Under the pieces are notes generated by a model. That model saw only the letters and a program-made list of their open reading frames with translations, was not told the origin of the DNA and ran no database searches. From Chitinophagaceae bacterium (GTDB lineage Bacteria; Bacteroidota; Bacteroidia; Chitinophagales; Chitinophagaceae): DNA of 64,000 nucleotides. The position numbers were made by a program, and so were the translations under genes. Where the stretch lies: the NCBI GenBank assembly GCA_947446645.1, contig CANFHA010000010.1, positions 124,001-188,000 of the forward strand, read 5' to 3'. Every line of letters starts with the position of its first letter. Positions within the stretch are counted from its first letter, which is position 1. Positions 1-64,000 of the stretch are shown in pieces.

Positions 1-235
1 ACTCAAAAGGTTCTACGTGCCATGTTTGCATTGGCTGTATGCCAAAATAAAGCAGTATTGCCTTTTTTATCCATTCCTGCACCTGCCATCCTTTATCTGT
101 TGGTGTCGCTACGCGGAGCCTGCCTTTATCTACCTCTTCTATTACCGCCCTTATTGTCTCGCTGTAGGCCGGATCTTTTAGCAATTCCCGGTTTGCATAG
201 GCGGCCTCTATTTGTTCTTGCCATTGTTGGTTCAT
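1..235 (-). CDS. dapD: 2,3,4,5-tetrahydropyridine-2,6-dicarboxylate N-succinyltransferase, N-terminal part
   Basis: Partial gene: the 5' end lies at 235 and the rest runs off the left edge, so 78 codons are visible. DapD transfers succinate to tetrahydrodipicolinate in the lysine/meso-diaminopimelate pathway in the cytoplasm. The visible residues carry the family's N-terminal helical domain, including 'EEVDKGRLRVA', 'GWQVQEWIKKAILLYFGI' and 'WHVEPFE', which match DapD closely. The left-handed beta-helix catalytic domain is outside the window. It is divergent from gmk across a 229-bp gap. The identification is based on recalled family sequence, not a search. Confidence 0.9.
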   Translation of the reverse strand, partial: MNQQWQEQIEAAYANRELLKDPAYSETIRAVIEEVDKGRLRVATPTDKGWQVQEWIKKAILLYFGIQPMQTWHVEPFE

Positions 236-464
236 GTCGTAAAAATAGGAAATCGACGTGGCATATGATTGCTGCCGGGCTATTATGTAATTTTCGGTGC
301 TCTATGCAGGCCTGTGAAATCAGCACCGGATAAGTGTATGCTTCCGTTCAATAGCCACTTATAACCCTGACTTGTATGCGTACTGATGAGCAACTTGAAC
401 GCAACTGGCCGTTAGCATTAGAAAAACCGGGCTTTTTTCCTTTTATTCGCAGATAATTTGCGCT

Positions 465-1034
465 TTGGAAAACCGGAAAATAATAGTAATCACGGCACCC
501 TCGGGTTCAGGAAAGACAACGTTGGTGAAACGTTTGCTGGCTGCATGTCCGCATCTTGCATTTTCTATTTCGGCATGTACCCGTAAGCCACGAGCCGGAG
601 AGGTGCACGCAAGGGATTATTATTTTTATGAGGAAGCGGAATTTAAGCAGCTTATAGAAGAAGATGCATTTGTAGAATGGGAAATGGTATATACTGGCAA
701 GTATTATGGAACACTCAGGTCTGAGATGGAACGTATCTGGAACGAAGGTAAATGCCCGCTGGTGGATATAGACGTGCAGGGCGCACTAGCCATAAGAGAT
801 AAATTTCCTGCTGAAGCACTTACCATATTTATTGAGGCACCCTCCATTGAAGTACTGCGTGAGCGCCTGAAGTTAAGAGGTACCGAAACTGACCATAGCC
901 TGGAAGAACGGGTTAACAAGGCCGTTGTCGAGCTTTCCTTTGCCCCTCAGTTCGATCGCATCATTATAAACGAAGACCTGGAAAAAGCTACTGCTGAATT
1001 AACCCATGTTGTAGAGAAATTTACAGGCTGTTAA
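465..1034 (+). CDS. gmk: Guanylate kinase
   Basis: Phosphorylates GMP to GDP with ATP in the cytoplasm. At 189 residues it has normal family length. The P-loop 'APSGSGKTT' spans residues 11-19, followed by the GMP-binding segment 'CTRKPRAGEVHARDYYF' near residues 38-54. Both are diagnostic. The start is TTG (465-467): no in-frame ATG precedes the P-loop, and beginning later would remove the first beta-strand. It is transcribed alone, with dapD divergent upstream and a membrane protein gene 68 bp downstream. Confidence 0.95.
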   Translation: MENRKIIVITAPSGSGKTTLVKRLLAACPHLAFSISACTRKPRAGEVHARDYYFYEEAEFKQLIEEDAFVEWEMVYTGKYYGTLRSEMERIWNEGKCPLVDIDVQGALAIRDKFPAEALTIFIEAPSIEVLRERLKLRGTETDHSLEERVNKAVVELSFAPQFDRIIINEDLEKATAELTHVVEKFTGC

Positions 1035-1102
1035 TTTTCATCATGCAATAGTGGTATCTTTCAACACCATAAATAATTATTTTTGGGTATTATCTTGTAG
1101 TC

Positions 1103-3433
1103 ATGGCTAAAAAACAAAAAGTACAACCAGCGCCACAAACCACGGTTGAAAAACAAGTTCCGCAGTCGGGTCCGGTAGTAGCAAAGCCTAAACCCTGGTC
1201 GCTGAATGATTTTAAATTCCAGGCCACCTTCCTGGCCGTTCTGTGCGTTGTTATTTATTTCAATAGTTTCTTTAATGAGTTTGCGCACGACGACGGTATC
1301 GTGATCGTAAAGAACGAATACGTGCTGGAAGGATTTAACGGTCTCAAAGATATCTTTACAAAAGATGCCTACGACAGCTACTATAAACAACTGAACACTA
1401 CGAATCAGCTGGGTGGCGGCAGGTATCGTCCGCTATCCATTGCTACCTTCGCGGTTGAGCAGCAGTTCTTAGGAGCAGTGCCCTTGGACCGCATAGACAG
1501 CGTTCTAAAGCAAAGTATTTCCTACGGCGTTTCTGGTCCTCAGCAGTCCAGGCTGATAACGGCCATGCATGTGCGGCACGTTATTAATGTGCTTATCTAT
1601 GCCCTCTCTGTAGTCGTGCTCCTGTATTTCCTCCGGTACGTTGTGTTCAAAGACAACCCGCTCATGGCATTTATTGCTGCCATTCTTTTTGCAGTACACC
1701 CTATGCATACCGAGGTAGTGGCTAACGTAAAGAGCCGCGATGAAATTATGTCGCTCTTGTTTATGTGCCTCACGTTCATTTTTGCATTCAAATACGAGGA
1801 CAATAAGAAAAATGTATGGCTGCTTATGGCTGCGCTGGGCAGTTTTCTGCTGGCCTTCCTGTCAAAAGAATACGCCATCACTATTGTAGCACTATTGCCG
1901 CTGGCGCTTATCGCATTCAGGCAGTATTCTATTCCCAGGAGCATTACCGCTATTCTGCCATACCTCATTATAGTGACAGTATACCTGGGATTGAGGTTAA
2001 ACGTGCTTGCCCCTCCTATTGAGAATATGGACATTGATGCATCCACTGCCTCTTTGCTTACTACTTTGCCATACATAGGTTTGCTGGCAGGTATGGGCGC
2101 GGTAATATTCTACCTTAGAGCGCCTAAAGGGCAACTGAGCGATACTTCGATATTGGTAAAGAAAACGCTGCTGTTTCTTCCTTATTTTTTCTTTGCCGGC
2201 ATTTATTTGTTCAAGCGCCTGCAGGCAGTGCCTCCCGTTACCGAAAGCTCAGCTAAAGAAGTGCTGAATAACCCTTATTTGTTTGCAACCCCGGTACAGA
2301 AGCTGGCCACGGAGATAGCCACATCGCTCAATTATCTGAAGCTGCTTATTTTTCCTTATCCTTTGTCTGCAGATTATTCTTTCAACACTATACCGTATGT
2401 AGATTTCAGTAACCCTAAGGTGTGGCTTTCCATTATCGTGCACGTGGGGCTGCTGGTGCTTATGGCCATCTTCTTTAAGAATGTGCTTACATCGGCATCG
2501 CAGAAAGCAGGTAAATCGCAATTGAACACAGCGGCTTACATTCAGGATGGCGGCTCTGGTGCAAAAGACTACTCGGGTATTTTCCTTTTTGCTATTGCCT
2601 TTTACTTTATTCACCTGCTACTGATATGCAATATTGTATTTGACATTGGCGCAACCATGGGCGAACGTCTTATCTACCATTCTTCGGTTGGCTTTGTTAT
2701 TGCTGTGGCCTATTTATTAGTTAAGGGGTATGAGAAGATTAAAGCACGTTCATCGGCTAATTTGGCCCTGGGTGGCTTTATGGCTGTAGCTGTTATTCTT
2801 TGCTCTATACAAACCGTTGCCCGAAATGCTGCCTGGAAAAACGATGCTACTTTGTTTACCACCGACCTCAAAACCGTACCCAATAGCGTGCTCGTTAATG
2901 CAAACGTGGCGGCCTCTTACATCACCATTGCCGACTACCAGAAAACCGATACTGCCCGCAGGAAGTACCTGTATGACGCAATAGATATTTTGAACCACAC
3001 ATTGCACATTCACCGCACCTTTGTGGCCGGCTTTCTGAATCGTGGAATTGCCTGGTACAAACTAGGTGATGTGGACAGGGCGAAGCCTAACATAGACACG
3101 GTGCGTTCGCTATATCCCAATTATCCTACGCTGCCGGGTATGTATAAACTGATCAGTGATTTTTACCTTAAAAACGGATGGGAAAGTTATGGCAAGGTTG
3201 GCAGGTACACAGAAGCCGTTGAGGAATATAAGAAAGGCCTGCTCGTTGATTCTACGAATGCAGACTTGTGGTACAATATGGGTGGTGCATACTACACCAA
3301 CAAGCAATATGTAGAAGCATTAGGTTGTTTTCAGAGAGCACAGAAGTTAAAGCCGGACAATCCGAACGTACAGCAGGGCGTTAATGCCGCCCTGCAGGCA
3401 ATGCAGGCGAGCGGTGGACAGCCTAAAAAATAA
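1103..3433 (+). CDS. TMTC-like multi-pass membrane protein with C-terminal TPRs
   Basis: A 776-residue protein. It has a charged cytosolic N-terminus (1-34), then a first membrane helix running into an 'AHDDG' motif at residues 61-65. Next comes a 'YRPLSIATFAVEQ' segment, about ten further hydrophobic helices to ~570, and a soluble tail with at least two tetratricopeptide repeats (about 690-765). An acidic pair just after helix 1 is typical of GT-C glycosyltransferases. The overall plan resembles eukaryotic TMTC and bacterial TPR/GT-C proteins, which use lipid-linked sugars on the outer face of the membrane. Substrate is unknown. It ends at a strong bidirectional terminator. Confidence 0.7.
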   Translation: MAKKQKVQPAPQTTVEKQVPQSGPVVAKPKPWSLNDFKFQATFLAVLCVVIYFNSFFNEFAHDDGIVIVKNEYVLEGFNGLKDIFTKDAYDSYYKQLNTTNQLGGGRYRPLSIATFAVEQQFLGAVPLDRIDSVLKQSISYGVSGPQQSRLITAMHVRHVINVLIYALSVVVLLYFLRYVVFKDNPLMAFIAAILFAVHPMHTEVVANVKSRDEIMSLLFMCLTFIFAFKYEDNKKNVWLLMAALGSFLLAFLSKEYAITIVALLPLALIAFRQYSIPRSITAILPYLIIVTVYLGLRLNVLAPPIENMDIDASTASLLTTLPYIGLLAGMGAVIFYLRAPKGQLSDTSILVKKTLLFLPYFFFAGIYLFKRLQAVPPVTESSAKEVLNNPYLFATPVQKLATEIATSLNYLKLLIFPYPLSADYSFNTIPYVDFSNPKVWLSIIVHVGLLVLMAIFFKNVLTSASQKAGKSQLNTAAYIQDGGSGAKDYSGIFLFAIAFYFIHLLLICNIVFDIGATMGERLIYHSSVGFVIAVAYLLVKGYEKIKARSSANLALGGFMAVAVILCSIQTVARNAAWKNDATLFTTDLKTVPNSVLVNANVAASYITIADYQKTDTARRKYLYDAIDILNHTLHIHRTFVAGFLNRGIAWYKLGDVDRAKPNIDTVRSLYPNYPTLPGMYKLISDFYLKNGWESYGKVGRYTEAVEEYKKGLLVDSTNADLWYNMGGAYYTNKQYVEALGCFQRAQKLKPDNPNVQQGVNAALQAMQASGGQPKK

Positions 3434-3455
3434 TAGAACTACTATAGTACTCTTT

Positions 3456-3496
3456 AAAACTAAAATTGGAGGCCAGTAGCCTCCAATTTTAGTTTT
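3456..3496. terminator. Bidirectional intrinsic terminator
   Basis: A perfect 18-bp stem (3456-3473 pairing with 3479-3496) encloses a 5-base loop. A/T runs at both ends give a U-tract in either direction. It sits between two convergent genes, the GT-C/TPR gene on plus and the small secreted protein gene on minus, and can serve both. Confidence 0.9.
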
Positions 3497-3559
3497 ATAC
3501 TTTGAATGGTTCGGCTTATGCACAGCCATGTTTTTCAGATGAGATCTTACCTATCTTAT

Positions 3560-3988
3560 TTACCTGTTGTCCAGCATATCCTCATAGGCCGGTGTCCATA
3601 CTATTAGCTCAAAATTTTCGTCATGTTCTCTAATCGCAATATAAGTTTGGTTTTCTCCGCGCCATAGATGGTCACCCTTTCCATATTTTTCATTAAAATG
3701 GTCAATGAAAGCCTGCTTGTAAGTGCGGGGCATATAAGTATGCCTGGCCTCGCATATACCATTCAGAAAATCATATTGGTTATATTCTCTGAAGACACCA
3801 AAACCGGGGTGGTCTATCACCTGGTCAGTATATCTTAGTTTTATAAGCGGGCCATCCACCAGTTTAGTGTGCTCTGGCCCCAGCTGCAATACTGCATCGC
3901 CATAGTGCTTGCCCAGTATACTTTGTGCGCGTACTGTGGTCGCCGTAAGTGCAAAAAAAGCCAGGCAAATGCTTAGTTTTCTCATCAA
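3560..3988 (-). CDS. Small secreted protein of unknown function
   Basis: 142 residues beginning with a signal peptide of about 21 residues (charged 'MMRK', hydrophobic core, 'VRAQS' cleavage region), so the product is probably periplasmic or outer-membrane associated. The mature part is polar, with many aromatic residues and no motif I recognise. A 20-bp gap separates it from the upstream L,D-transpeptidase-like gene on the same strand, so the two are probably co-transcribed and may share a cell-envelope role. Function is not assigned. Confidence 0.6.
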   Translation of the reverse strand: MMRKLSICLAFFALTATTVRAQSILGKHYGDAVLQLGPEHTKLVDGPLIKLRYTDQVIDHPGFGVFREYNQYDFLNGICEARHTYMPRTYKQAFIDHFNEKYGKGDHLWRGENQTYIAIREHDENFELIVWTPAYEDMLDNR

Positions 3989-4008
3989 TTTATTATTACT
4001 GCAGCAAG

Positions 4009-4863
4009 TTAAGGCAATATATTGATTGGTGTACCTATGGGGACGTGTGTAAACAGTTCGTCAATTTCTTCGTCCAGCACCGCTATGCAACCCCATGTCC
4101 AGTCAGATCCCTGGTAGTCTGTTTTGTCGCCGTTGAAGCCATTCAGCGCACCATGTATTTTCACATCACCGCCTGTGGGTCGTCCCATCTTTTTTGCATA
4201 CGCGCGTTGCGCATCGTTGGGATAAGATATACCAAGGTTTTTATGCGCCTCGCTCTTTGCATTTCTTCCGTTGATATGGTATAGTCCTTCAGGTGTTTTC
4301 AGGTCACCCTTAAACTGTTTCGGGCCTACAGGTATTTGCCCCAGCGATGCATGGTACACTTTTAAAAGCACTTTCGAGTTGAATACAAGTAGTTCCCTTT
4401 TCGACTTCAGCACGAGTATACTGTCTACCTGCATGGTAAGTGGTGTGTCTGCGCACTTTATATCATATTTGTAAGATAGTTTGTAGGTTCTCGGGTACTC
4501 GGCGAGTATGCACAAATTACACAATTGCAGGTTGTGGTCCTTATCTACAAATACTGGTTCAGATATGGTTTGCTTATACTCATCAGCAAGCACCTTTACC
4601 TGGTACAGCCCGGCCTGAAGCTGCTTAAAGGCGTAAAAACCTTCAGAGTCGGTATGTATTGTTTTAACAACGTGATCCCCGGTTATAAGCTCCAGCTTTG
4701 CATTAATTAATCGCGTTCCGCTTTTGTTTGTGATGGTGCCGGCTATTGCACCAGCCGCCGTGTCGGTAATGGGTTGTTGCCTTCTGGCATGGAGCCCATT
4801 TACTGCAAACATTAATAATGCTACAATGCACACAGACCGTAGCGCAGCTTTTTTCAAATACAT
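4009..4863 (-). CDS. YafK-like L,D-transpeptidase-family protein with N-terminal Cna-B/carboxypeptidase-like domain
   Basis: 284 residues. A signal peptide (about 1-26) is followed by a beta-sandwich of the carboxypeptidase-regulatory/Cna-B kind (about 38-105, with 'GTITNKSGTRLINAKLEL' and 'DSEGFYAFKQLQAGLYQVKV'). The YkuD catalytic domain covers about 150-284. The 'KTPEGLYHINGRN' and 'LGISYPND' segments resemble the YafK/DpaA branch, whose members cut or form links between peptidoglycan and envelope proteins. His237 and Cys259 ('WGCIA') fit the catalytic pair. The fused beta-sandwich is unusual for this branch. It acts in the periplasm; whether it is a transpeptidase or hydrolase cannot be told from sequence. 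Confidence 0.8.
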   Translation of the reverse strand: MYLKKAALRSVCIVALLMFAVNGLHARRQQPITDTAAGAIAGTITNKSGTRLINAKLELITGDHVVKTIHTDSEGFYAFKQLQAGLYQVKVLADEYKQTISEPVFVDKDHNLQLCNLCILAEYPRTYKLSYKYDIKCADTPLTMQVDSILVLKSKRELLVFNSKVLLKVYHASLGQIPVGPKQFKGDLKTPEGLYHINGRNAKSEAHKNLGISYPNDAQRAYAKKMGRPTGGDVKIHGALNGFNGDKTDYQGSDWTWGCIAVLDEEIDELFTHVPIGTPINILP

Positions 4864-5016
4864 GATCCTTTCAACTTTGTTTGCGGCGTAAAATTAGAAA
4901 AAAGAAAATTATTTCTTTTACTCCTTCACATATCGCTCATCACTCGAGTGTAACTACTGATGAATTTCCCCGGCCGCCACATGCTGCGTAAATTTCCCCG
5001 TTTTACATCTTACGCC

Positions 5017-5024
5017 TATCTTTG
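5017..5024 (+). promoter_or_regulatory. Bacteroidota -7 promoter element of the E1 gene
   Basis: TATCTTTG matches the TAnnTTTG consensus of Bacteroidota primary-sigma promoters. Transcription would begin near 5029-5031, so the in-frame TTG at 5022 lies in the promoter. This favours the ATG at 5052 as the start. No clear -33 TTG was found at the usual distance. Confidence 0.5.
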
Positions 5025-5051
5025 TATATTACAGTATTAATAACAAAGCTT

Positions 5052-7448
5052 ATGCCGTTAACTGCTAATATATCTAAGTCCGGAAGGTTGTCATTTGATG
5101 AGTTTAAACAAGGTGTGCTGGATGACTACCGTATAGTAGTTGCCAGTCGTGAAGCCAGTCTTATGGGGCGCCGCGAGGTACTTACCGGCAAGGCTAAATT
5201 CGGCATCTTTGGAGATGGAAAAGAGCTTGCGCAGCTGGCCGTATCCAAGTGTTTCAAGCCTGGCGATATCCGCTCAGGTTACTATCGTGATCAGACGCTT
5301 ATGTTCGCTACAGGCATGAGCGATATGCAGAAATTCTTCGCTCAGCTTTATGCTGATATGAGCCCGGAAAATGAGCCGGCGTCTGCCGGCCGTATGATGA
5401 ATGGGCACTACGGTACCCGTTGGCTCGATGAAAAAGGTGAGTGGAAAGACTTGATGAGTGCACCGCAATCAAGCAGCGATATTTCACCCACGGCAGGCCA
5501 AATGGTACGGGCACTTGGGCTGGCGTATGCATCTAAACTATACCGCAATATAGAATCACTGCACACCGGTTTTGAAAAGTTTACAGATAAAGGCAATGAG
5601 GTTGTGTTCTGCACCATTGGTGATGCATCTACCTCTGAGGGCCTGTTTTGGGAAAGCGTAAATGCGGCAGGTGTGCTGCAGGTGCCGCTCGCTATTTTTG
5701 TATGGGATGATGGCTATGGTATCTCCGTACCTCGCAAGTACCAGACCACGAAAAACTCCATTTCCGATGCGCTTTCAGGCATGCAGTGGGAGGATAAAAA
5801 AGGTGGTATCAATATATACACGGTAAAGGGTTGGGATTATGCCAACCTGGTAGATACGATACAACAAGGCATAGCGCGTGTACGTGAAACGCAGATACCG
5901 GCAATATTCCATGTGCAGGAGGTAACACAGCCCCAGGGGCATTCTACATCAGGCTCGCATGAACGTTATAAGTCTAAAGATCGCCTGGAGTGGGAAAAGG
6001 AATGGGATTGCATAGTTAAAATGAAGCAATTCATCCTCGAAAACCGCATTGCAACTGAAGAGGAAGTAGCAGCGGTAGAGGAGGAAGCAAAGCAGGAAGC
6101 TCGTGAGGCAAAGCAAAAGGCATGGGAAAACTTTATCGTTCCCATTAAGGAACAGGTAACCCAGGCTACACATCTTTGCAATCAGGTGGTATATGAGGCG
6201 GGCGCTAATGCCCCGGCTGTGGCTGCTTTGGTCAAAGAACTTACCTCCATTAAGGAGCCGATTCGTAAAGATGTAATGCAGACAGTAAGCAAAGTCCTGC
6301 GTTTGTGCCCCCACGGCGCAGATGCGACACGGGCGCTGCGCAATTTTTACGATTACATAAAGGCAGACAACGAAGAGAAGTTCTCGTCCCATCTGCACTC
6401 TGAGTCACGGCATAGTGCAATGAAAGTCAAAGAGGAGCCGGCTCAATACAGTGACGATGCGCCCACGCTCAACGGATATGAAGTGCTGAACAAATTCTTT
6501 GATCTCACCTTCGCCAATAACCCTGCGGTTGTTGCCTTTGGCGAGGATCTTGGAAAGATAGGCGATGTAAACCAGGGCTTTGCGGGTCTGCAGGATAAGT
6601 ATGGTGTTCTTCGCATTTCCGATACCGGCATACGCGAGGCATCTATCATCGGGCAGGGTATAGGTCTTGCAATGCGCGGTCTACGCCCCATTACTGAGAT
6701 CCAATACCTGGATTATCTGCTCTATGGGCTTCAGCCGCTTAGCGATGATGTTGCCACCCTGCAGTATCGTACCCGTGGCGGGCAGAAATGCCCAATTATA
6801 GTGCGTACCCGAGGTCACAGGCTGGAGGGTGTATGGCATAGCGGATCGCCTATGGCTATGATACTTAACGCCATTCGAGGCATGTACATGTGTGTGCCGC
6901 GCAATATGGTGCAGGCAGCAGGCATGTACAATACACTGCTTAGGAGCGATGAGCCAGGCCTCGTTATAGAATGTCTTAACGGTTACCGCCTTAAGGAGAA
7001 AATGCCGGATAACCTGGAAACATTTACTGTGCCTTTTGGCGTGCCGGAGATAATTCGTGAGGGCAGCGACGTAACTATTGTTTCCTATGGTTCTACACTG
7101 CGCATCATTGATGAGGCTATTACTACTTACCTGGCTCCGGAGGGCATTAGCTGCGAGGTGATTGATGTGCGCACTTTACTGCCGTTCGATATTAATCACG
7201 TTATTGTTGAGTCGTTGAAGAAAACGAACAGGATAGTATTTATAGACGAAGATGTGCCGGGCGGAGCAACTTCCTACATGTTTCAGCAGGTAATGGAGAA
7301 GCAGGGAGGTTTTAGGTGGCTTGACGCGGCACCAAAAACAATCACAGCAAAGGCGCACCGTTCGGCTTATGCAACTGATGGCGACTATTTTTCCAAACCA
7401 AATGCGGAAGATATTGCAACTGCTATTGAAGCAATGATGAAGGAATAG
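5052..7448 (+). CDS. 2-oxoacid dehydrogenase E1 component, fused alpha and beta subunits
   Basis: 798 residues from the ATG at 5052. The N-terminal half is an E1-alpha domain with the thiamine-diphosphate motif beginning 'GDASTSEG' and closing 'VWDDGYGIS'. A charged linker (about 345-455) leads into an E1-beta domain ('AFGEDLGKIGDVNQGF', 'RTRGHRLEGVWHSGSP', 'DVRTLLPFD'). The enzyme decarboxylates a 2-oxoacid and passes the acyl group to the E2 lipoyl domain. Fused E1 of this kind is common in Bacteroidota and is usually called branched-chain 2-oxoacid dehydrogenase, although pyruvate is possible. No E2 or E3 gene is nearby. Confidence 0.92.
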   Translation: MPLTANISKSGRLSFDEFKQGVLDDYRIVVASREASLMGRREVLTGKAKFGIFGDGKELAQLAVSKCFKPGDIRSGYYRDQTLMFATGMSDMQKFFAQLYADMSPENEPASAGRMMNGHYGTRWLDEKGEWKDLMSAPQSSSDISPTAGQMVRALGLAYASKLYRNIESLHTGFEKFTDKGNEVVFCTIGDASTSEGLFWESVNAAGVLQVPLAIFVWDDGYGISVPRKYQTTKNSISDALSGMQWEDKKGGINIYTVKGWDYANLVDTIQQGIARVRETQIPAIFHVQEVTQPQGHSTSGSHERYKSKDRLEWEKEWDCIVKMKQFILENRIATEEEVAAVEEEAKQEAREAKQKAWENFIVPIKEQVTQATHLCNQVVYEAGANAPAVAALVKELTSIKEPIRKDVMQTVSKVLRLCPHGADATRALRNFYDYIKADNEEKFSSHLHSESRHSAMKVKEEPAQYSDDAPTLNGYEVLNKFFDLTFANNPAVVAFGEDLGKIGDVNQGFAGLQDKYGVLRISDTGIREASIIGQGIGLAMRGLRPITEIQYLDYLLYGLQPLSDDVATLQYRTRGGQKCPIIVRTRGHRLEGVWHSGSPMAMILNAIRGMYMCVPRNMVQAAGMYNTLLRSDEPGLVIECLNGYRLKEKMPDNLETFTVPFGVPEIIREGSDVTIVSYGSTLRIIDEAITTYLAPEGISCEVIDVRTLLPFDINHVIVESLKKTNRIVFIDEDVPGGATSYMFQQVMEKQGGFRWLDAAPKTITAKAHRSAYATDGDYFSKPNAEDIATAIEAMMKE

Positions 7449-7475
7449 TTACCGGAACCCGATAAATTTATATGG

Positions 7476-7510
7476 AGACGCTGACCCTTAGCTGGTTCGG
7501 CGTCTTTGCT
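7476..7510 (+). terminator. Probable intrinsic terminator after E1
   Basis: A six-pair AGACGC/GCGTCT stem with a loop of about 18 bases is followed by a short TTT run, some 30 bp after the E1 stop codon. The loop is long and the U-tract short, so termination may be weak. Confidence 0.45.
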
Positions 7511-7657
7511 TGTAGTGCAGGCTGTTTTCTTTAAAGGATTGCCAATCGGGATATAATTCAAATATAAATCCCGCCTGGTGACCAGTGCGGGTGAGATCGT
7601 TCTTACAGTAAGGAGTTTCGTCCGAACAACGAGTTGCGGTTTATCAAATGATGAGCT

Positions 7658-7852
7658 GTTAATTATCTTAAAGCAAGGGCACCCGGAGTCAGTCTTGACT
7701 GTGGCAGACGTGCTTGTTTCTTTTTCATGTAGAGCACTATGAAGCGGGTAATGAATACAATTGTAAGCATAGCATGTATTTTTAAAATGTTATCAATAAT
7801 GTTAGAAAATGTTTTTCTTGGGGTAATGAACTTTGATAATTTTTATCAGCAT
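7658..7852. repeat. Tandem duplication, copy 1 (~195 bp)
   Basis: First of two head-to-tail copies in the 766-bp gap between the E1 and selU genes. Shared blocks in the same order include GTTA(A/G)TTATCTTAA, 'TTGTGGCAAGCG'-like, 'GAAGCGGGTAATGAATAC', 'ATTGTAAGCATAGC' and 'GGGGTAATGAACTTT'. No credible reading frame runs through it. The rest of the gap (7511-7657 and 8034-8214) is AT-rich, with nothing further recognised. Confidence 0.8.
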
Positions 7853-8033
7853 GTTAGTTATCTTAAGGCTAGCGTTCTCTGGTTCAGCCTTGATTGTGGC
7901 AAGCGGGATTCTTTCTTTTTCAGGTAGAGAACTACGAAGCGGGTAATAAATACGATTGTAAGCATAGCGTGTTTTTTTTTAAAATGTTAGAAATATTTTT
8001 TTCTGGGGTAATGAACTTTTAAATATTTTTTTT
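7853..8033. repeat. Tandem duplication, copy 2 (~180 bp)
   Basis: Second, diverged copy, slightly shorter because a stretch of about 14 bases is missing after the 'AAAATGTTAGAAA' segment. The conserved core 'CGAAGCGGGTAATAAATACG' and 'ATTGTAAGCATAGCGTG' suggests a functional noncoding element or a repeat family. It ends about 180 bp upstream of selU. Confidence 0.8.
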
Positions 8034-8214
8034 GCTTGTACCGATCTATTCTGCCTTTTGCCTTACTCTTATTTTGTTAATCATTAGCAATTGATTCGTT
8101 AATCGTTTGCTAATACAAATGTACAACAAGTTTTGACATTCACAACTCATTAACTAAATGTTTTCAAACATTTTTTATTTAGATTTAATAATATTATAAT
8201 TCAATAGCTGCAAA

Positions 8215-9408
8215 TTGATAGAAAAAATAGGCATCGAAGAGTTTTTGGAATTAGCTAAAAGGCATGTTGTGCTGGATGTGAGAAGCCCCGGAGAGTATCT
8301 CCACGCCTGCATTCCCGGCGCTTATAGCCTTCCTCTTTTTTCTGATGCAGAGCGAAAAATAGTGGGTACTGCTTACAAGCAGCAGGGTAGGGAAGAAGCA
8401 ATAAAAATCGGGTTGGATTTTTTCGGGGTGAAAATGACAAATATGGTGGTGGAGGTGGAAAAATTGGCAAAATCCGGCAATCAAACCCAAAATTCAGCCT
8501 TTGAAGTGGGAGGGCAGCCTGCAGATATCATCCCAAATTCCCAAAAGTCAATACCGGTATTAGTACACTGTTGGCGTGGAGGTATGAGGAGTGCTGGCGT
8601 AGCGTGGTTGCTGGATCTGTATGGATTCAAAGTGTATGTTCTGGACGGCGGCTATAAAGCCTTTCGTAACTGGGTTTTACAGCAATTTGAGGTGCCATAC
8701 CCATTTAAAGTACTTGGAGGCTATACTGGCTCGGGGAAGACGGAAGTGCTTCAACAACTGGCATCTAAAGGTGAATCAGTCGTAGATCTTGAAGGGATTG
8801 CATGCCACCGCGGGTCGGCATTTGGCTCACTTGGGCAGCCAAAGCAACCCTCGCAGGAAATGTTCGAAAATAATCTGGCGTTTGCACTTAGTAGCATTCA
8901 CAATACGGTACCTGAAAGCGGTAATATATGGGTGGAGGATGAGAGCCGAAGGATAGGCGACGTTAATCTTCCGGGTGCACTATGGAATACTATCAGACGA
9001 TCCCCGCTGCATTTCCTGGAAATACCTTTTGAACAGCGCCTTAATTTTATTGTACAACAATATGGCGTATTCGATAAGGCAAGCCTGATGAATAGCATCA
9101 TGCGAATACAAAGACGTTTGGGTGGGGTAGATACGAAGAAGGCAATAGAATTTTTAGCAGACGGAAATCTGCCGGAGTGCTTCAGGATACTCTTACGCTA
9201 CTACGATAAATTTTATGCGAAGGATATAGTTAACCGTGGAAAATTATTTTTGCTGTCGCCAGGCAAAAGTGTATCCACTGCTCCACAGTCGCGAAGCATT
9301 CCCTTCGTTGTGAAACAGCAGAACGCGCAGTTTCCGCTACCGCTGGTAGTGAAGAAAATAATTTGCGAAACAGTTGATGCAAATGTAAACAGTGAAAAAC
9401 TTGGATAA
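8215..9408 (+). CDS. selU: tRNA 2-selenouridine synthase (MnmH/SelU)
   Basis: Replaces sulfur by selenium in 2-thiouridine at the wobble position of certain tRNAs, using selenophosphate from SelD. 397 residues. The N-terminal rhodanese domain has the active Cys119 in 'HCWRGGMRS'. The P-loop 'GGYTGSGKT' (168-176) begins the C-terminal domain that handles geranylated tRNA. About 25 extra residues (roughly 87-112) lie before the rhodanese active loop compared with my memory of the E. coli protein. The start is TTG at 8215, with no in-frame ATG before the conserved 'DVRSPGEY'. selD follows 12 bp later. Confidence 0.93.
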   Translation: MIEKIGIEEFLELAKRHVVLDVRSPGEYLHACIPGAYSLPLFSDAERKIVGTAYKQQGREEAIKIGLDFFGVKMTNMVVEVEKLAKSGNQTQNSAFEVGGQPADIIPNSQKSIPVLVHCWRGGMRSAGVAWLLDLYGFKVYVLDGGYKAFRNWVLQQFEVPYPFKVLGGYTGSGKTEVLQQLASKGESVVDLEGIACHRGSAFGSLGQPKQPSQEMFENNLAFALSSIHNTVPESGNIWVEDESRRIGDVNLPGALWNTIRRSPLHFLEIPFEQRLNFIVQQYGVFDKASLMNSIMRIQRRLGGVDTKKAIEFLADGNLPECFRILLRYYDKFYAKDIVNRGKLFLLSPGKSVSTAPQSRSIPFVVKQQNAQFPLPLVVKKIICETVDANVNSEKLG

Positions 9409-9420
9409 ATACACAAAGAA

Positions 9421-10485
9421 ATGGAATTGAGAATCGATGAAATAAAGCTTACTCAGTACTCCCGTGGCGCAGGTTGCGGATGTAAGATAGCGCCCGCTGT
9501 GCTTGAGGAGATCTTAAAATCAAATATGCCAGCTTCCTTTAGTGAGCATCTGCTGGTAGGCAGTGGCACGAATGATGATGCCGCGGCTTACGACATGGGC
9601 AACGGTTCTGCATTAATAGCTACAACCGACTTCTTTATGCCCATAGTAGACGATGCATATAATTTTGGCCGTATAGCTGCAGCCAATGCCATCAGCGATG
9701 TGTATGCTATGGGCGGCAGCCCGCTAATGGCAATTGCCATACTCGGCTGGCCGGTGGAGCAGCTAACGGTCGCTGTGGCCCGGCAGGTACTTGAGGGGGC
9801 TCGTTCCATTTGCGCAGAGGCAGGTATCCCCCTCGCCGGCGGCCACAGTATAGACAGTACAGAGCCTATATTCGGATTGGCAGTCAACGGCCTTTGCTTA
9901 ATCGAAGACCTGAAGAGAAACAGTACCGCTAAGGTGGGCGATGTCTTATTCTTGACCAAGCCGTTGGGCACAGGCGTGCTCGCTACTGCGCAAAAAAGAG
10001 GTGTACTGGAATCTGCACACCAGCAGGCGCTAACGCTTCAAATGACAACGTTAAACAGTGCAGGCAAAGCGTTGGGTAAAATAAAGGGAGTAACTGCAAT
10101 GACCGATGTTACCGGTTTTGGCCTTGCCGGGCATTTAATTGAGATGGCAGAAGGAAGTGGCTTGTCTGCAGAATTATATTATTCCGCTGTGCCTGTTATG
10201 GACGGAGTAAAAGAATACCTGGCACAGAGAATAGTACCCGACGCTACTTACCGCAACTGGAACGCTTACAATAGTAAAATTTCATTCGATCCTGGCGTGG
10301 ATGTCATGTCTGCATTTAGTTTGCTGCCTGATCCGCAAACAAATGGCGGGCTGCTGATAGCGGTTGAAGAAGGCGCAATTGACGAAGTCGTTAAACTATT
10401 AAATGACTTTAATCTGGCAGCGTTCGCTAAGCCAATAGGGAAAATGGTGAGCAGGGGTGAAAAGGCAATAGTAGTGAAGCCATAG
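9421..10485 (+). CDS. selD: Selenide, water dikinase
   Basis: Makes selenophosphate from selenide and ATP in the cytoplasm. 354 residues, full length. The active-site motif 'GAGCGCK' gives Cys19 and Lys22, equivalent to E. coli Cys17 and Lys20. This is a cysteine form, not a selenocysteine form. The AIR-synthase-like fold motifs 'TTDFFMPIVDD' and 'TDVTGFGLAGHL' are present. It lies 12 bp downstream of selU, so the pair forms an operon supplying selenium for tRNA. No selA, selB or selC is visible in the window. Confidence 0.96.
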   Translation: MELRIDEIKLTQYSRGAGCGCKIAPAVLEEILKSNMPASFSEHLLVGSGTNDDAAAYDMGNGSALIATTDFFMPIVDDAYNFGRIAAANAISDVYAMGGSPLMAIAILGWPVEQLTVAVARQVLEGARSICAEAGIPLAGGHSIDSTEPIFGLAVNGLCLIEDLKRNSTAKVGDVLFLTKPLGTGVLATAQKRGVLESAHQQALTLQMTTLNSAGKALGKIKGVTAMTDVTGFGLAGHLIEMAEGSGLSAELYYSAVPVMDGVKEYLAQRIVPDATYRNWNAYNSKISFDPGVDVMSAFSLLPDPQTNGGLLIAVEEGAIDEVVKLLNDFNLAAFAKPIGKMVSRGEKAIVVKP

Positions 10486-10534
10486 TTTGTAAAATTAAGA
10501 GTGTATTTTGTTTTTATGAAATAATTCAAATCCT

Positions 10535-11158
10535 ATGCCGCAATTTGATCCGCGTGTAGACGCCTATATTGAAAAGTCTGCCGATTTTGCAAAGCCAATA
10601 CTGCTGCATCTTCGTGAGCTTGTACATGCGGCATGCCCGGAGGTGGAAGAGACCTGGAAGTGGAGTTTTCCTGTGTTTGTGTACAAAGGCGCTATCATGT
10701 GCAACATGGCCGCTTTTAAAGAGCATGCCGTATTCGGCTTCTGGAAAGCAGCGCTCCTGTCTGATGTTGATAATATATTAACCGTCACTGACAGGCAAAG
10801 CATGGGACATCTTGGAAAGTTACAAAGCGTAAAAGATCTCCCTAAGAACACTGTGCTGAAAAAGTACATTAAGGCGGCAATGAAGCTGAATGAGGATGGC
10901 ATAAAAGTGCCGGCAAAACCTAAGCCGGCTGCCGGTGAGAAGAAGGAGGTAATAGTACCTGCTTATTTTATCAGCGAGCTGAAAAAAAATAAAGATGCAG
11001 CCAAAGTATTCAAGGCCTTCAGCTATTCTAACAAGAGGGAATATATAGAATGGTTTGAAGACGCAAAGACCGAAGAAACCCGAAACAAACGCATGGCACA
11101 GGCACTGGAATGGATCGCCGAGGGAAAAAGCCGGCATTGGAAGTATAAGAACTGCTAA
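10535..11158 (+). CDS. DUF1801/YdeI-family protein
   Basis: 207 residues. The N-terminal two-thirds match the DUF1801 fold ('VDAYIEKSADFAKPILLHLR', 'WSFPVFVYKGAIMC', 'FGFWKA'). The C-terminal part ('YFISELKKNKDAAKVFKAFS', 'KREYIEWFEDAKTEETR') matches the YdeI/OmpD-associated tail, rich in Lys and Arg. Members have been linked to bacteriocin or peptide resistance in some species, but the biochemical role is unknown. It lies 49 bp after selD and could be read through from that operon. It converges on the glycosyltransferase operon. Confidence 0.8.
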   Translation: MPQFDPRVDAYIEKSADFAKPILLHLRELVHAACPEVEETWKWSFPVFVYKGAIMCNMAAFKEHAVFGFWKAALLSDVDNILTVTDRQSMGHLGKLQSVKDLPKNTVLKKYIKAAMKLNEDGIKVPAKPKPAAGEKKEVIVPAYFISELKKNKDAAKVFKAFSYSNKREYIEWFEDAKTEETRNKRMAQALEWIAEGKSRHWKYKNC

Positions 11159-11161
11159 GCG

Positions 11162-12622
11162 TCATTTTATTTTTTTCAGCAGGTAGCTGTGTGTTACAGG
11201 ATATTCCTTGATAATGTTTCTTTGCGCGTTTAATGATGTTAGATTTTCAACATAATAAAAATCATAGTCGCCATCTGGCCCTGACCGGTCTACCGGGGTT
11301 AGCCAGTCCAGATTTTTTGTAACCCGGTAAAAATTTATAGAAGGCTCATAAAGCCAGGTAATACCCAATGTGGTTTTCTTCTCCTGACTTTTCGCCGCTT
11401 CACTAGCAAGATCATTCAGCATCCTTTTTGTCGCAGCATCATACTCCCAATTATAGGTAAATGAAAGATTAGCAGTTCGGCTAAAATGATAAACAGATGC
11501 TCCGGACAGGGCTACCAATAATATCAACGCAGGCAATTTTATTGCTTTTTCGCGACCAGCAATTATGCTAAGAAAAAAAATCACGACGAAAATAAACAGA
11601 GGGACCAGGAAGAGGGCATAGCGTTCCTCCAGGAATTTTGTCCCCAGCAGGATGTGCTGAGCAGTGCATACGGCAATTATCAGCAACAGAGTTGAAATAA
11701 ATAGCAGGCCGTGTGTGCTTGCGACATCCCATTTTTTTCTTGCGCCATTATAGAATAGAGTTACAATTAGTAAGCATGGGACAATGGCAACAATCACCTG
11801 GACGATCGAAACTATGCCATTGTATGATTGGTGATATAGGAAGGTATCTATTAACGTTCCCACAGTATCATCCCAAAATCCCTTTTCGCCACCAAAATAA
11901 AACTGGTTCGCCTGTCGCAATATCCTTATGGGCTCGTAGCATATGGCAAGCATGATTGCCAGGGTGATAAACACCACCACATTTTTACGGAGAATAATTT
12001 TGAATGCCGTTTTTAAAGGTTTGTACTCATAGAAGAGGTAGGCTTCATACATAATAAACAACACCGCAAGATAATTGAGCAGTGCAAAATTGGACAACAC
12101 GGATAAACATGCGGCGATAAAACTTGCAACAAGGTAGCCATGCTTGCCGGCTTTGATAAAAGCGGCGAAATACCATATGCTCATTATCATAAAGGTTATC
12201 GCCATAGCGTATCCGCGCGCTAATGAGAAAAAATCCAGGAGGTACGGGTTGACATTTAATAGCAGAAACCCGCATAAAACTGCAGTTTTGCTACCCGTGC
12301 CTTTTAATAGTTTAAACGTAAAAAGCAGGTAAAGGCAGTGTGCAATAAGGCTCTGTAACCGTAATGAAAATTCACTGTTGCCCAAAACGCCCTCAAAAGC
12401 CTTCATGAACAAGGTATTGAGAATGTGATTGTTTGCGGAAATATAAGAGGTGTTGTTAGAAATTATATCCATGATGCTATTATGCACCATGTAGTTATAG
12501 GTCAGGCTTTCATCATGCGTAAAGGATAAAGAGTATGCTCTGTAGCCGGTATATGCCAGTAGTATGGTCGCTACGATAAAGCAACTCCATTTTACAACCG
12601 GGCTTACTTGCGAGTCAGGCAT
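11162..12622 (-). CDS. GT-C-type membrane glycosyltransferase-like protein
   Basis: 486 residues with about ten membrane helices and a soluble C-terminal tail of about 85 residues. 'FTHDESLTYNYM' just after the first helix places Asp-Glu in the outer loop, as in GT39/PMT-type GT-C enzymes, which use polyprenyl-phosphate sugars outside the membrane. Last gene of a four-gene minus-strand run, 69 bp after the previous stop codon. The repeated protein type suggests these enzymes glycosylate cell-surface proteins or lipids, but donor and acceptor are unknown. Confidence 0.7.
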   Translation of the reverse strand: MPDSQVSPVVKWSCFIVATILLAYTGYRAYSLSFTHDESLTYNYMVHNSIMDIISNNTSYISANNHILNTLFMKAFEGVLGNSEFSLRLQSLIAHCLYLLFTFKLLKGTGSKTAVLCGFLLLNVNPYLLDFFSLARGYAMAITFMIMSIWYFAAFIKAGKHGYLVASFIAACLSVLSNFALLNYLAVLFIMYEAYLFYEYKPLKTAFKIILRKNVVVFITLAIMLAICYEPIRILRQANQFYFGGEKGFWDDTVGTLIDTFLYHQSYNGIVSIVQVIVAIVPCLLIVTLFYNGARKKWDVASTHGLLFISTLLLIIAVCTAQHILLGTKFLEERYALFLVPLFIFVVIFFLSIIAGREKAIKLPALILLVALSGASVYHFSRTANLSFTYNWEYDAATKRMLNDLASEAAKSQEKKTTLGITWLYEPSINFYRVTKNLDWLTPVDRSGPDGDYDFYYVENLTSLNAQRNIIKEYPVTHSYLLKKIK

Positions 12623-12691
12623 TAAATTTAGTTAGGTTGGTTACAATGATAGCAAAAAAATGTGGCCTGTTAATTTCGAAAATACCATTTC

Positions 12692-14227
12692 CTAATGTAG
12701 TTTGTATATCCTCATAATGGTGCTGTTTAGCACGTTTATTTCCATGCTTATATTATGATATTCATGGTCGTCCGGGTGCGTATTTCGATATGTGGCGACG
12801 AAATAGTCAGGATTTTCGTTTGTGCTTACACGCACAATCCGTTTTCTGTCCTGTTCGTTTAGCAGCATAATGCTGTTGTCGAGCGCTGGGTGAAACGCCA
12901 CCCGGATAACCGGTGCACTATCGTGCGCTACAATGTACGCCAGTCCTTGCTTTTGCGATACCGCCCAGTAGTCCATCTCCAGGTTGTTTTTTATGTGATC
13001 TTTTTTCCGGGATACAAACTCATTCAGATATACCGACTGGAACGGGTGATTTCCGATCATAAAGCAGGCTACCAACACTATCTGCAGCCCGCAAAGCGTA
13101 ATTGTCAGCAACTTTGTACGGTAAGCGAGCAAGCGGTCAATCGCGTGTACCCCCAGCACAGCAAACGGCGCAGAAATAAAATAGAGATGGCGCCAGTCAT
13201 CGTATACCACAGAATTCAAAAATATAACCATAACCACTGGCAACAGAAATAATGCTATGCAAATAAGGTAGAATCGTGTTTGGTTATTTTGAATACCAAT
13301 CACAGGCTTTCTAATGAAAACGGTCAGGGTTAACGCTGTACCGGCAAAACCAGCTAATAGCCAGATAATTGGTGTACTAATGCAAAACCATTCCGGCACA
13401 TATATCCATGGCAGGTTAGTGCCTTTGTATAGTATGCCGTTGAAAAGTATATCCCCCTGCCAACGTACAAAGTGCGACATCATACCATAGCACTCAGCGA
13501 AATTATGAACCGGGCTGCCCCACAGTGTTGGCCAGAAGAGGATAAAAGTTGCGCAAAAGCTGGTAATAAAGAAAGCAAACAGCAGTGTAGGGTGAATGAT
13601 ACTCTTTCTGTTCAAAAGGGCAATTACTATATCAATACCTATCACGGCCGCAAGGACTACCGGCAGTAAAATGCCCGGCATCCGTATGCTGCAGGTGAAC
13701 CCGCAAGCTGCTCCCAACAGTAAATACCACTTTGCTTTCTGCGTTGTAAACGCCATATAGCTTAGTGCTATAGAGATCATAAACATGGACGTAAAAGGTA
13801 TGTCCTTACTGTTGAAAAATGAATGGGCATATAACCTGGGCTGAAGCACAAATAACAGGAAGCCCACGCATGCAACCATTTGTTTTCTGCTAAGCTTTAA
13901 AAACAGCAGGTATCCGCAAAATGCACTGAACAGGAAGAAAAGATGAGTAACTAAATGCCGCATCTGGTATATGCCCTTTGTATCTGCATAATGGAAGGGC
14001 TGTTCAAAAAGTATCAGAAACAATTCGAAGCCTGAGCCGTGGTCACGGTCCACGTAAGTTGGTAGTTTGTGATCTCCATTAAAAACATAGTCGTAATATA
14101 CATAGCCCATCTCGCGTGTCACGGGTTCATCCCACGACACGCCATAGTCTTTAAACGTAAAGACACTTAATACGGCAAACAGGAAAAATAATAGCAGGCC
14201 GGGAGTATAGCGCCTTATAAAGTTCAT
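12692..14227 (-). CDS. GT39-like membrane glycosyltransferase
   Basis: 511 residues with about eleven membrane helices. 'DYGVSWDEPVTREMGYVYYD' in the first outer loop carries the acidic catalytic residues expected of the dolichyl-phosphate-mannose mannosyltransferase-like family. 'LYAHSFFNSKDIPFT' farther on is a second recognisable family segment. A soluble tail of about 110 residues follows the last helix. It lies 17 bp downstream of the neighbouring GT-C-like gene, so they are co-transcribed. The substrate is unknown. Confidence 0.75.
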   Translation of the reverse strand: MNFIRRYTPGLLLFFLFAVLSVFTFKDYGVSWDEPVTREMGYVYYDYVFNGDHKLPTYVDRDHGSGFELFLILFEQPFHYADTKGIYQMRHLVTHLFFLFSAFCGYLLFLKLSRKQMVACVGFLLFVLQPRLYAHSFFNSKDIPFTSMFMISIALSYMAFTTQKAKWYLLLGAACGFTCSIRMPGILLPVVLAAVIGIDIVIALLNRKSIIHPTLLFAFFITSFCATFILFWPTLWGSPVHNFAECYGMMSHFVRWQGDILFNGILYKGTNLPWIYVPEWFCISTPIIWLLAGFAGTALTLTVFIRKPVIGIQNNQTRFYLICIALFLLPVVMVIFLNSVVYDDWRHLYFISAPFAVLGVHAIDRLLAYRTKLLTITLCGLQIVLVACFMIGNHPFQSVYLNEFVSRKKDHIKNNLEMDYWAVSQKQGLAYIVAHDSAPVIRVAFHPALDNSIMLLNEQDRKRIVRVSTNENPDYFVATYRNTHPDDHEYHNISMEINVLNSTIMRIYKLH

Positions 14228-14244
14228 TAGTTGCCGGTTTCTTA

Positions 14245-15582
14245 TTATTTATTTAATAATTTTCTATCCTCATCAGTCACTTTCAGTTTGCCGAATGTGC
14301 GCCAGTAAAATGCCCGGTTTGTAAAATCCCATGCAGTTAAGCTATTGGTCAACTGGTAAGACTGGAACGTGTTTAATGCCATCAAAAAGACAAAAACAAA
14401 CGAGGCTCCTATAGTGATCGCAATCTTATTTCTTGAAAATAGCCATTCTATCAAAATGGCCAGAGGTATTGCCACTATCGCCATTGCTTCTATTAGCGGT
14501 CGTGCACCAAAGCTACCGCCATAGGACCATTGATGCCAGCTGAAGACGATGTAAATATTTACCGCCAGGTACACCGATATTAAAGCAGCGAGGCGCTTAT
14601 GTTTTTTGGCCAGTAATACCAGGCCAAGTACTCCAAAGAAAGCGACAGGTGTATATACAAACCACCCTTTCCTGTAGCTGAAAAGGCCTTTCCATATTTC
14701 CGGCGAACCGAAATCAAAGCCCTCCTCCTGGTAAGAAAAATACACCCAATGCCCGGTTACATATTTCCAGTAGCTGAGTTGCAGCATCAACACCGAAACA
14801 AAAACAATGAACGCAGTCACAATGGTTGGAAACTGCCTTTTGTAAAAGCGGAGCCTGTCAACAAAGGTGCCGGTGTATATCCAGCAGAGTGGCAACAATG
14901 CTACCACAGCGTTTGTGGGCCTCACAATTATTATAAGGCCCAGCAGCAGGCCTATGAGTATAGCGTTTGTTTTCTTTTCATTTCTATACCAGTTGTCTGT
15001 TGCAGAAAGTAAGAAACAAAACAGAGCAAACGAAAACGGGTGAGACATGCCCGTGTTAAAGACGGTATAGAAATACAGGTTAGTGCCAAAGGCAATAAGC
15101 AACAGTGTAACTGCTGTTGCTCCTTCAGAAAAATACCGCCGCAAAAAACGTCGTAAAACATATAGTCCGGCAATAACCCAGAATACGCCCGCCAGTATAA
15201 CGCTCTCCATATACGGGAAGCTATATCCATCTATAGCGTGAGGTGTATTCGCCAGGCTGATGCAGTACCAGTGTGCCACTAAAAAGAAAGGCAATTCAAA
15301 CAAGCCTGTGCCCACGGGATACTTATTAAGTTTCATTCCCTCAGGTTGTGCATAAATCCCGTAGGATATGTCATGATTATTTAAGCTGTACTTCTGGGTT
15401 ATTCCGGGGTAAAACTGCAGTTTACCAACATCATGATAAATAAAGGCAGCGGGCAGATAAAGATAGTATCCGCTTGGGTCCCAGTTTACCGTTATGCGGT
15501 CCTGCCAGTACGATATGTTGAACACTATGTACACATACATAAACGCAATAAAGGCAAGGGATATTTTTGACTTTGTAAGCAT
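14245..15582 (-). CDS. Multi-pass membrane protein, GT-C glycosyltransferase-like
   Basis: 445 residues with about eleven membrane helices. The first outer loop has 'NWDPSGYYLYLPAAFIYHD', resembling the acidic loop of GT-C proteins. Later 'GSFGARPLIEAMAI' is a segment often seen in bacterial GT-C-like proteins of unknown specificity. It lies between two similar genes (49 bp after the upstream stop codon, 17 bp before the next start), so it belongs to the same operon. Specific activity cannot be assigned. Confidence 0.65.
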   Translation of the reverse strand: MLTKSKISLAFIAFMYVYIVFNISYWQDRITVNWDPSGYYLYLPAAFIYHDVGKLQFYPGITQKYSLNNHDISYGIYAQPEGMKLNKYPVGTGLFELPFFLVAHWYCISLANTPHAIDGYSFPYMESVILAGVFWVIAGLYVLRRFLRRYFSEGATAVTLLLIAFGTNLYFYTVFNTGMSHPFSFALFCFLLSATDNWYRNEKKTNAILIGLLLGLIIIVRPTNAVVALLPLCWIYTGTFVDRLRFYKRQFPTIVTAFIVFVSVLMLQLSYWKYVTGHWVYFSYQEEGFDFGSPEIWKGLFSYRKGWFVYTPVAFFGVLGLVLLAKKHKRLAALISVYLAVNIYIVFSWHQWSYGGSFGARPLIEAMAIVAIPLAILIEWLFSRNKIAITIGASFVFVFLMALNTFQSYQLTNSLTAWDFTNRAFYWRTFGKLKVTDEDRKLLNK

Positions 15583-15631
15583 CTTAAGACTACAATATTA
15601 AACATAATCTGCACTTCGTAGCCTGCCCCTT

Positions 15632-16933
15632 TCATACAACCCCAATGGAGGAGCTTCTCCTGATGCTGTATCGGGCCTGCTCGCATAGGATAGCAATCGA
15701 AACAAAGTTGCCTGCACACATCAGGTATTCGTACGGTACTTGTATCAGGAACAAAAAAACGGCCAGGTAAATTTTAAAGGAAGACATAAGAAAAATCCTG
15801 GTGTTTATTTTATCTTTCCTAAACCAGTACCACGTACCAAGAATTACTGTAACCAAAATTGAGCATACCAGGTGCGTCTTCTGAAGCAGCTTCACCCGGT
15901 CCATCACAGGCAGGTTGGTAAATCTCGTATAAAAATAATAGCCGAATCCGGTTCCGGAATACAACTGTATCGGCCTGTTGTCTTTGTTCAGATGTGTCCA
16001 TTCAAAACGGGCTGCGTCATCGTAATATTTATAGCATTTGTAAAACAGCTGGGTATCCTTGCTTAAATAGGGAATTATGTACAAAATGGTTACAACAAGA
16101 ACTGTTGTGGCAAACGCGAAATATAATTGCTTGCGGTTTTTTGAAACGAATAAAATAAAGCTATACAAAGGGATCCAAAGTACCAGGCTATAGCGCGACA
16201 ACAGGCAAAAAGCAATGATTATTCCTTGGAGCACTCCGTTTTTCTGGTTTAGACCGGAAATAAACATCATATAGTATGCTGAAATAAGCAACTCTACCGA
16301 AGCCTCTACTATACCTTTATTTGAGCTGCTGAACAGTATATAGTTCGAAGCAAAAATCAACAAAGGCATAGCAGCTCGGAGCATCGGTGAAGAGGCTTTT
16401 GCGCTACGAATACAAAGCCATACTGCTGCTATGCACCACGCAGTATACGGTATCCACCTATAGTCGATATGCAGTATTTCTGCGATTGAGAAGGGTATCC
16501 ACTGCATCGGTAGGTAAGTAGGCATTTGCGGAAATCCGAAATCATAAAAAATGTCGTAGGGGTATTTACCTGCCAGTAACCTCTTGCACATGATTTGGAT
16601 TGATGGAATAATATCAGAACTTTCTATGCTAAGTGGTCGCAAATGAAAAAAGTGATCGTATTGTGTGCCTAAGATTATTAGTGCCAGGGCGAGCAATGCA
16701 GTTACTGCATAAGAAAATCGTCGACCGTTTGCTGGCAGAGATGTTTCCTCAACTAGTTCGTTATAAAATTTATAAATAACAATGAGCCCAATAAATATGG
16801 AAGTGAGGAATAAACCAATCGCATTTTTACCCTGCGTAAGTATGCCGTTTCTAAAAAAATAATAAAGGAATAAATTTTCAAGAATAATTAATAGAATCAG
16901 GGCAGCAGTCGTATTGCGTTGCTTATTGTTCAT
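15632..16933 (-). CDS. GT87/DUF2029-like membrane protein
   Basis: 433 residues, first gene of the four-gene membrane glycosyltransferase run. About eleven hydrophobic helices. After the second pair of helices comes 'SSDIIPSIQIMCKRLLAGKYPYD', which resembles the outer loop of mannosyltransferase-type GT87 proteins (acidic residue followed by a 'G.yPYd' turn). No soluble catalytic domain. The 185-bp gap upstream, shared with divergent purE, should contain the operon promoter, but no clear TAnnTTTG element was seen for this strand. Confidence 0.6.
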   Translation of the reverse strand: MNNKQRNTTAALILLIILENLFLYYFFRNGILTQGKNAIGLFLTSIFIGLIVIYKFYNELVEETSLPANGRRFSYAVTALLALALIILGTQYDHFFHLRPLSIESSDIIPSIQIMCKRLLAGKYPYDIFYDFGFPQMPTYLPMQWIPFSIAEILHIDYRWIPYTAWCIAAVWLCIRSAKASSPMLRAAMPLLIFASNYILFSSSNKGIVEASVELLISAYYMMFISGLNQKNGVLQGIIIAFCLLSRYSLVLWIPLYSFILFVSKNRKQLYFAFATTVLVVTILYIIPYLSKDTQLFYKCYKYYDDAARFEWTHLNKDNRPIQLYSGTGFGYYFYTRFTNLPVMDRVKLLQKTHLVCSILVTVILGTWYWFRKDKINTRIFLMSSFKIYLAVFLFLIQVPYEYLMCAGNFVSIAILCEQARYSIRRSSSIGVV

Positions 16934-17118
16934 CTTAGATAAGGATTGGGCACTAAAAGTATTTATTATTTTCTATTTATAACACACGCTAAAGCTGATC
17001 TATGACTTCTACACTAAAAAGCTGCAAGGTTAATAATAAGATATTCAGATTCAGTGGATAAGTTTCTTTTTGTATCACTGCATATCAAATTAATTTCACT
17101 GAAAGCATTTAATCTACT

Positions 17119-17574
17119 ATGAAAGTAATGATCATAATGGGGTCGCAGACCGATGAAGCCGTAATGCAGGAATGCAGCAAATGGCTCAGATGGTTCCGTA
17201 TTGAAAATAATATGGTTGTAGCATCGGCCCATCGAAATCCGGATAAGGTTCGCGAGCTGATGGTAACCGCTAAGGATAACGGCTACGGCGCAGTGGTAGC
17301 AGCAGCAGGCATGGCCGCAGCATTGCCCGGTGTATGTGCGGCTTATACATCGCTGCCAGTCTTAGGTGTTCCGCTTGATGGTGGCTTACCGGGTGGTATT
17401 GATGCATTGTACAGCATAGTACAAATGCCTGCAGGGCTACCTGTCGGTACGCTTGCTGTTGGTAAGGCAGGTGCCCGCAATGCTGCTGTGTTGGCGGCAC
17501 GCATCTTTGCACTGTCAGACAAGGCTGTGGCAGACAGGCTCGAAGAGTTCAAGGCAAATGAATACAGGATATAA
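17119..17574 (+). CDS. purE: 5-(carboxyamino)imidazole ribonucleotide mutase-like protein (PurE)
   Basis: 151 residues. Class I PurE converts N5-CAIR to CAIR in purine synthesis. The nucleotide loop 'IMGSQTDEAVM', catalytic-histidine motif 'ASAHRNP' (His38) and 'LYSIVQMPAGLPVGTLAVGKAG' are clear. Oddly, the loop written 'GGAAHLPG' in E. coli reads 'GMAAALPG' here (65-71 region), so the second conserved histidine (E. coli His75) is Ala68. The following segment is glycine-rich, 'DGGLPGGID'. No purK lies beside it. It is either a divergent working PurE or a relative with a changed activity. Confidence 0.8.
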   Translation: MKVMIIMGSQTDEAVMQECSKWLRWFRIENNMVVASAHRNPDKVRELMVTAKDNGYGAVVAAAGMAAALPGVCAAYTSLPVLGVPLDGGLPGGIDALYSIVQMPAGLPVGTLAVGKAGARNAAVLAARIFALSDKAVADRLEEFKANEYRI

Positions 17575-17705
17575 CAGCTGACTGCTTTCAGGGCTCCTGT
17601 ACAGGGTTTATTGGCATAGTATTTGAACTGGATAAAAATAACACGTTCTTAATAAAGCCATTGCTAGTGAAATTGTAGTTTTATTTAACCTTAAAACGAA
17701 ACACA

Positions 17706-18722
17706 TTGACAGAAGCCATCATTAACCTGGAAACAGTAAACCCCATCGAGTTTTTCGGGGTAAACAACAGCAAATTCGAGATTCTGAAACGCAAATTTCC
17801 TCTCCTTAAGTTGTTGTCAAGGGGCACACAGATCAAGATCTCCGGGCAGCCAGATGAGGTAGAGGCTGCGCAGGTGAAAATTGGTCAGGTAATCCAATAT
17901 CTTGAGCGTAACGGCCATCTTTCGGAGAACTATTTTTCCAAAATATTGGGTGATGACGAACAGGGTGATACTGCCGGTGAGGATCCCGCAAATAATGATA
18001 TACTTGTATTTGGTCCCAATGGCAGGGTAGTGCGTGCAAAAACGCAGAACCAGAAGCTAATGGCGCAGGCGAGCGAAAAAAATGACATCATATTTGCCAT
18101 AGGTCCGGCAGGTACCGGTAAAACGTATACTGCTGTTGCACTTGCAGTTCGCGCACTCAAAAATAAAGCTGTTCGTAAGATTATTCTTACCCGCCCCGCA
18201 GTGGAAGCAGGTGAAAGCCTCGGCTTCCTCCCAGGTGATCTGAAGGAAAAAATTGATCCATATCTGCGCCCGCTCTATGATGCGCTGGATGATATGATAC
18301 CAAGCGATAAGCTGAACTATTATATGGCTAACCGCATAATAGAAATTGCTCCGCTTGCCTATATGCGTGGCCGTACGCTGGATAATGCATTCATTATTCT
18401 TGATGAAGCGCAGAACTCTACTGACCTGCAGCTGAAAATGTTCCTTACACGTATTGGTTCATCTGCCAAGGCCATTATCACAGGTGATCTCACGCAGATA
18501 GACCTTCCCAAAAATCAGAAATCAGGGCTCATAAAAGCCACGCGCATTTTACAGGATATCGAAGGTATTGCTTTGATAAAACTGGACGAGGCTGATGTGG
18601 TGCGCCACAGGCTGGTAAAGTCTATCATACGTGCTTACGACAAAGACCTCGCAAGAGAGGAAGAACTGGAGGAAAAGCGCTCTGCCGAATTCCAATCCCG
18701 GCGAGACCCTTCAGCAAAATAA
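17706..18722 (+). CDS. phoH: PhoH family ATPase/RNA-binding protein
   Basis: 338 residues. The N-terminal ~100 residues form the KH-like module seen before PhoH domains ('LLSRGTQIKISGQPDEVEAA'). The ATPase core has the Walker A motif 'GPAGTGKT' at 133-140, Walker B 'FIILDEAQNST', and 'TGDLTQIDLP'. PhoH proteins are cytoplasmic NTPases linked to RNA metabolism, and their exact role is unsettled. The start is TTG at 17706; the next in-frame methionine would remove the N-terminal module. It ends in a strong terminator. Confidence 0.92.
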   Translation: MTEAIINLETVNPIEFFGVNNSKFEILKRKFPLLKLLSRGTQIKISGQPDEVEAAQVKIGQVIQYLERNGHLSENYFSKILGDDEQGDTAGEDPANNDILVFGPNGRVVRAKTQNQKLMAQASEKNDIIFAIGPAGTGKTYTAVALAVRALKNKAVRKIILTRPAVEAGESLGFLPGDLKEKIDPYLRPLYDALDDMIPSDKLNYYMANRIIEIAPLAYMRGRTLDNAFIILDEAQNSTDLQLKMFLTRIGSSAKAIITGDLTQIDLPKNQKSGLIKATRILQDIEGIALIKLDEADVVRHRLVKSIIRAYDKDLAREEELEEKRSAEFQSRRDPSAK

Positions 18723-18744
18723 TAGCAACAACATTTTAAGACAG

Positions 18745-18771
18745 AACGCTCCTTTAAGGAGCGTTTTTTTT
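18745..18771 (+). terminator. Intrinsic terminator of phoH
   Basis: Near-perfect AACGCTCC/GGAGCGTT stem with a 5-base loop, followed by eight T residues. It lies 22 bp after the phoH stop codon and just before the convergent SGNH-like gene. Confidence 0.92.
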
Positions 18772-18781
18772 GTGGGCCAAG

Positions 18782-19708
18782 CTAGTTGTGAGCGGTATTT
18801 GTATCGCTTAGCTTCATCAGGTCTCGGCTAAATGTCCTTGTGAATATCTCACTACCCTTTATCCCCATGTGCGAATTGGTGTTGAAATATTCCGGATGAT
18901 GGCATAAAGTGTCTTTTGTGTAATCAAGGAAGAAAACATCTTTATTATTCGCAAGGGCCTGGTACTTCGATACAATTGTGTCGCGGTTAATGATCAGTTG
19001 GAAACCCTTATCATAAATGGGAGAAATAACCAGTACCACTTTTATGCCTTTGGCCGTAATTGCATTTACGGTAGATTTTAGGGTGGTGTACACATACTCA
19101 TCATAGGGCTGGCGAAATGGTTTCGTTATAGTCTCAAAATTGTGGCTGGTATCCAGTATGGGTTCGTAGCCGTTATTTGGGTCTGGCCTGTGGGCGCTAT
19201 ATAGTATGCTCAGGTAGTAGGCCTTATTCAACAGCGTCATCTTATAGCCCGGTAGGTATTTCGCCAGCAAAAATTTCTTAGGTTCTATGTCTACGAGAGA
19301 GTTGTATACATTGTCTTCGTTGAGAAAAGCATAAAAAGATTTGGGTGTCATTACTATATAGTCTTTACCCATAAACATGTTACAGCCTATCACCACATAC
19401 TTGCAGTTCTTTTCATAGGTCAGGTGCTCCTTTATCAGCGAGTTAAATTGAAGGAAAAACATACCGTCATAGCCCATGTTATAAGAGCTGTAGCCCGTCA
19501 CCTCTTTTATTATAGGCGGACTAAAATGTTTCAATGTACTAGATGGTCCATAGATCATTACATCCGGGTCTATCTTGTGGTTAAGCACAAGGGCATATTT
19601 GTCAGTTGCCCTTTTCTTATACAGCTGGTCCAGCGTGTATTGCAGCAAGCACAGTATACCCGCCAGCAGCGCGAGGAATAAAATGCCATATCTCAATACG
19701 TTTTTCAT
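18782..19708 (-). CDS. SGNH-hydrolase-like membrane-anchored protein paired with MBOAT
   Basis: 308 residues. One N-terminal membrane helix (about 7-27), then a globular domain. 'MIYGPSSTLKHFSP' resembles the nucleophile block of SGNH esterases/acetyltransferases, and 'NTNSHMGIKGSEIF' near the C-terminus is placed like their catalytic His block. It starts 6 bp after the MBOAT gene stops. In such pairs MBOAT moves an acyl group across the membrane and the SGNH-like partner attaches it to a polysaccharide or other glycan outside. The acceptor is unknown. The block-I Asp of classical SGNH is not evident. Confidence 0.65.
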   Translation of the reverse strand: MKNVLRYGILFLALLAGILCLLQYTLDQLYKKRATDKYALVLNHKIDPDVMIYGPSSTLKHFSPPIIKEVTGYSSYNMGYDGMFFLQFNSLIKEHLTYEKNCKYVVIGCNMFMGKDYIVMTPKSFYAFLNEDNVYNSLVDIEPKKFLLAKYLPGYKMTLLNKAYYLSILYSAHRPDPNNGYEPILDTSHNFETITKPFRQPYDEYVYTTLKSTVNAITAKGIKVVLVISPIYDKGFQLIINRDTIVSKYQALANNKDVFFLDYTKDTLCHHPEYFNTNSHMGIKGSEIFTRTFSRDLMKLSDTNTAHN

Positions 19709-19714
19709 GCCGGG

Positions 19715-21187
19715 TTAGAATTGAAAATAAATGAATTCCCGCTCGCTGTATGCGCCAAGAAATAGTATTGAAGTGATCATCACCAGGTAAAAGCTCCACC
19801 GCCACACCATAGGCTTGCCTTGCGTTAAGGCACTCACATTGTTCTGTTCCATTTTACTTTGTAAGTATTCCAGCAGCAATATGAGTAGCAGCCCTAGCGC
19901 AACGTTGAACGTACCGTAGATGGTATCATTATCTCCCAGCGCCGTTATCATGGCCTTTATTCCTCCGAGGGAAAACGTAGATCTCCAGCCGGTGTGCAGG
20001 TGCGAAATAATATACCGTGCATCATGCAGGTTGTTTGCCCTGAAGAAGATGGATGCAAATACCACATAGCTGAAAGTTATTGTCCGGCTAATAAAGTTGG
20101 CAACATTCTTTGGCATTTTTTCAAACATCCTTTCCCGCCACGGCCTGGTAAAGAACTCGTACACAAGTGCCACTCCATAAAACAGCCCCCAGATTATGTA
20201 GTTCCAACTGGCGCCATGCCATAGCCCGCTAATAAAAAAGGTGAATACGAGTCCAAATGCAATGGCCCATCTCCTCCAGCGCCGCAGGGTAGCCACAAGC
20301 GGGTTAAAAAGATAGTCAAAAAACCAGGTGGACAAAGATATATGCCACCGTCTCCAGAATTCAGATATTGACTTCGAGGAATATGGACGGTTAAAATTCT
20401 GCATCAGGTCAAAGCCCATCACCTTTGCCGATCCTATTGCAATATCAGAGTAGCCCGAAAAATCAGTGTATATCTGGAACGAAAAGAATATGGCAGCTAT
20501 TACAAACGATGCGCCGCCGTACCTGGTAGGGTGCCCGTATACATTGTCTACTACAATACCCAGGCGTTCAGCTATAACGATCTTTTTAAAGAACCCCCAC
20601 ATCATCAGCTTCAGGCCTTCCCTGCAGTTGTCCCAGTTAAATTCGTGTTTTTCATGAAATTGGTGCAGTACATTTTGCGGCCGTTCTATTGGCCCGGCTA
20701 CCAGCTGTGGATAGAACATTACGTACAGCGCATATATCCCGAAGTGTCGCTCAGCCTTCTGGTTGCCCCTGTATACCTCAAGCGTATAGCTCATGGCCTG
20801 GAACGTGTGAAACGAAAGCCCTATTGGCAGTATGATCTTGAGCAGACCAATGTTAGCATTCACATTGGTGAGGTGAAAAAGAGCATTTATATTGGTAGCG
20901 AAAAAGTTGAAGTACTTAAAAAAAGCAAGTACCCCTACATTGGCCACAATACTAATTACCAGGAATAGCTTTCTTTTTGAGTCCGGAGCATTTTCTATTA
21001 CTATACCTGCTATGTAATCTATGATAATGGTAAACAGCAGGATGAGAATGTATACCGGGATAAAAAACATGTAAAAAATGCAGCTGGCCACAAGCAGGTG
21101 AAACCAGCGAAACTTGTGGGGCAGCAGAAAATAGATAAGGGTAACTAGCGGGAAGAAAACTAAAAAATCAAATGAATTAAAAAGCAT
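19715..21187 (-). CDS. MBOAT family O-acyltransferase (AlgI/DltB-like)
   Basis: 490 residues, about eleven membrane helices. 'RPQNVLHQFHEKHEF', 'YSDIAIGSAKVMGFDL', 'NFNRPYSSKSISEFWRRWHIS' and the histidine-bearing 'FFISGLWHGASWNYIIWG' are the AlgI-type hallmarks, with His in 'LWHG' the putative catalytic residue. It should carry acetyl or another acyl group across the inner membrane for a surface glycan. It forms an operon with the downstream SGNH-like gene. The start at 21187 is supported by a promoter element 26 bp upstream. Confidence 0.93.
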   Translation of the reverse strand: MLFNSFDFLVFFPLVTLIYFLLPHKFRWFHLLVASCIFYMFFIPVYILILLFTIIIDYIAGIVIENAPDSKRKLFLVISIVANVGVLAFFKYFNFFATNINALFHLTNVNANIGLLKIILPIGLSFHTFQAMSYTLEVYRGNQKAERHFGIYALYVMFYPQLVAGPIERPQNVLHQFHEKHEFNWDNCREGLKLMMWGFFKKIVIAERLGIVVDNVYGHPTRYGGASFVIAAIFFSFQIYTDFSGYSDIAIGSAKVMGFDLMQNFNRPYSSKSISEFWRRWHISLSTWFFDYLFNPLVATLRRWRRWAIAFGLVFTFFISGLWHGASWNYIIWGLFYGVALVYEFFTRPWRERMFEKMPKNVANFISRTITFSYVVFASIFFRANNLHDARYIISHLHTGWRSTFSLGGIKAMITALGDNDTIYGTFNVALGLLLILLLEYLQSKMEQNNVSALTQGKPMVWRWSFYLVMITSILFLGAYSEREFIYFQF

Positions 21188-21212
21188 AGCACATATTTAT
21201 CCCGCAGATACG

Positions 21213-21243
21213 CAAAAGTATATTTCGTTGAGCATTTTAACAA
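21213..21243 (-). promoter_or_regulatory. Promoter of the MBOAT-SGNH operon
   Basis: On the minus strand TACTTTTG (21220-21213) fits TAnnTTTG, with a TTG -33 element (21243-21241) 20 bp upstream. Transcription should start around 21206-21208, about 20 bases before the start codon. Confidence 0.6.
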
Positions 21244-21286
21244 GCCGTCTCCGGGTGGGCCGATTAACAATAATAACGGGGGAGTT

Positions 21287-22216
21287 CTAGCTCACCACCG
21301 CTTTATTATTGTTTGTAAGCGCCCGGAATACATCTTCCAGCGATTGGGTTTGCGCCTGTAGCGAACTAATGTGTATACGATGTTCCAGTGACCACTGCAT
21401 TATTTCTCTCCTCAGCCCCTCAGGATCGTTTGTAGAGAATTGCCATTGATTAGGGGCCAGGTTTTCAGATGTTTCCACCTTGGTAAGTTTCTTAAGCAGG
21501 GTAGGCTCTACCTCGCTTTCAAATACTACTACCAGTATGTCCTTTTTCGTATTAGCGGTCTTTAGATGTTCTATCGAGTCGTCAGCTACTATCTGCCCAT
21601 TGTTGATAATAATAACGCGGCTGCACATTGCCTGCACTTCCTGCATTATATGGGTGGAGAGCAATACTGTTTTTTGGCTGCCTATATTCTTTATAAGATC
21701 GCGTATTTCTATTATCTGGTTTGGGTCCAGGCCAGATGTTGGTTCATCAAGTATCAGCACTTCCGGGTCATGCAGCATAGCCTGCGCCAGCCCTACACGT
21801 TGTTTATATCCCTTAGATAGTGTTCCAATTTTTTTGTGCGCCTCCTTGCTCAGCCCTGTCAGGCTTATCATTTCCTCTATTCGTTCCTTACTTCCTTTCC
21901 CCAGCTTATGTATTCCGGCGGTAAATTCAAGGTATTCACGCACATACATTTCAAAGTATAGCGGATTTGCTTCCGGCAGGTAGCCCACACGTTTGCGCAC
22001 ATCCATAGGTCGTTCCTGCACATCAAAGCCGCATACTGTGGCTTTGCCCGATGTAGGTGGCAGGTAGCCGGTTATCATCTTCATAGTAGTAGATTTCCCT
22101 GCGCCGTTCGGCCCCAGGAACCCTACTATCTCACCCTTCTTTAGTTCAAATGAAATTCCGTTAACAGCTATCTGGGTATCGTATACCTTGGTAAGCGATT
22201 CTACTTTGATGGACAT
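21287..22216 (-). CDS. gldA: Gliding-motility ABC transporter ATP-binding protein GldA
   Basis: 309 residues. Walker A 'GPNGAGKST', signature 'LSKGYKQRVGLAQAM' and Walker B 'LILDEPTSGLDPNQ' are intact, so it should hydrolyse ATP. The lysine-rich signature region, 'GYLPEANPLYFEMYVREYL' and the C-terminal extension (about 225-309) match GldA, which works with membrane proteins GldF/GldG in Bacteroidota gliding motility. No gldF or gldG lies beside it, and in many Bacteroidota gldA is indeed separate. An ordinary ABC-2 exporter ATPase is the alternative. Confidence 0.85.
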   Translation of the reverse strand: MSIKVESLTKVYDTQIAVNGISFELKKGEIVGFLGPNGAGKSTTMKMITGYLPPTSGKATVCGFDVQERPMDVRKRVGYLPEANPLYFEMYVREYLEFTAGIHKLGKGSKERIEEMISLTGLSKEAHKKIGTLSKGYKQRVGLAQAMLHDPEVLILDEPTSGLDPNQIIEIRDLIKNIGSQKTVLLSTHIMQEVQAMCSRVIIINNGQIVADDSIEHLKTANTKKDILVVVFESEVEPTLLKKLTKVETSENLAPNQWQFSTNDPEGLRREIMQWSLEHRIHISSLQAQTQSLEDVFRALTNNNKAVVS

Positions 22217-22259
22217 GATCTTGATCCCACGTATAATGTAGCCGGTTGCTGAGCTAAGA

Positions 22260-22805
22260 TCAATACCTGAACCCTAGGAAGGTGCAGTTGTTGATGATGG
22301 TATCAGGTCCGGAAAGTGTAGTAAAAATGTTTCTTTCGTACTCGTGTATAGAGAGGCTCTTGTCACTCTGCAGCGTAATGGTGAAAATGCGCTCGTAAAA
22401 TGTGGAGCCGTTTTTCATACTGTCACTGTTTGTAACAATGATCGAATAGGTGCTCTCATTGTTAGAAACATAACCCTGTAATATTTTAGGGCTGATGCTA
22501 TTCATTTTTACGGATACGGTATTAATAGCGCTGTTAGCCGTAATGAAAGCGGAATCAATCACCTGCTGCGTGTTGTTGCACGATGTATAGCCCGCATAGC
22601 CACCTACGAACCTCGTCACAGAAAGTGTTTGGCAGGTAGGGCCTTCATAACCTGTAGGGCAGCGGCATACACCATTACCGCAAGATCCGCCGTGAGCACA
22701 AGTCACACCTGTGCATGTATTCTTAACGCAGGACGAATAAAGTACTGCGGATAGAACTGCGGCAAATAGCAAGCCTGTAAATAAGGTTAATTTCCAGATC
22801 TTCAT
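22260..22805 (-). CDS. Lipoprotein with EGF-like module
   Basis: 181 residues from the ATG at 22805. That start puts a lysine-containing signal sequence directly at the N-terminus; an upstream ATG would add 20 untypical residues. 'AVLYSSC' fits a lipobox, so the protein is probably lipidated. A cysteine-rich block follows at once ('CTGVTCAHGGSCGNGVCRCPTGYEGPTCQ', shortened here to its cysteine pattern C-C-C-C-C-C), a single EGF-like module. The remaining ~115 residues look like a beta-rich domain of unknown function. Similar EGF-plus-beta lipoproteins occur in Bacteroidota. Confidence 0.75.
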   Translation of the reverse strand: MKIWKLTLFTGLLFAAVLSAVLYSSCVKNTCTGVTCAHGGSCGNGVCRCPTGYEGPTCQTLSVTRFVGGYAGYTSCNNTQQVIDSAFITANSAINTVSVKMNSISPKILQGYVSNNESTYSIIVTNSDSMKNGSTFYERIFTITLQSDKSLSIHEYERNIFTTLSGPDTIINNCTFLGFRY

Positions 22806-22927
22806 TCGGTGAATATTTGAGTGTAAAATACAAAAAAATAGTTTAATTGGGTGAAAAGTGAGCATTTTTTGGTGACCGCCGTGCAGTTATCCTGTTTAAT
22901 GAACTCACCTTTAACTTCTGGTTGCAG

Positions 22928-23965
22928 CTATGCGCCAAAAGCGTTCCAGCCCTGTGCCGTAAGTTTGTGTTTATTTCCGCCCTTGGTCAGCAAGTTTGCA
23001 CCCTCCGATTTGTCGGTAATATAACCTATTACGCTTATGTCATTGTGGCGGGCCACCTTCTCATAGTCTTCCTGTTTTATGGTAAATAGCAGCTCGTAGT
23101 CTTCACCACCGCTCAGCGCACAGGCCATGGCCCCAACCTGGAATTCCATTGACATAGCGCGTGCGTCATCATGTATAGGTACTTTTTCTTCATACAGTAT
23201 GCAGCCGGTATCGCTGCTGTTACAAATGTGCAGCAGCTCAGAGCTGAGCCCGTCGCTCACGTCTATCATCGATGTCGGCAGTATGCCAGCTTCTTCCAGC
23301 CATTCAGCTATATCAGCCCTTGGTGTGGGCTTCAATATTCTGCCGACAAGGTATTTTTGGTTCTCCAGATTCGGTTGGATCTTGGGATTTTCAAGGAATA
23401 TTTTTTTCTCACGTTCCAGTAGTTGTAGTCCCAGGTAGGCTGCGCCCAGGTTGCCAGACACGCAGATCAGGTCATTTACCTTCGCGCCACTCCTTGTCAC
23501 AAACTTATCAGGGGCCACTTCTCCTACTGCAGTAACGCTTATGATAAAGCCCGTTTTGGAGCTAGAGGTGTCGCCGCCTATCACGTCCACGCCAAATTGT
23601 TCACAGGCTGCATACACCCCTTCGTAAAATTCATCCAGCGCTTCAACTGAAAATTTGTTGGATACGCCCAGTGCTATGGTTATATGCGTAGGCGTCGCCA
23701 TCATCGCATATATATCCGATAGATTTACAGCCACCGCCTTATATCCAAGGTGCTTTAGCGGCGTATACATCAGGTCGAAATGAATGCCTTCCAGCAGCAG
23801 ATCGTTTGATATCACGCATTGCCTCCCAAACTGGTCTATCACGGCCGCATCATCTCCCACGCTCAGTATTGTGCCTGCCTGCCTGGTCTCATTGTTTTTA
23901 GTAAGGTGTTCTATCAGGCCAAACTCGCCCAGCGCGCCTATTTCTGTTCTCTGTATATCATGCAT
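22928..23965 (-). CDS. thiL: Thiamine-monophosphate kinase
   Basis: Phosphorylates thiamine phosphate to thiamine diphosphate in the cytoplasm. 345 residues, full length. The motif 'LSVGDDAAVID' and metal-binding 'VSDGLSSELLHI' near residue 222, plus 'LSGGEDYELLFTI' near the C-terminal third, are diagnostic for ThiL in the AIR synthase superfamily. Other thi genes are not adjacent. A TAnnTTTG element lies 26 bp upstream of the start codon. Confidence 0.95.
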   Translation of the reverse strand: MHDIQRTEIGALGEFGLIEHLTKNNETRQAGTILSVGDDAAVIDQFGRQCVISNDLLLEGIHFDLMYTPLKHLGYKAVAVNLSDIYAMMATPTHITIALGVSNKFSVEALDEFYEGVYAACEQFGVDVIGGDTSSSKTGFIISVTAVGEVAPDKFVTRSGAKVNDLICVSGNLGAAYLGLQLLEREKKIFLENPKIQPNLENQKYLVGRILKPTPRADIAEWLEEAGILPTSMIDVSDGLSSELLHICNSSDTGCILYEEKVPIHDDARAMSMEFQVGAMACALSGGEDYELLFTIKQEDYEKVARHNDISVIGYITDKSEGANLLTKGGNKHKLTAQGWNAFGA

Positions 23966-23991
23966 TTGTAAAAGTTCTTATTAAGAGGCTG

Positions 23992-23999
23992 CAAAGGTA
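23992..23999 (-). promoter_or_regulatory. -7 promoter element of thiL
   Basis: On the minus strand TACCTTTG fits TAnnTTTG, 26 bp before the thiL start codon. No good -33 TTG lies at the preferred 19-21 bp distance. Confidence 0.45.
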
Positions 24000-24080
24000 A
24001 GATTTTATACTGCAAGGCAGTTTTTGTAATATTGGTAAGCTGGGCTGCAAAAATCAGCGCTTGGCAAATCAGTCCCGTCC

Positions 24081-24791
24081 ATGAAATTGAGAGGTCTCAA
24101 AAAAGTATGGTTACTATTTCTTGTGCTTAGTGCACCTGTATTAGCGTGTGCGCAGCTATCTGCCGACTCGCTAAAAAGGATATCTGTTAGAAAATACAAT
24201 ATGGACTACATGCGTAATCGTGACGCTACGATGAGCGTTGACACTATTTATGTCCGTGCGTGGGAAATATACTCAGGTATCTTTTCAAACATAAAAGCGT
24301 TTGCAGTGTCACAATCGAATTGTGATGACTGTGTAACCGAGACCTATATATTTGACATTCGTTCAGGTAAGAGACCGGACATGAAAAACATTGAATCATT
24401 TAATAATGAAATGAACAAATGTTTAAAACCATTGATCAATTTTGATAAGAGCTGTTTTTATCTGCTGCTAAACGACATTTCCCGCATCATAACGCCCTCG
24501 TCCGTGTATTCCAAATGCTTAGTAAAGGGTTCTGTCTTTAAAGGATTGCCCAAAACTGAATTGCTTTTTTATAGTGTGCCAATGTCTCAATGGGAGGCCT
24601 CATCAAGCAAGGGCAAAATGTACATAGGAACACTAAATTACGATCGGCAACAAGATAAAATGGTAGAAGCAATTTATGAATTTAAGTACAATGTCCATGG
24701 CCAATTGGTAAGTGTAATCACTGTAAATATGGACGAGTTTGTTCCCCCAAAGCATTGGAATGCAGATTGGGCTCCATTTTTGCCAGACTAA
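24081..24791 (+). CDS. Secreted protein of unknown function
   Basis: 236 residues with an N-terminal signal peptide (about 1-25: basic start, 'VWLLFLVLSAPVLACAQ'). The mature part contains a 'SNCDDC' cysteine pair and ends in a proline-rich 'FVPPKHWNADWAPFLPD'. No family recognised. It converges on suhB with a 46-bp gap. It is flanked by housekeeping genes on the other strand and has no partner on its own strand. The AT-rich, lysine-rich composition differs somewhat from its neighbours, so it may be a later arrival. Confidence 0.6.
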   Translation: MKLRGLKKVWLLFLVLSAPVLACAQLSADSLKRISVRKYNMDYMRNRDATMSVDTIYVRAWEIYSGIFSNIKAFAVSQSNCDDCVTETYIFDIRSGKRPDMKNIESFNNEMNKCLKPLINFDKSCFYLLLNDISRIITPSSVYSKCLVKGSVFKGLPKTELLFYSVPMSQWEASSSKGKMYIGTLNYDRQQDKMVEAIYEFKYNVHGQLVSVITVNMDEFVPPKHWNADWAPFLPD

Positions 24792-24837
24792 GTTGTAAAA
24801 AGTTACGGACTAAGGTAACACAGCTAGATTTTGACGA

Positions 24838-25614
24838 TCACCTTTTCTTTATCGCTCCCAGCATAGCTTCATGTATCAGTCCGTTGGTAGCAAGTGTCTC
24901 TTTGGCAAATACTGCCGCTTCAGCACCATCAAAGTCAGTTATCCTGCCGCCGGCTTCTTTTACTATCAGGTAGCCAGCAGCTACATCCCACGACTGTAGA
25001 TTATATTCCCAAAAACCGTCAAACCGGCCGCAGGCCACCCAGCAAAGGTCTATTGCTGCAGACCCCAGGCGCCTGATTGGTAATCCTTCCAGTATCATCC
25101 GTTCAAATACCTTTATGGGGTGCTCAGGGCCGTCTGGCCATTTATACGGGAACCCGGTTACCAGAAATGCGGTTTTGAAATTACTCTTTAACGAGACTTT
25201 GATCGGGTTGCCGTTTAGCGTTGCGCCCTTGCCTTTTTCGGCAAAAAAGAGCTCATTCATCATCGGGTTGTACACAGCGCCTAGTATTATCTCATCATTG
25301 TACATTAACCCTATGCTTACGCAGCACAGGGGAATACCGTGGGCAAAATTCACGGTGCCATCTATTGGGTCTATTATCCATTTGTATTCTGAGTCCTGTA
25401 TCAGTTCTCCTACTTCTTCGCTGATAATGCTGTGGTAAGGGTAGCTGGCGCTGATAACGGTAATGATCGTGTCTTCTGCAAGCCGGTCTACCTCCGTTAC
25501 AAGATTATTGATTCCTTCCTTATGATCTATCTTAAAAGTGCCGTCGAAGTATTGAAGTATAATTTTACCTGCCTCCTTTGTCGCCTTGAGCAATACTTCT
25601 TTCAGTCCTTCCAT
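24838..25614 (-). CDS. suhB: Inositol monophosphatase family protein (SuhB-like)
   Basis: 258 residues. Metal-binding motifs 'SEEVGE', 'IDPIDGTVNFAHG' and 'SWDVAAGYLIVKEAGG' are complete, so it should be a Mg-dependent, Li-sensitive sugar-phosphate phosphatase. Bacterial relatives act on inositol-1-phosphate or related compounds, and SuhB also contributes to rRNA transcription in E. coli. It begins only 2 bp after the tolC-like stop codon, so translation is probably coupled to that gene, an unusual partnership. Confidence 0.9.
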   Translation of the reverse strand: MEGLKEVLLKATKEAGKIILQYFDGTFKIDHKEGINNLVTEVDRLAEDTIITVISASYPYHSIISEEVGELIQDSEYKWIIDPIDGTVNFAHGIPLCCVSIGLMYNDEIILGAVYNPMMNELFFAEKGKGATLNGNPIKVSLKSNFKTAFLVTGFPYKWPDGPEHPIKVFERMILEGLPIRRLGSAAIDLCWVACGRFDGFWEYNLQSWDVAAGYLIVKEAGGRITDFDGAEAAVFAKETLATNGLIHEAMLGAIKKR

Positions 25615-25616
25615 TG

Positions 25617-27068
25617 TTACAGTTTTAGTTCTTTACCCAGGTAGTAGTCTATTACTTTCAGCTTAAATATAAGGTCATACTTTGAGAGTGCAAGGTTGGC
25701 CGCGGCAGTAAACGCAGAGTTTTGTGTTACCAGCAGGTCCACGGTGCTGGTAAGGCCCAGGTCGTAGCGCTTGGTTGCAAAGTCCAGCGCGCGCTTTGCT
25801 GCTTCATCGGCGCGCTTTGCCGCGTAATATTTTTGTATTGAGTTCAGCGCATTATTATGTGCCTTGTATACATTTTGTTTCAGCGTAAGTTCAGCATTAT
25901 ATTCATTTAGCCGTTGCGACTCCAGGTTTATCTTAGCCTGCCGTACGGCAAACTGCGATTGCCACCCATTCAGTATGGGTATATTCACGTTCAGGAATAC
26001 TGTTTGCCTGAGGTTATTGTTAAGCTGTGTGCCCAGCGGTATATTCTTTAATATTGGTGTATACGTAATCTCCGGTAGTGTGGTGGGGAGGGCGATAATG
26101 CCACTGCTTGTAGTAACCACATTTGTCGTTCCTGTATCTGTGCGAAACCCGGATACACTTTGATAGTTGCTTGCCCAGTTACTACCTACCTGGTAGCCTA
26201 GTGAAAACTGAGGATATAGATTACCCTTTGTTGCTGCGAGGCCTTTCTCGGCAGCAGTAACGCGCAACTGGCTTCCCTTTACCGAGCCAAAGTGGGCACG
26301 CGCTTTCTGGTATACTTCTTCAGGCTGCACGTTCGATACCATTACCTGATCGCCGACTTCCACTTCAGGTATTTTTATAGAGAATGGTACAGCAAAATCG
26401 AGATTCAACAGAGATTTAAGGTCAAGTACGGCAGAGTTATAGTTAGCAATAGAATTAATAAGATTAGAGCTATCGGTAGCCAGTTGCGATTCCAGTTGCG
26501 CCACATTAAGTTCGGGTAGCCGGCCTGCATCGGTGAATGCACGCGTCTGTGCCAATTGGGCTTTAGACAGTTCCACCTGGTTTTTGCTGATGTTAATTTG
26601 CTCTTGCGCCAGCAGGGTAGTGAGGAAGCTGTTGGCTACATTCAGCGATACATCATCTTTTAACTGGTCCAGGTCGGCAAGATAGGCTTCAAGACTATAG
26701 CGGTTCTTCTCAATGGTATTGCGTACCTGCATCCATCCAAACAGCAGCAGGTTCCCATTGCCTGAGGTACTTACAAAGTTATAGCCCGCATCTACAAACT
26801 GGTTGGTTGTGGGGTTAATGGAGCGGCCAAAACTTTTGCCATAACTACCATTGGCGCTCAGCGTAGGCAGTTGAGATAGCTGGCTTTGCTTCAGTGTATA
26901 CCTTGCCAGCCGCGCATTCAGCGAGTCTTGTTTTATAGATATGTTGTGGTCTATGGCATACTGCACGCAGCGCTCCAGCGACCATACGTTATCCATGCTG
27001 CCTTGCTGGGCAGAGGTACTGAGAACTAGAAATAAAGAAGATGCAAGTATCGCTGAAAATAGGCGCAT
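25617..27068 (-). CDS. TolC family outer-membrane efflux protein
   Basis: 483 residues. Signal peptide (1-20, 'LFLVLSTSAQQG'), then two repeated halves of long coiled-coil helices and short beta-strands as in TolC: 'SLERCVQYAIDHN' starts the first, 'AEKGLAATKGNLYPQFSLG' the second. It would form a trimeric outer-membrane channel for an RND/ABC/MFS pump or type I export. No adaptor or pump gene is adjacent; suhB follows at 2 bp. The start ATG at 27068 is needed for the signal peptide and lies only 4 bases from a -7 promoter element. Confidence 0.92.
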   Translation of the reverse strand: MRLFSAILASSLFLVLSTSAQQGSMDNVWSLERCVQYAIDHNISIKQDSLNARLARYTLKQSQLSQLPTLSANGSYGKSFGRSINPTTNQFVDAGYNFVSTSGNGNLLLFGWMQVRNTIEKNRYSLEAYLADLDQLKDDVSLNVANSFLTTLLAQEQINISKNQVELSKAQLAQTRAFTDAGRLPELNVAQLESQLATDSSNLINSIANYNSAVLDLKSLLNLDFAVPFSIKIPEVEVGDQVMVSNVQPEEVYQKARAHFGSVKGSQLRVTAAEKGLAATKGNLYPQFSLGYQVGSNWASNYQSVSGFRTDTGTTNVVTTSSGIIALPTTLPEITYTPILKNIPLGTQLNNNLRQTVFLNVNIPILNGWQSQFAVRQAKINLESQRLNEYNAELTLKQNVYKAHNNALNSIQKYYAAKRADEAAKRALDFATKRYDLGLTSTVDLLVTQNSAFTAAANLALSKYDLIFKLKVIDYYLGKELKL

Positions 27069-27072
27069 ACCG

Positions 27073-27080
27073 CAAAAGTA
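27073..27080 (-). promoter_or_regulatory. -7 promoter element overlapping the tolC-like start region
   Basis: On the minus strand TACTTTTG fits TAnnTTTG, and its last base is 4 bases before the ATG. Transcription would begin at or within a few bases of the start codon, implying a leaderless or near-leaderless mRNA. Confidence 0.45.
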
Positions 27081-27185
27081 ATCATTGGAGGCCGAGTTTG
27101 GAATTAGAAACCGGAAATTTGCAATTTGTTGTATGCGCTAAGTTGCCGCAACAGGTTGCCAGGTTCATTTATGTTATCGGCTTTT

Positions 27186-27749
27186 TTACTTGTAGAAGCA
27201 GTTTCGGCATCTTGGTTCATATACATCTTTCTCGCCCAGTAGCACCTGGTCATCTATTTTGGCCAGCCGGTAAGAGTAGTTGGCAATATCTCCGCATTTC
27301 ACGCATATGGCATGCAGCTTGGTTATATACTCTGCCCGTGCCAGCAGCCCCGGCAGTGGTCCGAAAGGCTTGCCGGTATAGTCCATATCCAGACCGGCAA
27401 CGATAACCCGTATACCGCGCAGCATCAGCTGCTCCAGCACTTCCACTATGCCTTCGTCAAAAAACTGCGCCTCATCAATGCCTACCACTTCTACATCAGA
27501 TGCCAGCAATAGGATGTTGTAATAGTTCTCTACCGGCGTAGAGCGTATACGGCTGGCGTCGTGCGATACAATATCCACCGCATCATAGCGCACATCGATG
27601 GCGGGTTTAAATATCTCGGCTTTCTGTCCGGCTATCTGCACGCGCTTTAGCCTGCGGATGAGCTCTTCCGTCTTACCGGAAAACATACATCCGCAAATAA
27701 CCTCCATCCATCCTTTTTTCGCTCCCGAACGATACGGTTCAATAAACAT
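27186..27749 (-). CDS. tdk: Thymidine kinase (type II)
   Basis: Phosphorylates thymidine with ATP in the salvage pathway. 187 residues. P-loop '[11 protein letters not shown]' (around 20-30), '[13 protein letters not shown]' carrying the catalytic acid, the lasso loop '[22 protein letters not shown]', and zinc-binding cysteines 'CVKCG' and 'CRNC' at the C-terminus. All are in place for a tetrameric type II enzyme. It is 117 bp upstream of the tolC-like gene on the same strand. Confidence 0.96.
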
Positions 27750-27876
27750 CTTAACAGAATTTCAAAAAATTAAATTGCTTCGAGACTTACACGGAGCATT
27801 GGACTACAATATACTGATCTTATTTATTTTTTGAAAGCCCAGTCATAATCCTCGAACATTAGCTGGTCTGTTAAGA

Positions 27877-28668
27877 CTACTCAAACAGCATATCCTCCGA
27901 TTTCTTTCGGAAAATAGGGATGTACCAGTTAGCGCGGATACCGTATAGTATGTCCAGTCTTTTCGCATTGTCCGGGCGCATTACGTCGTATAGGTAGTCG
28001 CGGCGGCCCTGGGTGAACCCTACCAGGCAATCAAGACCTATTGAGAAGTTTATCAGCTGGTATTTACTGAAATAGGTGTATCCGGCAAATTGCTCAATAA
28101 ATGCACCATTGGTAAGGCGGTCATATCCTTTTACTAAGTTGCCGCGTATTTGGGGCACAGCCTTGTCCTTATCAAAGATGTTGAGCCGGTGTTGCATAAA
28201 CCCCGCGGTTGTCAATAGCAATATACCAATATCGGGGCGCAATTTGTTCAGCGGCAGCAGTTTCCCGGCAGAAAGGCCAATGGCATAACCCCGCTCATAG
28301 ACCGGTATTCCTATTCTCTGGTTGTTCACTGATACAAATTCATACAGGCCGCCGCTCTTGGCAGAGTAGCGGTCCGTAATGTTTATCATCAATGAGTCCT
28401 GTTTTATTTTACTGCCAAGTAGGAAGTCGAACTTAGCACCTAAGAACCAGTTAGAGGACGTCTTGTACATCACTCCTGGCCCTAGGCGATAGCTGGCCCC
28501 AAAGCGCTTGGCCATGTCGGCAGCGGGAATGTCAAAGTTGCCATTGGTAGCAAGTATGAACCCGTGCTTTGCTTTCGGGGCTTCATTGCCAAACAATCTG
28601 TCTTTGTCCTGACCGCGCACGGTTGCAGCTACAAACAGGAACAGGAAAGTAAAAACGTGGATTCTCAT
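27877..28668 (-). CDS. Outer-membrane beta-barrel-like protein of unknown function
   Basis: 263 residues with a signal peptide (1-20, 'FLFLFVAATVRGQ'). The rest alternates short hydrophobic and polar stretches, for example 'YRLGPGVMYKTSSNWFLGAKFDFLLGSKI' and 'YQLINFSIGLDCLVGF', as expected of amphipathic beta-strands of a small porin-like barrel. It ends in charged 'IFRKKSEDMLFE', not the usual C-terminal aromatic. No function assigned. It lies alone in a minus-strand series of unrelated genes. Confidence 0.6.
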   Translation of the reverse strand: MRIHVFTFLFLFVAATVRGQDKDRLFGNEAPKAKHGFILATNGNFDIPAADMAKRFGASYRLGPGVMYKTSSNWFLGAKFDFLLGSKIKQDSLMINITDRYSAKSGGLYEFVSVNNQRIGIPVYERGYAIGLSAGKLLPLNKLRPDIGILLLTTAGFMQHRLNIFDKDKAVPQIRGNLVKGYDRLTNGAFIEQFAGYTYFSKYQLINFSIGLDCLVGFTQGRRDYLYDVMRPDNAKRLDILYGIRANWYIPIFRKKSEDMLFE

Positions 28669-28742
28669 GTATACGCTCTGAAACGTAAAATTAACGGAAA
28701 TATTTCAAGAGCGGGCGCAGCTACATAAGTATCACGGGCTAA

Positions 28743-28961
28743 CTAAGCCTTTTTCTTGTCGGTAACAAGCACCACTATACCGGCCAGCAGCGTTATAGCG
28801 CCTGCATATATAGGCCAGCCCACACGGTGGTTCTCCTTCTTATCAATCTTCAGCGGACCTATATCGGCCACCCTTTTTTCTGTCTGATAGTTAAACCCGT
28901 TGAACACAAACATCAGGATGCCGGCAACGATCAATATGATTCCTAGTACGCGCATAATCAT
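28743..28961 (-). CDS. Small two-helix membrane protein (DUF3185-like)
   Basis: 72 residues. Two hydrophobic helices (about 4-22 and 50-67) flank a short polar loop, 'RVADIGPLKIDKKENHRVGWP', which is a common sequence in small bacterial DUF3185-type membrane proteins. The C-terminus is lysine-rich ('TDKKKA'). The start could be either of the first two methionines. Function unknown. Confidence 0.65.
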   Translation of the reverse strand: MIMRVLGIILIVAGILMFVFNGFNYQTEKRVADIGPLKIDKKENHRVGWPIYAGAITLLAGIVVLVTDKKKA

Positions 28962-29019
28962 TAGTTTATTTCAAAGCGTATAAAAACCATACAGCATGCC
29001 ACCTGCTGGTAGCTTGGTG

Positions 29020-29496
29020 CTATTTCCAGTCTCCCTGCAGCCTGCGCAGCACTATTATCTCTGCTGTGTGGTAGCTGTTGTGGTCGGCTATCAGCAGGGC
29101 TTCGCGCAGTAGGTTTTGTCCGTCGCCATGGGCTAAGGGCTCATACAGATCTGCATCCTTATCTTCAAGCAGCGCCAGGAAGTCGGCCTGGTCGCGGCGA
29201 ATCTGCTCTATGCTGTTGTGCCATGCTTCATCGTCGGCTGGGGCTGGTGCTATCGGCCAGTAGCCCTCCGGCCACTTGGGTGATTTATGTTTAGGGTTGC
29301 GGCAGAACTCCACTATGTCCCACTGGGCTATGCGCATATGCTCCACCAGTTGCCATATACTGTATGGCAGTTTGGCAGGCACTTTGCTCCTTACTGCAGG
29401 TGGTACCTTTGTTATAGCATCTTCAAAAGTAGCATGGGCATTGCCCTTTGTTATCAGGTCCGTGAGCTGCTTTACGAGTTCTTTTCTCTTCTTCAT
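29020..29496 (-). CDS. DinB-family protein
   Basis: 158 residues. 'HATFEDAITKVPP', 'WQLVEHMRIAQWDIVEF' (first conserved histidine) and the C-terminal 'LLIADHNSYHTAEIIVLRR' match the DinB/YfiT four-helix-bundle family. Its three histidines bind a metal used by thiol-dependent transferases. Substrate not predicted. A minus-strand TATATTTG (29520-29513) 16 bp upstream of the ATG is a plausible promoter element. Confidence 0.85.
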   Translation of the reverse strand: MKKRKELVKQLTDLITKGNAHATFEDAITKVPPAVRSKVPAKLPYSIWQLVEHMRIAQWDIVEFCRNPKHKSPKWPEGYWPIAPAPADDEAWHNSIEQIRRDQADFLALLEDKDADLYEPLAHGDGQNLLREALLIADHNSYHTAEIIVLRRLQGDWK

Positions 29497-29512
29497 GCGA
29501 ATGCGTTTAAAC

Positions 29513-29520
29513 CAAATATA
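29513..29520 (-). promoter_or_regulatory. -7 promoter element of the DinB-family gene
   Basis: On the minus strand TATATTTG fits TAnnTTTG; its last base is 16 bp before the ATG at 29496. A TTG (29546-29544) lies 23 bp upstream, slightly too far for an ideal -33 element. Confidence 0.4.
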
Positions 29521-29609
29521 CAGGATAAAGGCGGTGTACCCGGCAACTTATTTAAGCCGCTTTGTAAATGGCTTGAGTATATTCGTATCCAATTAACCAC
29601 ACAGCCCGA

Positions 29610-30131
29610 ATGAAGCACCTTTTTACACTGGCACTTTTATTGTCCCTGGTATACAGCGCTACTGCCCAGACCTATTTTTCATTTGTACCCAGTCTTACCA
29701 ATAGCCCCGGCACTATGGCTGAGAAAGCTAATTTCTCAGTAGAAGTAGGCCGCCAGTGGGATGTCTTCAGCCTGGGGGCTGATATAGGTAAGACCAGCCT
29801 TAGCCGATCTGGCGGGCGGGACACTACGATGTACCTGGAGATAAGGCCAAATCTCAACGTCTTCCAGGTGGGCAAGTTTACCAATACACTTACGCCAGGT
29901 ATTGGCTGCATATTCAATGCCCGTGAGTACTTTATGACAGAGCTTACCTCTGGCATAGAGTATGCTTACAACCCATGGTTTCACCTTAATATCTACTTTG
30001 GTACCTACTACTACAGTGGCCGCTACTCCGCCGACAATGTCACCTTCTTCGGCCTTTCGATCATGTACTTCCTTAAGCCCTATACACCCGGTTCTTTGCT
30101 TAATGTGACTAATACCGCTGCCAAACCATAG
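29610..30131 (+). CDS. Secreted beta-barrel-like protein of unknown function
   Basis: 173 residues. Signal peptide (1-19, 'FTLALLLSLVYSATAQ') and a mature part of alternating aromatic/polar strands ('FSVEVGRQWDVFSLGADIGKTSL', 'WFHLNIYFGTYYYSGRYS'), typical of small outer-membrane barrels in Bacteroidota. No named family recognised. It precedes the ethylene-domain-like kinase by 161 bp on the same strand, but the gap is AT-rich and large enough for a separate promoter. Confidence 0.6.
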   Translation: MKHLFTLALLLSLVYSATAQTYFSFVPSLTNSPGTMAEKANFSVEVGRQWDVFSLGADIGKTSLSRSGGRDTTMYLEIRPNLNVFQVGKFTNTLTPGIGCIFNAREYFMTELTSGIEYAYNPWFHLNIYFGTYYYSGRYSADNVTFFGLSIMYFLKPYTPGSLLNVTNTAAKP

Positions 30132-30292
30132 ACTATTTTGCTGCATTAGCTGTTAGTGATCTGATTTTACTAATGTATATTGCCTATGTATTTCAATTAC
30201 TCCATAACTCATTAGCGCATTTACCTCATTTTACTTTCAAAATAGCTGTTAATTCTTTTGCCTTAAGGAATGATTTTTGTTAAATTTATTTC

Positions 30293-31909
30293 ATGGATGA
30301 AGTCTTTGACTTTTTCAGAAAGCTGCTTAGTACCGCCGACTTTCCACCACGGTGGCACTGCGGCCGCTGGTCCGACTTTCATGGCTGGCTATACCTGCTA
30401 AGTGATCTTGCTATCTGGGGTGCCTATTTTACACTGCCTGTTATCATCGTCAGCTACATCGCTAAAAAGCAGGATGTGCGCTTCTCGAAGATCTACTTCC
30501 TGTTTGCTGCATTCATAGTTGCCTGTGGTTCCACACACTTTTTAGATGCGCTTGCGTTCTGGTATCCGTTTTACAGGCTTAGTGCGCTGGTGAGGTTTGC
30601 TACCGCTATCATAAGCTGGGTAACGGTCTTCAGCCTTATAAAGATGTTGCCTGCTGCATTCTCACTAAAGACTGCTGAGCAGTTTGAGGCAGAGATAGAG
30701 CAGCGCAGGAAAGCGGAGGATCAGCTGCGCATCAATAACCAGCTGCTCAACGAGGCCCAGGACATAGCCAAACTGGGCCACTGGCAATGGGACGTACCTG
30801 CTAATAAAGTTACATGGTCACAGGGAGCGATTAAGGTCTTTGGGCGTGCTGCGGGCAGCCCGCAGATCACTTACGATGATTACCTGCTGGCCATACATCC
30901 CGAGGACAGGCAGTACGTGAGTGATGCCATCAGCGATGCTATCAGTAAGCAGGTGTTTCCTACTTTTTACCACCGCATACTGCTGCCAAATGGCCAAACC
31001 CGCCTGGTGCTGTCAAAGGGGGAAGTGATAGTGGGGAACAATGGCCAGACGGAACAGATGATAGGCACGGTGCAGGATGTTACCGACCAGAAGAACTTTG
31101 AGCAGGAGCTCCTGATAAAGTCTCAACGGCTGGAAGCCTCAAACGAGGAGCTTCAGAAGTTCGCCTCCATCGCCTCTCACGACCTTCGCGAACCCCTGCG
31201 TAAGATCCTCACCTTCGGCTCTATGCTGGAGAAAGAGTATACCGATGTGCTGGGCGACAAGGGCATTACCTTCCTGCATAAGATGACCATGGCATCGCTG
31301 CGCATGCAGAAGCTCATTGATGATATACTCGACTTCTCCAAGCTCACCGTGAATGTTGCCACCTTTGAGAAAGTGAACCTGAATGAGCTGGTAACACAGG
31401 TGCTCTCTGATATGGAGGTAGCTATAGATAGCAGCGGTGCAGAGATCACCGTAGGCACACTGCCGGAGATAGATGCCAACGCCAGCCAGCTGGGCCAGCT
31501 GTTTCAGAACCTGCTGGGCAATGCCATAAAGTTCAGGAGGGAAGGGGAGCGCCCGCACATACCGGTGAAGGGCGATATCATAACCGTAGCGCAGCTGCCG
31601 GCCGACTTCTTTAAGAGCATACAGTTCGAGACCTCCGTGTTCGATGGGGCCGAGTATCGCATGAATGAACGCTTTTGCCAGCTCACCATTGAAGACGACG
31701 GCATAGGCTTCGATGCCACATTCCTCGATAAGATATTCCTCATATTCCAGCGCCTGCATAGCCGTGCGGAGTACGAGGGCACGGGCATAGGCCTGGCTGT
31801 AGTGAAGAAGGTAGTAGACCTCCACAACGGCTACATCACCGCCAGCAGCAAACCCGGTGCAGGAGCCACTTTCATCATTATTCTACCTATTAATCAGCAG
31901 GCGAACTAA
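30293..31909 (+). CDS. Sensor histidine kinase with N-terminal ethylene-receptor-like domain
   Basis: 538 residues. Residues 33-120 form three hydrophobic helices that align with the ethylene-binding domain of plant ETR1: Asp38, Tyr45, Cys78 and His82 correspond to Asp25, Tyr32, Cys65 and His69, with identical spacing. Cys78 and His82 would bind Cu(I). The motifs 'SDLAIWGAYFTLP' and 'ACGSTHFLDAL' support this. ETR1 Lys91 appears as Arg101. A PAS domain (about 150-270), HisKA with His296 in 'ASHDLREPLRK', and a HATPase domain (about 400-535, 'EYEGTGIGLAV') follow. No receiver gene is adjacent, so the partner is unknown. Confidence 0.87.
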   Translation: MDEVFDFFRKLLSTADFPPRWHCGRWSDFHGWLYLLSDLAIWGAYFTLPVIIVSYIAKKQDVRFSKIYFLFAAFIVACGSTHFLDALAFWYPFYRLSALVRFATAIISWVTVFSLIKMLPAAFSLKTAEQFEAEIEQRRKAEDQLRINNQLLNEAQDIAKLGHWQWDVPANKVTWSQGAIKVFGRAAGSPQITYDDYLLAIHPEDRQYVSDAISDAISKQVFPTFYHRILLPNGQTRLVLSKGEVIVGNNGQTEQMIGTVQDVTDQKNFEQELLIKSQRLEASNEELQKFASIASHDLREPLRKILTFGSMLEKEYTDVLGDKGITFLHKMTMASLRMQKLIDDILDFSKLTVNVATFEKVNLNELVTQVLSDMEVAIDSSGAEITVGTLPEIDANASQLGQLFQNLLGNAIKFRREGERPHIPVKGDIITVAQLPADFFKSIQFETSVFDGAEYRMNERFCQLTIEDDGIGFDATFLDKIFLIFQRLHSRAEYEGTGIGLAVVKKVVDLHNGYITASSKPGAGATFIIILPINQQAN

Positions 31910-31957
31910 CAGGCTGACCGCCACCGGCGAACCACGATCCCCCCATTAATAAAAGAA

Positions 31958-31982
31958 ACCGCCCCAACATAGTTGGAGCGGT
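31958..31982 (-). terminator. Intrinsic terminator of fusA
   Basis: An 11-pair stem with one mismatch (31958-31968 with 31972-31982) and a 3-base loop. On the minus strand it is followed by TTTCTTTTAT, about 36 bp after the fusA stop codon. It may also stop the convergent kinase transcript. Confidence 0.75.
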
Positions 31983-32017
31983 CTATATACTATCTACTAA
32001 TTACTATCTACTAAAAA

Positions 32018-34162
32018 TTATGCATTCGCCTTAGCGCCCTTTGCCTTTGCAACTACTTCTTCCTGTATGTTACGTGGGGCTGCAGTGTAATGGCTGAACT
32101 CCATTACCGATGTTGCACGGCCTGAAGACAGTGAACGCAGCTGAGTTACATAACCGAACATTTCGCTCAGTGGCACCTTAGCTTTTATCACCTGCAGGTT
32201 GTTGCGGCTGTCCATGCCTTCCAGCATAGCGCGGCGACGGTTAAGGTCACCTGTCACATCACCCATGTACTGGTCAGGAGTAGTAACTTCTACCTTCATG
32301 ATCGGCTCAAGGATTACGGGCTTGGCTTTTTTACCAGCCTCGCGGAAACCAGACTTAGCGCACAGCTCGAATGACATACCGTCAGAATCGACCTGGTGGA
32401 AAGAACCGTCAAATATGCGCACCCTCATGCTCTCTACTGGGAAGCCTGCAAGCGCTCCGGTACCCATTGAGTTTTCAAAACCCTTCTGTATAGGGGCGAT
32501 GAACTCACGTGGGATAGAACCACCGAATATTTCGTTGATGAACTGGAAACGTCCTTTACCTTCTGCAAGGAAAGCCTCGTCAGCAGGGCCTAATTCAAAC
32601 TGGATGTCCGCAAACTTACCACGGCCACCGGTTTGTTTCTTATACACCTCGCGGTGCTCTACCATCATGGTAAACGCCTCTTTGTAAGCCACCATCGGTG
32701 CGCCCTGGTTGATCTCCACCTTGAACTCACGACGCATACGGTCTACAATGATCTCCAGGTGAAGCTCGCCCATTCCGCTAAGGATGGTCTGGCCGGTGTC
32801 CTCGTCTGTCTTTACACGCAGCGTAGGATCTTCTTCTACCAGCTTGGCTATCGCCATACCCATCTTATCCACGTCTGCCTGAGTTTTAGGCTCTACAGAT
32901 ATAGAGATAACAGGCTCAGGAATGAACATGTTTTCCAGGATGATCGGGTGCTTTTCGTCGCACAGGGTATCACCGGTCTTGATTTCTTTAAAGCCTACAG
33001 CAGCACCGATATCACCAGCTTCGATGAAGTCGATCGGGTTCTGCTTGTTGGCGTGCATCTGCATGATACGGCTGATACGCTCGTTCTTGCCGCTGCGCAC
33101 GTTAAGCACATAGCTACCTGCATCCAGGTGGCCAGAGTAGCACCGGAAGAACGCCAGGCGGCCTACGAACGGATCGGTCATGATCTTGAACGCAAGGGCA
33201 GCAAATGGTTCCTTAGCATCAGCGTGGCGCAGTATTTCTTCGCCGGTATCAGGGTTAGTACCCTTTATAGCTTCTACATCCATTGGGCCAGGCAGGTAAC
33301 GGATCACGCAGTCAAGCGCCACCTGTACACCCTTATTCTTATAAGCCGATCCGCAAAGCATTGGTACAATGCTCAGGTCCAGGCAAGCCTTACGTACTGC
33401 TATGTGTATTTCGTCTTCAGATATGCTGTTCGGATCTTCAAAGAATTTCTCCATCAGCTTATCGTCATACTCAGCCACAGCCTCTACCAGGTGTGCGCGC
33501 CAGAAGTCAGCCTCTTCCTTCATATCTTCAGGAATAGCTACTTCTGTATACGTCATACCCTGTGTAGCATCGTCCCAAATGATACCCTTCATGGTTATCA
33601 GGTCCACAATGCCTTTGAAATGATCTTCAGCGCCTATAGGCAGCTGCAGCGGCACCGCCTTTGCACCCAGCATGTCCTTCACCTGCTGCACCACCATCAG
33701 GAAGTCAGCACCAATGCGGTCCATTTTGTTTACAAAGCCGATACGCGGTACACGGTAGCGGTTAGCCTGGCGCCATACAGTTTCGCTCTGTGGCTCCACA
33801 CCATCCACGGCGCTGAACAGGGCCACAAGGCCGTCAAGCACACGCAGTGAGCGCTCCACTTCTATGGTAAAGTCCACGTGACCGGGAGTATCAATGATGT
33901 TGAATTTGTAGTTCTTTGATTCCGGCATTTTCTTACCCTGCACAGTAGGGTAGTTCCAGAAGCAGGTAGTAGCTGCTGAGGTAATAGTGATACCACGCTC
34001 CTGTTCCTGCGCCATCCAGTCCATAGTTGCGGCACCTTCGTGTACCTCACCTATTTTGTGGTTTACACCGGTATAATAAAGGATACGTTCTGTCATCGTG
34101 GTTTTGCCAGCATCAATGTGTGCTGCAATCCCGAAGTTGCGCTGTAAGCGTAAATCTGCCAT
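32018..34162 (-). CDS. fusA: Elongation factor G
   Basis: 714 residues, complete. Catalyses ribosome translocation with GTP. GTPase motifs '[15 protein letters not shown]', 'ERGITI', 'DTPGHVDF' and 'NKMDR' are intact, and domains II-V run to the C-terminus ('[20 protein letters not shown]'). The sequence looks like the housekeeping form. In many bacteria fusA sits in the str operon with rpsL and rpsG; here it stands alone, with a repeat-rich region upstream. A minus-strand TACCTTTG 75 bp upstream is a candidate promoter, and a terminator follows the gene. Confidence 0.95.
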
Positions 34163-34237
34163 TTTTATGTATTTAAATCGTTGAAATTTCTACCCTGAAA
34201 CCCACCACCGCATACCATAGGTATACGTTCGGGCGTG

Positions 34238-34245
34238 CAAAGGTA
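34238..34245 (-). promoter_or_regulatory. Candidate -7 promoter element of fusA
   Basis: On the minus strand TACCTTTG fits TAnnTTTG. The nearest upstream TTG is 22 bp away, slightly long for a -33 element. The leader would be about 70 bases. Confidence 0.45.
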
Positions 34246-34488
34246 GGGGTTTAATATGAGAAAATGACAATTGTAACATTGGGAAATTGTAAAATTTTTC
34301 AGGGTTATATTAATAAGTGCGAAAAAATGATACTGCATAAGTGTAGGTAGTTTTTAACCGCTGAGGCACTAAGCCGCAATAGGAATGTTTCCTGAGAAAA
34401 CTTCCGGTTTTTACACCGGATTGCCATGCCGCAGGCATCTATGCTTGCGGGGGGAATTTGCAATTAAACCACTTACTTCAATTTAAAA

Positions 34489-34596
34489 AATTGCGGGAAA
34501 TCTTCTGGTTTTTGCATTCTGCTTTTTACACCGCGAAGGCGTTAAAACGCAAAGATAAATATGGTTCAGAATTGCGGGAAATCTTCTGGTTTTTGC
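34489..34596. repeat. Two copies of a 27-bp direct repeat
   Basis: A 27-base sequence beginning AATTGCGGGAAATCTTC and ending GGTTTTTGC occurs at 34489-34515 and again at 34570-34596. They lie in the noncoding block between fusA and the transposase. Period 81 bp. Confidence 0.75.
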
Positions 34597-34631
34597 GGTT
34601 GTGTGAAGTGTGTATTTTACCTGCGGTTTTT

Positions 34632-34683
34632 AAAATGCCCCACCTTTAATTAAATATTTTATTTCGTGCTATGGGGCATTTTT
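34632..34683. repeat. GCCCC-type long hairpin
   Basis: AAAATGCCCCA (34632-34642) pairs perfectly with TGGGGCATTTT (34672-34682) across an AT-rich loop. The same ATGCCCC...GGGGCAT design recurs at 34725-34751 and resembles the palindromes around the transposase. Confidence 0.65.
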
Positions 34684-34724
34684 AAATTTTGCGATTTGGT
34701 TATTAATGACTTACATATAATGAG

Positions 34725-34751
34725 ATGCCCCGTTTTGCGTCAGTGGGGCAT
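34725..34751. repeat. GCCCC-type hairpin
   Basis: ATGCCCC (34725-34731) pairs with GGGGCAT (34745-34751) around a 13-base loop. It is the second such palindrome in the noncoding block upstream of fusA. Confidence 0.6.
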
Positions 34752-34818
34752 TTCTGATAGGGAGTGTTGTTGTCTGAAATTTGATTCGCCTGATTCTTTT
34801 GATTAACCTGAATTGGTT

Positions 34819-34977
34819 GGTTTCTGATTACCCGAATTACCCGTTGTGTGCCTCAAAATTACCCACTATGCCTTGTTGCCTGAACGTTGGATTTTGTTTG
34901 GTTTCGAATTACCCAAATTACCCGATGTGTGCCTCGAAATTACCCACTACGCCTGGTTGCCTGAACCGGAATTTTTT
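34819..34977. repeat. Tandem repeat of an 81-bp unit
   Basis: Two head-to-tail copies (34819-34899 and 34900-34977) share 'ATTACCC(G/A)AATTACCCG', 'TGTGTGCCTC', 'AAATTACCCACTA' and 'TTGCCTGAAC' in order. Within each unit ATTACCC itself recurs about three times. No spacer/repeat pattern of a CRISPR array is present. Between 34978 and 35248 nothing further was recognised. Confidence 0.75.
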
Positions 34978-35248
34978 GAATTCAGGAATTTGCAGAACTT
35001 GTTTTGCATCTCACTTGTGAAAAAAAAGTGGTGGATAAAATTCAAATTTCATCACAAATTTACGAAGGGATATGATTGAGCCCAAGACGATTTGTTTATA
35101 GTGCTATTGTGGGATTCGTGAGTGATGACCCGAGTTTAAGTGTGTCTCGTAGATGGCAGTAGTAGGCAAACCCGGATTACTGAATGTGATGCTAAAAGAT
35201 GTATAATGTAGGGATGGGTATGGTGACTATTTACCTTGTTTCGAGTGT

Positions 35249-35343
35249 TTAGGTGCGGGACACTTTGGAAGTGTGCCACACCATTGCCCCGTTTAGGTGG
35301 CTACCGCTTTGTAGTAATTGTGGTGTTTTAGTTTCCTTGCGCC
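35249..35343. repeat. ~95-bp direct repeat, copy 1
   Basis: Contains GGGACACTTTGGAAGTGTG, a CACTTTGGAAGTG palindrome, then GCCCCGTTTAGG and CTTTGTAGTAATTGTGG. The order matches copy 2 at 35403. The last part resembles the end repeats of the adjacent transposase unit. Confidence 0.7.
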
Positions 35344-35402
35344 GCGTAGCGGGCGCAATCAGCTCGTGATATGTGCGCTTTACCCAGCAGGGTAGCCCGT
35401 GC

Positions 35403-35495
35403 TTAGGTGTGGGACACTTTGGAAGTGTGCAACACCATTTGCGCCGTTAGTGGCTATCTGTTTGTAGAAATTGTGGTTTTTTTGTTCTTCGCGCC
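35403..35495. repeat. ~93-bp direct repeat, copy 2
   Basis: Repeats GGGACACTTTGGAAGTGTG, GCCGTTAGTGGCTATCTG and TTTGTAGAAATTGTGG, 154 bp after copy 1. 'GGCTATCTGTTTGTAG' is identical to a core of the REP-type end at 35541, linking these repeats to the transposase family. Confidence 0.7.
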
Positions 35496-35530
35496 AAGGA
35501 AAAATTCAATGGAGAACGAAATTTGTAAAG

Positions 35531-35600
35531 TGCCCCGTTAGGGGCTATCTGTTTGTAGCAAAAAGACAAATTAATGCATTTTGCCCCGTAGGGGCTGTCC
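35531..35600. repeat. Left REP-type end of the transposase unit
   Basis: GCCCCgttaGGGGC at 35532-35545 and GCCCCgtaGGGGC at 35583-35595 are two palindromes flanking an AT-rich middle. It lies 12 bp beyond the transposase stop codon. Confidence 0.8.
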
Positions 35601-35612
35601 AATTCCCTCAGG

Positions 35613-36080
35613 TCATTCATCTTCTGGCAATTTAAAAATATAACGGTCGTCATACGCTACATCAAATTTTTCCAGCATCTTTTTATATTCATCAAGAAAC
35701 GTAATTTTTTTGTGATGCTCCTGTTGGTTGAATATGTACTTAGCCACGGTATCTATCTGCGACCTAGAATAGCTGAATGCGCCATACCCTTCTTGCCATT
35801 GAAACTTGCGCTGTGTCAGTTTTTCGTTATTTATCCATTCAGATGAGTCGCCCTTTATTACCCGCATCATTTCTGAGATTGACTGGTTAGGGTTTAATCC
35901 GACAAAAAGGTGAAGATGGTCGGACATGTTATTGATGGCAATCATTTTATGGCCATTTGTTTTGGCAATAGTAGAAATATAGGTTCTTAAGCGTTCATCC
36001 CAACCGGAATGCAACATCGCGGCCCTGAATTTCGGTGCAAAAACACACTGTATATAAAGTTGGGTATATGCATTAGCCAT
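35613..36080 (-). CDS. IS200/RAYT-like Y1 transposase
   Basis: 155 residues, about the size of IS200 TnpA. The HUH metal motif is 'HLHLFVGL', and 'VAKYIFNQQEHH' near residues 110-121 carries the likely catalytic tyrosine and following Gln. 'QWQEGYGAFSYSRSQID' is the usual family block. Such enzymes cut single-stranded DNA at hairpins. The gene lies inside ~70-bp inverted repeats with GCCCC palindromes, so it is more likely a RAYT that acts on REP sequences than a free insertion sequence. The frame is intact. Confidence 0.9.
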   Translation of the reverse strand: MANAYTQLYIQCVFAPKFRAAMLHSGWDERLRTYISTIAKTNGHKMIAINNMSDHLHLFVGLNPNQSISEMMRVIKGDSSEWINNEKLTQRKFQWQEGYGAFSYSRSQIDTVAKYIFNQQEHHKKITFLDEYKKMLEKFDVAYDDRYIFKLPEDE

Positions 36081-36133
36081 TGTGAAATTTTTGTCTAATT
36101 TATTGAATGTTACCTGAACATTGTTTTGTTATA

Positions 36134-36204
36134 GGACAGCCCCGATGGGGCAATGTAAATTTAATTTGCCTATGGGCTACAAACAGATAGCCCCTAGCGG
36201 GGCA
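36134..36204. repeat. Right REP-type end of the transposase unit
   Basis: Inverted copy of the left end: GGACAGCCCCgatgGGGC, an AT-rich middle, then CTACAAACAGATAGCCCCtagcGGGGC. The rest of the gap to sdaA (36205-36497) holds no gene. It has a GC-rich inverted pair around 36388-36432 (CACCCCT with AGGGG) and is probably decayed repeat DNA. Confidence 0.8.
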
Positions 36205-36497
36205 TAAGGTGACAGCCTAATAGAAATCGTTTGCTGAATGGTGCTAACCACTGAGGCTAAATAGTAGCAATGGGGCTGGGAACCAAAACTACTTCCGCGA
36301 GCTCGTAAAAAACCTAATAATAAAGCCGCTAACAAAGGCAACGAATATCCATTGTAGCCGGTGCGTTTATGGCATTGTCGCGACACCCCTAACCCCTAGT
36401 TCGGCTACGCTCACTATGACACAGAGGGGAAGTGTTGCGCAAGGGCGAGACATTCTCCGCACAATTTTTGGTTTTCACCCTTGCCTTTTCACTTACC

Positions 36498-37922
36498 CTA
36501 GCATTCACTCAGGCTTATCGGCAACTGCATAGCCAGCCCGCCTTCGGCGGTTTCTTTGTATTTGTGGTTCATGTCGAGGGCGGTTTCCCACATGGTGTTT
36601 ACCACAGCATCCAGCGAGATGCGGGCATGGTCGGGATTGCCCTGGAGGGCAAGCTGGCAGGCCATTATAGCCTTTATAGCGCCCATGGTGTTGCGCTCTA
36701 TGCAGGGTACCTGTACCAGGCCGCCTACGGGGTCGCAGGTGAGGCCCAGGTGATGCTCCATAGCTATCTCTGCGGCCTGCAGGCACTGCTCCATAGTGCC
36801 GCCAAGGCTTTCGGTAAGCGCTGCCGCGGCCATAGATGAGGATACGCCAATCTCGGCCTGGCAGCCACCCATGGCGGCTGAGAGGGTAGCGCCCTTCTTA
36901 AATATGCTGCCTATCTCAGAGGCAGTAAGCAGGAATTTTATGATCTTATCATCGTCGTACCCATCGCAAAAGGCAATGAAGTAGAGCAGCACGGCGGGTA
37001 CTACGCCGGCAGCACCATTGGTGGGTGCGGTGACCACGCGGCTAAAGGATGCGTTCTCCTCGTTAACGGCCAGCGCAAAGCAGCTGACCCAGTCGAGCGT
37101 GTAGCGGAAAGAGCCGCCACCACTGCGTATTACAGTAAGCCACTCATCGAAGTTGCTATAAGTTTTGCCCTGTACCAGTTTAGTATTGAGGGCTGCTGCG
37201 CGCCGCATCACGTGCAGGCCGCCGGGCAGCTCGCCGCCTATATGCACACCCCGGTATATGCAGTCGCGCATGGTATGCCATATACGCAGCACACCGGCGC
37301 GGGTCTCCTCCTCAGGGCGTATGGCGCGCTCATTCTCCATAACCACGCCAGATATGCTGAGGCTGGTTTTGTTGCAGGCGGCTTCCAGGTCTTCGGCTTT
37401 CTCTATAGGGTAGGGCAGGCGTATGTGGTTGCCATCGCCATCTTCCTCACCCTCCTTTACCACAAAGCCACCGCCTATGGAGTAGTATGTCTGGGCTATC
37501 TCGTCGCCATTGCTGTAAGCGCAGAGGAAGGTAAGTGCATTGGGGTGGTAGGGCAGGCTGTCGTCGTACAGGAATACCACATCTACCGCCGGGTCGAAGT
37601 CTATTTCCTGCTCGCCGTTCAGGTTCAGCTTTTTGGTTTGGGTGATGGTGGCTATACGCGGTGTAATCTCATTGACATCGAAGGTAACGGGATCTTCTCC
37701 GCACAGCCCCAGTAGCACGGCTACGTCGGTGCCATGGCCCTTGCCGGTCTTGGCGAGTGAGCCATAGAGCAACACCTTTACAGAGTCTACCTGGTGGATG
37801 CCTGTATTCTTAACATCGGCTATGAAGCGGAGTGCGGCTCGCCATGGGCCTAGTGTATGCGAGCTGCTGGGACCTACTCCTATCTTAAAAATGTCAAATA
37901 CCGAAATGCTTTCCTGGGCCAA
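36498..37922 (-). CDS. sdaA: L-serine ammonia-lyase, iron-sulfur type, single chain
   Basis: 474 residues. Deaminates L-serine to pyruvate with a [4Fe-4S] cluster. '[16 protein letters not shown]' marks the N-terminal (beta) part. The C-terminal (alpha) part has '[14 protein letters not shown]', '[16 protein letters not shown]' and '[16 protein letters not shown]', whose cysteines bind the cluster. Both parts are in one chain, as in E. coli SdaA. A minus-strand TATATTTG about 75 bp upstream is a promoter candidate. Confidence 0.95.
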
Positions 37923-37996
37923 AACTTATGATAATTATATTGAGTCAAAATGGTGATGTGCAGCAGGCTACAAATACCAGTACTACCCGAGCTTAG

Positions 37997-38004
37997 CAAA
38001 TATA
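37997..38004 (-). promoter_or_regulatory. Candidate -7 promoter element of sdaA
   Basis: On the minus strand TATATTTG fits TAnnTTTG, about 75 bp before the sdaA ATG. No convincing -33 element at the standard spacing. Confidence 0.35.
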
Positions 38005-38068
38005 GTAAACAGTAGCGGGTAAAGGCCACCGCACAAATGGTATTTAAAAGTTTTACATTTTCTTAGAC

Positions 38069-38101
38069 AAAAAAAGGGCTTTCCCTTTCGGCGAAGCCCT
38101 T
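38069..38101 (-). terminator. Intrinsic terminator of the fasciclin gene
   Basis: On the minus strand AAGGGCTT pairs with AAGCCCTT around a loop of about 11 bases, followed by seven T. It lies about 50 bp after the fasciclin-domain stop codon and separates that gene from sdaA. Confidence 0.88.
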
Positions 38102-38150
38102 CATCATCAATCTAACCACACACAATCTTAGTACATCCGCTATCAGTATA

Positions 38151-38705
38151 CTATGGCATCAGTACTTTGTCTATTACATGTATTACGCCGTTCTTCTGGT
38201 ACACATCTTTAATGGTGACCCTGGCAACGCCGCCTTTGCTGTCTTTTATCTCCAGGTTCTTACCTTTTTTCATTACAGTGAGGTCTTCGCCCTGCACTGT
38301 TTTGAGCATGGCGCTGCCGTTGCCCATTTTCATCTTCTCCATCAGTGCTTTCGCATCGAGCTTGCCAGCCACCACGTGGTAGGTGAGCACGGCGGTAAGC
38401 GTGCCTTTGTTCTCCGGCTTCAGCAGGTTATCTACTGTACCGGATAGCAGCATGCTGAATGCTTCGTTCGTAGGTGCAAATACGGTGAACGGGCCGTCGC
38501 CTTGCAGGGTTTCTACAAGGCCTGCCGCCTTTACGGCAGCCACCAGCGTGGTGTGGTCTTTTGAGTTCACTGCATTCTCCACTATATTCTTAGTGGGGTA
38601 CATGGCCGCCCCGCCTACCATAACGGTGTTCTGCGCCAGGGCTGTAGCTGTGCCGGTGGCTATCATAGCCATTGCCAGCACGGGAATTAAAAGGATACGC
38701 TTCAT
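38151..38705 (-). CDS. Secreted fasciclin (FAS1) domain protein
   Basis: 184 residues. Signal peptide (1-24, 'LAMAMIATGTATALAQ'), then one FAS1 domain (about 42-184) with H1 'HTTLVAAVKAAGLVETLQGDGPFTVFAPTNEAF' in shortened form ('GPFTVFAPTNEAF') and 'YHVVAGKLDAKAL', 'GVIHVIDKVLMP' (H2). FAS1 proteins mediate surface adhesion or matrix association; this one is single-domain and probably periplasmic or secreted. Transcribed alone, ended by a strong hairpin. Confidence 0.92.
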   Translation of the reverse strand: MKRILLIPVLAMAMIATGTATALAQNTVMVGGAAMYPTKNIVENAVNSKDHTTLVAAVKAAGLVETLQGDGPFTVFAPTNEAFSMLLSGTVDNLLKPENKGTLTAVLTYHVVAGKLDAKALMEKMKMGNGSAMLKTVQGEDLTVMKKGKNLEIKDSKGGVARVTIKDVYQKNGVIHVIDKVLMP

Positions 38706-38920
38706 AATTGTTTGTTTTCAGGTTAATAATAATTGTTTACCTGTACACTTACGAGCGGGTTGGAATTTTGGTTTTTAAGGTGCTTTTTTAATTGTTGGCA
38801 TGATATTTATACAAGTAAAAAATACACTATAAATAAACGCAAATCTGGTCTAAACATCTGGCTTTTTTCAGTGGTTTCGATACTTCGGTTTGATATTGGG
38901 AACAGGTAAAACTTTGTTTT

Positions 38921-41900
38921 GTGGAAGAAGCTATTTACGACTATGAAGACCACCCTGTGGCCGACAAAAAGGAAGGTAAACTTGTGTTCCGGTACTTTCC
39001 CGGCTATGCTGCTTTTATTCGGGATAATTGCCTGGTGCCCTACATAGCTGAGCAGCTGCGCATATGCAGGCAGATAGAGCTGCCGATGATGAAATTCCTG
39101 GAGGGGATGACAGACGACCAGCTGATAACTATGGGCCTGGAGTCTCACAAAATGTTTCTTACCAGTGCTGAAGAAAATACACTGGCCGAACACCTGGAGA
39201 AATCGCTAAAGGCCTGGGTAGAAGACCAACTGCTAATAATGAAGCGGGAAGACCTGACGGCTGAGGATATTTCTTATGCCGGCTTTGTGCGTAAAAAGGC
39301 GCTGATGAAATTTCTGCCTTCCTATACTACAGACCTTTATGAGGCCATAGAAATAATAAACGAGATAGACAGGCTGGGGGTGTATAATGACATTGCCTCC
39401 ACCAATGTATACATAAAGCTGCTGCAGGACCGTATAAAGGAGCAGGTGTTTCTTACCGAGGCACTATCAAACACTACACCGGGTATCAACTTTATTTTTG
39501 GGCTGGGCGACAGATCGCTGGTATATGCAAATGGTAATGCCGAGCGGTTCTTTGGTAATACGCTGGAGGATATGAAGGTGATGAAAGCAGACTTCCTGAC
39601 GGATAAGCTTCACCATGAGGATGTGGCAGAGACCATAGCGGCGTTTGACAAATGCGCGGCCGCAAAGAATGGCGAGGTGGTGACCTGGGAGATGCGCCTG
39701 AAAGCAGGAGCAGGCCACTATGTGTGGATGCGCAACTACTCATCGGTATATAAAAGAAATGACGATGGTACGGTATCGCAGATAGTGGGTATAATACTGG
39801 ATATAGATAAGGAAAGGGAAGTATCGGAGCAACTGCTGAAGAACGAACGGCAACTGCTGGACGCGCAGGAACAGGCAGAGGTGGGCAGCTTTGAGCTGGA
39901 TGTTGCAACGGGCAAAATGGAGGTAACACCACAATTCAAAAAGATATACGAGGTTACTGATTTTGACCTGTATACGCTAATAGATAATGTGCACCCCGAA
40001 GACCGGGAGCGTGTGAATGCCAACCGGGACAAGGCAATACGGGAAAATGGCATTTACGACAATGAATACCGCTACAGGGTGAATGGCAAAGAAAAGGTGA
40101 TATGGTCTCGCGGGCGGATAGCAGACCGAAACGGGACGAAGATAATGGTGGGAACTGTTATGGATATAACCGCGCGCCACCAGATGCTGCAGCAGCTGAG
40201 AGAAAGCGACGAACGCTTTAAGCAGGCGCAGGCACGCACACACATAGGCAACTGGACGTGGGATATAGTAAATGACAAGGTTAGCTGGTCTGATGAAATG
40301 TTCAGGATATACGGGCTTGAACCTCAATCGCAGGAGGTGAACTATGATACGTATATATCGCACATTCACCCCGATGACCAGGAGACACGTAAAGCGCAGG
40401 TGCAGCGTGTATTTGAGACCGGGGAGCCGGAAGATCACCACTATCGCATAGTAGCGCCTGATGGCTCTGTACGTATACTGCACACCAAGAGTGAAATAGA
40501 ATTTGACAAGGAGGGGAAGCCACTGCGTATGATGGGTACCTGCCAGGATATAACCGAGAAGCAAACACTGATAGACAGGCTGCAGCGGAGCGAAGTGCTT
40601 TACAAGCAGGCGCAGGCCATAAGCCACATAGGCAACTGGTCGTGGAATGTGGAGACGAAGGAAATGGAGTGGTCGGATGAGCTGTACCGGATCTATGAGC
40701 TGGAACCAAACTCAGCAGGTACGAGTGATACGATAGCCCTCTACAATCACCCGCAGGATGAAGAGCTTATTCGCAACACTATAAGGAACGCACGAAGTAC
40801 ACTGCAGCCGTTTGATATTAATTTCCGCATCATTCTTAATGATCACCGGATAAAAACACTGAATCTAAAAGGTGAGGTAGCGGCAGATGCGGATGGCAAA
40901 GCAGTAAAAATATATGGCACCGTTCAGGACATAACCGAGCAGAAGCTGGTAGAAAAAAAGCTGAAGGATTCGCAGGACTTCATCAGGAAGATAACGGATG
41001 TGACGCCATCGGTGATTGCTGCGTATGATGTGACTACCGGCCAGTTTTCTTTTATAAATGATGCTATAGAAAAACAGCTGGGTTATGAGTCATCGCGTGT
41101 ATTCGCCGAGGGTGTTCCTTTCTTTATTTCGATAACCCACCCGGATGACCTGCCGGGACTGATGGAGAAGAATGCTAAAGCGCTGGAAGAGGCAAACCAG
41201 CTAGTGGCACCAGATAATGAGCCGATAGCAGAGTTTAAGTACCGCATGAAGAATGTGGCAGGTGAGTACAGGTGGTTCCATACGTTTGGTACTATTTTCG
41301 AGCGCGATGAGCACAACCAGGTGAAGAGCGTGCTGAATATCTCAATTGATGTGACTGACCAGGAACTGGCCGAGCAGGGCTTGTTTCAGAAGAACCTGGA
41401 GCTGCAGCAATCTAACACCAGCCTGGAGGAATATGCCTATGTGGCCAGTCATGACCTTAAAGAGCCGCTTAGGAAGATCGTAACCTTTAGCGACCGCATA
41501 GTATCGTTTCATTCTGATACGCTGAATGAGGACGCCAAATTGTATCTCGGGAAGGTAATAGAATCATCGAAGCGGATGCAGAAGATGATCAACGATCTGC
41601 TGTATGTATCTACTATTGCCGGCAACAAAGACTTCCAGCTTTATGATCTTAACTTTATCCTGTCTGAAGCGCTGCAGCCGCTGGACCATAAGATTGAAGA
41701 GATTAAGGCAATTGTAGATTCAGACACGCTGCCTACGGCACTGGTGGTGCCATCGCAGTTCATCCAGCTGTTTCAAAATCTTATTGGTAATGCACTGAAG
41801 TTTGTAAGGAAGGACGTGGTGCCGAAAATAACGATCACACATAGTTTTATAGGTGGTAAGGCGTTGGAGCGTCATGATCTATCAAAGGCAAAGCGGTACC

Positions 41901-42118
41901 TGAAAATAGAAGTGCAGGATAATGGCATCGGCTTTGATAACCAATATGCGAACAGGATATTTGCTATTTTTCAGCGCCTGCATGGTCGTACTGAGTATGA
42001 GGGTACGGGTATAGGATTGGCAGTTTGTAAAAAGATAGTGGAGAATCATGGCGGCGCAATATATGCAGATGGAAAGCTGAATGAAGGTGCCAGGTTTGTT
42101 ATAGTAATACCAGTTTAA
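38921..42118 (+). CDS. Soluble multi-PAS sensor histidine kinase
   Basis: 1065 residues from a GTG start, no membrane helix. The first ~150 residues are an all-helical domain not recognised. Five PAS units follow (about 165-290, 300-415, 420-545, 550-680, 685-815), several with PAC endings such as 'GTVQDITEQK'. Two adjacent PAS share 'QA(R/I)(T/S)HIGNW(T/S)W', which suggests internal duplication. HisKA has His844 in 'ASHDLKEPLRK', and HATPase (about 945-1065) has 'EVQDNGIGFD' and 'EYEGTGIGLAV'. The single-domain regulator gene 82 bp downstream on the same strand is its likely phosphate acceptor. Confidence 0.93.
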   Translation: MEEAIYDYEDHPVADKKEGKLVFRYFPGYAAFIRDNCLVPYIAEQLRICRQIELPMMKFLEGMTDDQLITMGLESHKMFLTSAEENTLAEHLEKSLKAWVEDQLLIMKREDLTAEDISYAGFVRKKALMKFLPSYTTDLYEAIEIINEIDRLGVYNDIASTNVYIKLLQDRIKEQVFLTEALSNTTPGINFIFGLGDRSLVYANGNAERFFGNTLEDMKVMKADFLTDKLHHEDVAETIAAFDKCAAAKNGEVVTWEMRLKAGAGHYVWMRNYSSVYKRNDDGTVSQIVGIILDIDKEREVSEQLLKNERQLLDAQEQAEVGSFELDVATGKMEVTPQFKKIYEVTDFDLYTLIDNVHPEDRERVNANRDKAIRENGIYDNEYRYRVNGKEKVIWSRGRIADRNGTKIMVGTVMDITARHQMLQQLRESDERFKQAQARTHIGNWTWDIVNDKVSWSDEMFRIYGLEPQSQEVNYDTYISHIHPDDQETRKAQVQRVFETGEPEDHHYRIVAPDGSVRILHTKSEIEFDKEGKPLRMMGTCQDITEKQTLIDRLQRSEVLYKQAQAISHIGNWSWNVETKEMEWSDELYRIYELEPNSAGTSDTIALYNHPQDEELIRNTIRNARSTLQPFDINFRIILNDHRIKTLNLKGEVAADADGKAVKIYGTVQDITEQKLVEKKLKDSQDFIRKITDVTPSVIAAYDVTTGQFSFINDAIEKQLGYESSRVFAEGVPFFISITHPDDLPGLMEKNAKALEEANQLVAPDNEPIAEFKYRMKNVAGEYRWFHTFGTIFERDEHNQVKSVLNISIDVTDQELAEQGLFQKNLELQQSNTSLEEYAYVASHDLKEPLRKIVTFSDRIVSFHSDTLNEDAKLYLGKVIESSKRMQKMINDLLYVSTIAGNKDFQLYDLNFILSEALQPLDHKIEEIKAIVDSDTLPTALVVPSQFIQLFQNLIGNALKFVRKDVVPKITITHSFIGGKALERHDLSKAKRYLKIEVQDNGIGFDNQYANRIFAIFQRLHGRTEYEGTGIGLAVCKKIVENHGGAIYADGKLNEGARFVIVIPV

Positions 42119-42200
42119 AAGAGATGCTTGTAAATGCGCATTCCATTTTGTATGTTTATATTGTATCTCTGATTTTTATGTTCAAATACCCCGTTAGCCT

Positions 42201-42605
42201 ATGTTAAACGCCCCCCAACACTCGATCTTTATTGTGGACGATGATGATGATGACAGAATGTCCATTAGGGATGCCTTTATGGAAAACAAGCATGTGCACA
42301 ACTATGTGTTTATGCAGAATGGTGACCAGCTGATGGGGCACTTCTCAACGACTACGCGAAAGGTGCATCCATCCCTGATACTGCTGGACCTGAATATGCC
42401 GGGCAAGGATGGCCGCGATGTGCTGAGGGAAATAAAGAAAAATGACGAGCTGCGATTGATTCCGGTTGTGGTGGTTACCACATCTTCTGCCCCCGGCGAC
42501 CGCGAAATGTCTTATAAGCTTGGCGCTAACTGTTTCATCACAAAACCCGATTCCTACCGCGAACTTATGGTGTTGACAGACGCGATCGCTAAATTGTGGT
42601 TATAG
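42201..42605 (+). CDS. Single-domain response regulator (Rcp1-like)
   Basis: 134 residues forming one receiver domain. The acidic cluster 'IVDDDDDDR' (11-19), phosphoacceptor Asp63 in 'LILLDLNMPGKDG', 'VVVTTSSAP' and the conserved lysine in 'FITKPDS' are all present. The 'HP(S)LILLDLNMPGKDG' and 'DDDxxD' pattern is like phytochrome-linked Rcp1 regulators. With no output domain, it likely passes phosphate to another kinase or binds a target. It lies 82 bp after the multi-PAS kinase and 6 bp before the UbiA gene. Confidence 0.95.
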   Translation: MLNAPQHSIFIVDDDDDDRMSIRDAFMENKHVHNYVFMQNGDQLMGHFSTTTRKVHPSLILLDLNMPGKDGRDVLREIKKNDELRLIPVVVVTTSSAPGDREMSYKLGANCFITKPDSYRELMVLTDAIAKLWL

Positions 42606-42611
42606 ACCTTT

Positions 42612-43529
42612 TTGATTTTGCAAAAGAGCAGCAACGTTTCCGGATTTATTTTTGACAGGGGTACGGTGCTGCACCTGCGTATTCCTTTTTCTTTTTTTCT
42701 GCTTCCTGTTTTTTGCTTTGGCCTCAGCCAGGCATCTGTAATACATCTGCGGGAAACGGTAATTGTGTTTATCGCCCTGCATTTGTTTATATACCCGGGC
42801 AGCAATGTGTACAATAGTTACATGGACAAGGATACCGGCAGCATAGGTGGCCTGGAAAATCCTCCACCGGTGACCCGGAAACTATATTATGCCAGTATTG
42901 TTTGTGATGTGATTGGACTGTTATTGTGCCTGCTTGCTGGGTGGCAATACCTCTTGCTGATGGCTTTGTACGTAGCTTTTTCTAAAGCCTACAGCTGGCA
43001 TGGCATCAGGCTAAAAAAGTATGCTTATGTCAGCTGGCTGGTAATAGCTGTGTTCCAGGGTGGGTATACCTATATGCTTGCAAAAATGACCGCCGAGCGT
43101 GATGTACATTTCAGCTGGTTTACTGCGCCTAATGTTCTTGCTATGACGATAGCTTCCCTATTGATAGGCGGCTCTTACCCGCTTACGCAAATATACCAGC
43201 ATAAGGAAGATAGTGGCAGGGGAGACTTTACCATCAGCTATCGCATGGGTATAAGAGGCACTTTTCTGTTTACGCTGGTTATGTTCGTTACGGCGGCAGC
43301 ACTGCTGGGCTATTACTTCGATGCCAACTATAGCCTGGTGCATTTTTATGTGTTCAGCAGTTGCCTGTTACCTGTTATCATCTACTTCCTGTATTGGTTC
43401 GTGATAACGGACAGGGATGCCGCAAATGCTGATTTCTCCCACGCCATGCTTATGAACAAAATATCAGCAGTATGCATGGTGGTGTGCTTTAGCATCATTT
43501 TTTTAATGCGGCACATACCACTGGTGTAG
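42612..43529 (+). CDS. UbiA-family prenyltransferase
   Basis: 305 residues, about eight or nine membrane helices. The first aspartate-rich motif is 'NVYNSYMDKDTGSIGG' and the second 'YPLTQIYQHKEDSGRGD', as expected for enzymes joining a polyprenyl diphosphate to an aromatic or other acceptor. Family members make menaquinone, heme O, carotenoid-like and archaeal lipids; which applies is unclear. The start is TTG at 42612 or 42618. Only 6 bp separates it from the regulator stop codon, so transcripts may be shared. Confidence 0.8.
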   Translation: MILQKSSNVSGFIFDRGTVLHLRIPFSFFLLPVFCFGLSQASVIHLRETVIVFIALHLFIYPGSNVYNSYMDKDTGSIGGLENPPPVTRKLYYASIVCDVIGLLLCLLAGWQYLLLMALYVAFSKAYSWHGIRLKKYAYVSWLVIAVFQGGYTYMLAKMTAERDVHFSWFTAPNVLAMTIASLLIGGSYPLTQIYQHKEDSGRGDFTISYRMGIRGTFLFTLVMFVTAAALLGYYFDANYSLVHFYVFSSCLLPVIIYFLYWFVITDRDAANADFSHAMLMNKISAVCMVVCFSIIFLMRHIPLV

Positions 43530-43534
43530 CGAGT

Positions 43535-44746
43535 CTATTTTCTGATTGTAAAGGTGAAAGTGCTGCCATGGCCTGGAGTGGAGTCTACTGTTATTTCCCC
43601 GCCCAGCTTGTTCACCAGTCTCTTCACTGTTGCCAGGCCTATGCCCGAGCCTTTATTGTTATCGCGGTCTTCGACACCGAGCGTGGTGAAGAGATCGAAG
43701 ATGTGGCGCTGATCTTCTTTGCTTATGCCGCGGCCATTGTCCATTACCGAAAATTGGTAGCAGGCGCCACTATCTTCCACGGAGAATTCGATCTGGCCAT
43801 GCCACTTGTCATTGTATTTTATGGCATTTGTGCTGAGATTAAGCAAAATTTGCAACAGCATATATCTTGAGCTGTAAATATCAAATTCCCTGTTGCTGAT
43901 GCCGAAAGTAAATTCAGCCGGTATGGCCACCAGCTTTTTTACCTCGTCCATAATGGTGCCAAAGGTGAAGTGTTCTTTGGCAATTTCACCTGCGTTAACA
44001 GTGCGCGTGTGGCGGAGTATGCCCTCTACCATGGCAATAGCGCTTTTTGCGGTAGCCTCCAGCTCATCAAGAAAGGCGAGACCATCGGCATCAATTTCTT
44101 TTGCGTATACATCTTTCATGTAGGCTATGCCCATGGCAAGGCTGCTGCAGGGCGACTTCACATCGTGTGCCACTACATGCGCAAAGCGATTGAGGTCGCG
44201 GTTCATCTCCTCCAGCTGTGCTTTTTGTGCTTCAAGTTCCAGGTTGGCTTTATGCGCTTCAAGAGTGGCCACAACCTGCCTGCCTAGTGCTGTAAGGGTT
44301 GCTTTCTGCTCAGCCGAAAGAGAATTGGGTTTCTTGTCGATAACGCATAAAGTGCCCAAGGGAAAACCGGAATTGTTCAGCAATGGTATACCGGCGTAAA
44401 AGCGCACGCTGTGCGGACCTGTGACCATTGGATTATCATGAAACCGTTCGTCCTTTTCCACGTCGTTAACTATGAAAAGTTCAGACGGGTCTAGTATTGC
44501 ATGTGCGCAAAAGGCTACGTCGCGGTGCGTTTCTGTATCGTCCATACCCACCCGCGATTTAAACCATTGACGATCTTCGTCAATTATAGAAATAAGCGAA
44601 ATAGGCATGTCGCATATCTCTGCTGCTATGTGGGTTATATCATCATAGTCTTTTTCAGATATGGTATCGAGAATGTTATACTCGTAGAGTGCCGTTATTC
44701 TTTCCTTTTCATTTACCGGTTTCGGTGCAGCTTGCATTGATATCAC
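43535..44746 (-). CDS. GAF-domain sensor histidine kinase
   Basis: 403 residues, soluble. GAF domain about 20-165 ('PISLISIIDEDRQWFKSRVG', 'VAFCAHAIL', 'FYAGIPLLNNSGFPLGTLCVID'), which resembles the GAF type in many phytochrome-like kinases but has no obvious chromophore cysteine. A coiled coil (165-185) follows, then HisKA with His194 in 'VVAHDVKSPC' (shorter than usual), and HATPase (about 290-400). Divergent from no regulator; the next gene on the strand is the OmpA triplet, which starts farther upstream. Confidence 0.9.
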   Translation of the reverse strand: MISMQAAPKPVNEKERITALYEYNILDTISEKDYDDITHIAAEICDMPISLISIIDEDRQWFKSRVGMDDTETHRDVAFCAHAILDPSELFIVNDVEKDERFHDNPMVTGPHSVRFYAGIPLLNNSGFPLGTLCVIDKKPNSLSAEQKATLTALGRQVVATLEAHKANLELEAQKAQLEEMNRDLNRFAHVVAHDVKSPCSSLAMGIAYMKDVYAKEIDADGLAFLDELEATAKSAIAMVEGILRHTRTVNAGEIAKEHFTFGTIMDEVKKLVAIPAEFTFGISNREFDIYSSRYMLLQILLNLSTNAIKYNDKWHGQIEFSVEDSGACYQFSVMDNGRGISKEDQRHIFDLFTTLGVEDRDNNKGSGIGLATVKRLVNKLGGEITVDSTPGHGSTFTFTIRK

Positions 44747-44817
44747 ATTTTAAGGCAATGCAAAGTTCCGTAAATGTTGTGAATGAACAGGAATTTATAT
44801 TTCGATGACGGGCAGGT

Positions 44818-45927
44818 TTACAGCCTGATAAATTCTACCCGGCGGTTTTCTGACTTACCGTCCTCTGTGGTATTTGGCTTCAACGGTTTCGTTGCGCCAA
44901 AACCCTTTGCTGTGAGTCTTTCTGCACGTATACCGGCCGCTACCAGTTGCTTTTTTACTTCATCGGCTCGTGCTTGCGACAAGGCAATATTTCCAGCGGG
45001 ACTGCCGTCGGTGTCGGTATGCCCGTCGATCTCAATTCTTATGGTTGGGTTATCTTTAAGAAACGCGGCCAATTCCTTTATAAAGCCTATGCTTTCCGTT
45101 TTTATTTGCGACTTGTTCAAGTCGAAATTAATGGCGTGTGTTACGAATTTTCGCTGGGTCAGTATTTTCGAAAAATCGGTTTTTACTGCTTTCCCTGTTG
45201 TTATTCTGAAGTTTTTATATTTTACTAATCCTGCTCCACTCAGTATGAAGTGATGTGGTGTAGATGTACTTTTAGGTATAGCTGCCACATGGCGATGGTC
45301 GAGATACAAATCGACGGCGTGCTGTTTATATGCAAGTGCAAAGTGATGCCATTCCTTTGGTTTGAATCGGGCTGGGGAGTCGGCCACCATATAGTCTCTG
45401 TACAGGAAGGTGAAACTATCACTGAATATTTGTCCGTAGGTATTTATGTAGAAGTATTCGGTGCTGCAGCCGGGCGTATCTTCACATACCAGTATGCACA
45501 GCTCAGCACGGGCAGCCAGTTTTCCAAATAAGAACTCAAAATCGAGTAAGAAACTATCTGTGTTGCAAAAATTTTCTTTGATATTGGGTGATATGGCAAT
45601 ACCCAACGGCGGATTGCCTGTGCTGATAATAAGCACATTTTCACCATTTTCATTTTGCACCTTCCAGTTTAGTATGCTCTTTTCGTAATCCGGCCCATAA
45701 TATCTGCGTTCGTCCTCTTCCGATAAAAAAGCACAGTGGCTGGCGTGCCAATGCGATGGAAATGAACCGGCGGCATCGTGGCTGAAATCGTCTTCAAATA
45801 TTGTCTTATCTCCCGGAACCAATTCATAGGAAGCATGCCCAGCATTAGTTTTCGGCTGTGCCAGGCAAAGAGTGGGAGTGATAAGTGCCAGTAAAACATT
45901 GAATGTACACAGGGTATAGTATTTCAT
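44818..45927 (-). CDS. OmpA-family protein with N-terminal sandwich-like domain (third of triplet)
   Basis: 369 residues. Signal peptide (1-23). Residues 30-240 form a domain starting 'IFEDDFSHDAAGSFPSHW', with 'WHHFALAYKQHAVDLYLDHRHVA', a LamG/concanavalin-like pattern shared by its two neighbours. The C-terminal OmpA domain (about 255-369) has 'IEIDGHTDTDGSPAGNIALSQARAD' in shortened form ('DGHTDTDG') and 'NRRVEF', so it should bind peptidoglycan in the periplasm. The preceding gene ends 14 bp upstream. The N-terminal domain may bind glycan or another surface partner. Confidence 0.85.
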   Translation of the reverse strand: MKYYTLCTFNVLLALITPTLCLAQPKTNAGHASYELVPGDKTIFEDDFSHDAAGSFPSHWHASHCAFLSEEDERRYYGPDYEKSILNWKVQNENGENVLIISTGNPPLGIAISPNIKENFCNTDSFLLDFEFLFGKLAARAELCILVCEDTPGCSTEYFYINTYGQIFSDSFTFLYRDYMVADSPARFKPKEWHHFALAYKQHAVDLYLDHRHVAAIPKSTSTPHHFILSGAGLVKYKNFRITTGKAVKTDFSKILTQRKFVTHAINFDLNKSQIKTESIGFIKELAAFLKDNPTIRIEIDGHTDTDGSPAGNIALSQARADEVKKQLVAAGIRAERLTAKGFGATKPLKPNTTEDGKSENRRVEFIRL

Positions 45928-45941
45928 GGTTTATGGATTTA

Positions 45942-47003
45942 CTATTGTTTGATAAATTCTACGCGCCGGTTCTCCGCCTTGTTTTCGGGGGATGTGTTGG
46001 GTTTTATAGGTTGTGCAGCTCCAATGCCCTTTGCTTTGAGCCTGTCTGTGTGTATACCGGCTGCTACCATTTGCCTTTTTACTTCATCGGCACGTGCCTG
46101 GGACAAAGCGATATTTGCAGCGGGACTTCCATCGCTGTCGGTATGTCCGTCTACTTCAAGATTTACAGATGGATTTTTTGCCAGGAAGTCTGCCAGGTCG
46201 CGGATAAAAGCCAGGCTCTCCGGTTTTATTACTGACTTGTTTACATCAAACAGTATGGCATGAGTTACCATTTTCTTTTCACTGATGAGCTTTGAAAAAT
46301 CGTATTTCTCTTTCGCTGTTGTTATTCTGAAATGTTTGTAGCCGGCTGGTGCTACACAGCTTAGCGCAAGTCCATAGGGCGTAAAACCGCAGTCGGGCAC
46401 TGATGCAATGAATTCACTATCGATGTAGAATTCCATAGCCCAGTGCCGGTATGCGATGGCGAAATGATGCCAGCTATTTGGCGCAAAGTCTGTGTGTTTT
46501 GCAGACACTATTTGGGTGGGGTGGTCAAAATCGCGGAAGTCTTCAGCAAGTGACATGTCACCCACATAGTCCAGGTGAAGACAATAAAATTTACAGGGGT
46601 CAGTATTGCTCGCCGGATAAAATGTGAGCTCGGCGCAGCCTACTTCGGGTTTGTAAAATGTAAAATCAAATTCAACTGCAAAACTATCCGGGAGGTAAAA
46701 CCTGGTACCCAAAAGTGGCTCTATACGCCGAAAGCCGGTGGATATGGCGAGGGCGTTATCGCTGTCTTCTTTTCGTATTTTCCAGTATTTTTTGTCGTCA
46801 TAGTCTGGTACGCCAACGCTGTTGCAACTGGCAATACGCCACTTAGATGGAAAGGAGCCTACCGGATCGCTATTGAAGTCATCTTCAAATATCACTTTAT
46901 TACCGGGTACGAATTTGCGTGCTTTTTTGGGATCTTGTGCGTTACTTTGCAGGCACTGGAGCGCTACTGCAAGCACAATAAGAAATTGCAGTATCCGTGT
47001 CAT
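45942..47003 (-). CDS. OmpA-family protein with N-terminal sandwich-like domain (second of triplet)
   Basis: 353 residues and the same architecture as its neighbours: signal peptide (1-22), N-terminal domain with 'IFEDDFNSDPVGSFPSKW' and 'WHHFAIAYRHWAMEFYIDSEFIA', then an OmpA domain with 'EVDGHTDSDGSPAANIALSQ' and 'ENRRVEFIKQ'. It is the shortest of the three and has no linker repeats. Gaps to both neighbours are exactly 14 bp. The three genes arose by duplication and are surely one transcript. Confidence 0.85.
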   Translation of the reverse strand: MTRILQFLIVLAVALQCLQSNAQDPKKARKFVPGNKVIFEDDFNSDPVGSFPSKWRIASCNSVGVPDYDDKKYWKIRKEDSDNALAISTGFRRIEPLLGTRFYLPDSFAVEFDFTFYKPEVGCAELTFYPASNTDPCKFYCLHLDYVGDMSLAEDFRDFDHPTQIVSAKHTDFAPNSWHHFAIAYRHWAMEFYIDSEFIASVPDCGFTPYGLALSCVAPAGYKHFRITTAKEKYDFSKLISEKKMVTHAILFDVNKSVIKPESLAFIRDLADFLAKNPSVNLEVDGHTDSDGSPAANIALSQARADEVKRQMVAAGIHTDRLKAKGIGAAQPIKPNTSPENKAENRRVEFIKQ

Positions 47004-47017
47004 AAGCGGTGTTGTTT

Positions 47018-48361
47018 TTATTGCTTAATAAATTCGACCCTCCTGTTCTCCGCCTTACCCTTTGCTGTGGTATTCGGCTTCAAAGGCTTTGATGCGCCTA
47101 GTCCCTTTGTGGTCATCCTGGTGGAGGCGACGCCTGCGGTTACCAGCTGCCTTTTTACTTCATCGGCACGGGCCTGCGATAGATTGCGGTTATATACTTC
47201 GCCGCCATCGCTATCGGTATGGCCATCTATCTCCAACTTAATAGACGCATTTTCTTTCAGAAATTTTGCCAGCTCATCAATGTAGGGCAAGCTTTCCGGC
47301 ATTACCGTCATATCATTTACCTTAAAGTGCACCGAGTGGCTAACGAGATTTTTTTCTGTGCTTAGGCGTGAAATAGGCTTATCTTCCTCAGGCAGTTTAT
47401 CGAATAGCTTTGTTTCGGTGCCGGTGGCCACTTTCTTCGGTATTGGCTGCGTCTTTGGTTCTTCCGGCAGCTTGTCAAAGAGTTTGGTTTCATTGCTTTC
47501 CGGCACTTTTTTCTTTTCCACGGCCACTTTGTTTTCTACCGGCAGTTGGTTGAACAGTTTTGTTTGGTTGCTGGTAGGTGTATTTTTCTTTTCAGCTATC
47601 TTTTTTTCTGCAGGCAGCTGCGTGAATAGTTTGGTATCTACCTGCTTTGGGGTGTAGGGCTTAGCTACTTTATCTTTTGCATACTGTCCCTTTGCAAGCC
47701 TCCATTTCCTCATCATTACTGGCCCGCGTGGCATAGTAAGAATGCTTACGGGCACATATTTGCAGTTGGAAATGGTAGAGAGCAAATAGTCATCCACATA
47801 ACATTTAATCTCACCGTCGTTATAGTAAGCTTCGAAGTGATGCCATGCAGAAAGTTGCAGTTTGGCCGGGTAGTCGCTATACCGGGAAAAGCAGGCAGGA
47901 TTCCAGCCTTTGGAATAAAGAACACCGTCGCCTGCCATTTCAAATACCGAAGCAAAATTTGTTTTGTGATCTGCGCCAATAAAATAGAGGTTAACGGCTC
48001 CGCGCTCCGTGGTGAGCAGAAAGTCAAACTCTGCTTTGAAGCCATCTGTTACATATACCGGCGTGCCTGCATTGGGCTCAAGCATAGGCTGGGAAAGTGG
48101 TAGCACCGATGCGTAGTATCCATCTGCATTTTTTTCAACAGAAAACATTCTGCGATTTTTAAGCCGGAATGCACCATGAAATACATCGGAGTCTACATCG
48201 GAAATATGCCAGTGCGAGGGAAACCTTCCCACTGTATCCATGCTGAGATCCTCCTCAAAAATTGAGGAACCACCAGTTGGTTGTGCGTAACAAAGGTTAT
48301 TACCTGCGACAGTGGCAACCAGGAAAAGCGTATAAACAAGTAGTATTCTCATAAAGTGCAT
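47018..48361 (-). CDS. OmpA-family protein with repeat linker (first of triplet)
   Basis: 447 residues. Signal peptide (about 1-26), N-terminal domain (34-225, 'IFEEDLSMDTVGRFPSHW', 'WHHFEAYYNDGEIKCYVDD') and an OmpA domain (about 345-447, 'DGHTDSDGGEVYNRNLSQARAD', 'NRRVEFIKQ'). The linker contains four copies of 'TKLFxxLP' at residues 243, 267, 292 and 317, one every 24-25 residues, spaced by lysine- and proline-rich stretches. The other two genes lack this repeat. The start may be ATG 48361 or the one three codons later. Confidence 0.85.
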   Translation of the reverse strand: MHFMRILLVYTLFLVATVAGNNLCYAQPTGGSSIFEEDLSMDTVGRFPSHWHISDVDSDVFHGAFRLKNRRMFSVEKNADGYYASVLPLSQPMLEPNAGTPVYVTDGFKAEFDFLLTTERGAVNLYFIGADHKTNFASVFEMAGDGVLYSKGWNPACFSRYSDYPAKLQLSAWHHFEAYYNDGEIKCYVDDYLLSTISNCKYVPVSILTMPRGPVMMRKWRLAKGQYAKDKVAKPYTPKQVDTKLFTQLPAEKKIAEKKNTPTSNQTKLFNQLPVENKVAVEKKKVPESNETKLFDKLPEEPKTQPIPKKVATGTETKLFDKLPEEDKPISRLSTEKNLVSHSVHFKVNDMTVMPESLPYIDELAKFLKENASIKLEIDGHTDSDGGEVYNRNLSQARADEVKRQLVTAGVASTRMTTKGLGASKPLKPNTTAKGKAENRRVEFIKQ

Positions 48362-48589
48362 CGAGCGCGTAAATATACATAATATGTCTAACCGCTTTTG
48401 TCATTCTGTAGTGAATAGCTTTTTTAGTTTTTCCCCACTTTGTCAAGGAAATGTCAATGCATATGTCTTTAGATGGTGAAATTTTAACAGGCTATCAATC
48501 AATGCTTTAACACTTAACGCGTTTTAACAGTTGTACGAGGGCGTAAGGCATCTTTTTTTCTGAGTATCCAATAACCAAATGATACGTAT

Positions 48590-48805
48590 ATGATTACGAT
48601 AAACGGATGGGAAGTATACCTGAAAGTAAAAGAAATAGCTGATGCCGGTGAGCGAAACACGACTATAAATGTAGAACGCCTGGCTGAAGAGTTTAAGGGC
48701 ACAGAGCAAGACCTAATCAGGGGGCATCTGAATGCCCTGGCAATACTTGAATTCATTGAATTTACAGATTCGACTAAAGCAGAATTCAGGCTACGTGATC
48801 ATTAA
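48590..48805 (+). CDS. Small protein of unknown function, possible winged-helix-like
   Basis: 71 residues, soluble and charged. 'TINVERLAEEFKGTEQDLIRGHLNALAILEFIEF' (given here only in part) has the pattern of a helix-turn-helix followed by a short beta-hairpin, so a small winged-helix regulator is possible. No family recognised. Divergent from the OmpA triplet and 170 bp upstream of a REC-PAS kinase on the same strand. Confidence that it is a real gene rests mainly on length and fold-like pattern. Confidence 0.45.
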   Translation: MITINGWEVYLKVKEIADAGERNTTINVERLAEEFKGTEQDLIRGHLNALAILEFIEFTDSTKAEFRLRDH

Positions 48806-48975
48806 CGAGACTACTAACATAGAGGTCTATACACATGTGGTTCATTATTTGTTGAATGTGTATTAAATAAAGAATGTTGGCTCGATTTTTTCTTAAATTT
48901 AAGAACTTGCAGTGCTGATAACAAGGGTGGTTAAGTGTAACGGAACTTGTTTATTTTCGACACCCTTTAAAACCG

Positions 48976-50532
48976 ATGCCGATGGACCATAAAGTAACGC
49001 TATTACTGATCGAAGACGACGAAGACGATATTTTCCTTCTCAAATACAGCCTTGCAAAGACAACCTATTCTGATGCACAACTGATGGTGGTAAGCCGGCT
49101 TAGTGAAATATCCCGGCCTGAAATAAAATCTGAGAACATCACGCTTATAATGCTGGATCTGAACCTGCCAGATATGCGTGGTATGGATCTGTTTCGCGCG
49201 GTCCGTAAGGCATTCCCCGACACTGCAATAGTGATCATTTCCGGCCTTGATGATAAGGGCATCGCTATCAAGACACTGCGCGAAGGGGCTCAAACTTACC
49301 TGCTGAAATCAAACGTTAACGCTAATGAACTGGAGCAAACCATAAGGTTTGCAATAGAGCGCAATACCATATTGCTGAAGCTGAAATACAGTGAGCTTCG
49401 TTTTCGATCATTGGTTGAAAATACGCATGATGGCATAACGTTGAGTGATGCTGAGGGTAACTTATACAAGAGTCCGAAGCGGGATAATTTGCTTGGGTGG
49501 AGATTTGACAACATTAAGACACGGAAGCCGACAGTTTTCATGTTTGTGCACCCGCACGACAAAGATAAATTAGAGGCAAAATACAAGGAGGCACTTCTAG
49601 CACCCGGAAAACCTATTTACTGCTCTGTGCGGTTACAGCGCAGCACCGGGGATTACATTTGTGCGGAGGGTACGATCACTAACATGCTGCATGTGCAATT
49701 TGTAAATGCGGTTGTGTCGAACATGCGTGATATAACTGAGCGGAAGAAGCAGGAAGAAGAGATATTGAAGCTGAATGAAGAGCTGGAAGCCCGCGTGCGT
49801 GAAAGGACGATGCAACTGGAAGCTACAAACAGCGACCTGGAGTCTTTTTCTTATTCCGTATCGCATGATCTCCGCTCGCCCTTACATTCTATGCTGTCGA
49901 TCATAAACCTGATAGAAGATGGTGACATAGAGGTGCCTGAGGAAGCCAAGCAGTATATAGATATGGTGGGCGAATGTGCCCGCAAAATGGAGCGCATGAT
50001 AGAGTCGCTGATGACCTTCTTCAAATCGGGCAAAAAAGAAATTGTAAAGACCGATGTGGATATGGCCGCCATAGTAAATGATATATGCCAGGAAATAGAC
50101 CCTACCGGCATGCAGCAATACGATATCAAGGTAGGAGAGTTGCCACCATCGCGCGGCGACTATGACCTGCTGAATGAGGTGTGGCGGAACCTGATCCTTA
50201 ATGCAGTAAAATATTCATCAAAGAAAGAAAAGCCTGTTATTGAGATAGGCTCGAAAACTGAAAAAGGAAAAGTGTCCTACTTTGTGCGCGACAATGGTAT
50301 AGGGTTCGATATACAATTTGCCGACCGGCTGTTCAAAGCTTTTCAGCGCCTGCATTCTGAATCGCAGTTCAAGGGTACGGGTATAGGGCTGGCACTGGTA
50401 CACCGTATCATTACGAAGCATGGAGGCACGATATGGGCGGAGGCAAAGGCAAATGAGGGGGCAACGTTCTGGTTTACGTTACCTTCAGAAATGCCGGTAG
50501 TGAAGAAGGTGTTGGAGGCTACGCCTGCTTAG
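48976..50532 (+). CDS. Hybrid REC-PAS-histidine kinase
   Basis: 518 residues, soluble. N-terminal receiver (about 7-125) has 'LIEDDEDD', Asp61 in 'IMLDLNLPDM' and Lys111. A PAS domain (about 135-255) follows, then a coiled coil, HisKA with His297 in 'SVSHDLRSPLHSM', and HATPase (about 385-505, 'YFVRDNGIGFD', 'GTGIGLALVHRI'). A receiver in front of the kinase means it can be switched by another kinase's phosphate, like a relay node. No regulator is immediately beside it. Confidence 0.94.
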   Translation: MPMDHKVTLLLIEDDEDDIFLLKYSLAKTTYSDAQLMVVSRLSEISRPEIKSENITLIMLDLNLPDMRGMDLFRAVRKAFPDTAIVIISGLDDKGIAIKTLREGAQTYLLKSNVNANELEQTIRFAIERNTILLKLKYSELRFRSLVENTHDGITLSDAEGNLYKSPKRDNLLGWRFDNIKTRKPTVFMFVHPHDKDKLEAKYKEALLAPGKPIYCSVRLQRSTGDYICAEGTITNMLHVQFVNAVVSNMRDITERKKQEEEILKLNEELEARVRERTMQLEATNSDLESFSYSVSHDLRSPLHSMLSIINLIEDGDIEVPEEAKQYIDMVGECARKMERMIESLMTFFKSGKKEIVKTDVDMAAIVNDICQEIDPTGMQQYDIKVGELPPSRGDYDLLNEVWRNLILNAVKYSSKKEKPVIEIGSKTEKGKVSYFVRDNGIGFDIQFADRLFKAFQRLHSESQFKGTGIGLALVHRIITKHGGTIWAEAKANEGATFWFTLPSEMPVVKKVLEATPA

Positions 50533-50628
50533 CATACATTTTTCCGCTAGTTTCAAATAGATGTATTTTTTCACTTGATTTTTATATCTTTATTGTTCTG
50601 CTGCTGTGCAGTATAAAAACAATGAAAG

Positions 50629-51147
50629 ATGCGCAAAGAAAATCCAAGATATCCTTATCCGTTTAGAGATTTTGTTACTCCGCAGTCGAGGCATCATATA
50701 GTTCCTTTTCAGAAGCTGGTAAGCATCGGCAAGGAAATTCTTGCGCATGAAAATGAAGCTGAGCGAACGAAATACGTCAATGATATTATCGACGCATATT
50801 TTTCATCACATCCGGATGTCTCAATAAATTTTGAAAGCAAGGAGGAGTTGAAAAGAGCGATCCATGATAAGCGTTCTCACCGCCATAGTGAAGCGGAACG
50901 GGATTTTCTAATGCTGCTTGCGTGGCTCCCCGGTAACATAGTTATAGGACGGTCAGGCAGAACAGATGATCCCGGTGATATCTTAGATCGTAAAGCAATG
51001 GGGTTAAGTTCTCTTAATGCACGCAGGGGGTCGTTCTTTGCTTTAGATAATCATGTGACGAAAAAGGTAGAGTATTACATTGTTGCATTTATCATAGAAC
51101 TGGCGAAAGGCAGAGTCACAAAGACCAATGACGATATGTGGAACTAG
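50629..51147 (+). CDS. HNH-like protein of unknown function
   Basis: 172 residues, highly charged, no signal peptide. The N-terminal 'SRHHIVPFQKL' resembles the first part of HNH nuclease motifs, and 'WLPGNIVIGRSGRTDDPGD' has the 'PGNI...G...DDPGD' pattern seen in some HNH-type families. A second histidine-rich stretch, 'DKRSHRHSEAER', lies between. I do not recognise a specific family, and catalytic function is inferred only from these motifs. It lies between a REC-PAS kinase and valS, with its own gap on each side. Confidence 0.55.
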   Translation: MRKENPRYPYPFRDFVTPQSRHHIVPFQKLVSIGKEILAHENEAERTKYVNDIIDAYFSSHPDVSINFESKEELKRAIHDKRSHRHSEAERDFLMLLAWLPGNIVIGRSGRTDDPGDILDRKAMGLSSLNARRGSFFALDNHVTKKVEYYIVAFIIELAKGRVTKTNDDMWN

Positions 51148-51264
51148 AGCATAGTAGCTGTATCCGCAAGTGCTGCATGTAGCCTTCCTGTCAGGATGCG
51201 GATTTGAAAGTGTTCTTTATATTTCTACATTTTCTGCCAATTGAGCCATTGAGTTATTTAGGAA

Positions 51265-51295
51265 TTGAGCTATTCCCTCATTCGCCTTATATTTG
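51265..51295 (+). promoter_or_regulatory. Promoter of valS
   Basis: TTG (-33, 51265-51267) and TATATTTG (-7, 51288-51295) are separated by 20 bp. Transcription would start at about 51300-51302, a few bases before the ATG at 51308, which favours that start over the in-frame TTG at 51293. Confidence 0.6.
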
Positions 51296-51307
51296 TCCCC
51301 ATACGTT

Positions 51308-53941
51308 ATGGAATTAAGTAAGAATTTTCAGCATACCGAAGCGGAGCTGAAGTGGTATGCCCACTGGGAAAAATCGGGATATTTTAAGAGCACGCCGGAC
51401 GACCGGCCTCCTTATACTATTGTAATGCCTCCCCCGAATGTGACCGGGGTGCTGCATATGGGTCATGCGCTTAACAATACCGTGCAGGACATCCTCATTC
51501 GCCGTGCTAAGATGAGCGGGTACAATACCTGTTGGGTGCCGGGTACTGACCACGCATCTATAGCTACGGAAGCCAAAGTGGTGCACATGCTGCGCGATAT
51601 GGGCATTGATAAGAAAACAATGTCGCGCGATGAGTTTCTGAAATATGCGTGGGAGTGGAAGGAAAAATATGGTGGTATAATACTGAAACAGCTGGAAAAG
51701 CTGGGTTGCGCGCTCGACTGGAGCCGCACCAACTTTACCATGGACAAAGATTACTATGCCGCGGTGATACGTGTGTTTGTAGAGCTTTATAACAAGGGGC
51801 TCATATACCGCGGGGTAAAGATGATAAACTGGGACCCCCGGGCAAAAACAGCGCTCAGTGACGAGGAGGTGATCTTTAAGACATCTAACTCTAAGCTATA
51901 CTATGTGCGCTATAAGCTGGACACAGAAAAAGAAGAATACATAACGGTAGCAACTGTGCGCCCCGAGACCATACTGGGCGATACTGCGGTATGTGTGCAC
52001 CCTGATGATGAGCGCTATGCGCACCTGAAGGGCAGGCACTGTTTTGTGCCGCTGCTCAACAGGCGCATACCCATAATTTTTGATGACTACATAGACAAAG
52101 AGTTTGGCACCGGCGCGCTGAAGGTGACGCCGGCCCACGATATAAATGACTACAACCTGGGCTTAAAACATGGCCTGCCTGTAATAGATACACTGAATGA
52201 GGATGGCACTATGAGCGAGGCCGCACAGCTGTATATAGGCATGGACAGGTTTGCCGTAAGGAAGAAAATAGTAGAAGACCTGAAGGAAGCGGGTAACCTG
52301 GTAAAAGAAGAAGAATATAGCAACCAGGTGGGCTACTCAGAGCGCACTGATGTGGTGATAGAGCCGCGCCTGAGCATGCAGTGGTGGTGCAATATGCAGG
52401 AGCTGGCTAAACCGGCCCTGGAGGCCGTGATGAGTGATGAGGTAGAGTTTCACCCGGCGAAGTTTAAGAATACGTACCGCCACTGGATGGGCAACATCAA
52501 GGATTGGTGTATAAGCCGCCAGCTATGGTGGGGGCAGCGGATACCAGCGTGGTATGATGCTGAGGGTGGCTTGTACGTGGGCCATACCGCCGAGGAGGCG
52601 TATGAGCAATATCGTGCAAAAAAGCCGGCACTGGCTGCTGCACAGCCTAATTTACGGCATGATGAAGATGTGCTGGATACGTGGTTCAGCAGCTGGCTGT
52701 GGCCTATGGAGGTGTTTGACTGGAACAAGAACCCGCAAAACGGCGACCTGAAGTATTATTACCCTACAAGCACGCTGGTAACTGCACCGGAGATCATATT
52801 CTTCTGGGTGGCCAGGATGGTAATGGCGGGGTATGAGTTTATGGGGCAGAAGCCTTTTGACAAGGTTTACTTTACCGGCATAGTGCGTGATAAGCAGGGC
52901 AGGAAGATGAGCAAGTCGCTGGGCAACTCACCCGATCTGCTGAAAATGATAGAGGACAGTGGTACAGATGCTGTGCGGTTCAGTGTAATGATCTCATCGC
53001 CTGCGGGCAATGATCTGCTGTTTGATGAAGGCCAGCTGGAGCAGGGCCGCAACTTTATAAACAAGATGTGGAATGCCATGAAGCTGGTGAAAGGCTGGGA
53101 AAGCCGCACAGTAGATGGCATGGAAGACAGCCAGGTAAAGTTTGCCCTGGACTGGATGGATGCACGCCTGGCGCAGGTGTCCGGGGAGCTGGCAGAGATG
53201 ATGAAAGATTTTCGACTGAGCGAGGGATTGAAAACGGTGTATTCGCTCATCTGGAATGATTTCTGTTCCTGGTACCTGGAGTGGGTGAAGCCCGGCATGG
53301 ATCAGCCGGTGTCCCAACACGTATATGAGCGCACTATAAACACGTTTGAGCAGTTGTTGCAAATGCTGCATCCTTACCTGCCGTTCATAACTGAAGAGAT
53401 ATACCACATTATTAAAGAGCGTGAGCCGGGTGATGACCTGATAATAAAACAGCTACCTGCGTATGCTCTGCCTGATGCGGAAATACTGAAGAGCGGTACT
53501 ATGCTGCAGGAGCTGATTACCGCAGTGAGGGATACACGGGTGAAGAACCAGCTGAAACCAAAAGATACTATAAAGCTGTGGATAGACACCCGCCATCATG
53601 CATTCTATGAGGCGGCGCAGGATATACTGCGCAGGCAGGTAAATGCCGAGCAGATCGGGTTTACGCAGGATGCGAAGCAAGGTTGTATAGCTATAGTGGT
53701 ACAAACGGACAAGCTATATATAGAAGCTGCAAGTGCTACGATAGATACGGGAGTGCAAAAGGAGCAAATGGCAAAGGACCTGGAATACTTCAGGGGATTT
53801 GTAATAAGCGTGTCTAAAAAACTGGACAATGAAAAGTTTGTAGCCAACGCAAAGCCGGAAGTAATAGCAAACGAGCGCAAGAAAATGGCAGACGCAATGG
53901 ATAAGATAAAGACGCTGGAAGAGAGTTTGTCTTTGCTGTAG
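51308..53941 (+). CDS. valS: Valine--tRNA ligase
   Basis: 877 residues from the ATG at 51308. Charges tRNA-Val with valine. Class I signatures 'PPPNVTGVLHMGHAL' (HIGH) and 'GRKMSKSLGNS' (KMSKS) are present. The large editing domain lies between them, and a C-terminal coiled coil ends the protein. The protein appears complete, and a terminator hairpin follows. Confidence 0.97.
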   Translation: MELSKNFQHTEAELKWYAHWEKSGYFKSTPDDRPPYTIVMPPPNVTGVLHMGHALNNTVQDILIRRAKMSGYNTCWVPGTDHASIATEAKVVHMLRDMGIDKKTMSRDEFLKYAWEWKEKYGGIILKQLEKLGCALDWSRTNFTMDKDYYAAVIRVFVELYNKGLIYRGVKMINWDPRAKTALSDEEVIFKTSNSKLYYVRYKLDTEKEEYITVATVRPETILGDTAVCVHPDDERYAHLKGRHCFVPLLNRRIPIIFDDYIDKEFGTGALKVTPAHDINDYNLGLKHGLPVIDTLNEDGTMSEAAQLYIGMDRFAVRKKIVEDLKEAGNLVKEEEYSNQVGYSERTDVVIEPRLSMQWWCNMQELAKPALEAVMSDEVEFHPAKFKNTYRHWMGNIKDWCISRQLWWGQRIPAWYDAEGGLYVGHTAEEAYEQYRAKKPALAAAQPNLRHDEDVLDTWFSSWLWPMEVFDWNKNPQNGDLKYYYPTSTLVTAPEIIFFWVARMVMAGYEFMGQKPFDKVYFTGIVRDKQGRKMSKSLGNSPDLLKMIEDSGTDAVRFSVMISSPAGNDLLFDEGQLEQGRNFINKMWNAMKLVKGWESRTVDGMEDSQVKFALDWMDARLAQVSGELAEMMKDFRLSEGLKTVYSLIWNDFCSWYLEWVKPGMDQPVSQHVYERTINTFEQLLQMLHPYLPFITEEIYHIIKEREPGDDLIIKQLPAYALPDAEILKSGTMLQELITAVRDTRVKNQLKPKDTIKLWIDTRHHAFYEAAQDILRRQVNAEQIGFTQDAKQGCIAIVVQTDKLYIEAASATIDTGVQKEQMAKDLEYFRGFVISVSKKLDNEKFVANAKPEVIANERKKMADAMDKIKTLEESLSLL

Positions 53942-53969
53942 CATTAAATTAGCCTGATAAATTGATAAA

Positions 53970-53995
53970 CCCTTACCAGTAAGTAGGGGCTTTTT
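53970..53995 (+). terminator. Intrinsic terminator of valS
   Basis: CCCTTAC pairs with GTAGGGG (one G-U wobble) around a 6-base loop, followed by CTTTTT. It lies about 30 bp beyond the valS stop codon. A second palindrome, ACCTACT/AGTAGGT at 54010-54029 followed by TTTT, may add to it. Confidence 0.8.
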
Positions 53996-54177
53996 CAATT
54001 TACCGGCAGACCTACTTAAGTTAGTAGGTTTTAGCTTTTGTACCCATTGTAAATTGCAGCCATATCGCGGAGGTTTATATTTTTAAGTTGAGGCGGTCTC
54101 AAAATGCATAATGTGTTAATAACATTTTAATCACAAATCCTTATTGTTTGTTAGTTTTATCGGATATATATGGTGGT

Positions 54178-54822
54178 GTGGCAAAAGAAATTATCTTTTA
54201 CGTAGGTATCATTGAAGATGATATTGCGCTGCGGAGCACGCTGGAGAACTATTTTGCGTTGAGAGACGATTTCAAGATAGTTTTTTCAGGCGGGAGGCTG
54301 GCAGATATCTTTCAGACCAGGCTTGCGCATAAGCTGGACTACCTTATTTTAGACGAGCACCTTGAAGACGGTTCCGGCTCCAAGATGATTGGAAAATTGA
54401 GGAAGCATCATCCTGATGTAAAGATAGTTTTCATTTCAGGAGACCAGAACGCGCAACTGATGCTGAGTGTGCTACGGGCAGGGGCGGCGAGCTTTATTTA
54501 TAAGCCATTCTCCCTGCAGGACCTGGCCAATTCGTTTGAAGGTATTATTGAGAACGGGTCTTTTTTGAAACCAAACGCCATAACCCGCCTGCTTAAAATT
54601 ATTGACGAAAGCGAACCCAAAAAGACAGCCGGCCCACAACCAAAGCTATCTGACAAAGAAAGGGTAGTGGCAGACCATATTGCTGACGGTAAAACCTATA
54701 AAGAAATAGCGGAGCTGCTCAGCGTTTCGGTTCACGCTATTAACTACCATACCAAAAATATTTACACCAAGCTCAATATCACATCCCGTCACCAGCTATC
54801 AAAAAAATTAAACACGTTATGA
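54178..54822 (+). CDS. LuxR-type response regulator
   Basis: 214 residues from the GTG at 54178. A TTG 30 bp upstream would add ten residues that do not fit a receiver start. The receiver has 'IIEDD' (11-15), Asp59 in 'LILDEHLEDGSG' and Lys in 'YKPFS'. The C-terminal helix-turn-helix is 'LSDKERVVADHIADGKTYKEIAELLSVS' in shortened form ('KTYKEIAELLSVSVHAINYH'). It should bind DNA when phosphorylated. The HNOBA-like kinase gene follows 28 bp later, making it a likely partner. The pair has no known target. Confidence 0.9.
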   Translation: MAKEIIFYVGIIEDDIALRSTLENYFALRDDFKIVFSGGRLADIFQTRLAHKLDYLILDEHLEDGSGSKMIGKLRKHHPDVKIVFISGDQNAQLMLSVLRAGAASFIYKPFSLQDLANSFEGIIENGSFLKPNAITRLLKIIDESEPKKTAGPQPKLSDKERVVADHIADGKTYKEIAELLSVSVHAINYHTKNIYTKLNITSRHQLSKKLNTL

Positions 54823-54850
54823 TGGTGCCGGTAGCCTTTACTAACAGACA

Positions 54851-57526
54851 ATGAATAGTTTACAATTCAGTACTGACCAGTTTTCAGACCTGTTTCCTTA
54901 TCACATGTGCTTTGATGAGCATGGTAAGATAACGTCGCACGGCCGGTACCTGAAGAACCTGGCGGGTATAACTGCCGGCTCTGATTTTTTTGAACTTTTT
55001 TTGTGTAAGACGGACTATAGCGAAGAGCCTGTTACATCTGCCGCCAGCTTACCTATTAATGAATCGGTGTCGCTAAGGCTTAACAGCAGCCCTGCAATAG
55101 TGCTGAAAGGGAAATTTGCCCCGCTTCAAAATGCTGCGCCGTGCTTTGTTTTTATTGGTTCGCCTACTTATAATTTTGAAGGTGAGCGTGCCGCAGAACT
55201 TGTGGGCAATAACTATGAAGAAAACGCGATTTATAAGACCCTGCAGGAATTTGACCTTGGCGTGAGCGGAATAGAGTCTACCGTGAAGGAACTAAAAGAC
55301 TACGAAAATGTACTGAATTTTCCGGATGGGTCTTCGAGAATCCGTGACTTCGCGATTACTGTATCTGACGACAGCGGCAGGGTAGTGTGGTGCAACAAGA
55401 ATTTCGAAAGAATGTCTGGCAGAAGCTATGCGGAAATAATAGGCCGGCGACCACGCGAGGCGATCTACGGAAAGCGCTCAGTGTTTATTGACAAGAACTA
55501 TGTGGACGATAAGGTGAGGTCGGGCGAATCGTTTTATTTTGAAAATATCGGGTATTCGGCCCAGGGGCGGGAGTTTTGGTTCGGGGTGGTGGTTAAGGCG
55601 GTGTTTAATGCTAAGCAGGATGTCGTTGGCCGTATCCATTTTCTGAGAGACATCTCTAACCGGAAAGATAAGGAACTGGCCATAGAGGAAAATCAGAAAC
55701 TGATGAGCCTGGCGCTCGACGCGGCAAAAGTGGGTGTATGGTCTTATGATACCATATCAAGGGAGTTTGTTACAGCAGGAAATTTTCGCCCCATCATTGG
55801 CTTTAAAGATACCGGGGATCTTCAGCTGACTACATTTTTAAGGATGATGCATCCTGAAGATTTGAAAGAGCTGTATTGCAATGTGCTTCCTAAGGTTACG
55901 AAAGAAAAGCCCAGCTTTGATATAGTGCACAGGATAATGGTAACCGGAGAGTACCACTATTTTAACGTGCGGGGGCTGTGTGTGCAGTGGACAGGAAGTG
56001 GGAGGCCGGTAAAGATAGTAGGCACGCTAAGGGACAGGACAGGCGATATCAAACACTTATTCGAAATAAGTGAGCAGAAAAGGTTTTACAATAATATCCT
56101 GGATAAAATACCGGTGGATATTGCTTTGTACGATTTGGAATGCAGGTATAGTTATGTAAATAGAAATGCAGTAAAAAGCGATGAGATCCGGGACTGGATG
56201 ATCGGCAAGGACGATAGTGACTACGCCCGCTTGAAGGGTCTGGATATATCGTTTGGCCTAAACAGGACCCAGGTAATTCGCGATGTAATAGAGACCGGGG
56301 TGTCGAATCGAATCGTGGAGACAAAAGTTGTGGATGGAGTGCGGAAGCACTACATGCGCGTGATATCACCGGTATTAAAGGAGAACGAGTTAGAGATGGT
56401 CATAGCTTACGGGCTTGATATATCTGAACAGGCGGAAAATGAAAATAAAATAAAGGTGGAAGAGGAGCGGGCGCGCAACTTTCTACGTATCGTAAAGGAC
56501 GGTGTATTCTTATCAGATTTTTCAGGGCGTATAATAAATTGCAGCCCATCTTTTTGGGAAATAGTTGGCCTCAAGAATATGACCAGTGACCTTTCCTTAT
56601 TCTCGCTTTTAACTACTAGCCATGCACAGATGCTCTCACAAAAGGTGGCAACACTTTTTGCCACAGGCGCTCCTCAGTCGGGTGTCTTTAAATTAGGAAG
56701 GAAGTTTGTGGACTTCACTTTTGCTCTTCGGCCCGGCGACGAGCAAGACAGATTTGTAGGGCGCATATCGGATATAACCATAGAGGTAAACAAAGAGAAG
56801 CATCTGATAAAATTGCTGAAAATAGAATCGGAGCTTAATAAGCGAAAGACGCAGTTCATCCACATTACATCACATGAACTAAGAACACCGTTAACAGTGA
56901 TCAGCACGAACTCCGAGCTGCTGGAGTTAATTGAAGCTAATCCTGCACTTGCTGCGAGAACCAGCCTTAGCAATATCACCCGTCGAATCATAAAGGAAGT
57001 GCGGGTGATGACGGATATCCTTAACCAGCTGATGATGGTAAGCAAGATAGAGCGTGGCGGACTGGAATTGGTGCCGCTAAATGTAGATGTGCAGAGCTAT
57101 ATCAAAAATGAAATAGCCCCGCTTTTTTCGCCTTTTTCTGATGGCAGAGAGCTGGTAACGGAGATAGATGATAATGCAACTTTGGGAGAATTTGACCCCA
57201 AAATATTCAAGCATGTGCTGGTGAACATTATTGGAAATGCATTTAAATACTCACCTGGCAAGGCAGCACCGCAACTGCATATTTCTGCCACGCAGCATTC
57301 GCTTGAGTTTATTGTGAGGGATTTCGGAATTGGGATTCCGCCCAAAGAAATAAGTTCTATTTTCTCTAATTTCTACAGGGCTTCTAACATTGGGGTAATA
57401 TCCGGTACCGGTATAGGGCTTATGGTAGCCGAATATGGAATTAAAAAGCACGGGGGGGAAATCAGCATAAAGAGCGAGCTCAATGAAGGCTCTGTATTCA
57501 CAATTACCTTACCACAAAACAGATAG
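54851..57526 (+). CDS. PAS histidine kinase with N-terminal HNOBA-like domain
   Basis: 891 residues, soluble. Residues 13-140 resemble the H-NOX-associated (HNOBA) domain: 'FPYHMCFDEHGKI', then 'VLKGKFAPLQ' and 'FVFIGSPTYNFE' in the order of that family. Four PAS-like units follow (about 160-275, 285-400, 405-525, 540-645). HisKA has His675 in 'ITSHELRTPLTV', and HATPase (about 780-890) has 'DFGIGIPP' and 'GTGIGLMVAEY'. HNOBA domains usually pair with heme-based NO/O2 sensors, but no H-NOX gene lies in this window. The next gene is a lone receiver at 2 bp. Confidence 0.85.
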   Translation: MNSLQFSTDQFSDLFPYHMCFDEHGKITSHGRYLKNLAGITAGSDFFELFLCKTDYSEEPVTSAASLPINESVSLRLNSSPAIVLKGKFAPLQNAAPCFVFIGSPTYNFEGERAAELVGNNYEENAIYKTLQEFDLGVSGIESTVKELKDYENVLNFPDGSSRIRDFAITVSDDSGRVVWCNKNFERMSGRSYAEIIGRRPREAIYGKRSVFIDKNYVDDKVRSGESFYFENIGYSAQGREFWFGVVVKAVFNAKQDVVGRIHFLRDISNRKDKELAIEENQKLMSLALDAAKVGVWSYDTISREFVTAGNFRPIIGFKDTGDLQLTTFLRMMHPEDLKELYCNVLPKVTKEKPSFDIVHRIMVTGEYHYFNVRGLCVQWTGSGRPVKIVGTLRDRTGDIKHLFEISEQKRFYNNILDKIPVDIALYDLECRYSYVNRNAVKSDEIRDWMIGKDDSDYARLKGLDISFGLNRTQVIRDVIETGVSNRIVETKVVDGVRKHYMRVISPVLKENELEMVIAYGLDISEQAENENKIKVEEERARNFLRIVKDGVFLSDFSGRIINCSPSFWEIVGLKNMTSDLSLFSLLTTSHAQMLSQKVATLFATGAPQSGVFKLGRKFVDFTFALRPGDEQDRFVGRISDITIEVNKEKHLIKLLKIESELNKRKTQFIHITSHELRTPLTVISTNSELLELIEANPALAARTSLSNITRRIIKEVRVMTDILNQLMMVSKIERGGLELVPLNVDVQSYIKNEIAPLFSPFSDGRELVTEIDDNATLGEFDPKIFKHVLVNIIGNAFKYSPGKAAPQLHISATQHSLEFIVRDFGIGIPPKEISSIFSNFYRASNIGVISGTGIGLMVAEYGIKKHGGEISIKSELNEGSVFTITLPQNR

Positions 57527-57528
57527 TA

Positions 57529-57900
57529 TTGAAAAGGATCCTGTTAGTTGAAGATGATTTCAACCTGAATGAGACGATAAGTATTTTCCTTGGAGCAAAG
57601 GGCTATGAGATAACCCCAGCCCTATGCGGTAAGGATGCAATTTCCATTGTGCAAAAGAGTACACCACCTTTCGACCTTATTCTTTGTGACATTAATTTGC
57701 CGGACATACTTGGTTACGATGTTTTCAGAATGGTCAAAAAAATTGAGCACAATACTTCAAAATTTATTTTTCTTACCGCATACGCGGATAAGGTTTTCAT
57801 TGAAGATGCCACGCGGCTGGGTGCTGATGACTATGTAACCAAACCATTTGCGTTCGAAGAGCTGATCATGGTAATAGAAAAACACATTTCTGCAGTCTAG
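57529..57900 (+). CDS. Single-domain response regulator
   Basis: 123 residues, one receiver domain. 'LLVEDDFN' (acidic pair at 9-10), Asp54 in 'LCDINLPDILGYD', threonine in 'FLTAYAD', Lys in 'YVTKPFAFEEL'. The start is TTG at 57529, 2 bp after the kinase stop codon, so translation is coupled and this is the kinase's direct partner. There is no output domain, and it may compete with or feed the LuxR regulator upstream. Confidence 0.93.
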   Translation: MKRILLVEDDFNLNETISIFLGAKGYEITPALCGKDAISIVQKSTPPFDLILCDINLPDILGYDVFRMVKKIEHNTSKFIFLTAYADKVFIEDATRLGADDYVTKPFAFEELIMVIEKHISAV

Positions 57901-58095
57901 TGGGTTTGTCTGTATGATCTTTTTCTGGTACATCACCAACCGCTCTCACTACTAACCATAGTAGGTTTTGGGCAGTTTTCGTTGGTTAGTTTTGAAGGTA
58001 GAAATGGTATCCGCGGGAATGGGAAGGGACCTAAGCGAAAATGAAATCTGCGTGATTGAGATCTAATACAATCAAAATCAAATCTGATCTGCTCA

Positions 58096-58536
58096 ATGAA
58101 TTTAACGAACATGTTTAAAAGTAACGACTGGTACTTTTGCCTGGTAGGTGAGGTTTCCCAGGAAAATAGAAGCGTGGAAATAGTTCCGACCTTACATAAA
58201 CCCGAGCTTATTTGTCGCTACCAGTCACCTACGGTTGCGCTCACTGATATACAAAAGAGACTTACTGCTGATCCACGTAAAGAAGCGATGGTAATACTTG
58301 ATGTTGAAATGACTGGTATGACCGTATGGGAGATGGTAGGTGCATTAAACGATTGGGAGACATACATAACGGCGCGAATGAAAATTTATGTGCTGCTCCG
58401 GCGCAACGATTGGGAGGGAATGATCAAGGTGTACATAGAGCCACTCGTGGCCGGTTACCTCGAAAAGCCTTTGACTGCAAGAGACTACGAAGACATGATC
58501 TTAAAGCCCGGTTTTTCGGCACATGGAGACGTTTAA
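58096..58536 (+). CDS. Degenerate receiver-like protein
   Basis: 146 residues. A short N-terminal stretch precedes what resembles a receiver fold. 'MVILDVEMTGMTVWEM' gives Asp69 at the phosphoacceptor place, and 'GYLEKPLTARDYE' gives Lys124. The acidic pair at the first strand is missing ('WYFCLVGEVSQEN'), and so is the usual threonine/serine strand ('KIYVLLRRNDW'). It probably cannot be phosphorylated in the standard way. It lies in a run of regulator genes, with a LuxR-type regulator 25 bp downstream. Confidence 0.6.
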   Translation: MNLTNMFKSNDWYFCLVGEVSQENRSVEIVPTLHKPELICRYQSPTVALTDIQKRLTADPRKEAMVILDVEMTGMTVWEMVGALNDWETYITARMKIYVLLRRNDWEGMIKVYIEPLVAGYLEKPLTARDYEDMILKPGFSAHGDV

Positions 58537-58561
58537 TATAGAATAGAGGTGCTTTTTATTT

Positions 58562-59230
58562 ATGAAAAATATTGGGATAATTGACGATAATGAGAGGATG
58601 CGGAGTTCTATCCATGATTACCTGGATGTAGTTGGCGATTATGAGATAACTTTTTCTATTGGCTCTTTCTCCGAACTCCAGGTAATAAACCAGGACTTAA
58701 AAGTTGACTATATCCTGCTCGACATTTACCTCGCAGATGCAAATGGGATCGAAATAATCGGGCTGATCAAAAAGATATTTCCGAATGCGGCCGTAATTGT
58801 GATCACGGGAAATGTGTATGACGATTATAATCTTTCAAAGGCGATAGAACGCGGCGCGGCAAGCTTATTGTTCAAACCCTTCCAGATGCAGCAGCTGATA
58901 GAGGTCTTTGATCGACTGATGGTGACTCCTGCGTACCTGTTGCCTGCAATGGCTGATAAACTGGTGCTGCAACTGCACCAAAAATACCTTCTGCGGGCAC
59001 ATATGAATATGGATATTTCGCCTTCAGAAGACCACGTTGTAAACCTGTTGCTCAGCAACTACAACAGACGGCAGATAGCCGATCAGCTTAATATATCGGC
59101 CTCGCAGGTAAATGCCACAATAACCCGGCTTATACACAAAGCGGGCTGCGATAATGTAAAGGGCCTGGTACAAGTGCTTAGCGAAGTACTGTCCCGAAAG
59201 CAGCGCTTTAATTCTTCTCAATCGGGGTAG
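58562..59230 (+). CDS. Response regulator with C-terminal HTH
   Basis: 222 residues. Receiver with 'IIDDNERMR' (6-14), Asp54 in 'ILLDIYLADANG', 'VIVITGNVYDD' and lysine in 'LLFKPFQM'. The C-terminal 'ISPSEDHVVNLLLSNYNRRQIADQLNIS' (shown in part) ends in 'SASQVNATITRLIHKAGC', a LuxR/FixJ-like helix-turn-helix in a diverged form. A stretch of about 30 residues between domains is longer than usual. It probably acts as a DNA-binding regulator in the signalling cluster, with no dedicated kinase next to it. Confidence 0.85.
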   Translation: MKNIGIIDDNERMRSSIHDYLDVVGDYEITFSIGSFSELQVINQDLKVDYILLDIYLADANGIEIIGLIKKIFPNAAVIVITGNVYDDYNLSKAIERGAASLLFKPFQMQQLIEVFDRLMVTPAYLLPAMADKLVLQLHQKYLLRAHMNMDISPSEDHVVNLLLSNYNRRQIADQLNISASQVNATITRLIHKAGCDNVKGLVQVLSEVLSRKQRFNSSQSG

Positions 59231-59347
59231 GAGACTTCCTGGGAAAAACAGTGCAGCGCACTGCTTATCTTATCTGTAAAATATCTTGGCGTAGTTATAT
59301 TATTTTATTACCTTTATTGTCGAAAGTTATTTCTAATTTAAAAAACT

Positions 59348-59590
59348 ATGTCTATGGAGTCAAATATCCAAAATGAAACGGCGATGAATGAGGTTATCTC
59401 CAGCATAACTCCAACCGCAGAGGAAATGGCAACACAGCCAACAAGTGAGCTGGAAGGAACAGCGCCAGGCACTGAAGCACATGATGCCAACCATCCGCAT
59501 CATGCGCACAATTCTGCCCTGGGTGCTGCTGCTAAAGCCCACAGCGCTGTGCATCACGTAATGCCACACCACCGCAGGCTGGACATCTGA
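59348..59590 (+). CDS. Small histidine-rich protein
   Basis: 80 residues, no membrane segment. An acidic/threonine-rich first half ('TPTAEEMATQPTSELEG') leads to a histidine-rich second half ('DANHPHHAHNS' and 'HSAVHHVMPHHRR'), with about 13 His. It could bind metal, but no family is recognised. The ATG at 59348 or 59354 may be the start. A good terminator follows, which supports it as a real transcribed unit. Confidence 0.6.
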   Translation: MSMESNIQNETAMNEVISSITPTAEEMATQPTSELEGTAPGTEAHDANHPHHAHNSALGAAAKAHSAVHHVMPHHRRLDI

Positions 59591-59617
59591 TCCGGTCACC
59601 GGCTTTTATGATAGTAT

Positions 59618-59640
59618 GCCCCGGTTTTGCCGGGGCTTTA
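59618..59640 (+). terminator. Intrinsic terminator after the His-rich gene
   Basis: GCCCCGG (59618-59624) pairs with CCGGGGC (59630-59636) around a 5-base loop, followed by TTTA, about 30 bp after the stop codon. The short U-run makes it moderately strong. Between 59641 and 59795 there is no gene. Confidence 0.7.
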
Positions 59641-59795
59641 TCATGTTATCATTTTACTATAAAATAGTGGCGGATAGTATTACCATTAGTGCATTTTAAA
59701 GCCGAAAGTGAGTAAATAAAGGGTTTAAAATTTTGGAAAGCGGCAAAGAGGTATTATTATTGTTGCACAATTGTACTCATTACGGAAATAACAGC

Positions 59796-60995
59796 ATGAA
59801 CAAAAAGCTACTAACGTTACTATTATCTTTATTTTTATTGCCGCTCGCGGCTGGAGCACAGGGGCTGGTAGATCATGCCGACAATGATCTGTACTACACC
59901 TTCAACAGCAATTGTTCCTTTACTTTTGGTACAAACTACGCAGGTATCTCCGTTGGCTTCTTTTACGATAGCTCAGAAAAAATATTTCATGACGCTAATT
60001 CATCGCATGTAGCGCATGCCAATGCGCTCATACTCAGCGCGAGCCTGACCGATTATAATTCTAATCTCAATCTCTTCTTTACACCCGCTAACCAGCCTAC
60101 AATAAGCGTTAATTTCGGTCATTCGTTTAATTCTGTAACCAACTTCATAAACTGGGATGAACTGAAGACCGGTAAAAGAAACTGGCTGGGCGCGGTAGAC
60201 CGCGACTTGTATGTAGGTGTGTTTGCAAATAAGTCATTCACAAATTACTGGGATACGGTAAATCGTAAAATGACCGACCAGACGCTTACTAACTACAACA
60301 AAAACTCATTCCGCGATTTCGACCGTTTTGTGAGTTTTGGACTTAAAGTAAACTACAACCTGTACTATACCCGCTGGCTGGCCCTGGCGCTTACCGGCAC
60401 AGTACAAAATGGTTTTAACCAGCCTTTTGCAGATTTTCAGAGTAGCCCATCAGCAGCGTATAATGTGCCTAACCATGTATATACCACCAGTGATTTCTCG
60501 GGCAGGGTAGGTGGCGACATCAATCACCGTATCAACGATATGAGGTTCAGCATAGCGTTGCCTATTTTCATGGGGGCCGTGTTCAACAATGTGGCTAAGA
60601 CTGACCGTAAAAAGGCAACCGAAGGACGCATTGGCAGGACCGAGCGGACATTGCACCACATCTGGAACAGCCTGTTTGTAATGCCGCACTACGCGCAGAA
60701 CGGCTGGGTAGGCAACCAGTGGTGCAATGAAATAGGCGGCTCTATTAACTTCCTTCAATCTACTTACGGGGGCAGCAACTCCAAGATACAGGTAAACGAA
60801 GGCCTGGGTGTAGACTGGGTATCGCGCGCCAACACACGCAATGGCTGGAGCTCACCTATATACTACCTTACCGGTAAGCTGAACATAGGTTCCTCGCCAA
60901 ATGGCGGCGAAAGAAGGGCTGTTGCAAGGCGCAAAGCGCTGGAAGAAGCTCTTGCTCCCGCACCTGCTGCCGGCGATAAGAAAGACGGAGAATAG
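59796..60995 (+). CDS. Outer-membrane protein of unknown function
   Basis: 399 residues from the ATG at 59796, which gives a classical signal peptide (1-22, 'MNKKLLTLLLSLFLLPLAAGAQ'). An upstream in-frame TTG would add 21 residues before it. The rest has many aromatic amphipathic strands ('GTNYAGISVGFFYD', 'LNLFFTPANQPTISVNFGHSF', 'WLALALTGTVQNGF'), as in a beta-barrel, and ends in a charged, Ala/Pro-rich tail ('PAPAAGDKKDGE'). No named family recognised. It stands alone on the plus strand. Confidence 0.7.
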   Translation: MNKKLLTLLLSLFLLPLAAGAQGLVDHADNDLYYTFNSNCSFTFGTNYAGISVGFFYDSSEKIFHDANSSHVAHANALILSASLTDYNSNLNLFFTPANQPTISVNFGHSFNSVTNFINWDELKTGKRNWLGAVDRDLYVGVFANKSFTNYWDTVNRKMTDQTLTNYNKNSFRDFDRFVSFGLKVNYNLYYTRWLALALTGTVQNGFNQPFADFQSSPSAAYNVPNHVYTTSDFSGRVGGDINHRINDMRFSIALPIFMGAVFNNVAKTDRKKATEGRIGRTERTLHHIWNSLFVMPHYAQNGWVGNQWCNEIGGSINFLQSTYGGSNSKIQVNEGLGVDWVSRANTRNGWSSPIYYLTGKLNIGSSPNGGERRAVARRKALEEALAPAPAAGDKKDGE

Positions 60996-61231
60996 GTTCT
61001 TTCTTGCGCTCTTTCCTACGGTGTTCCCGGCAATTTTTAGCGGACGTTCTTGTGCCGAAGATCACTTGTACTATGGGCACTCTGCGAGTTAATATTGTAT
61101 GCTCATAGTCTGCCGTTTGGCTCAAGAGACATGCATAATATCACAGAAGCTGAATAATGGGCAGCGATGCAAACGTTAGTTTGCACGTAAGGACGCCTGC
61201 CAGATTAAAATCCATCCATTCACATACGCAC

Positions 61232-61260
61232 AAAAAAAAGACCGCTCTGATGAACGGTCT
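61232..61260 (-). terminator. Intrinsic terminator of the small secreted protein gene
   Basis: On the minus strand AGACCG pairs with CGGTCT around a 10-base loop, followed by eight T residues, 22 bp after the stop codon at 61283. Confidence 0.85.
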
Positions 61261-61282
61261 CTCTTTATATTTTGCAAAGCTA

Positions 61283-61627
61283 TTAGTACCAATAGTCGCG
61301 GCGCGACCTGTAGCCCCAGCCCCACCAATCGTGACCATAACCGGTTCTGTGGTCATTCTCCAGCATGTCTCTTCTCCACGCTTTGCGGTAAGCAGCACGC
61401 CTTTTTCTGTCAGCGGCCCATGGACGATAATGGTCCATGTCTTCTGCCTGAGCAAGCTTGAAGGCTACTTTTTCGTTTTTCCTCCAGGCCCTCCAGCAGT
61501 GGTAGTCGCCTTTGTAATGGCCCTCAACATAAGAACCATGTTTGTCCTTGTCTTTGTCCTGGGCGGAAACACTTCCTGCACCCATCAGCATCACTGCTGT
61601 CAAAGCCATTAAGTAATATTTTTTCAT
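61283..61627 (-). CDS. Small secreted basic, aromatic-rich protein
   Basis: 114 residues from the ATG at 61627, which starts a standard signal peptide (about 1-22, 'LMALTAVMLMGAGSVSAQ'). An earlier in-frame ATG at 61681 adds 18 untypical residues. The mature part is very charged, rich in Arg, Trp, Tyr and His ('CWRAWRKNEK', 'RRAAYRKAWRRDML', 'HDWWGWGYRSRRDYWY'), and has no recognised family. Probably periplasmic. A strong terminator follows. Confidence 0.7.
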   Translation of the reverse strand: MKKYYLMALTAVMLMGAGSVSAQDKDKDKHGSYVEGHYKGDYHCWRAWRKNEKVAFKLAQAEDMDHYRPWAADRKRRAAYRKAWRRDMLENDHRTGYGHDWWGWGYRSRRDYWY

Positions 61628-61810
61628 AAGTGGCGTATTTGAATTTTGACACAAAGTAAATAATATGTCGTGTAAAAACAAATTTTTTTGCTTGAAAAAG
61701 GCGGTTTGCGGATGAAAAAAAGAGCAGTTTGGATACGTGCGCGAAATAGATGGATAGGTGCGCGGTTAGTGGCTGGCGCCATTGAAACTGCAATTCAAAT
61801 CCGGCTAAAA

Positions 61811-61915
61811 CTATTTCCAGAACAACAGGACAAAAATCGCCCCTGCAAGACACAATAGTGCCAGCATTAGCAGCAGTATAGATTTATAAAGATTTTCCTT
61901 AGACAGCTTTTTCAT
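61811..61915 (-). CDS. Very small single-helix membrane protein
   Basis: 34 residues. A basic N-terminus ('MKKLSKENLYKS') is followed by one hydrophobic helix ('ILLLMLALLCLAGAIFVLLF') ending 'WK', then TAG. This is what small regulatory or assembly-factor membrane proteins look like. The reading frame was found by reading the sequence directly. It lies between the small secreted protein and the lipoprotein gene on the same strand. No function is assigned. Confidence 0.45.
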   Translation of the reverse strand: MKKLSKENLYKSILLLMLALLCLAGAIFVLLFWK

Positions 61916-61936
61916 AACCGGTGTAAAGCTAAAATG

Positions 61937-61979
61937 CAAAATCCAAATCCCAAAAGTATTTTCCGGGATCTGGATTTTG
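61937..61979 (-). terminator. Possible hairpin after the lipoprotein gene
   Basis: CAAAATCCAAATCCC (61937-61951) pairs with GGGATCTGGATTTTG (61965-61979) apart from one mismatch, around a loop of about 13 bases. It lies 14 bp beyond the lipoprotein stop codon on the minus strand. The U-tract is poor, so it could be a processing signal rather than a terminator. Confidence 0.5.
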
Positions 61980-61992
61980 AAATTGGTGTTTT

Positions 61993-62871
61993 TTATTTCT
62001 TAGCAGTATCCGCTTTTGGTGCGGTAGCGCTTACTTCGTCTTTAGAAAGGCTGAACTCGCGCGAGCGTGGCCCGTCTATCTGCGTGCCATCTTTATCCAT
62101 CAGCGACAGCTCCACTTTGCACTTGCCCAGGCCCAGGTTCTGAATGAATCTTGGCTCCCATTTTTCCAGTGTTTCTATCAGCTTTTGAGACGGGATGGCC
62201 TCGTTTGTTATTTCTGCTTTTACCTTATATCCCGTTGGTGACAGGCTGCAATTCCATACATAGAAGTCGAGCAGTACATTGTTTACGTCGTTGCCCATGT
62301 AGTCGCCTTTCGGGCGGCTGTAGAAGATCATCGGCTTGGTAGGGTCTTCCAGTTTTTTCAGATTTCCTTTTTCATCGATCTTAAAGTGATATACTACTGC
62401 TGCTCCCTTAGTCTTTACAGACTCATGGTAAGAACGGGAGAGGAAAGCCATGAGGTAATGCTCCTTGCCGTCGTTAGGCAGTGTTATCTCATTTTTAGGC
62501 TCATACAGTGCTTTGTATGGTCCGTTGTCAAGTATGAAATGAATGTGCTGTCCCTTGTCTGAATTGTTGCACATTTTGTTGGCATTATCAGAGGTCTGCA
62601 TCTTCAGCTCGTAATTCTTTACATTGAAGGCGAAAGACACTTTTGCAGAGTCTTTACCCACTTTCTGCGCACTCACCGAGGCAATAGAAATTGCTGCATT
62701 AGGAAATTCGGGCGATGGTGTTACTGTGCCCAGGGTCACAGCTGGAAGCGGGGCCGGCTTTGCGCTTGCCGTAGTGGCGCCGGCAGCCTTGTTTTCAGAC
62801 GTGTTGTTGCCGCATGATGTAAACAAAAGAGTGCTGCCTGCAAGGGCAGTTAAGAGTGTGTGAATCTTCAT
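61993..62871 (-). CDS. Lipoprotein of unknown function
   Basis: 292 residues. 'LLFTSC' at residues 15-20 is a lipobox. A threonine/alanine linker precedes a domain that contains 'FAFNVKNYELKMQT', 'QHIHFILDNGPYKALYEP' and 'WNCSLSPTGYKVKAEITNEAIP'. 'HIHFILDNGPY' recurs in hypothetical proteins of Bacteroidota. No enzymatic motif recognised. A TAATTTTG element on the minus strand, 16 bp before the ATG, is a promoter candidate. Confidence 0.7.
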   Translation of the reverse strand: MKIHTLLTALAGSTLLFTSCGNNTSENKAAGATTASAKPAPLPAVTLGTVTPSPEFPNAAISIASVSAQKVGKDSAKVSFAFNVKNYELKMQTSDNANKMCNNSDKGQHIHFILDNGPYKALYEPKNEITLPNDGKEHYLMAFLSRSYHESVKTKGAAVVYHFKIDEKGNLKKLEDPTKPMIFYSRPKGDYMGNDVNNVLLDFYVWNCSLSPTGYKVKAEITNEAIPSQKLIETLEKWEPRFIQNLGLGKCKVELSLMDKDGTQIDGPRSREFSLSKDEVSATAPKADTAKK

Positions 62872-62887
62872 TATATACTGTTTTTTT

Positions 62888-62895
62888 CAAAATTA
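62888..62895 (-). promoter_or_regulatory. -7 promoter element of the lipoprotein gene
   Basis: On the minus strand TAATTTTG fits TAnnTTTG, 16 bp before the ATG at 62871. A TTG (62920-62918) lies 22 bp upstream. Confidence 0.4.
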
Positions 62896-62947
62896 CCACT
62901 AAAAAGCAGATATTCACCAAACTTCACAAAATGGTTTTGCAGTAAAA

Positions 62948-62955
62948 TAGGTTTG
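62948..62955 (+). promoter_or_regulatory. -7 promoter element of the cold-shock-domain gene
   Basis: TAGGTTTG fits TAnnTTTG. It would give a leader of about 40 bases before the ATG at 63002. Confidence 0.4.
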
Positions 62956-63001
62956 TGTACAAAAGATTACGATCTTTAGAACAGAATCAAGACATTAAAA
63001 G

Positions 63002-63460
63002 ATGAAAAATATCGGTCAGGGAGCCTCTGGCAAAAAAGAGAAGGAAAAGCAGAAAGCTCAGAACAAGCAGGCTAAAGAGCGTAAGAAGGAAGAGCGCAAA
63101 ACGCACAGCAGCAAGGGCAAGAGCCTTGAAGATATGTTTGCTTACGTAGATGAGAACGGCAACCTCTCGGATGTGCCGCCAGATCCTTCCAAAAAGGTAG
63201 AGATAAGCCTGGAAGATATACAGCTCGGGGCCGCTAAACAAGTGGAGGCAAATCCGGCTGACGCTTTCAGAACAGGTACCATAACATTCTTTAATGATGC
63301 AAAGGGATACGGATTCATCAGCGACGAGAAAAACCGCGCTAGTGTTTTTGTGCACATCAACCAGCTATCCGAACCAATAAAGGAGCGGGATAAAGTGACC
63401 TTTGAAGTGGAGATGGGCCCTAAGGGAATGAATGCCGTAAGGGTGAAAAAAATAAAATAA
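63002..63460 (+). CDS. Cold-shock-domain RNA-binding protein with basic N-terminus
   Basis: 152 residues. A lysine-rich N-terminal stretch (1-40, 'KKEKEKQKAQNKQAKERKKEERK' in shortened form) precedes a C-terminal cold-shock domain (about 90-152). RNP1 is 'KGYGFIS' and RNP2 'VFVHINQL', so it should bind single-stranded RNA or DNA. Bacteroidota encode several such extended cold-shock proteins. A hairpin shared with the convergent SDR gene follows. Confidence 0.9.
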   Translation: MKNIGQGASGKKEKEKQKAQNKQAKERKKEERKTHSSKGKSLEDMFAYVDENGNLSDVPPDPSKKVEISLEDIQLGAAKQVEANPADAFRTGTITFFNDAKGYGFISDEKNRASVFVHINQLSEPIKERDKVTFEVEMGPKGMNAVRVKKIK

Positions 63461-63488
63461 TTCAGGTATAAAACTATGTGCATCCGGA

Positions 63489-63515
63489 TTTGACAACTTT
63501 TAAAAAGTTGTCAAA
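63489..63515. terminator. Bidirectional hairpin between cold-shock and SDR genes
   Basis: TTTGACAACTTT (63489-63500) pairs perfectly with AAAGTTGTCAAA (63504-63515) around a 3-base loop. It is symmetrical and AT-flanked, so it may terminate both convergent genes. Confidence 0.75.
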
Positions 63516-63562
63516 TCTCCATGACCACCAAAAATAATAGTGCAGCCTTTGCGCTATTTCGG

Positions 63563-64000
63563 CTACCCGCCTAGCTTATAATACATGGCCGCAGCCCACC
63601 TGCGTGGCAGCACCCTCAGCACACCCGAAAATACTTTGGCGATAGTGCCGGGCACAATGATCATTCGTTTTTTGAGGGTTTTGCGCACCGCTACTTCACC
63701 TACTTTGTGCGGCATCATGGCCATTTTCATGCCTATCCAGCCCAGCTTATCTTTTGTCACCTGTACAATTTCAGGTTTCGTAAATACAGGCCCGGGGCAC
63801 AGGCAACTAACGCTTATGTGCTTTCCCTTCAGCTGGTAGCGCAGCGAGTAGCTGAAAAACAATACCGCCGATTTTGTAGCCGAGTACATATTCTTCAGCG
63901 GTATGGGTGCAAAGCCCGCCATGCTGGCTACATTCAGTATATATGCAGGTGCATTCTTTTCCAGCAGGGGCTGCAGCAGCAGGCTCAGCGACATGCATGA
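63563..64000 (-). CDS. Short-chain dehydrogenase/reductase, C-terminal part
   Basis: Partial: the C-terminal ~145 residues are visible and the N-terminus runs off the right edge. The catalytic Ser in 'NVASMAG' and the 'YSATK' Tyr/Lys pair ('MYSATKSAVLFFSYSLR') are in order, followed by 'SCLCPGPVFTKPEI'. It is therefore an NAD(P)-dependent oxidoreductase of the classical SDR type. The Rossmann glycine motif lies outside the window, so cofactor choice and substrate cannot be judged. Confidence 0.9.
   Translation of the reverse strand, partial: SCMSLSLLLQPLLEKNAPAYILNVASMAGFAPIPLKNMYSATKSAVLFFSYSLRYQLKGKHISVSCLCPGPVFTKPEIVQVTKDKLGWIGMKMAMMPHKVGEVAVRKTLKKRMIIVPGTIAKVFSGVLRVLPRRWAAAMYYKLGG

Follow-up and report, generated by a model that had tools for sequence, protein, structure and literature searches.

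A putative copper(I)-dependent sensor histidine kinase of the ethylene-receptor type in a Chitinophagaceae bacterium

The window analysed here, a stretch of 64,000 nucleotides from a Chitinophagaceae genome (contig CANFHA010000010.1), carries a histidine kinase gene whose N-terminal domain recalls that of the plant ethylene receptor ETR1, which raises the question of what the kinase senses and to which partner it passes the signal. We propose that it is a putative copper(I)-dependent sensor for ethylene or a similar small olefin that works with an unlinked receiver, and regard this as its most likely role, with a probability of roughly 0.55. The gene, its domains and the residues considered below are as follows.

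30293..31909, + strand: sensor histidine kinase of 538 aa with the layout ETR1_N-PAS-HisKA-HATPase_c (open reading frame, Pfam domains, kinase motifs)
30380..30664, + strand: ETR1_N sensor domain, residues 30-124 (Pfam PF25487, E 6.4e-30; AlphaFold2 model)
30404..30406, + strand: Asp38, at the ETR1 Asp25 position (alignment; Asp in 95 of 110 Bacteroidota domains)
30524..30526, + strand: Cys78, at the ETR1 Cys65 position, putative Cu(I) ligand (Cys in 102 of 110 Bacteroidota domains)
30536..30538, + strand: His82, at the ETR1 His69 position, putative Cu(I) ligand (His in 88 of 110 Bacteroidota domains)
30593..30595, + strand: Arg101, at the ETR1 Lys91 position, putative partner of Asp38 (alignment; acid/base co-occurrence)
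30809..31072, + strand: PAS_3 domain, residues 173-260 (Pfam)
31151..31345, + strand: HisKA domain for dimerisation and phospho-acceptance, residues 287-351 (Pfam; H-box SHDLREP)
31481..31894, + strand: HATPase_c, the ATP-binding domain, residues 397-534 (Pfam; N, G1 and G2 boxes)

The open reading frame is intact, running from an ATG start without internal stops, and the kinase motifs are complete (SHDL at 295, NLLGNAIKF at 406, DDGIGF at 468 and GTGIGL at 496). With the phospho-acceptor histidine and the ATP-binding motifs both present, the protein is a two-component sensor histidine kinase. The preliminary description had claimed an ETR1-type ethylene-binding domain, and the profile search confirms that the protein is a true ETR1_N sensor kinase: residues 30-124 match positions 2-96 of the 97 in PF25487 and score 103.7 bits, the cut-off being 27, far beyond chance. 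Its own genome (98.4% complete) contains no second ETR1_N match at E <= 0.001, and among the matches listed (25 of 78) no NCBIfam equivalog lies over its cut-off.

An AlphaFold2 model of residues 1-140, built with 13 sequences (mean pLDDT 86.9, pTM 0.71), predicts three long helices at residues 28-58, 65-87 and 94-123. Together with the ETR1_N score, this three-helix model leads us to reject an unrelated fold of the 7TMR type. Because Cys78 and His82 are four residues, or about one turn, apart on predicted helix 2, the model agrees with the earlier placement of both residues on one site and argues against their facing different ones. It also conforms to what an ethylene receptor should show, three transmembrane helices whose second carries Cys and His on the same face. 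No solved structure of an ETR1_N domain was found by sequence profile (E up to 1) or by fold at E <= 0.001 (best E 2.2), and a viral structure library gave no fold match to the sensor domain at E <= 0.001. The top row of that library, the unnamed A0A8E4UZR7 (E 0.0025, probability 1.00, query TM score 0.68, identity 22%), may be a viral relative.

In the alignment with ETR1, D38, Y45, P49, I75, C78 and H82 correspond to ETR1 D25, Y32, P36, I62, C65 and H69. The positions proposed earlier for D38, Y45, C78 and H82 and their spacing, equal to that of D25, Y32, C65 and H69, are thereby reproduced, and R101 lines up with K91, as had also been suggested. The spacing of Arg101 differs from that in ETR1 because it follows the histidine by 19 residues versus 22, the ETR1 loop before Lys91 being three residues longer. 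When the seven binding residues of ETR1, which we take to be D25, Y32, I35, P36, I62, C65 and H69, are compared, the window kinase is identical at six, and Leu48 stands in place of Ile35. Seven residues are needed for ethylene binding according to PMC11819568, and a ligand role is assigned to the conserved Cys and His of the ethylene-receptor domain in PMC13012798.

The other site residues are kept in 103 (Tyr45), 105 (Pro49) and 101 (Ile75) of the 110 Bacteroidota domains, and 75 of the 110 have all six of D/Y/P/I/C/H. At position 48, these 75 sites carry Ile in 65 cases, Met in nine and Leu in a single one, the window kinase; this rarity counts against reading the kinase as a sensor of ethylene or another olefin. 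The wide retention of Cys and His (102 and 88 of 110), the deviation at the Ile35 position and the placement of the window on a branch apart from the two placed ethylene binders, described below, would also suit a copper-status kinase built on the ETR1_N fold, whose site would bind Cu(I) and for which copper itself or the redox state would be the signal, with no gas involved. We consider such a kinase unlikely, since Asp38, Tyr45, Pro49 and Ile75, whose ETR1 counterparts presumably matter for ethylene binding, are as widely kept (95, 103, 105 and 101 of 110), and since the genes next to it, a 173-aa open reading frame that matches no Pfam family and EF-G on the opposite strand, give no pointer to copper handling. 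In the genome, no P-type ATPase scores high enough for the curated copper family (245 bits at best, where 397 are required), which counts against a copper-dependent reading of the kinase; the best P-type ATPase, of 817 aa, is under the curated copper and heavy-metal cut-offs but has a PF12156 metal-binding domain.

For ETR1, a salt bridge between a conserved aspartate and a conserved lysine has been proposed, the residues being unnumbered in the source, and replacement of the aspartate by asparagine weakens binding by approximately 100-fold (PMC13012798). We counted acids at position 38 and bases at position 101 in the 91 domains that keep both Cys and His (86 from Bacteroidota, four from bacterial plasmids and ETR1); the remaining 24 of the 115 domain rows were left out, 23 for not having both ligands and L083 for a gap at position 38. 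An acid is combined with a base in 75 domains and stands without a base in eight, while Asn or Ser occurs with a base in none and without one in eight. The Fisher p value of this association, 1.5e-7, is too small because the rows are related, the Asn/Ser forms amounting to four changes on a quick tree (three forced). Both Glu forms at position 38 keep the base. The co-occurrence fits what would be expected if positions 38 and 101 pair like the aspartate and lysine of the ETR1 salt bridge, although the pairing is not strict because eight acid forms lack the base. In the window kinase the Asp38/Arg101 pair is intact, and position 101 across the 110 Bacteroidota domains is Arg in 69, Lys in 23 and Leu in 14. 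Two large ETR1_N proteins, L018 and L020 (open frame 1567 aa), carry Asn where ETR1 has Asp25, and Asp where it has Lys91.

The copper ligands were also compared with the ATP domain across a family sample of 62 genes. These are 66 of the 72 over-cut-off family places, minus the duplicates L133, L138 and L140 (of L036, L037 and L035) and minus L179, which is truncated where its contig ends and stands outside the length classes; the other six, the window included, enter the residue counts only. Cys and His are both kept in 40 of the 42 genes with an ATP-domain motif, scored by a short motif rather than by profile, and in two of the 20 without it. The exceptions are L155 and L172, with ligands and no ATP motif, and L191 and L195, with the motif and no ligands. 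The association mainly reflects one event, because 15 of the 20 genes without both ligands form one clade on the quick tree. If the helices were an anchor and dimer module only and the PAS domain did the sensing, as the PAS_3 domain and the family members without copper ligands could suggest, ligands unneeded for anchoring would hardly have persisted in 40 of the 42 genes that have the ATP-domain motif, and we give this explanation very little weight.

The clade just mentioned consists of 15 short ETR1_N proteins, all from the family of the window's bacterium (L170, L171, L176-L178, L180, L181, L185-L190, L192 and L193), with open frames of 349-375 codons and no ATP-domain motif. The copper-ligand His is replaced in all of them, and in L188-L190 and L192 the Cys as well. 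In L170, ETR1_N is present, no HATPase_c was found, and PAS_3 and HisKA lie just under their cut-offs. The copper-less type (L170 by profile scan, L187 by eye) shares the HGWLY branch of the domain tree with the window kinase but has Tyr or Phe at the His82 position. These 15 proteins are possibly signal-blind partners.

AzoEtr1 of Azospirillum brasilense is a 525-aa protein of ETR1_N-PAS-HK layout with measured 14C-ethylene binding (PMC11819568). Our profile scan of the protein from the A. brasilense Sp7 plasmid identified ETR1_N, a PAS fold, HisKA and HATPase_c, in the same order as in the 538-aa window kinase, and the Cys/His/Asp site is common to both. The PAS fold is PAS_4 in AzoEtr1 and PAS_3 in the window kinase, identity over a whole-protein alignment is 27%, and the AzoEtr1 (L060) site reads DYIPICHK, with all seven residues and the Lys, whereas that of the window kinase reads DYLPICHR. 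Arabidopsis ETR1 likewise has a three-helix domain of the Cu(I)/ethylene type (PMC13012798), with the same key residues, and differs in its GAF, kinase and receiver domains. SynEtr1 (slr1212, Synechocystis) is, by the descriptions in PMC11819568 and PMC7700396, also a light sensor, and the regulator and small RNA that act downstream of it are known.

A tree of 51 domains (96 columns, bootstrap unsettled, midpoint root for drawing only, L083 left out) sets apart 26 HGWLY-type rows, including the window, with support 100/98. The opposite side contains Azospirillum, Novosphingobium, ETR1 and two domains from cyanobacterial plasmids; 17 other Bacteroidota rows go with this Azospirillum/ETR1 side, and L013, L014 and L084 with the window side. 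A quick tree of 108 rows, with seven left out, agrees. Since AzoEtr1 and ETR1 are outside the window's branch, both placed proteins with reported ethylene binding lie on the other one, which counts against ethylene as the ligand; for the HGWLY branch, no ligand test was found. A copper-bound sensor of a small non-olefin ligand, such as carbon monoxide, nitric oxide or acetylene, would be consistent with the separate branch and its 100/98 support, with Arg for Lys91 (R 69, K 23 of 110) and with Leu at the Ile35 position. It appears doubtful, however, as the site is that of the ethylene binder AzoEtr1 except for Leu48 and Arg101. Only tentatively do we consider that HGWLY could be a separate class of copper gas receptors found across Bacteroidota, with Asp-Arg for Asp-Lys, whose side branch without ATP domain and copper ligands would serve as signal-blind tuners of the true receptors. 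If that were true, the behaviour of a large group of bacteria living in soil and water would be steered by ethylene or another olefin.

The preliminary description had ethylene-binding-like kinases known from plants and cyanobacteria, which is too narrow: PMC11819568 and PMC7700396 include proteobacterial members, the latter naming ethylene-receptor-type proteins from proteobacteria and cyanobacteria, and the domain is frequent in Bacteroidota. At E <= 0.001, PF25487 was detected in 13 of 99 relatives, in at least 21 of 395 genomes of the phylum, in at least 21 of 395 of the class (at least 15 over the cut-off) and in at least 70 of 394 family genomes (at least 68 over the cut-off, belonging to 23 of 101 genera), the phylum, class and family counts being lower bounds because at most 12 candidates were scored per genome. 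All genome samples include the genome of the window and overlap in part. Within its genus, nine of 35 genomes, its own included, carry ETR1_N. From these counts, the gene is patchy but ordinary in the family. Named relatives are found in Flavipsychrobacter stenotrophus (63%) and Flavisolibacter longurius (50 and 49%), both labelled Chitinophagaceae. The novelty claimed earlier was overstated, in that AzoEtr1 is an ethylene binder of the same layout and at least 68 of 394 family genomes have the domain. Among titles and abstract openings outside the subscription literature, no Bacteroidota ethylene receptor was found; "Bacteroid-" is absent from the main text of PMC11819568, PMC7700396 and PMC6682694, and its sole mention in PMC10452086 concerns ACC deaminase.

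The four bacterial-plasmid ETR1_N domains come from 18 matching plasmid records. On the IMG/VR contigs L096 (3914-4330), L099, L102 and L104, ETR1_N is the sole domain over the cut-off, with no kinase; one IMG/VR ETR1_N protein is 139 aa long on a contig of 349,660 bases, and the L096 protein had no match in the INPHARED phage records.

The kinase had been described as standing alone, and neither the 173-aa reading frame nor EF-G beside it is a response regulator. The linked arrangement of AzoEtr1, whose regulator gene overlaps the kinase gene (PMC11819568) and for which a receiver-like frame is visible by eye at the gene end, is absent here. In seven of the nine same-genus carriers (the window counted), a same-strand receiver follows the kinase; only the window and L040 are without one. 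Response_reg is the only domain over cut-off in all seven receivers. Five of these form one type, 60-83% identical to the receiver of L049 (L049 counted), and two (L041 and L045) form a second type with 91% mutual identity; the two types share about 30-38% over partial alignments. For the receiver partner of AzoEtr1, too, no other recognisable output motif is reported in PMC11819568. In the family sample, a receiver comes next after 24 of 38 long genes (>= 480 codons) and after none of 27 short ones, where the 38 include the duplicates L133, L138 and L140, all without a regulator, and L164, with the receiver as second open reading frame, is scored as without.

Since most same-genus relatives and AzoEtr1 have a linked receiver and the window has none, the partner of the window kinase is, by analogy, likely to be an unlinked single-domain receiver. 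A search of the genome with the L049 receiver gave 45 receiver-like matches, all of them at 40% identity or less where the five genus receivers of this type reach 60-83%, so that a counterpart is not evident; these low identities and the lack of an adjoining regulator count against the partner part of our proposal. The top match (38%) is not named as the partner, the long frame adjoining it being kinase-like by eye only, and the receiver at 42201-42605 was rejected as it follows its own PAS kinase at 38921-42118.

We favour copper(I)-dependent sensing of ethylene or a similar olefin because the protein combines ETR1_N with kinase domains, six of the seven residues and three predicted helices, and because AzoEtr1 binds ethylene; the acid/base co-occurrence, the retention of Cys and His with the ATP motif and the receivers of the relatives point the same way. 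Under this proposal, the kinase would sit in the membrane and its three N-terminal helices would hold Cu(I) via Cys78 and His82, with Asp38 close to the copper site and paired with Arg101. Ethylene or a similarly small olefin would bind the copper and shift the site, and the PAS domain would relay the shift to the HisKA/ATPase core, presumably altering autophosphorylation and phosphate transfer in one direction or the other. The phosphate would then be accepted by a single-domain response regulator whose gene lies away from that of the kinase. If the branch binds ethylene, plant-type gas receptors would reach a major group beyond the cyanobacteria and proteobacteria of the papers cited, and the naturally occurring forms (Asp/Arg, Asn/Leu and His-to-Tyr) would offer ready tests of the residues on which affinity and signalling depend. 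A branch that binds no ethylene would instead show which other ligands the ETR1_N fold senses.

Around the kinase gene, promoter and terminator patterns occur at chance level only. In the family relatives L136, L142 and L146, a same-strand open reading frame of 718-726 aa begins 28-48 bases past the kinase; on the quick tree, L142 and L146 are joined to the window at support 82. Elsewhere in the window, the stretch 38921-42605 (+ strand) encodes a kinase that has several PAS domains and, after it, a single-domain receiver, and an IS200-like transposase (Y1_Tnp) is encoded at 35613-36080 (- strand).
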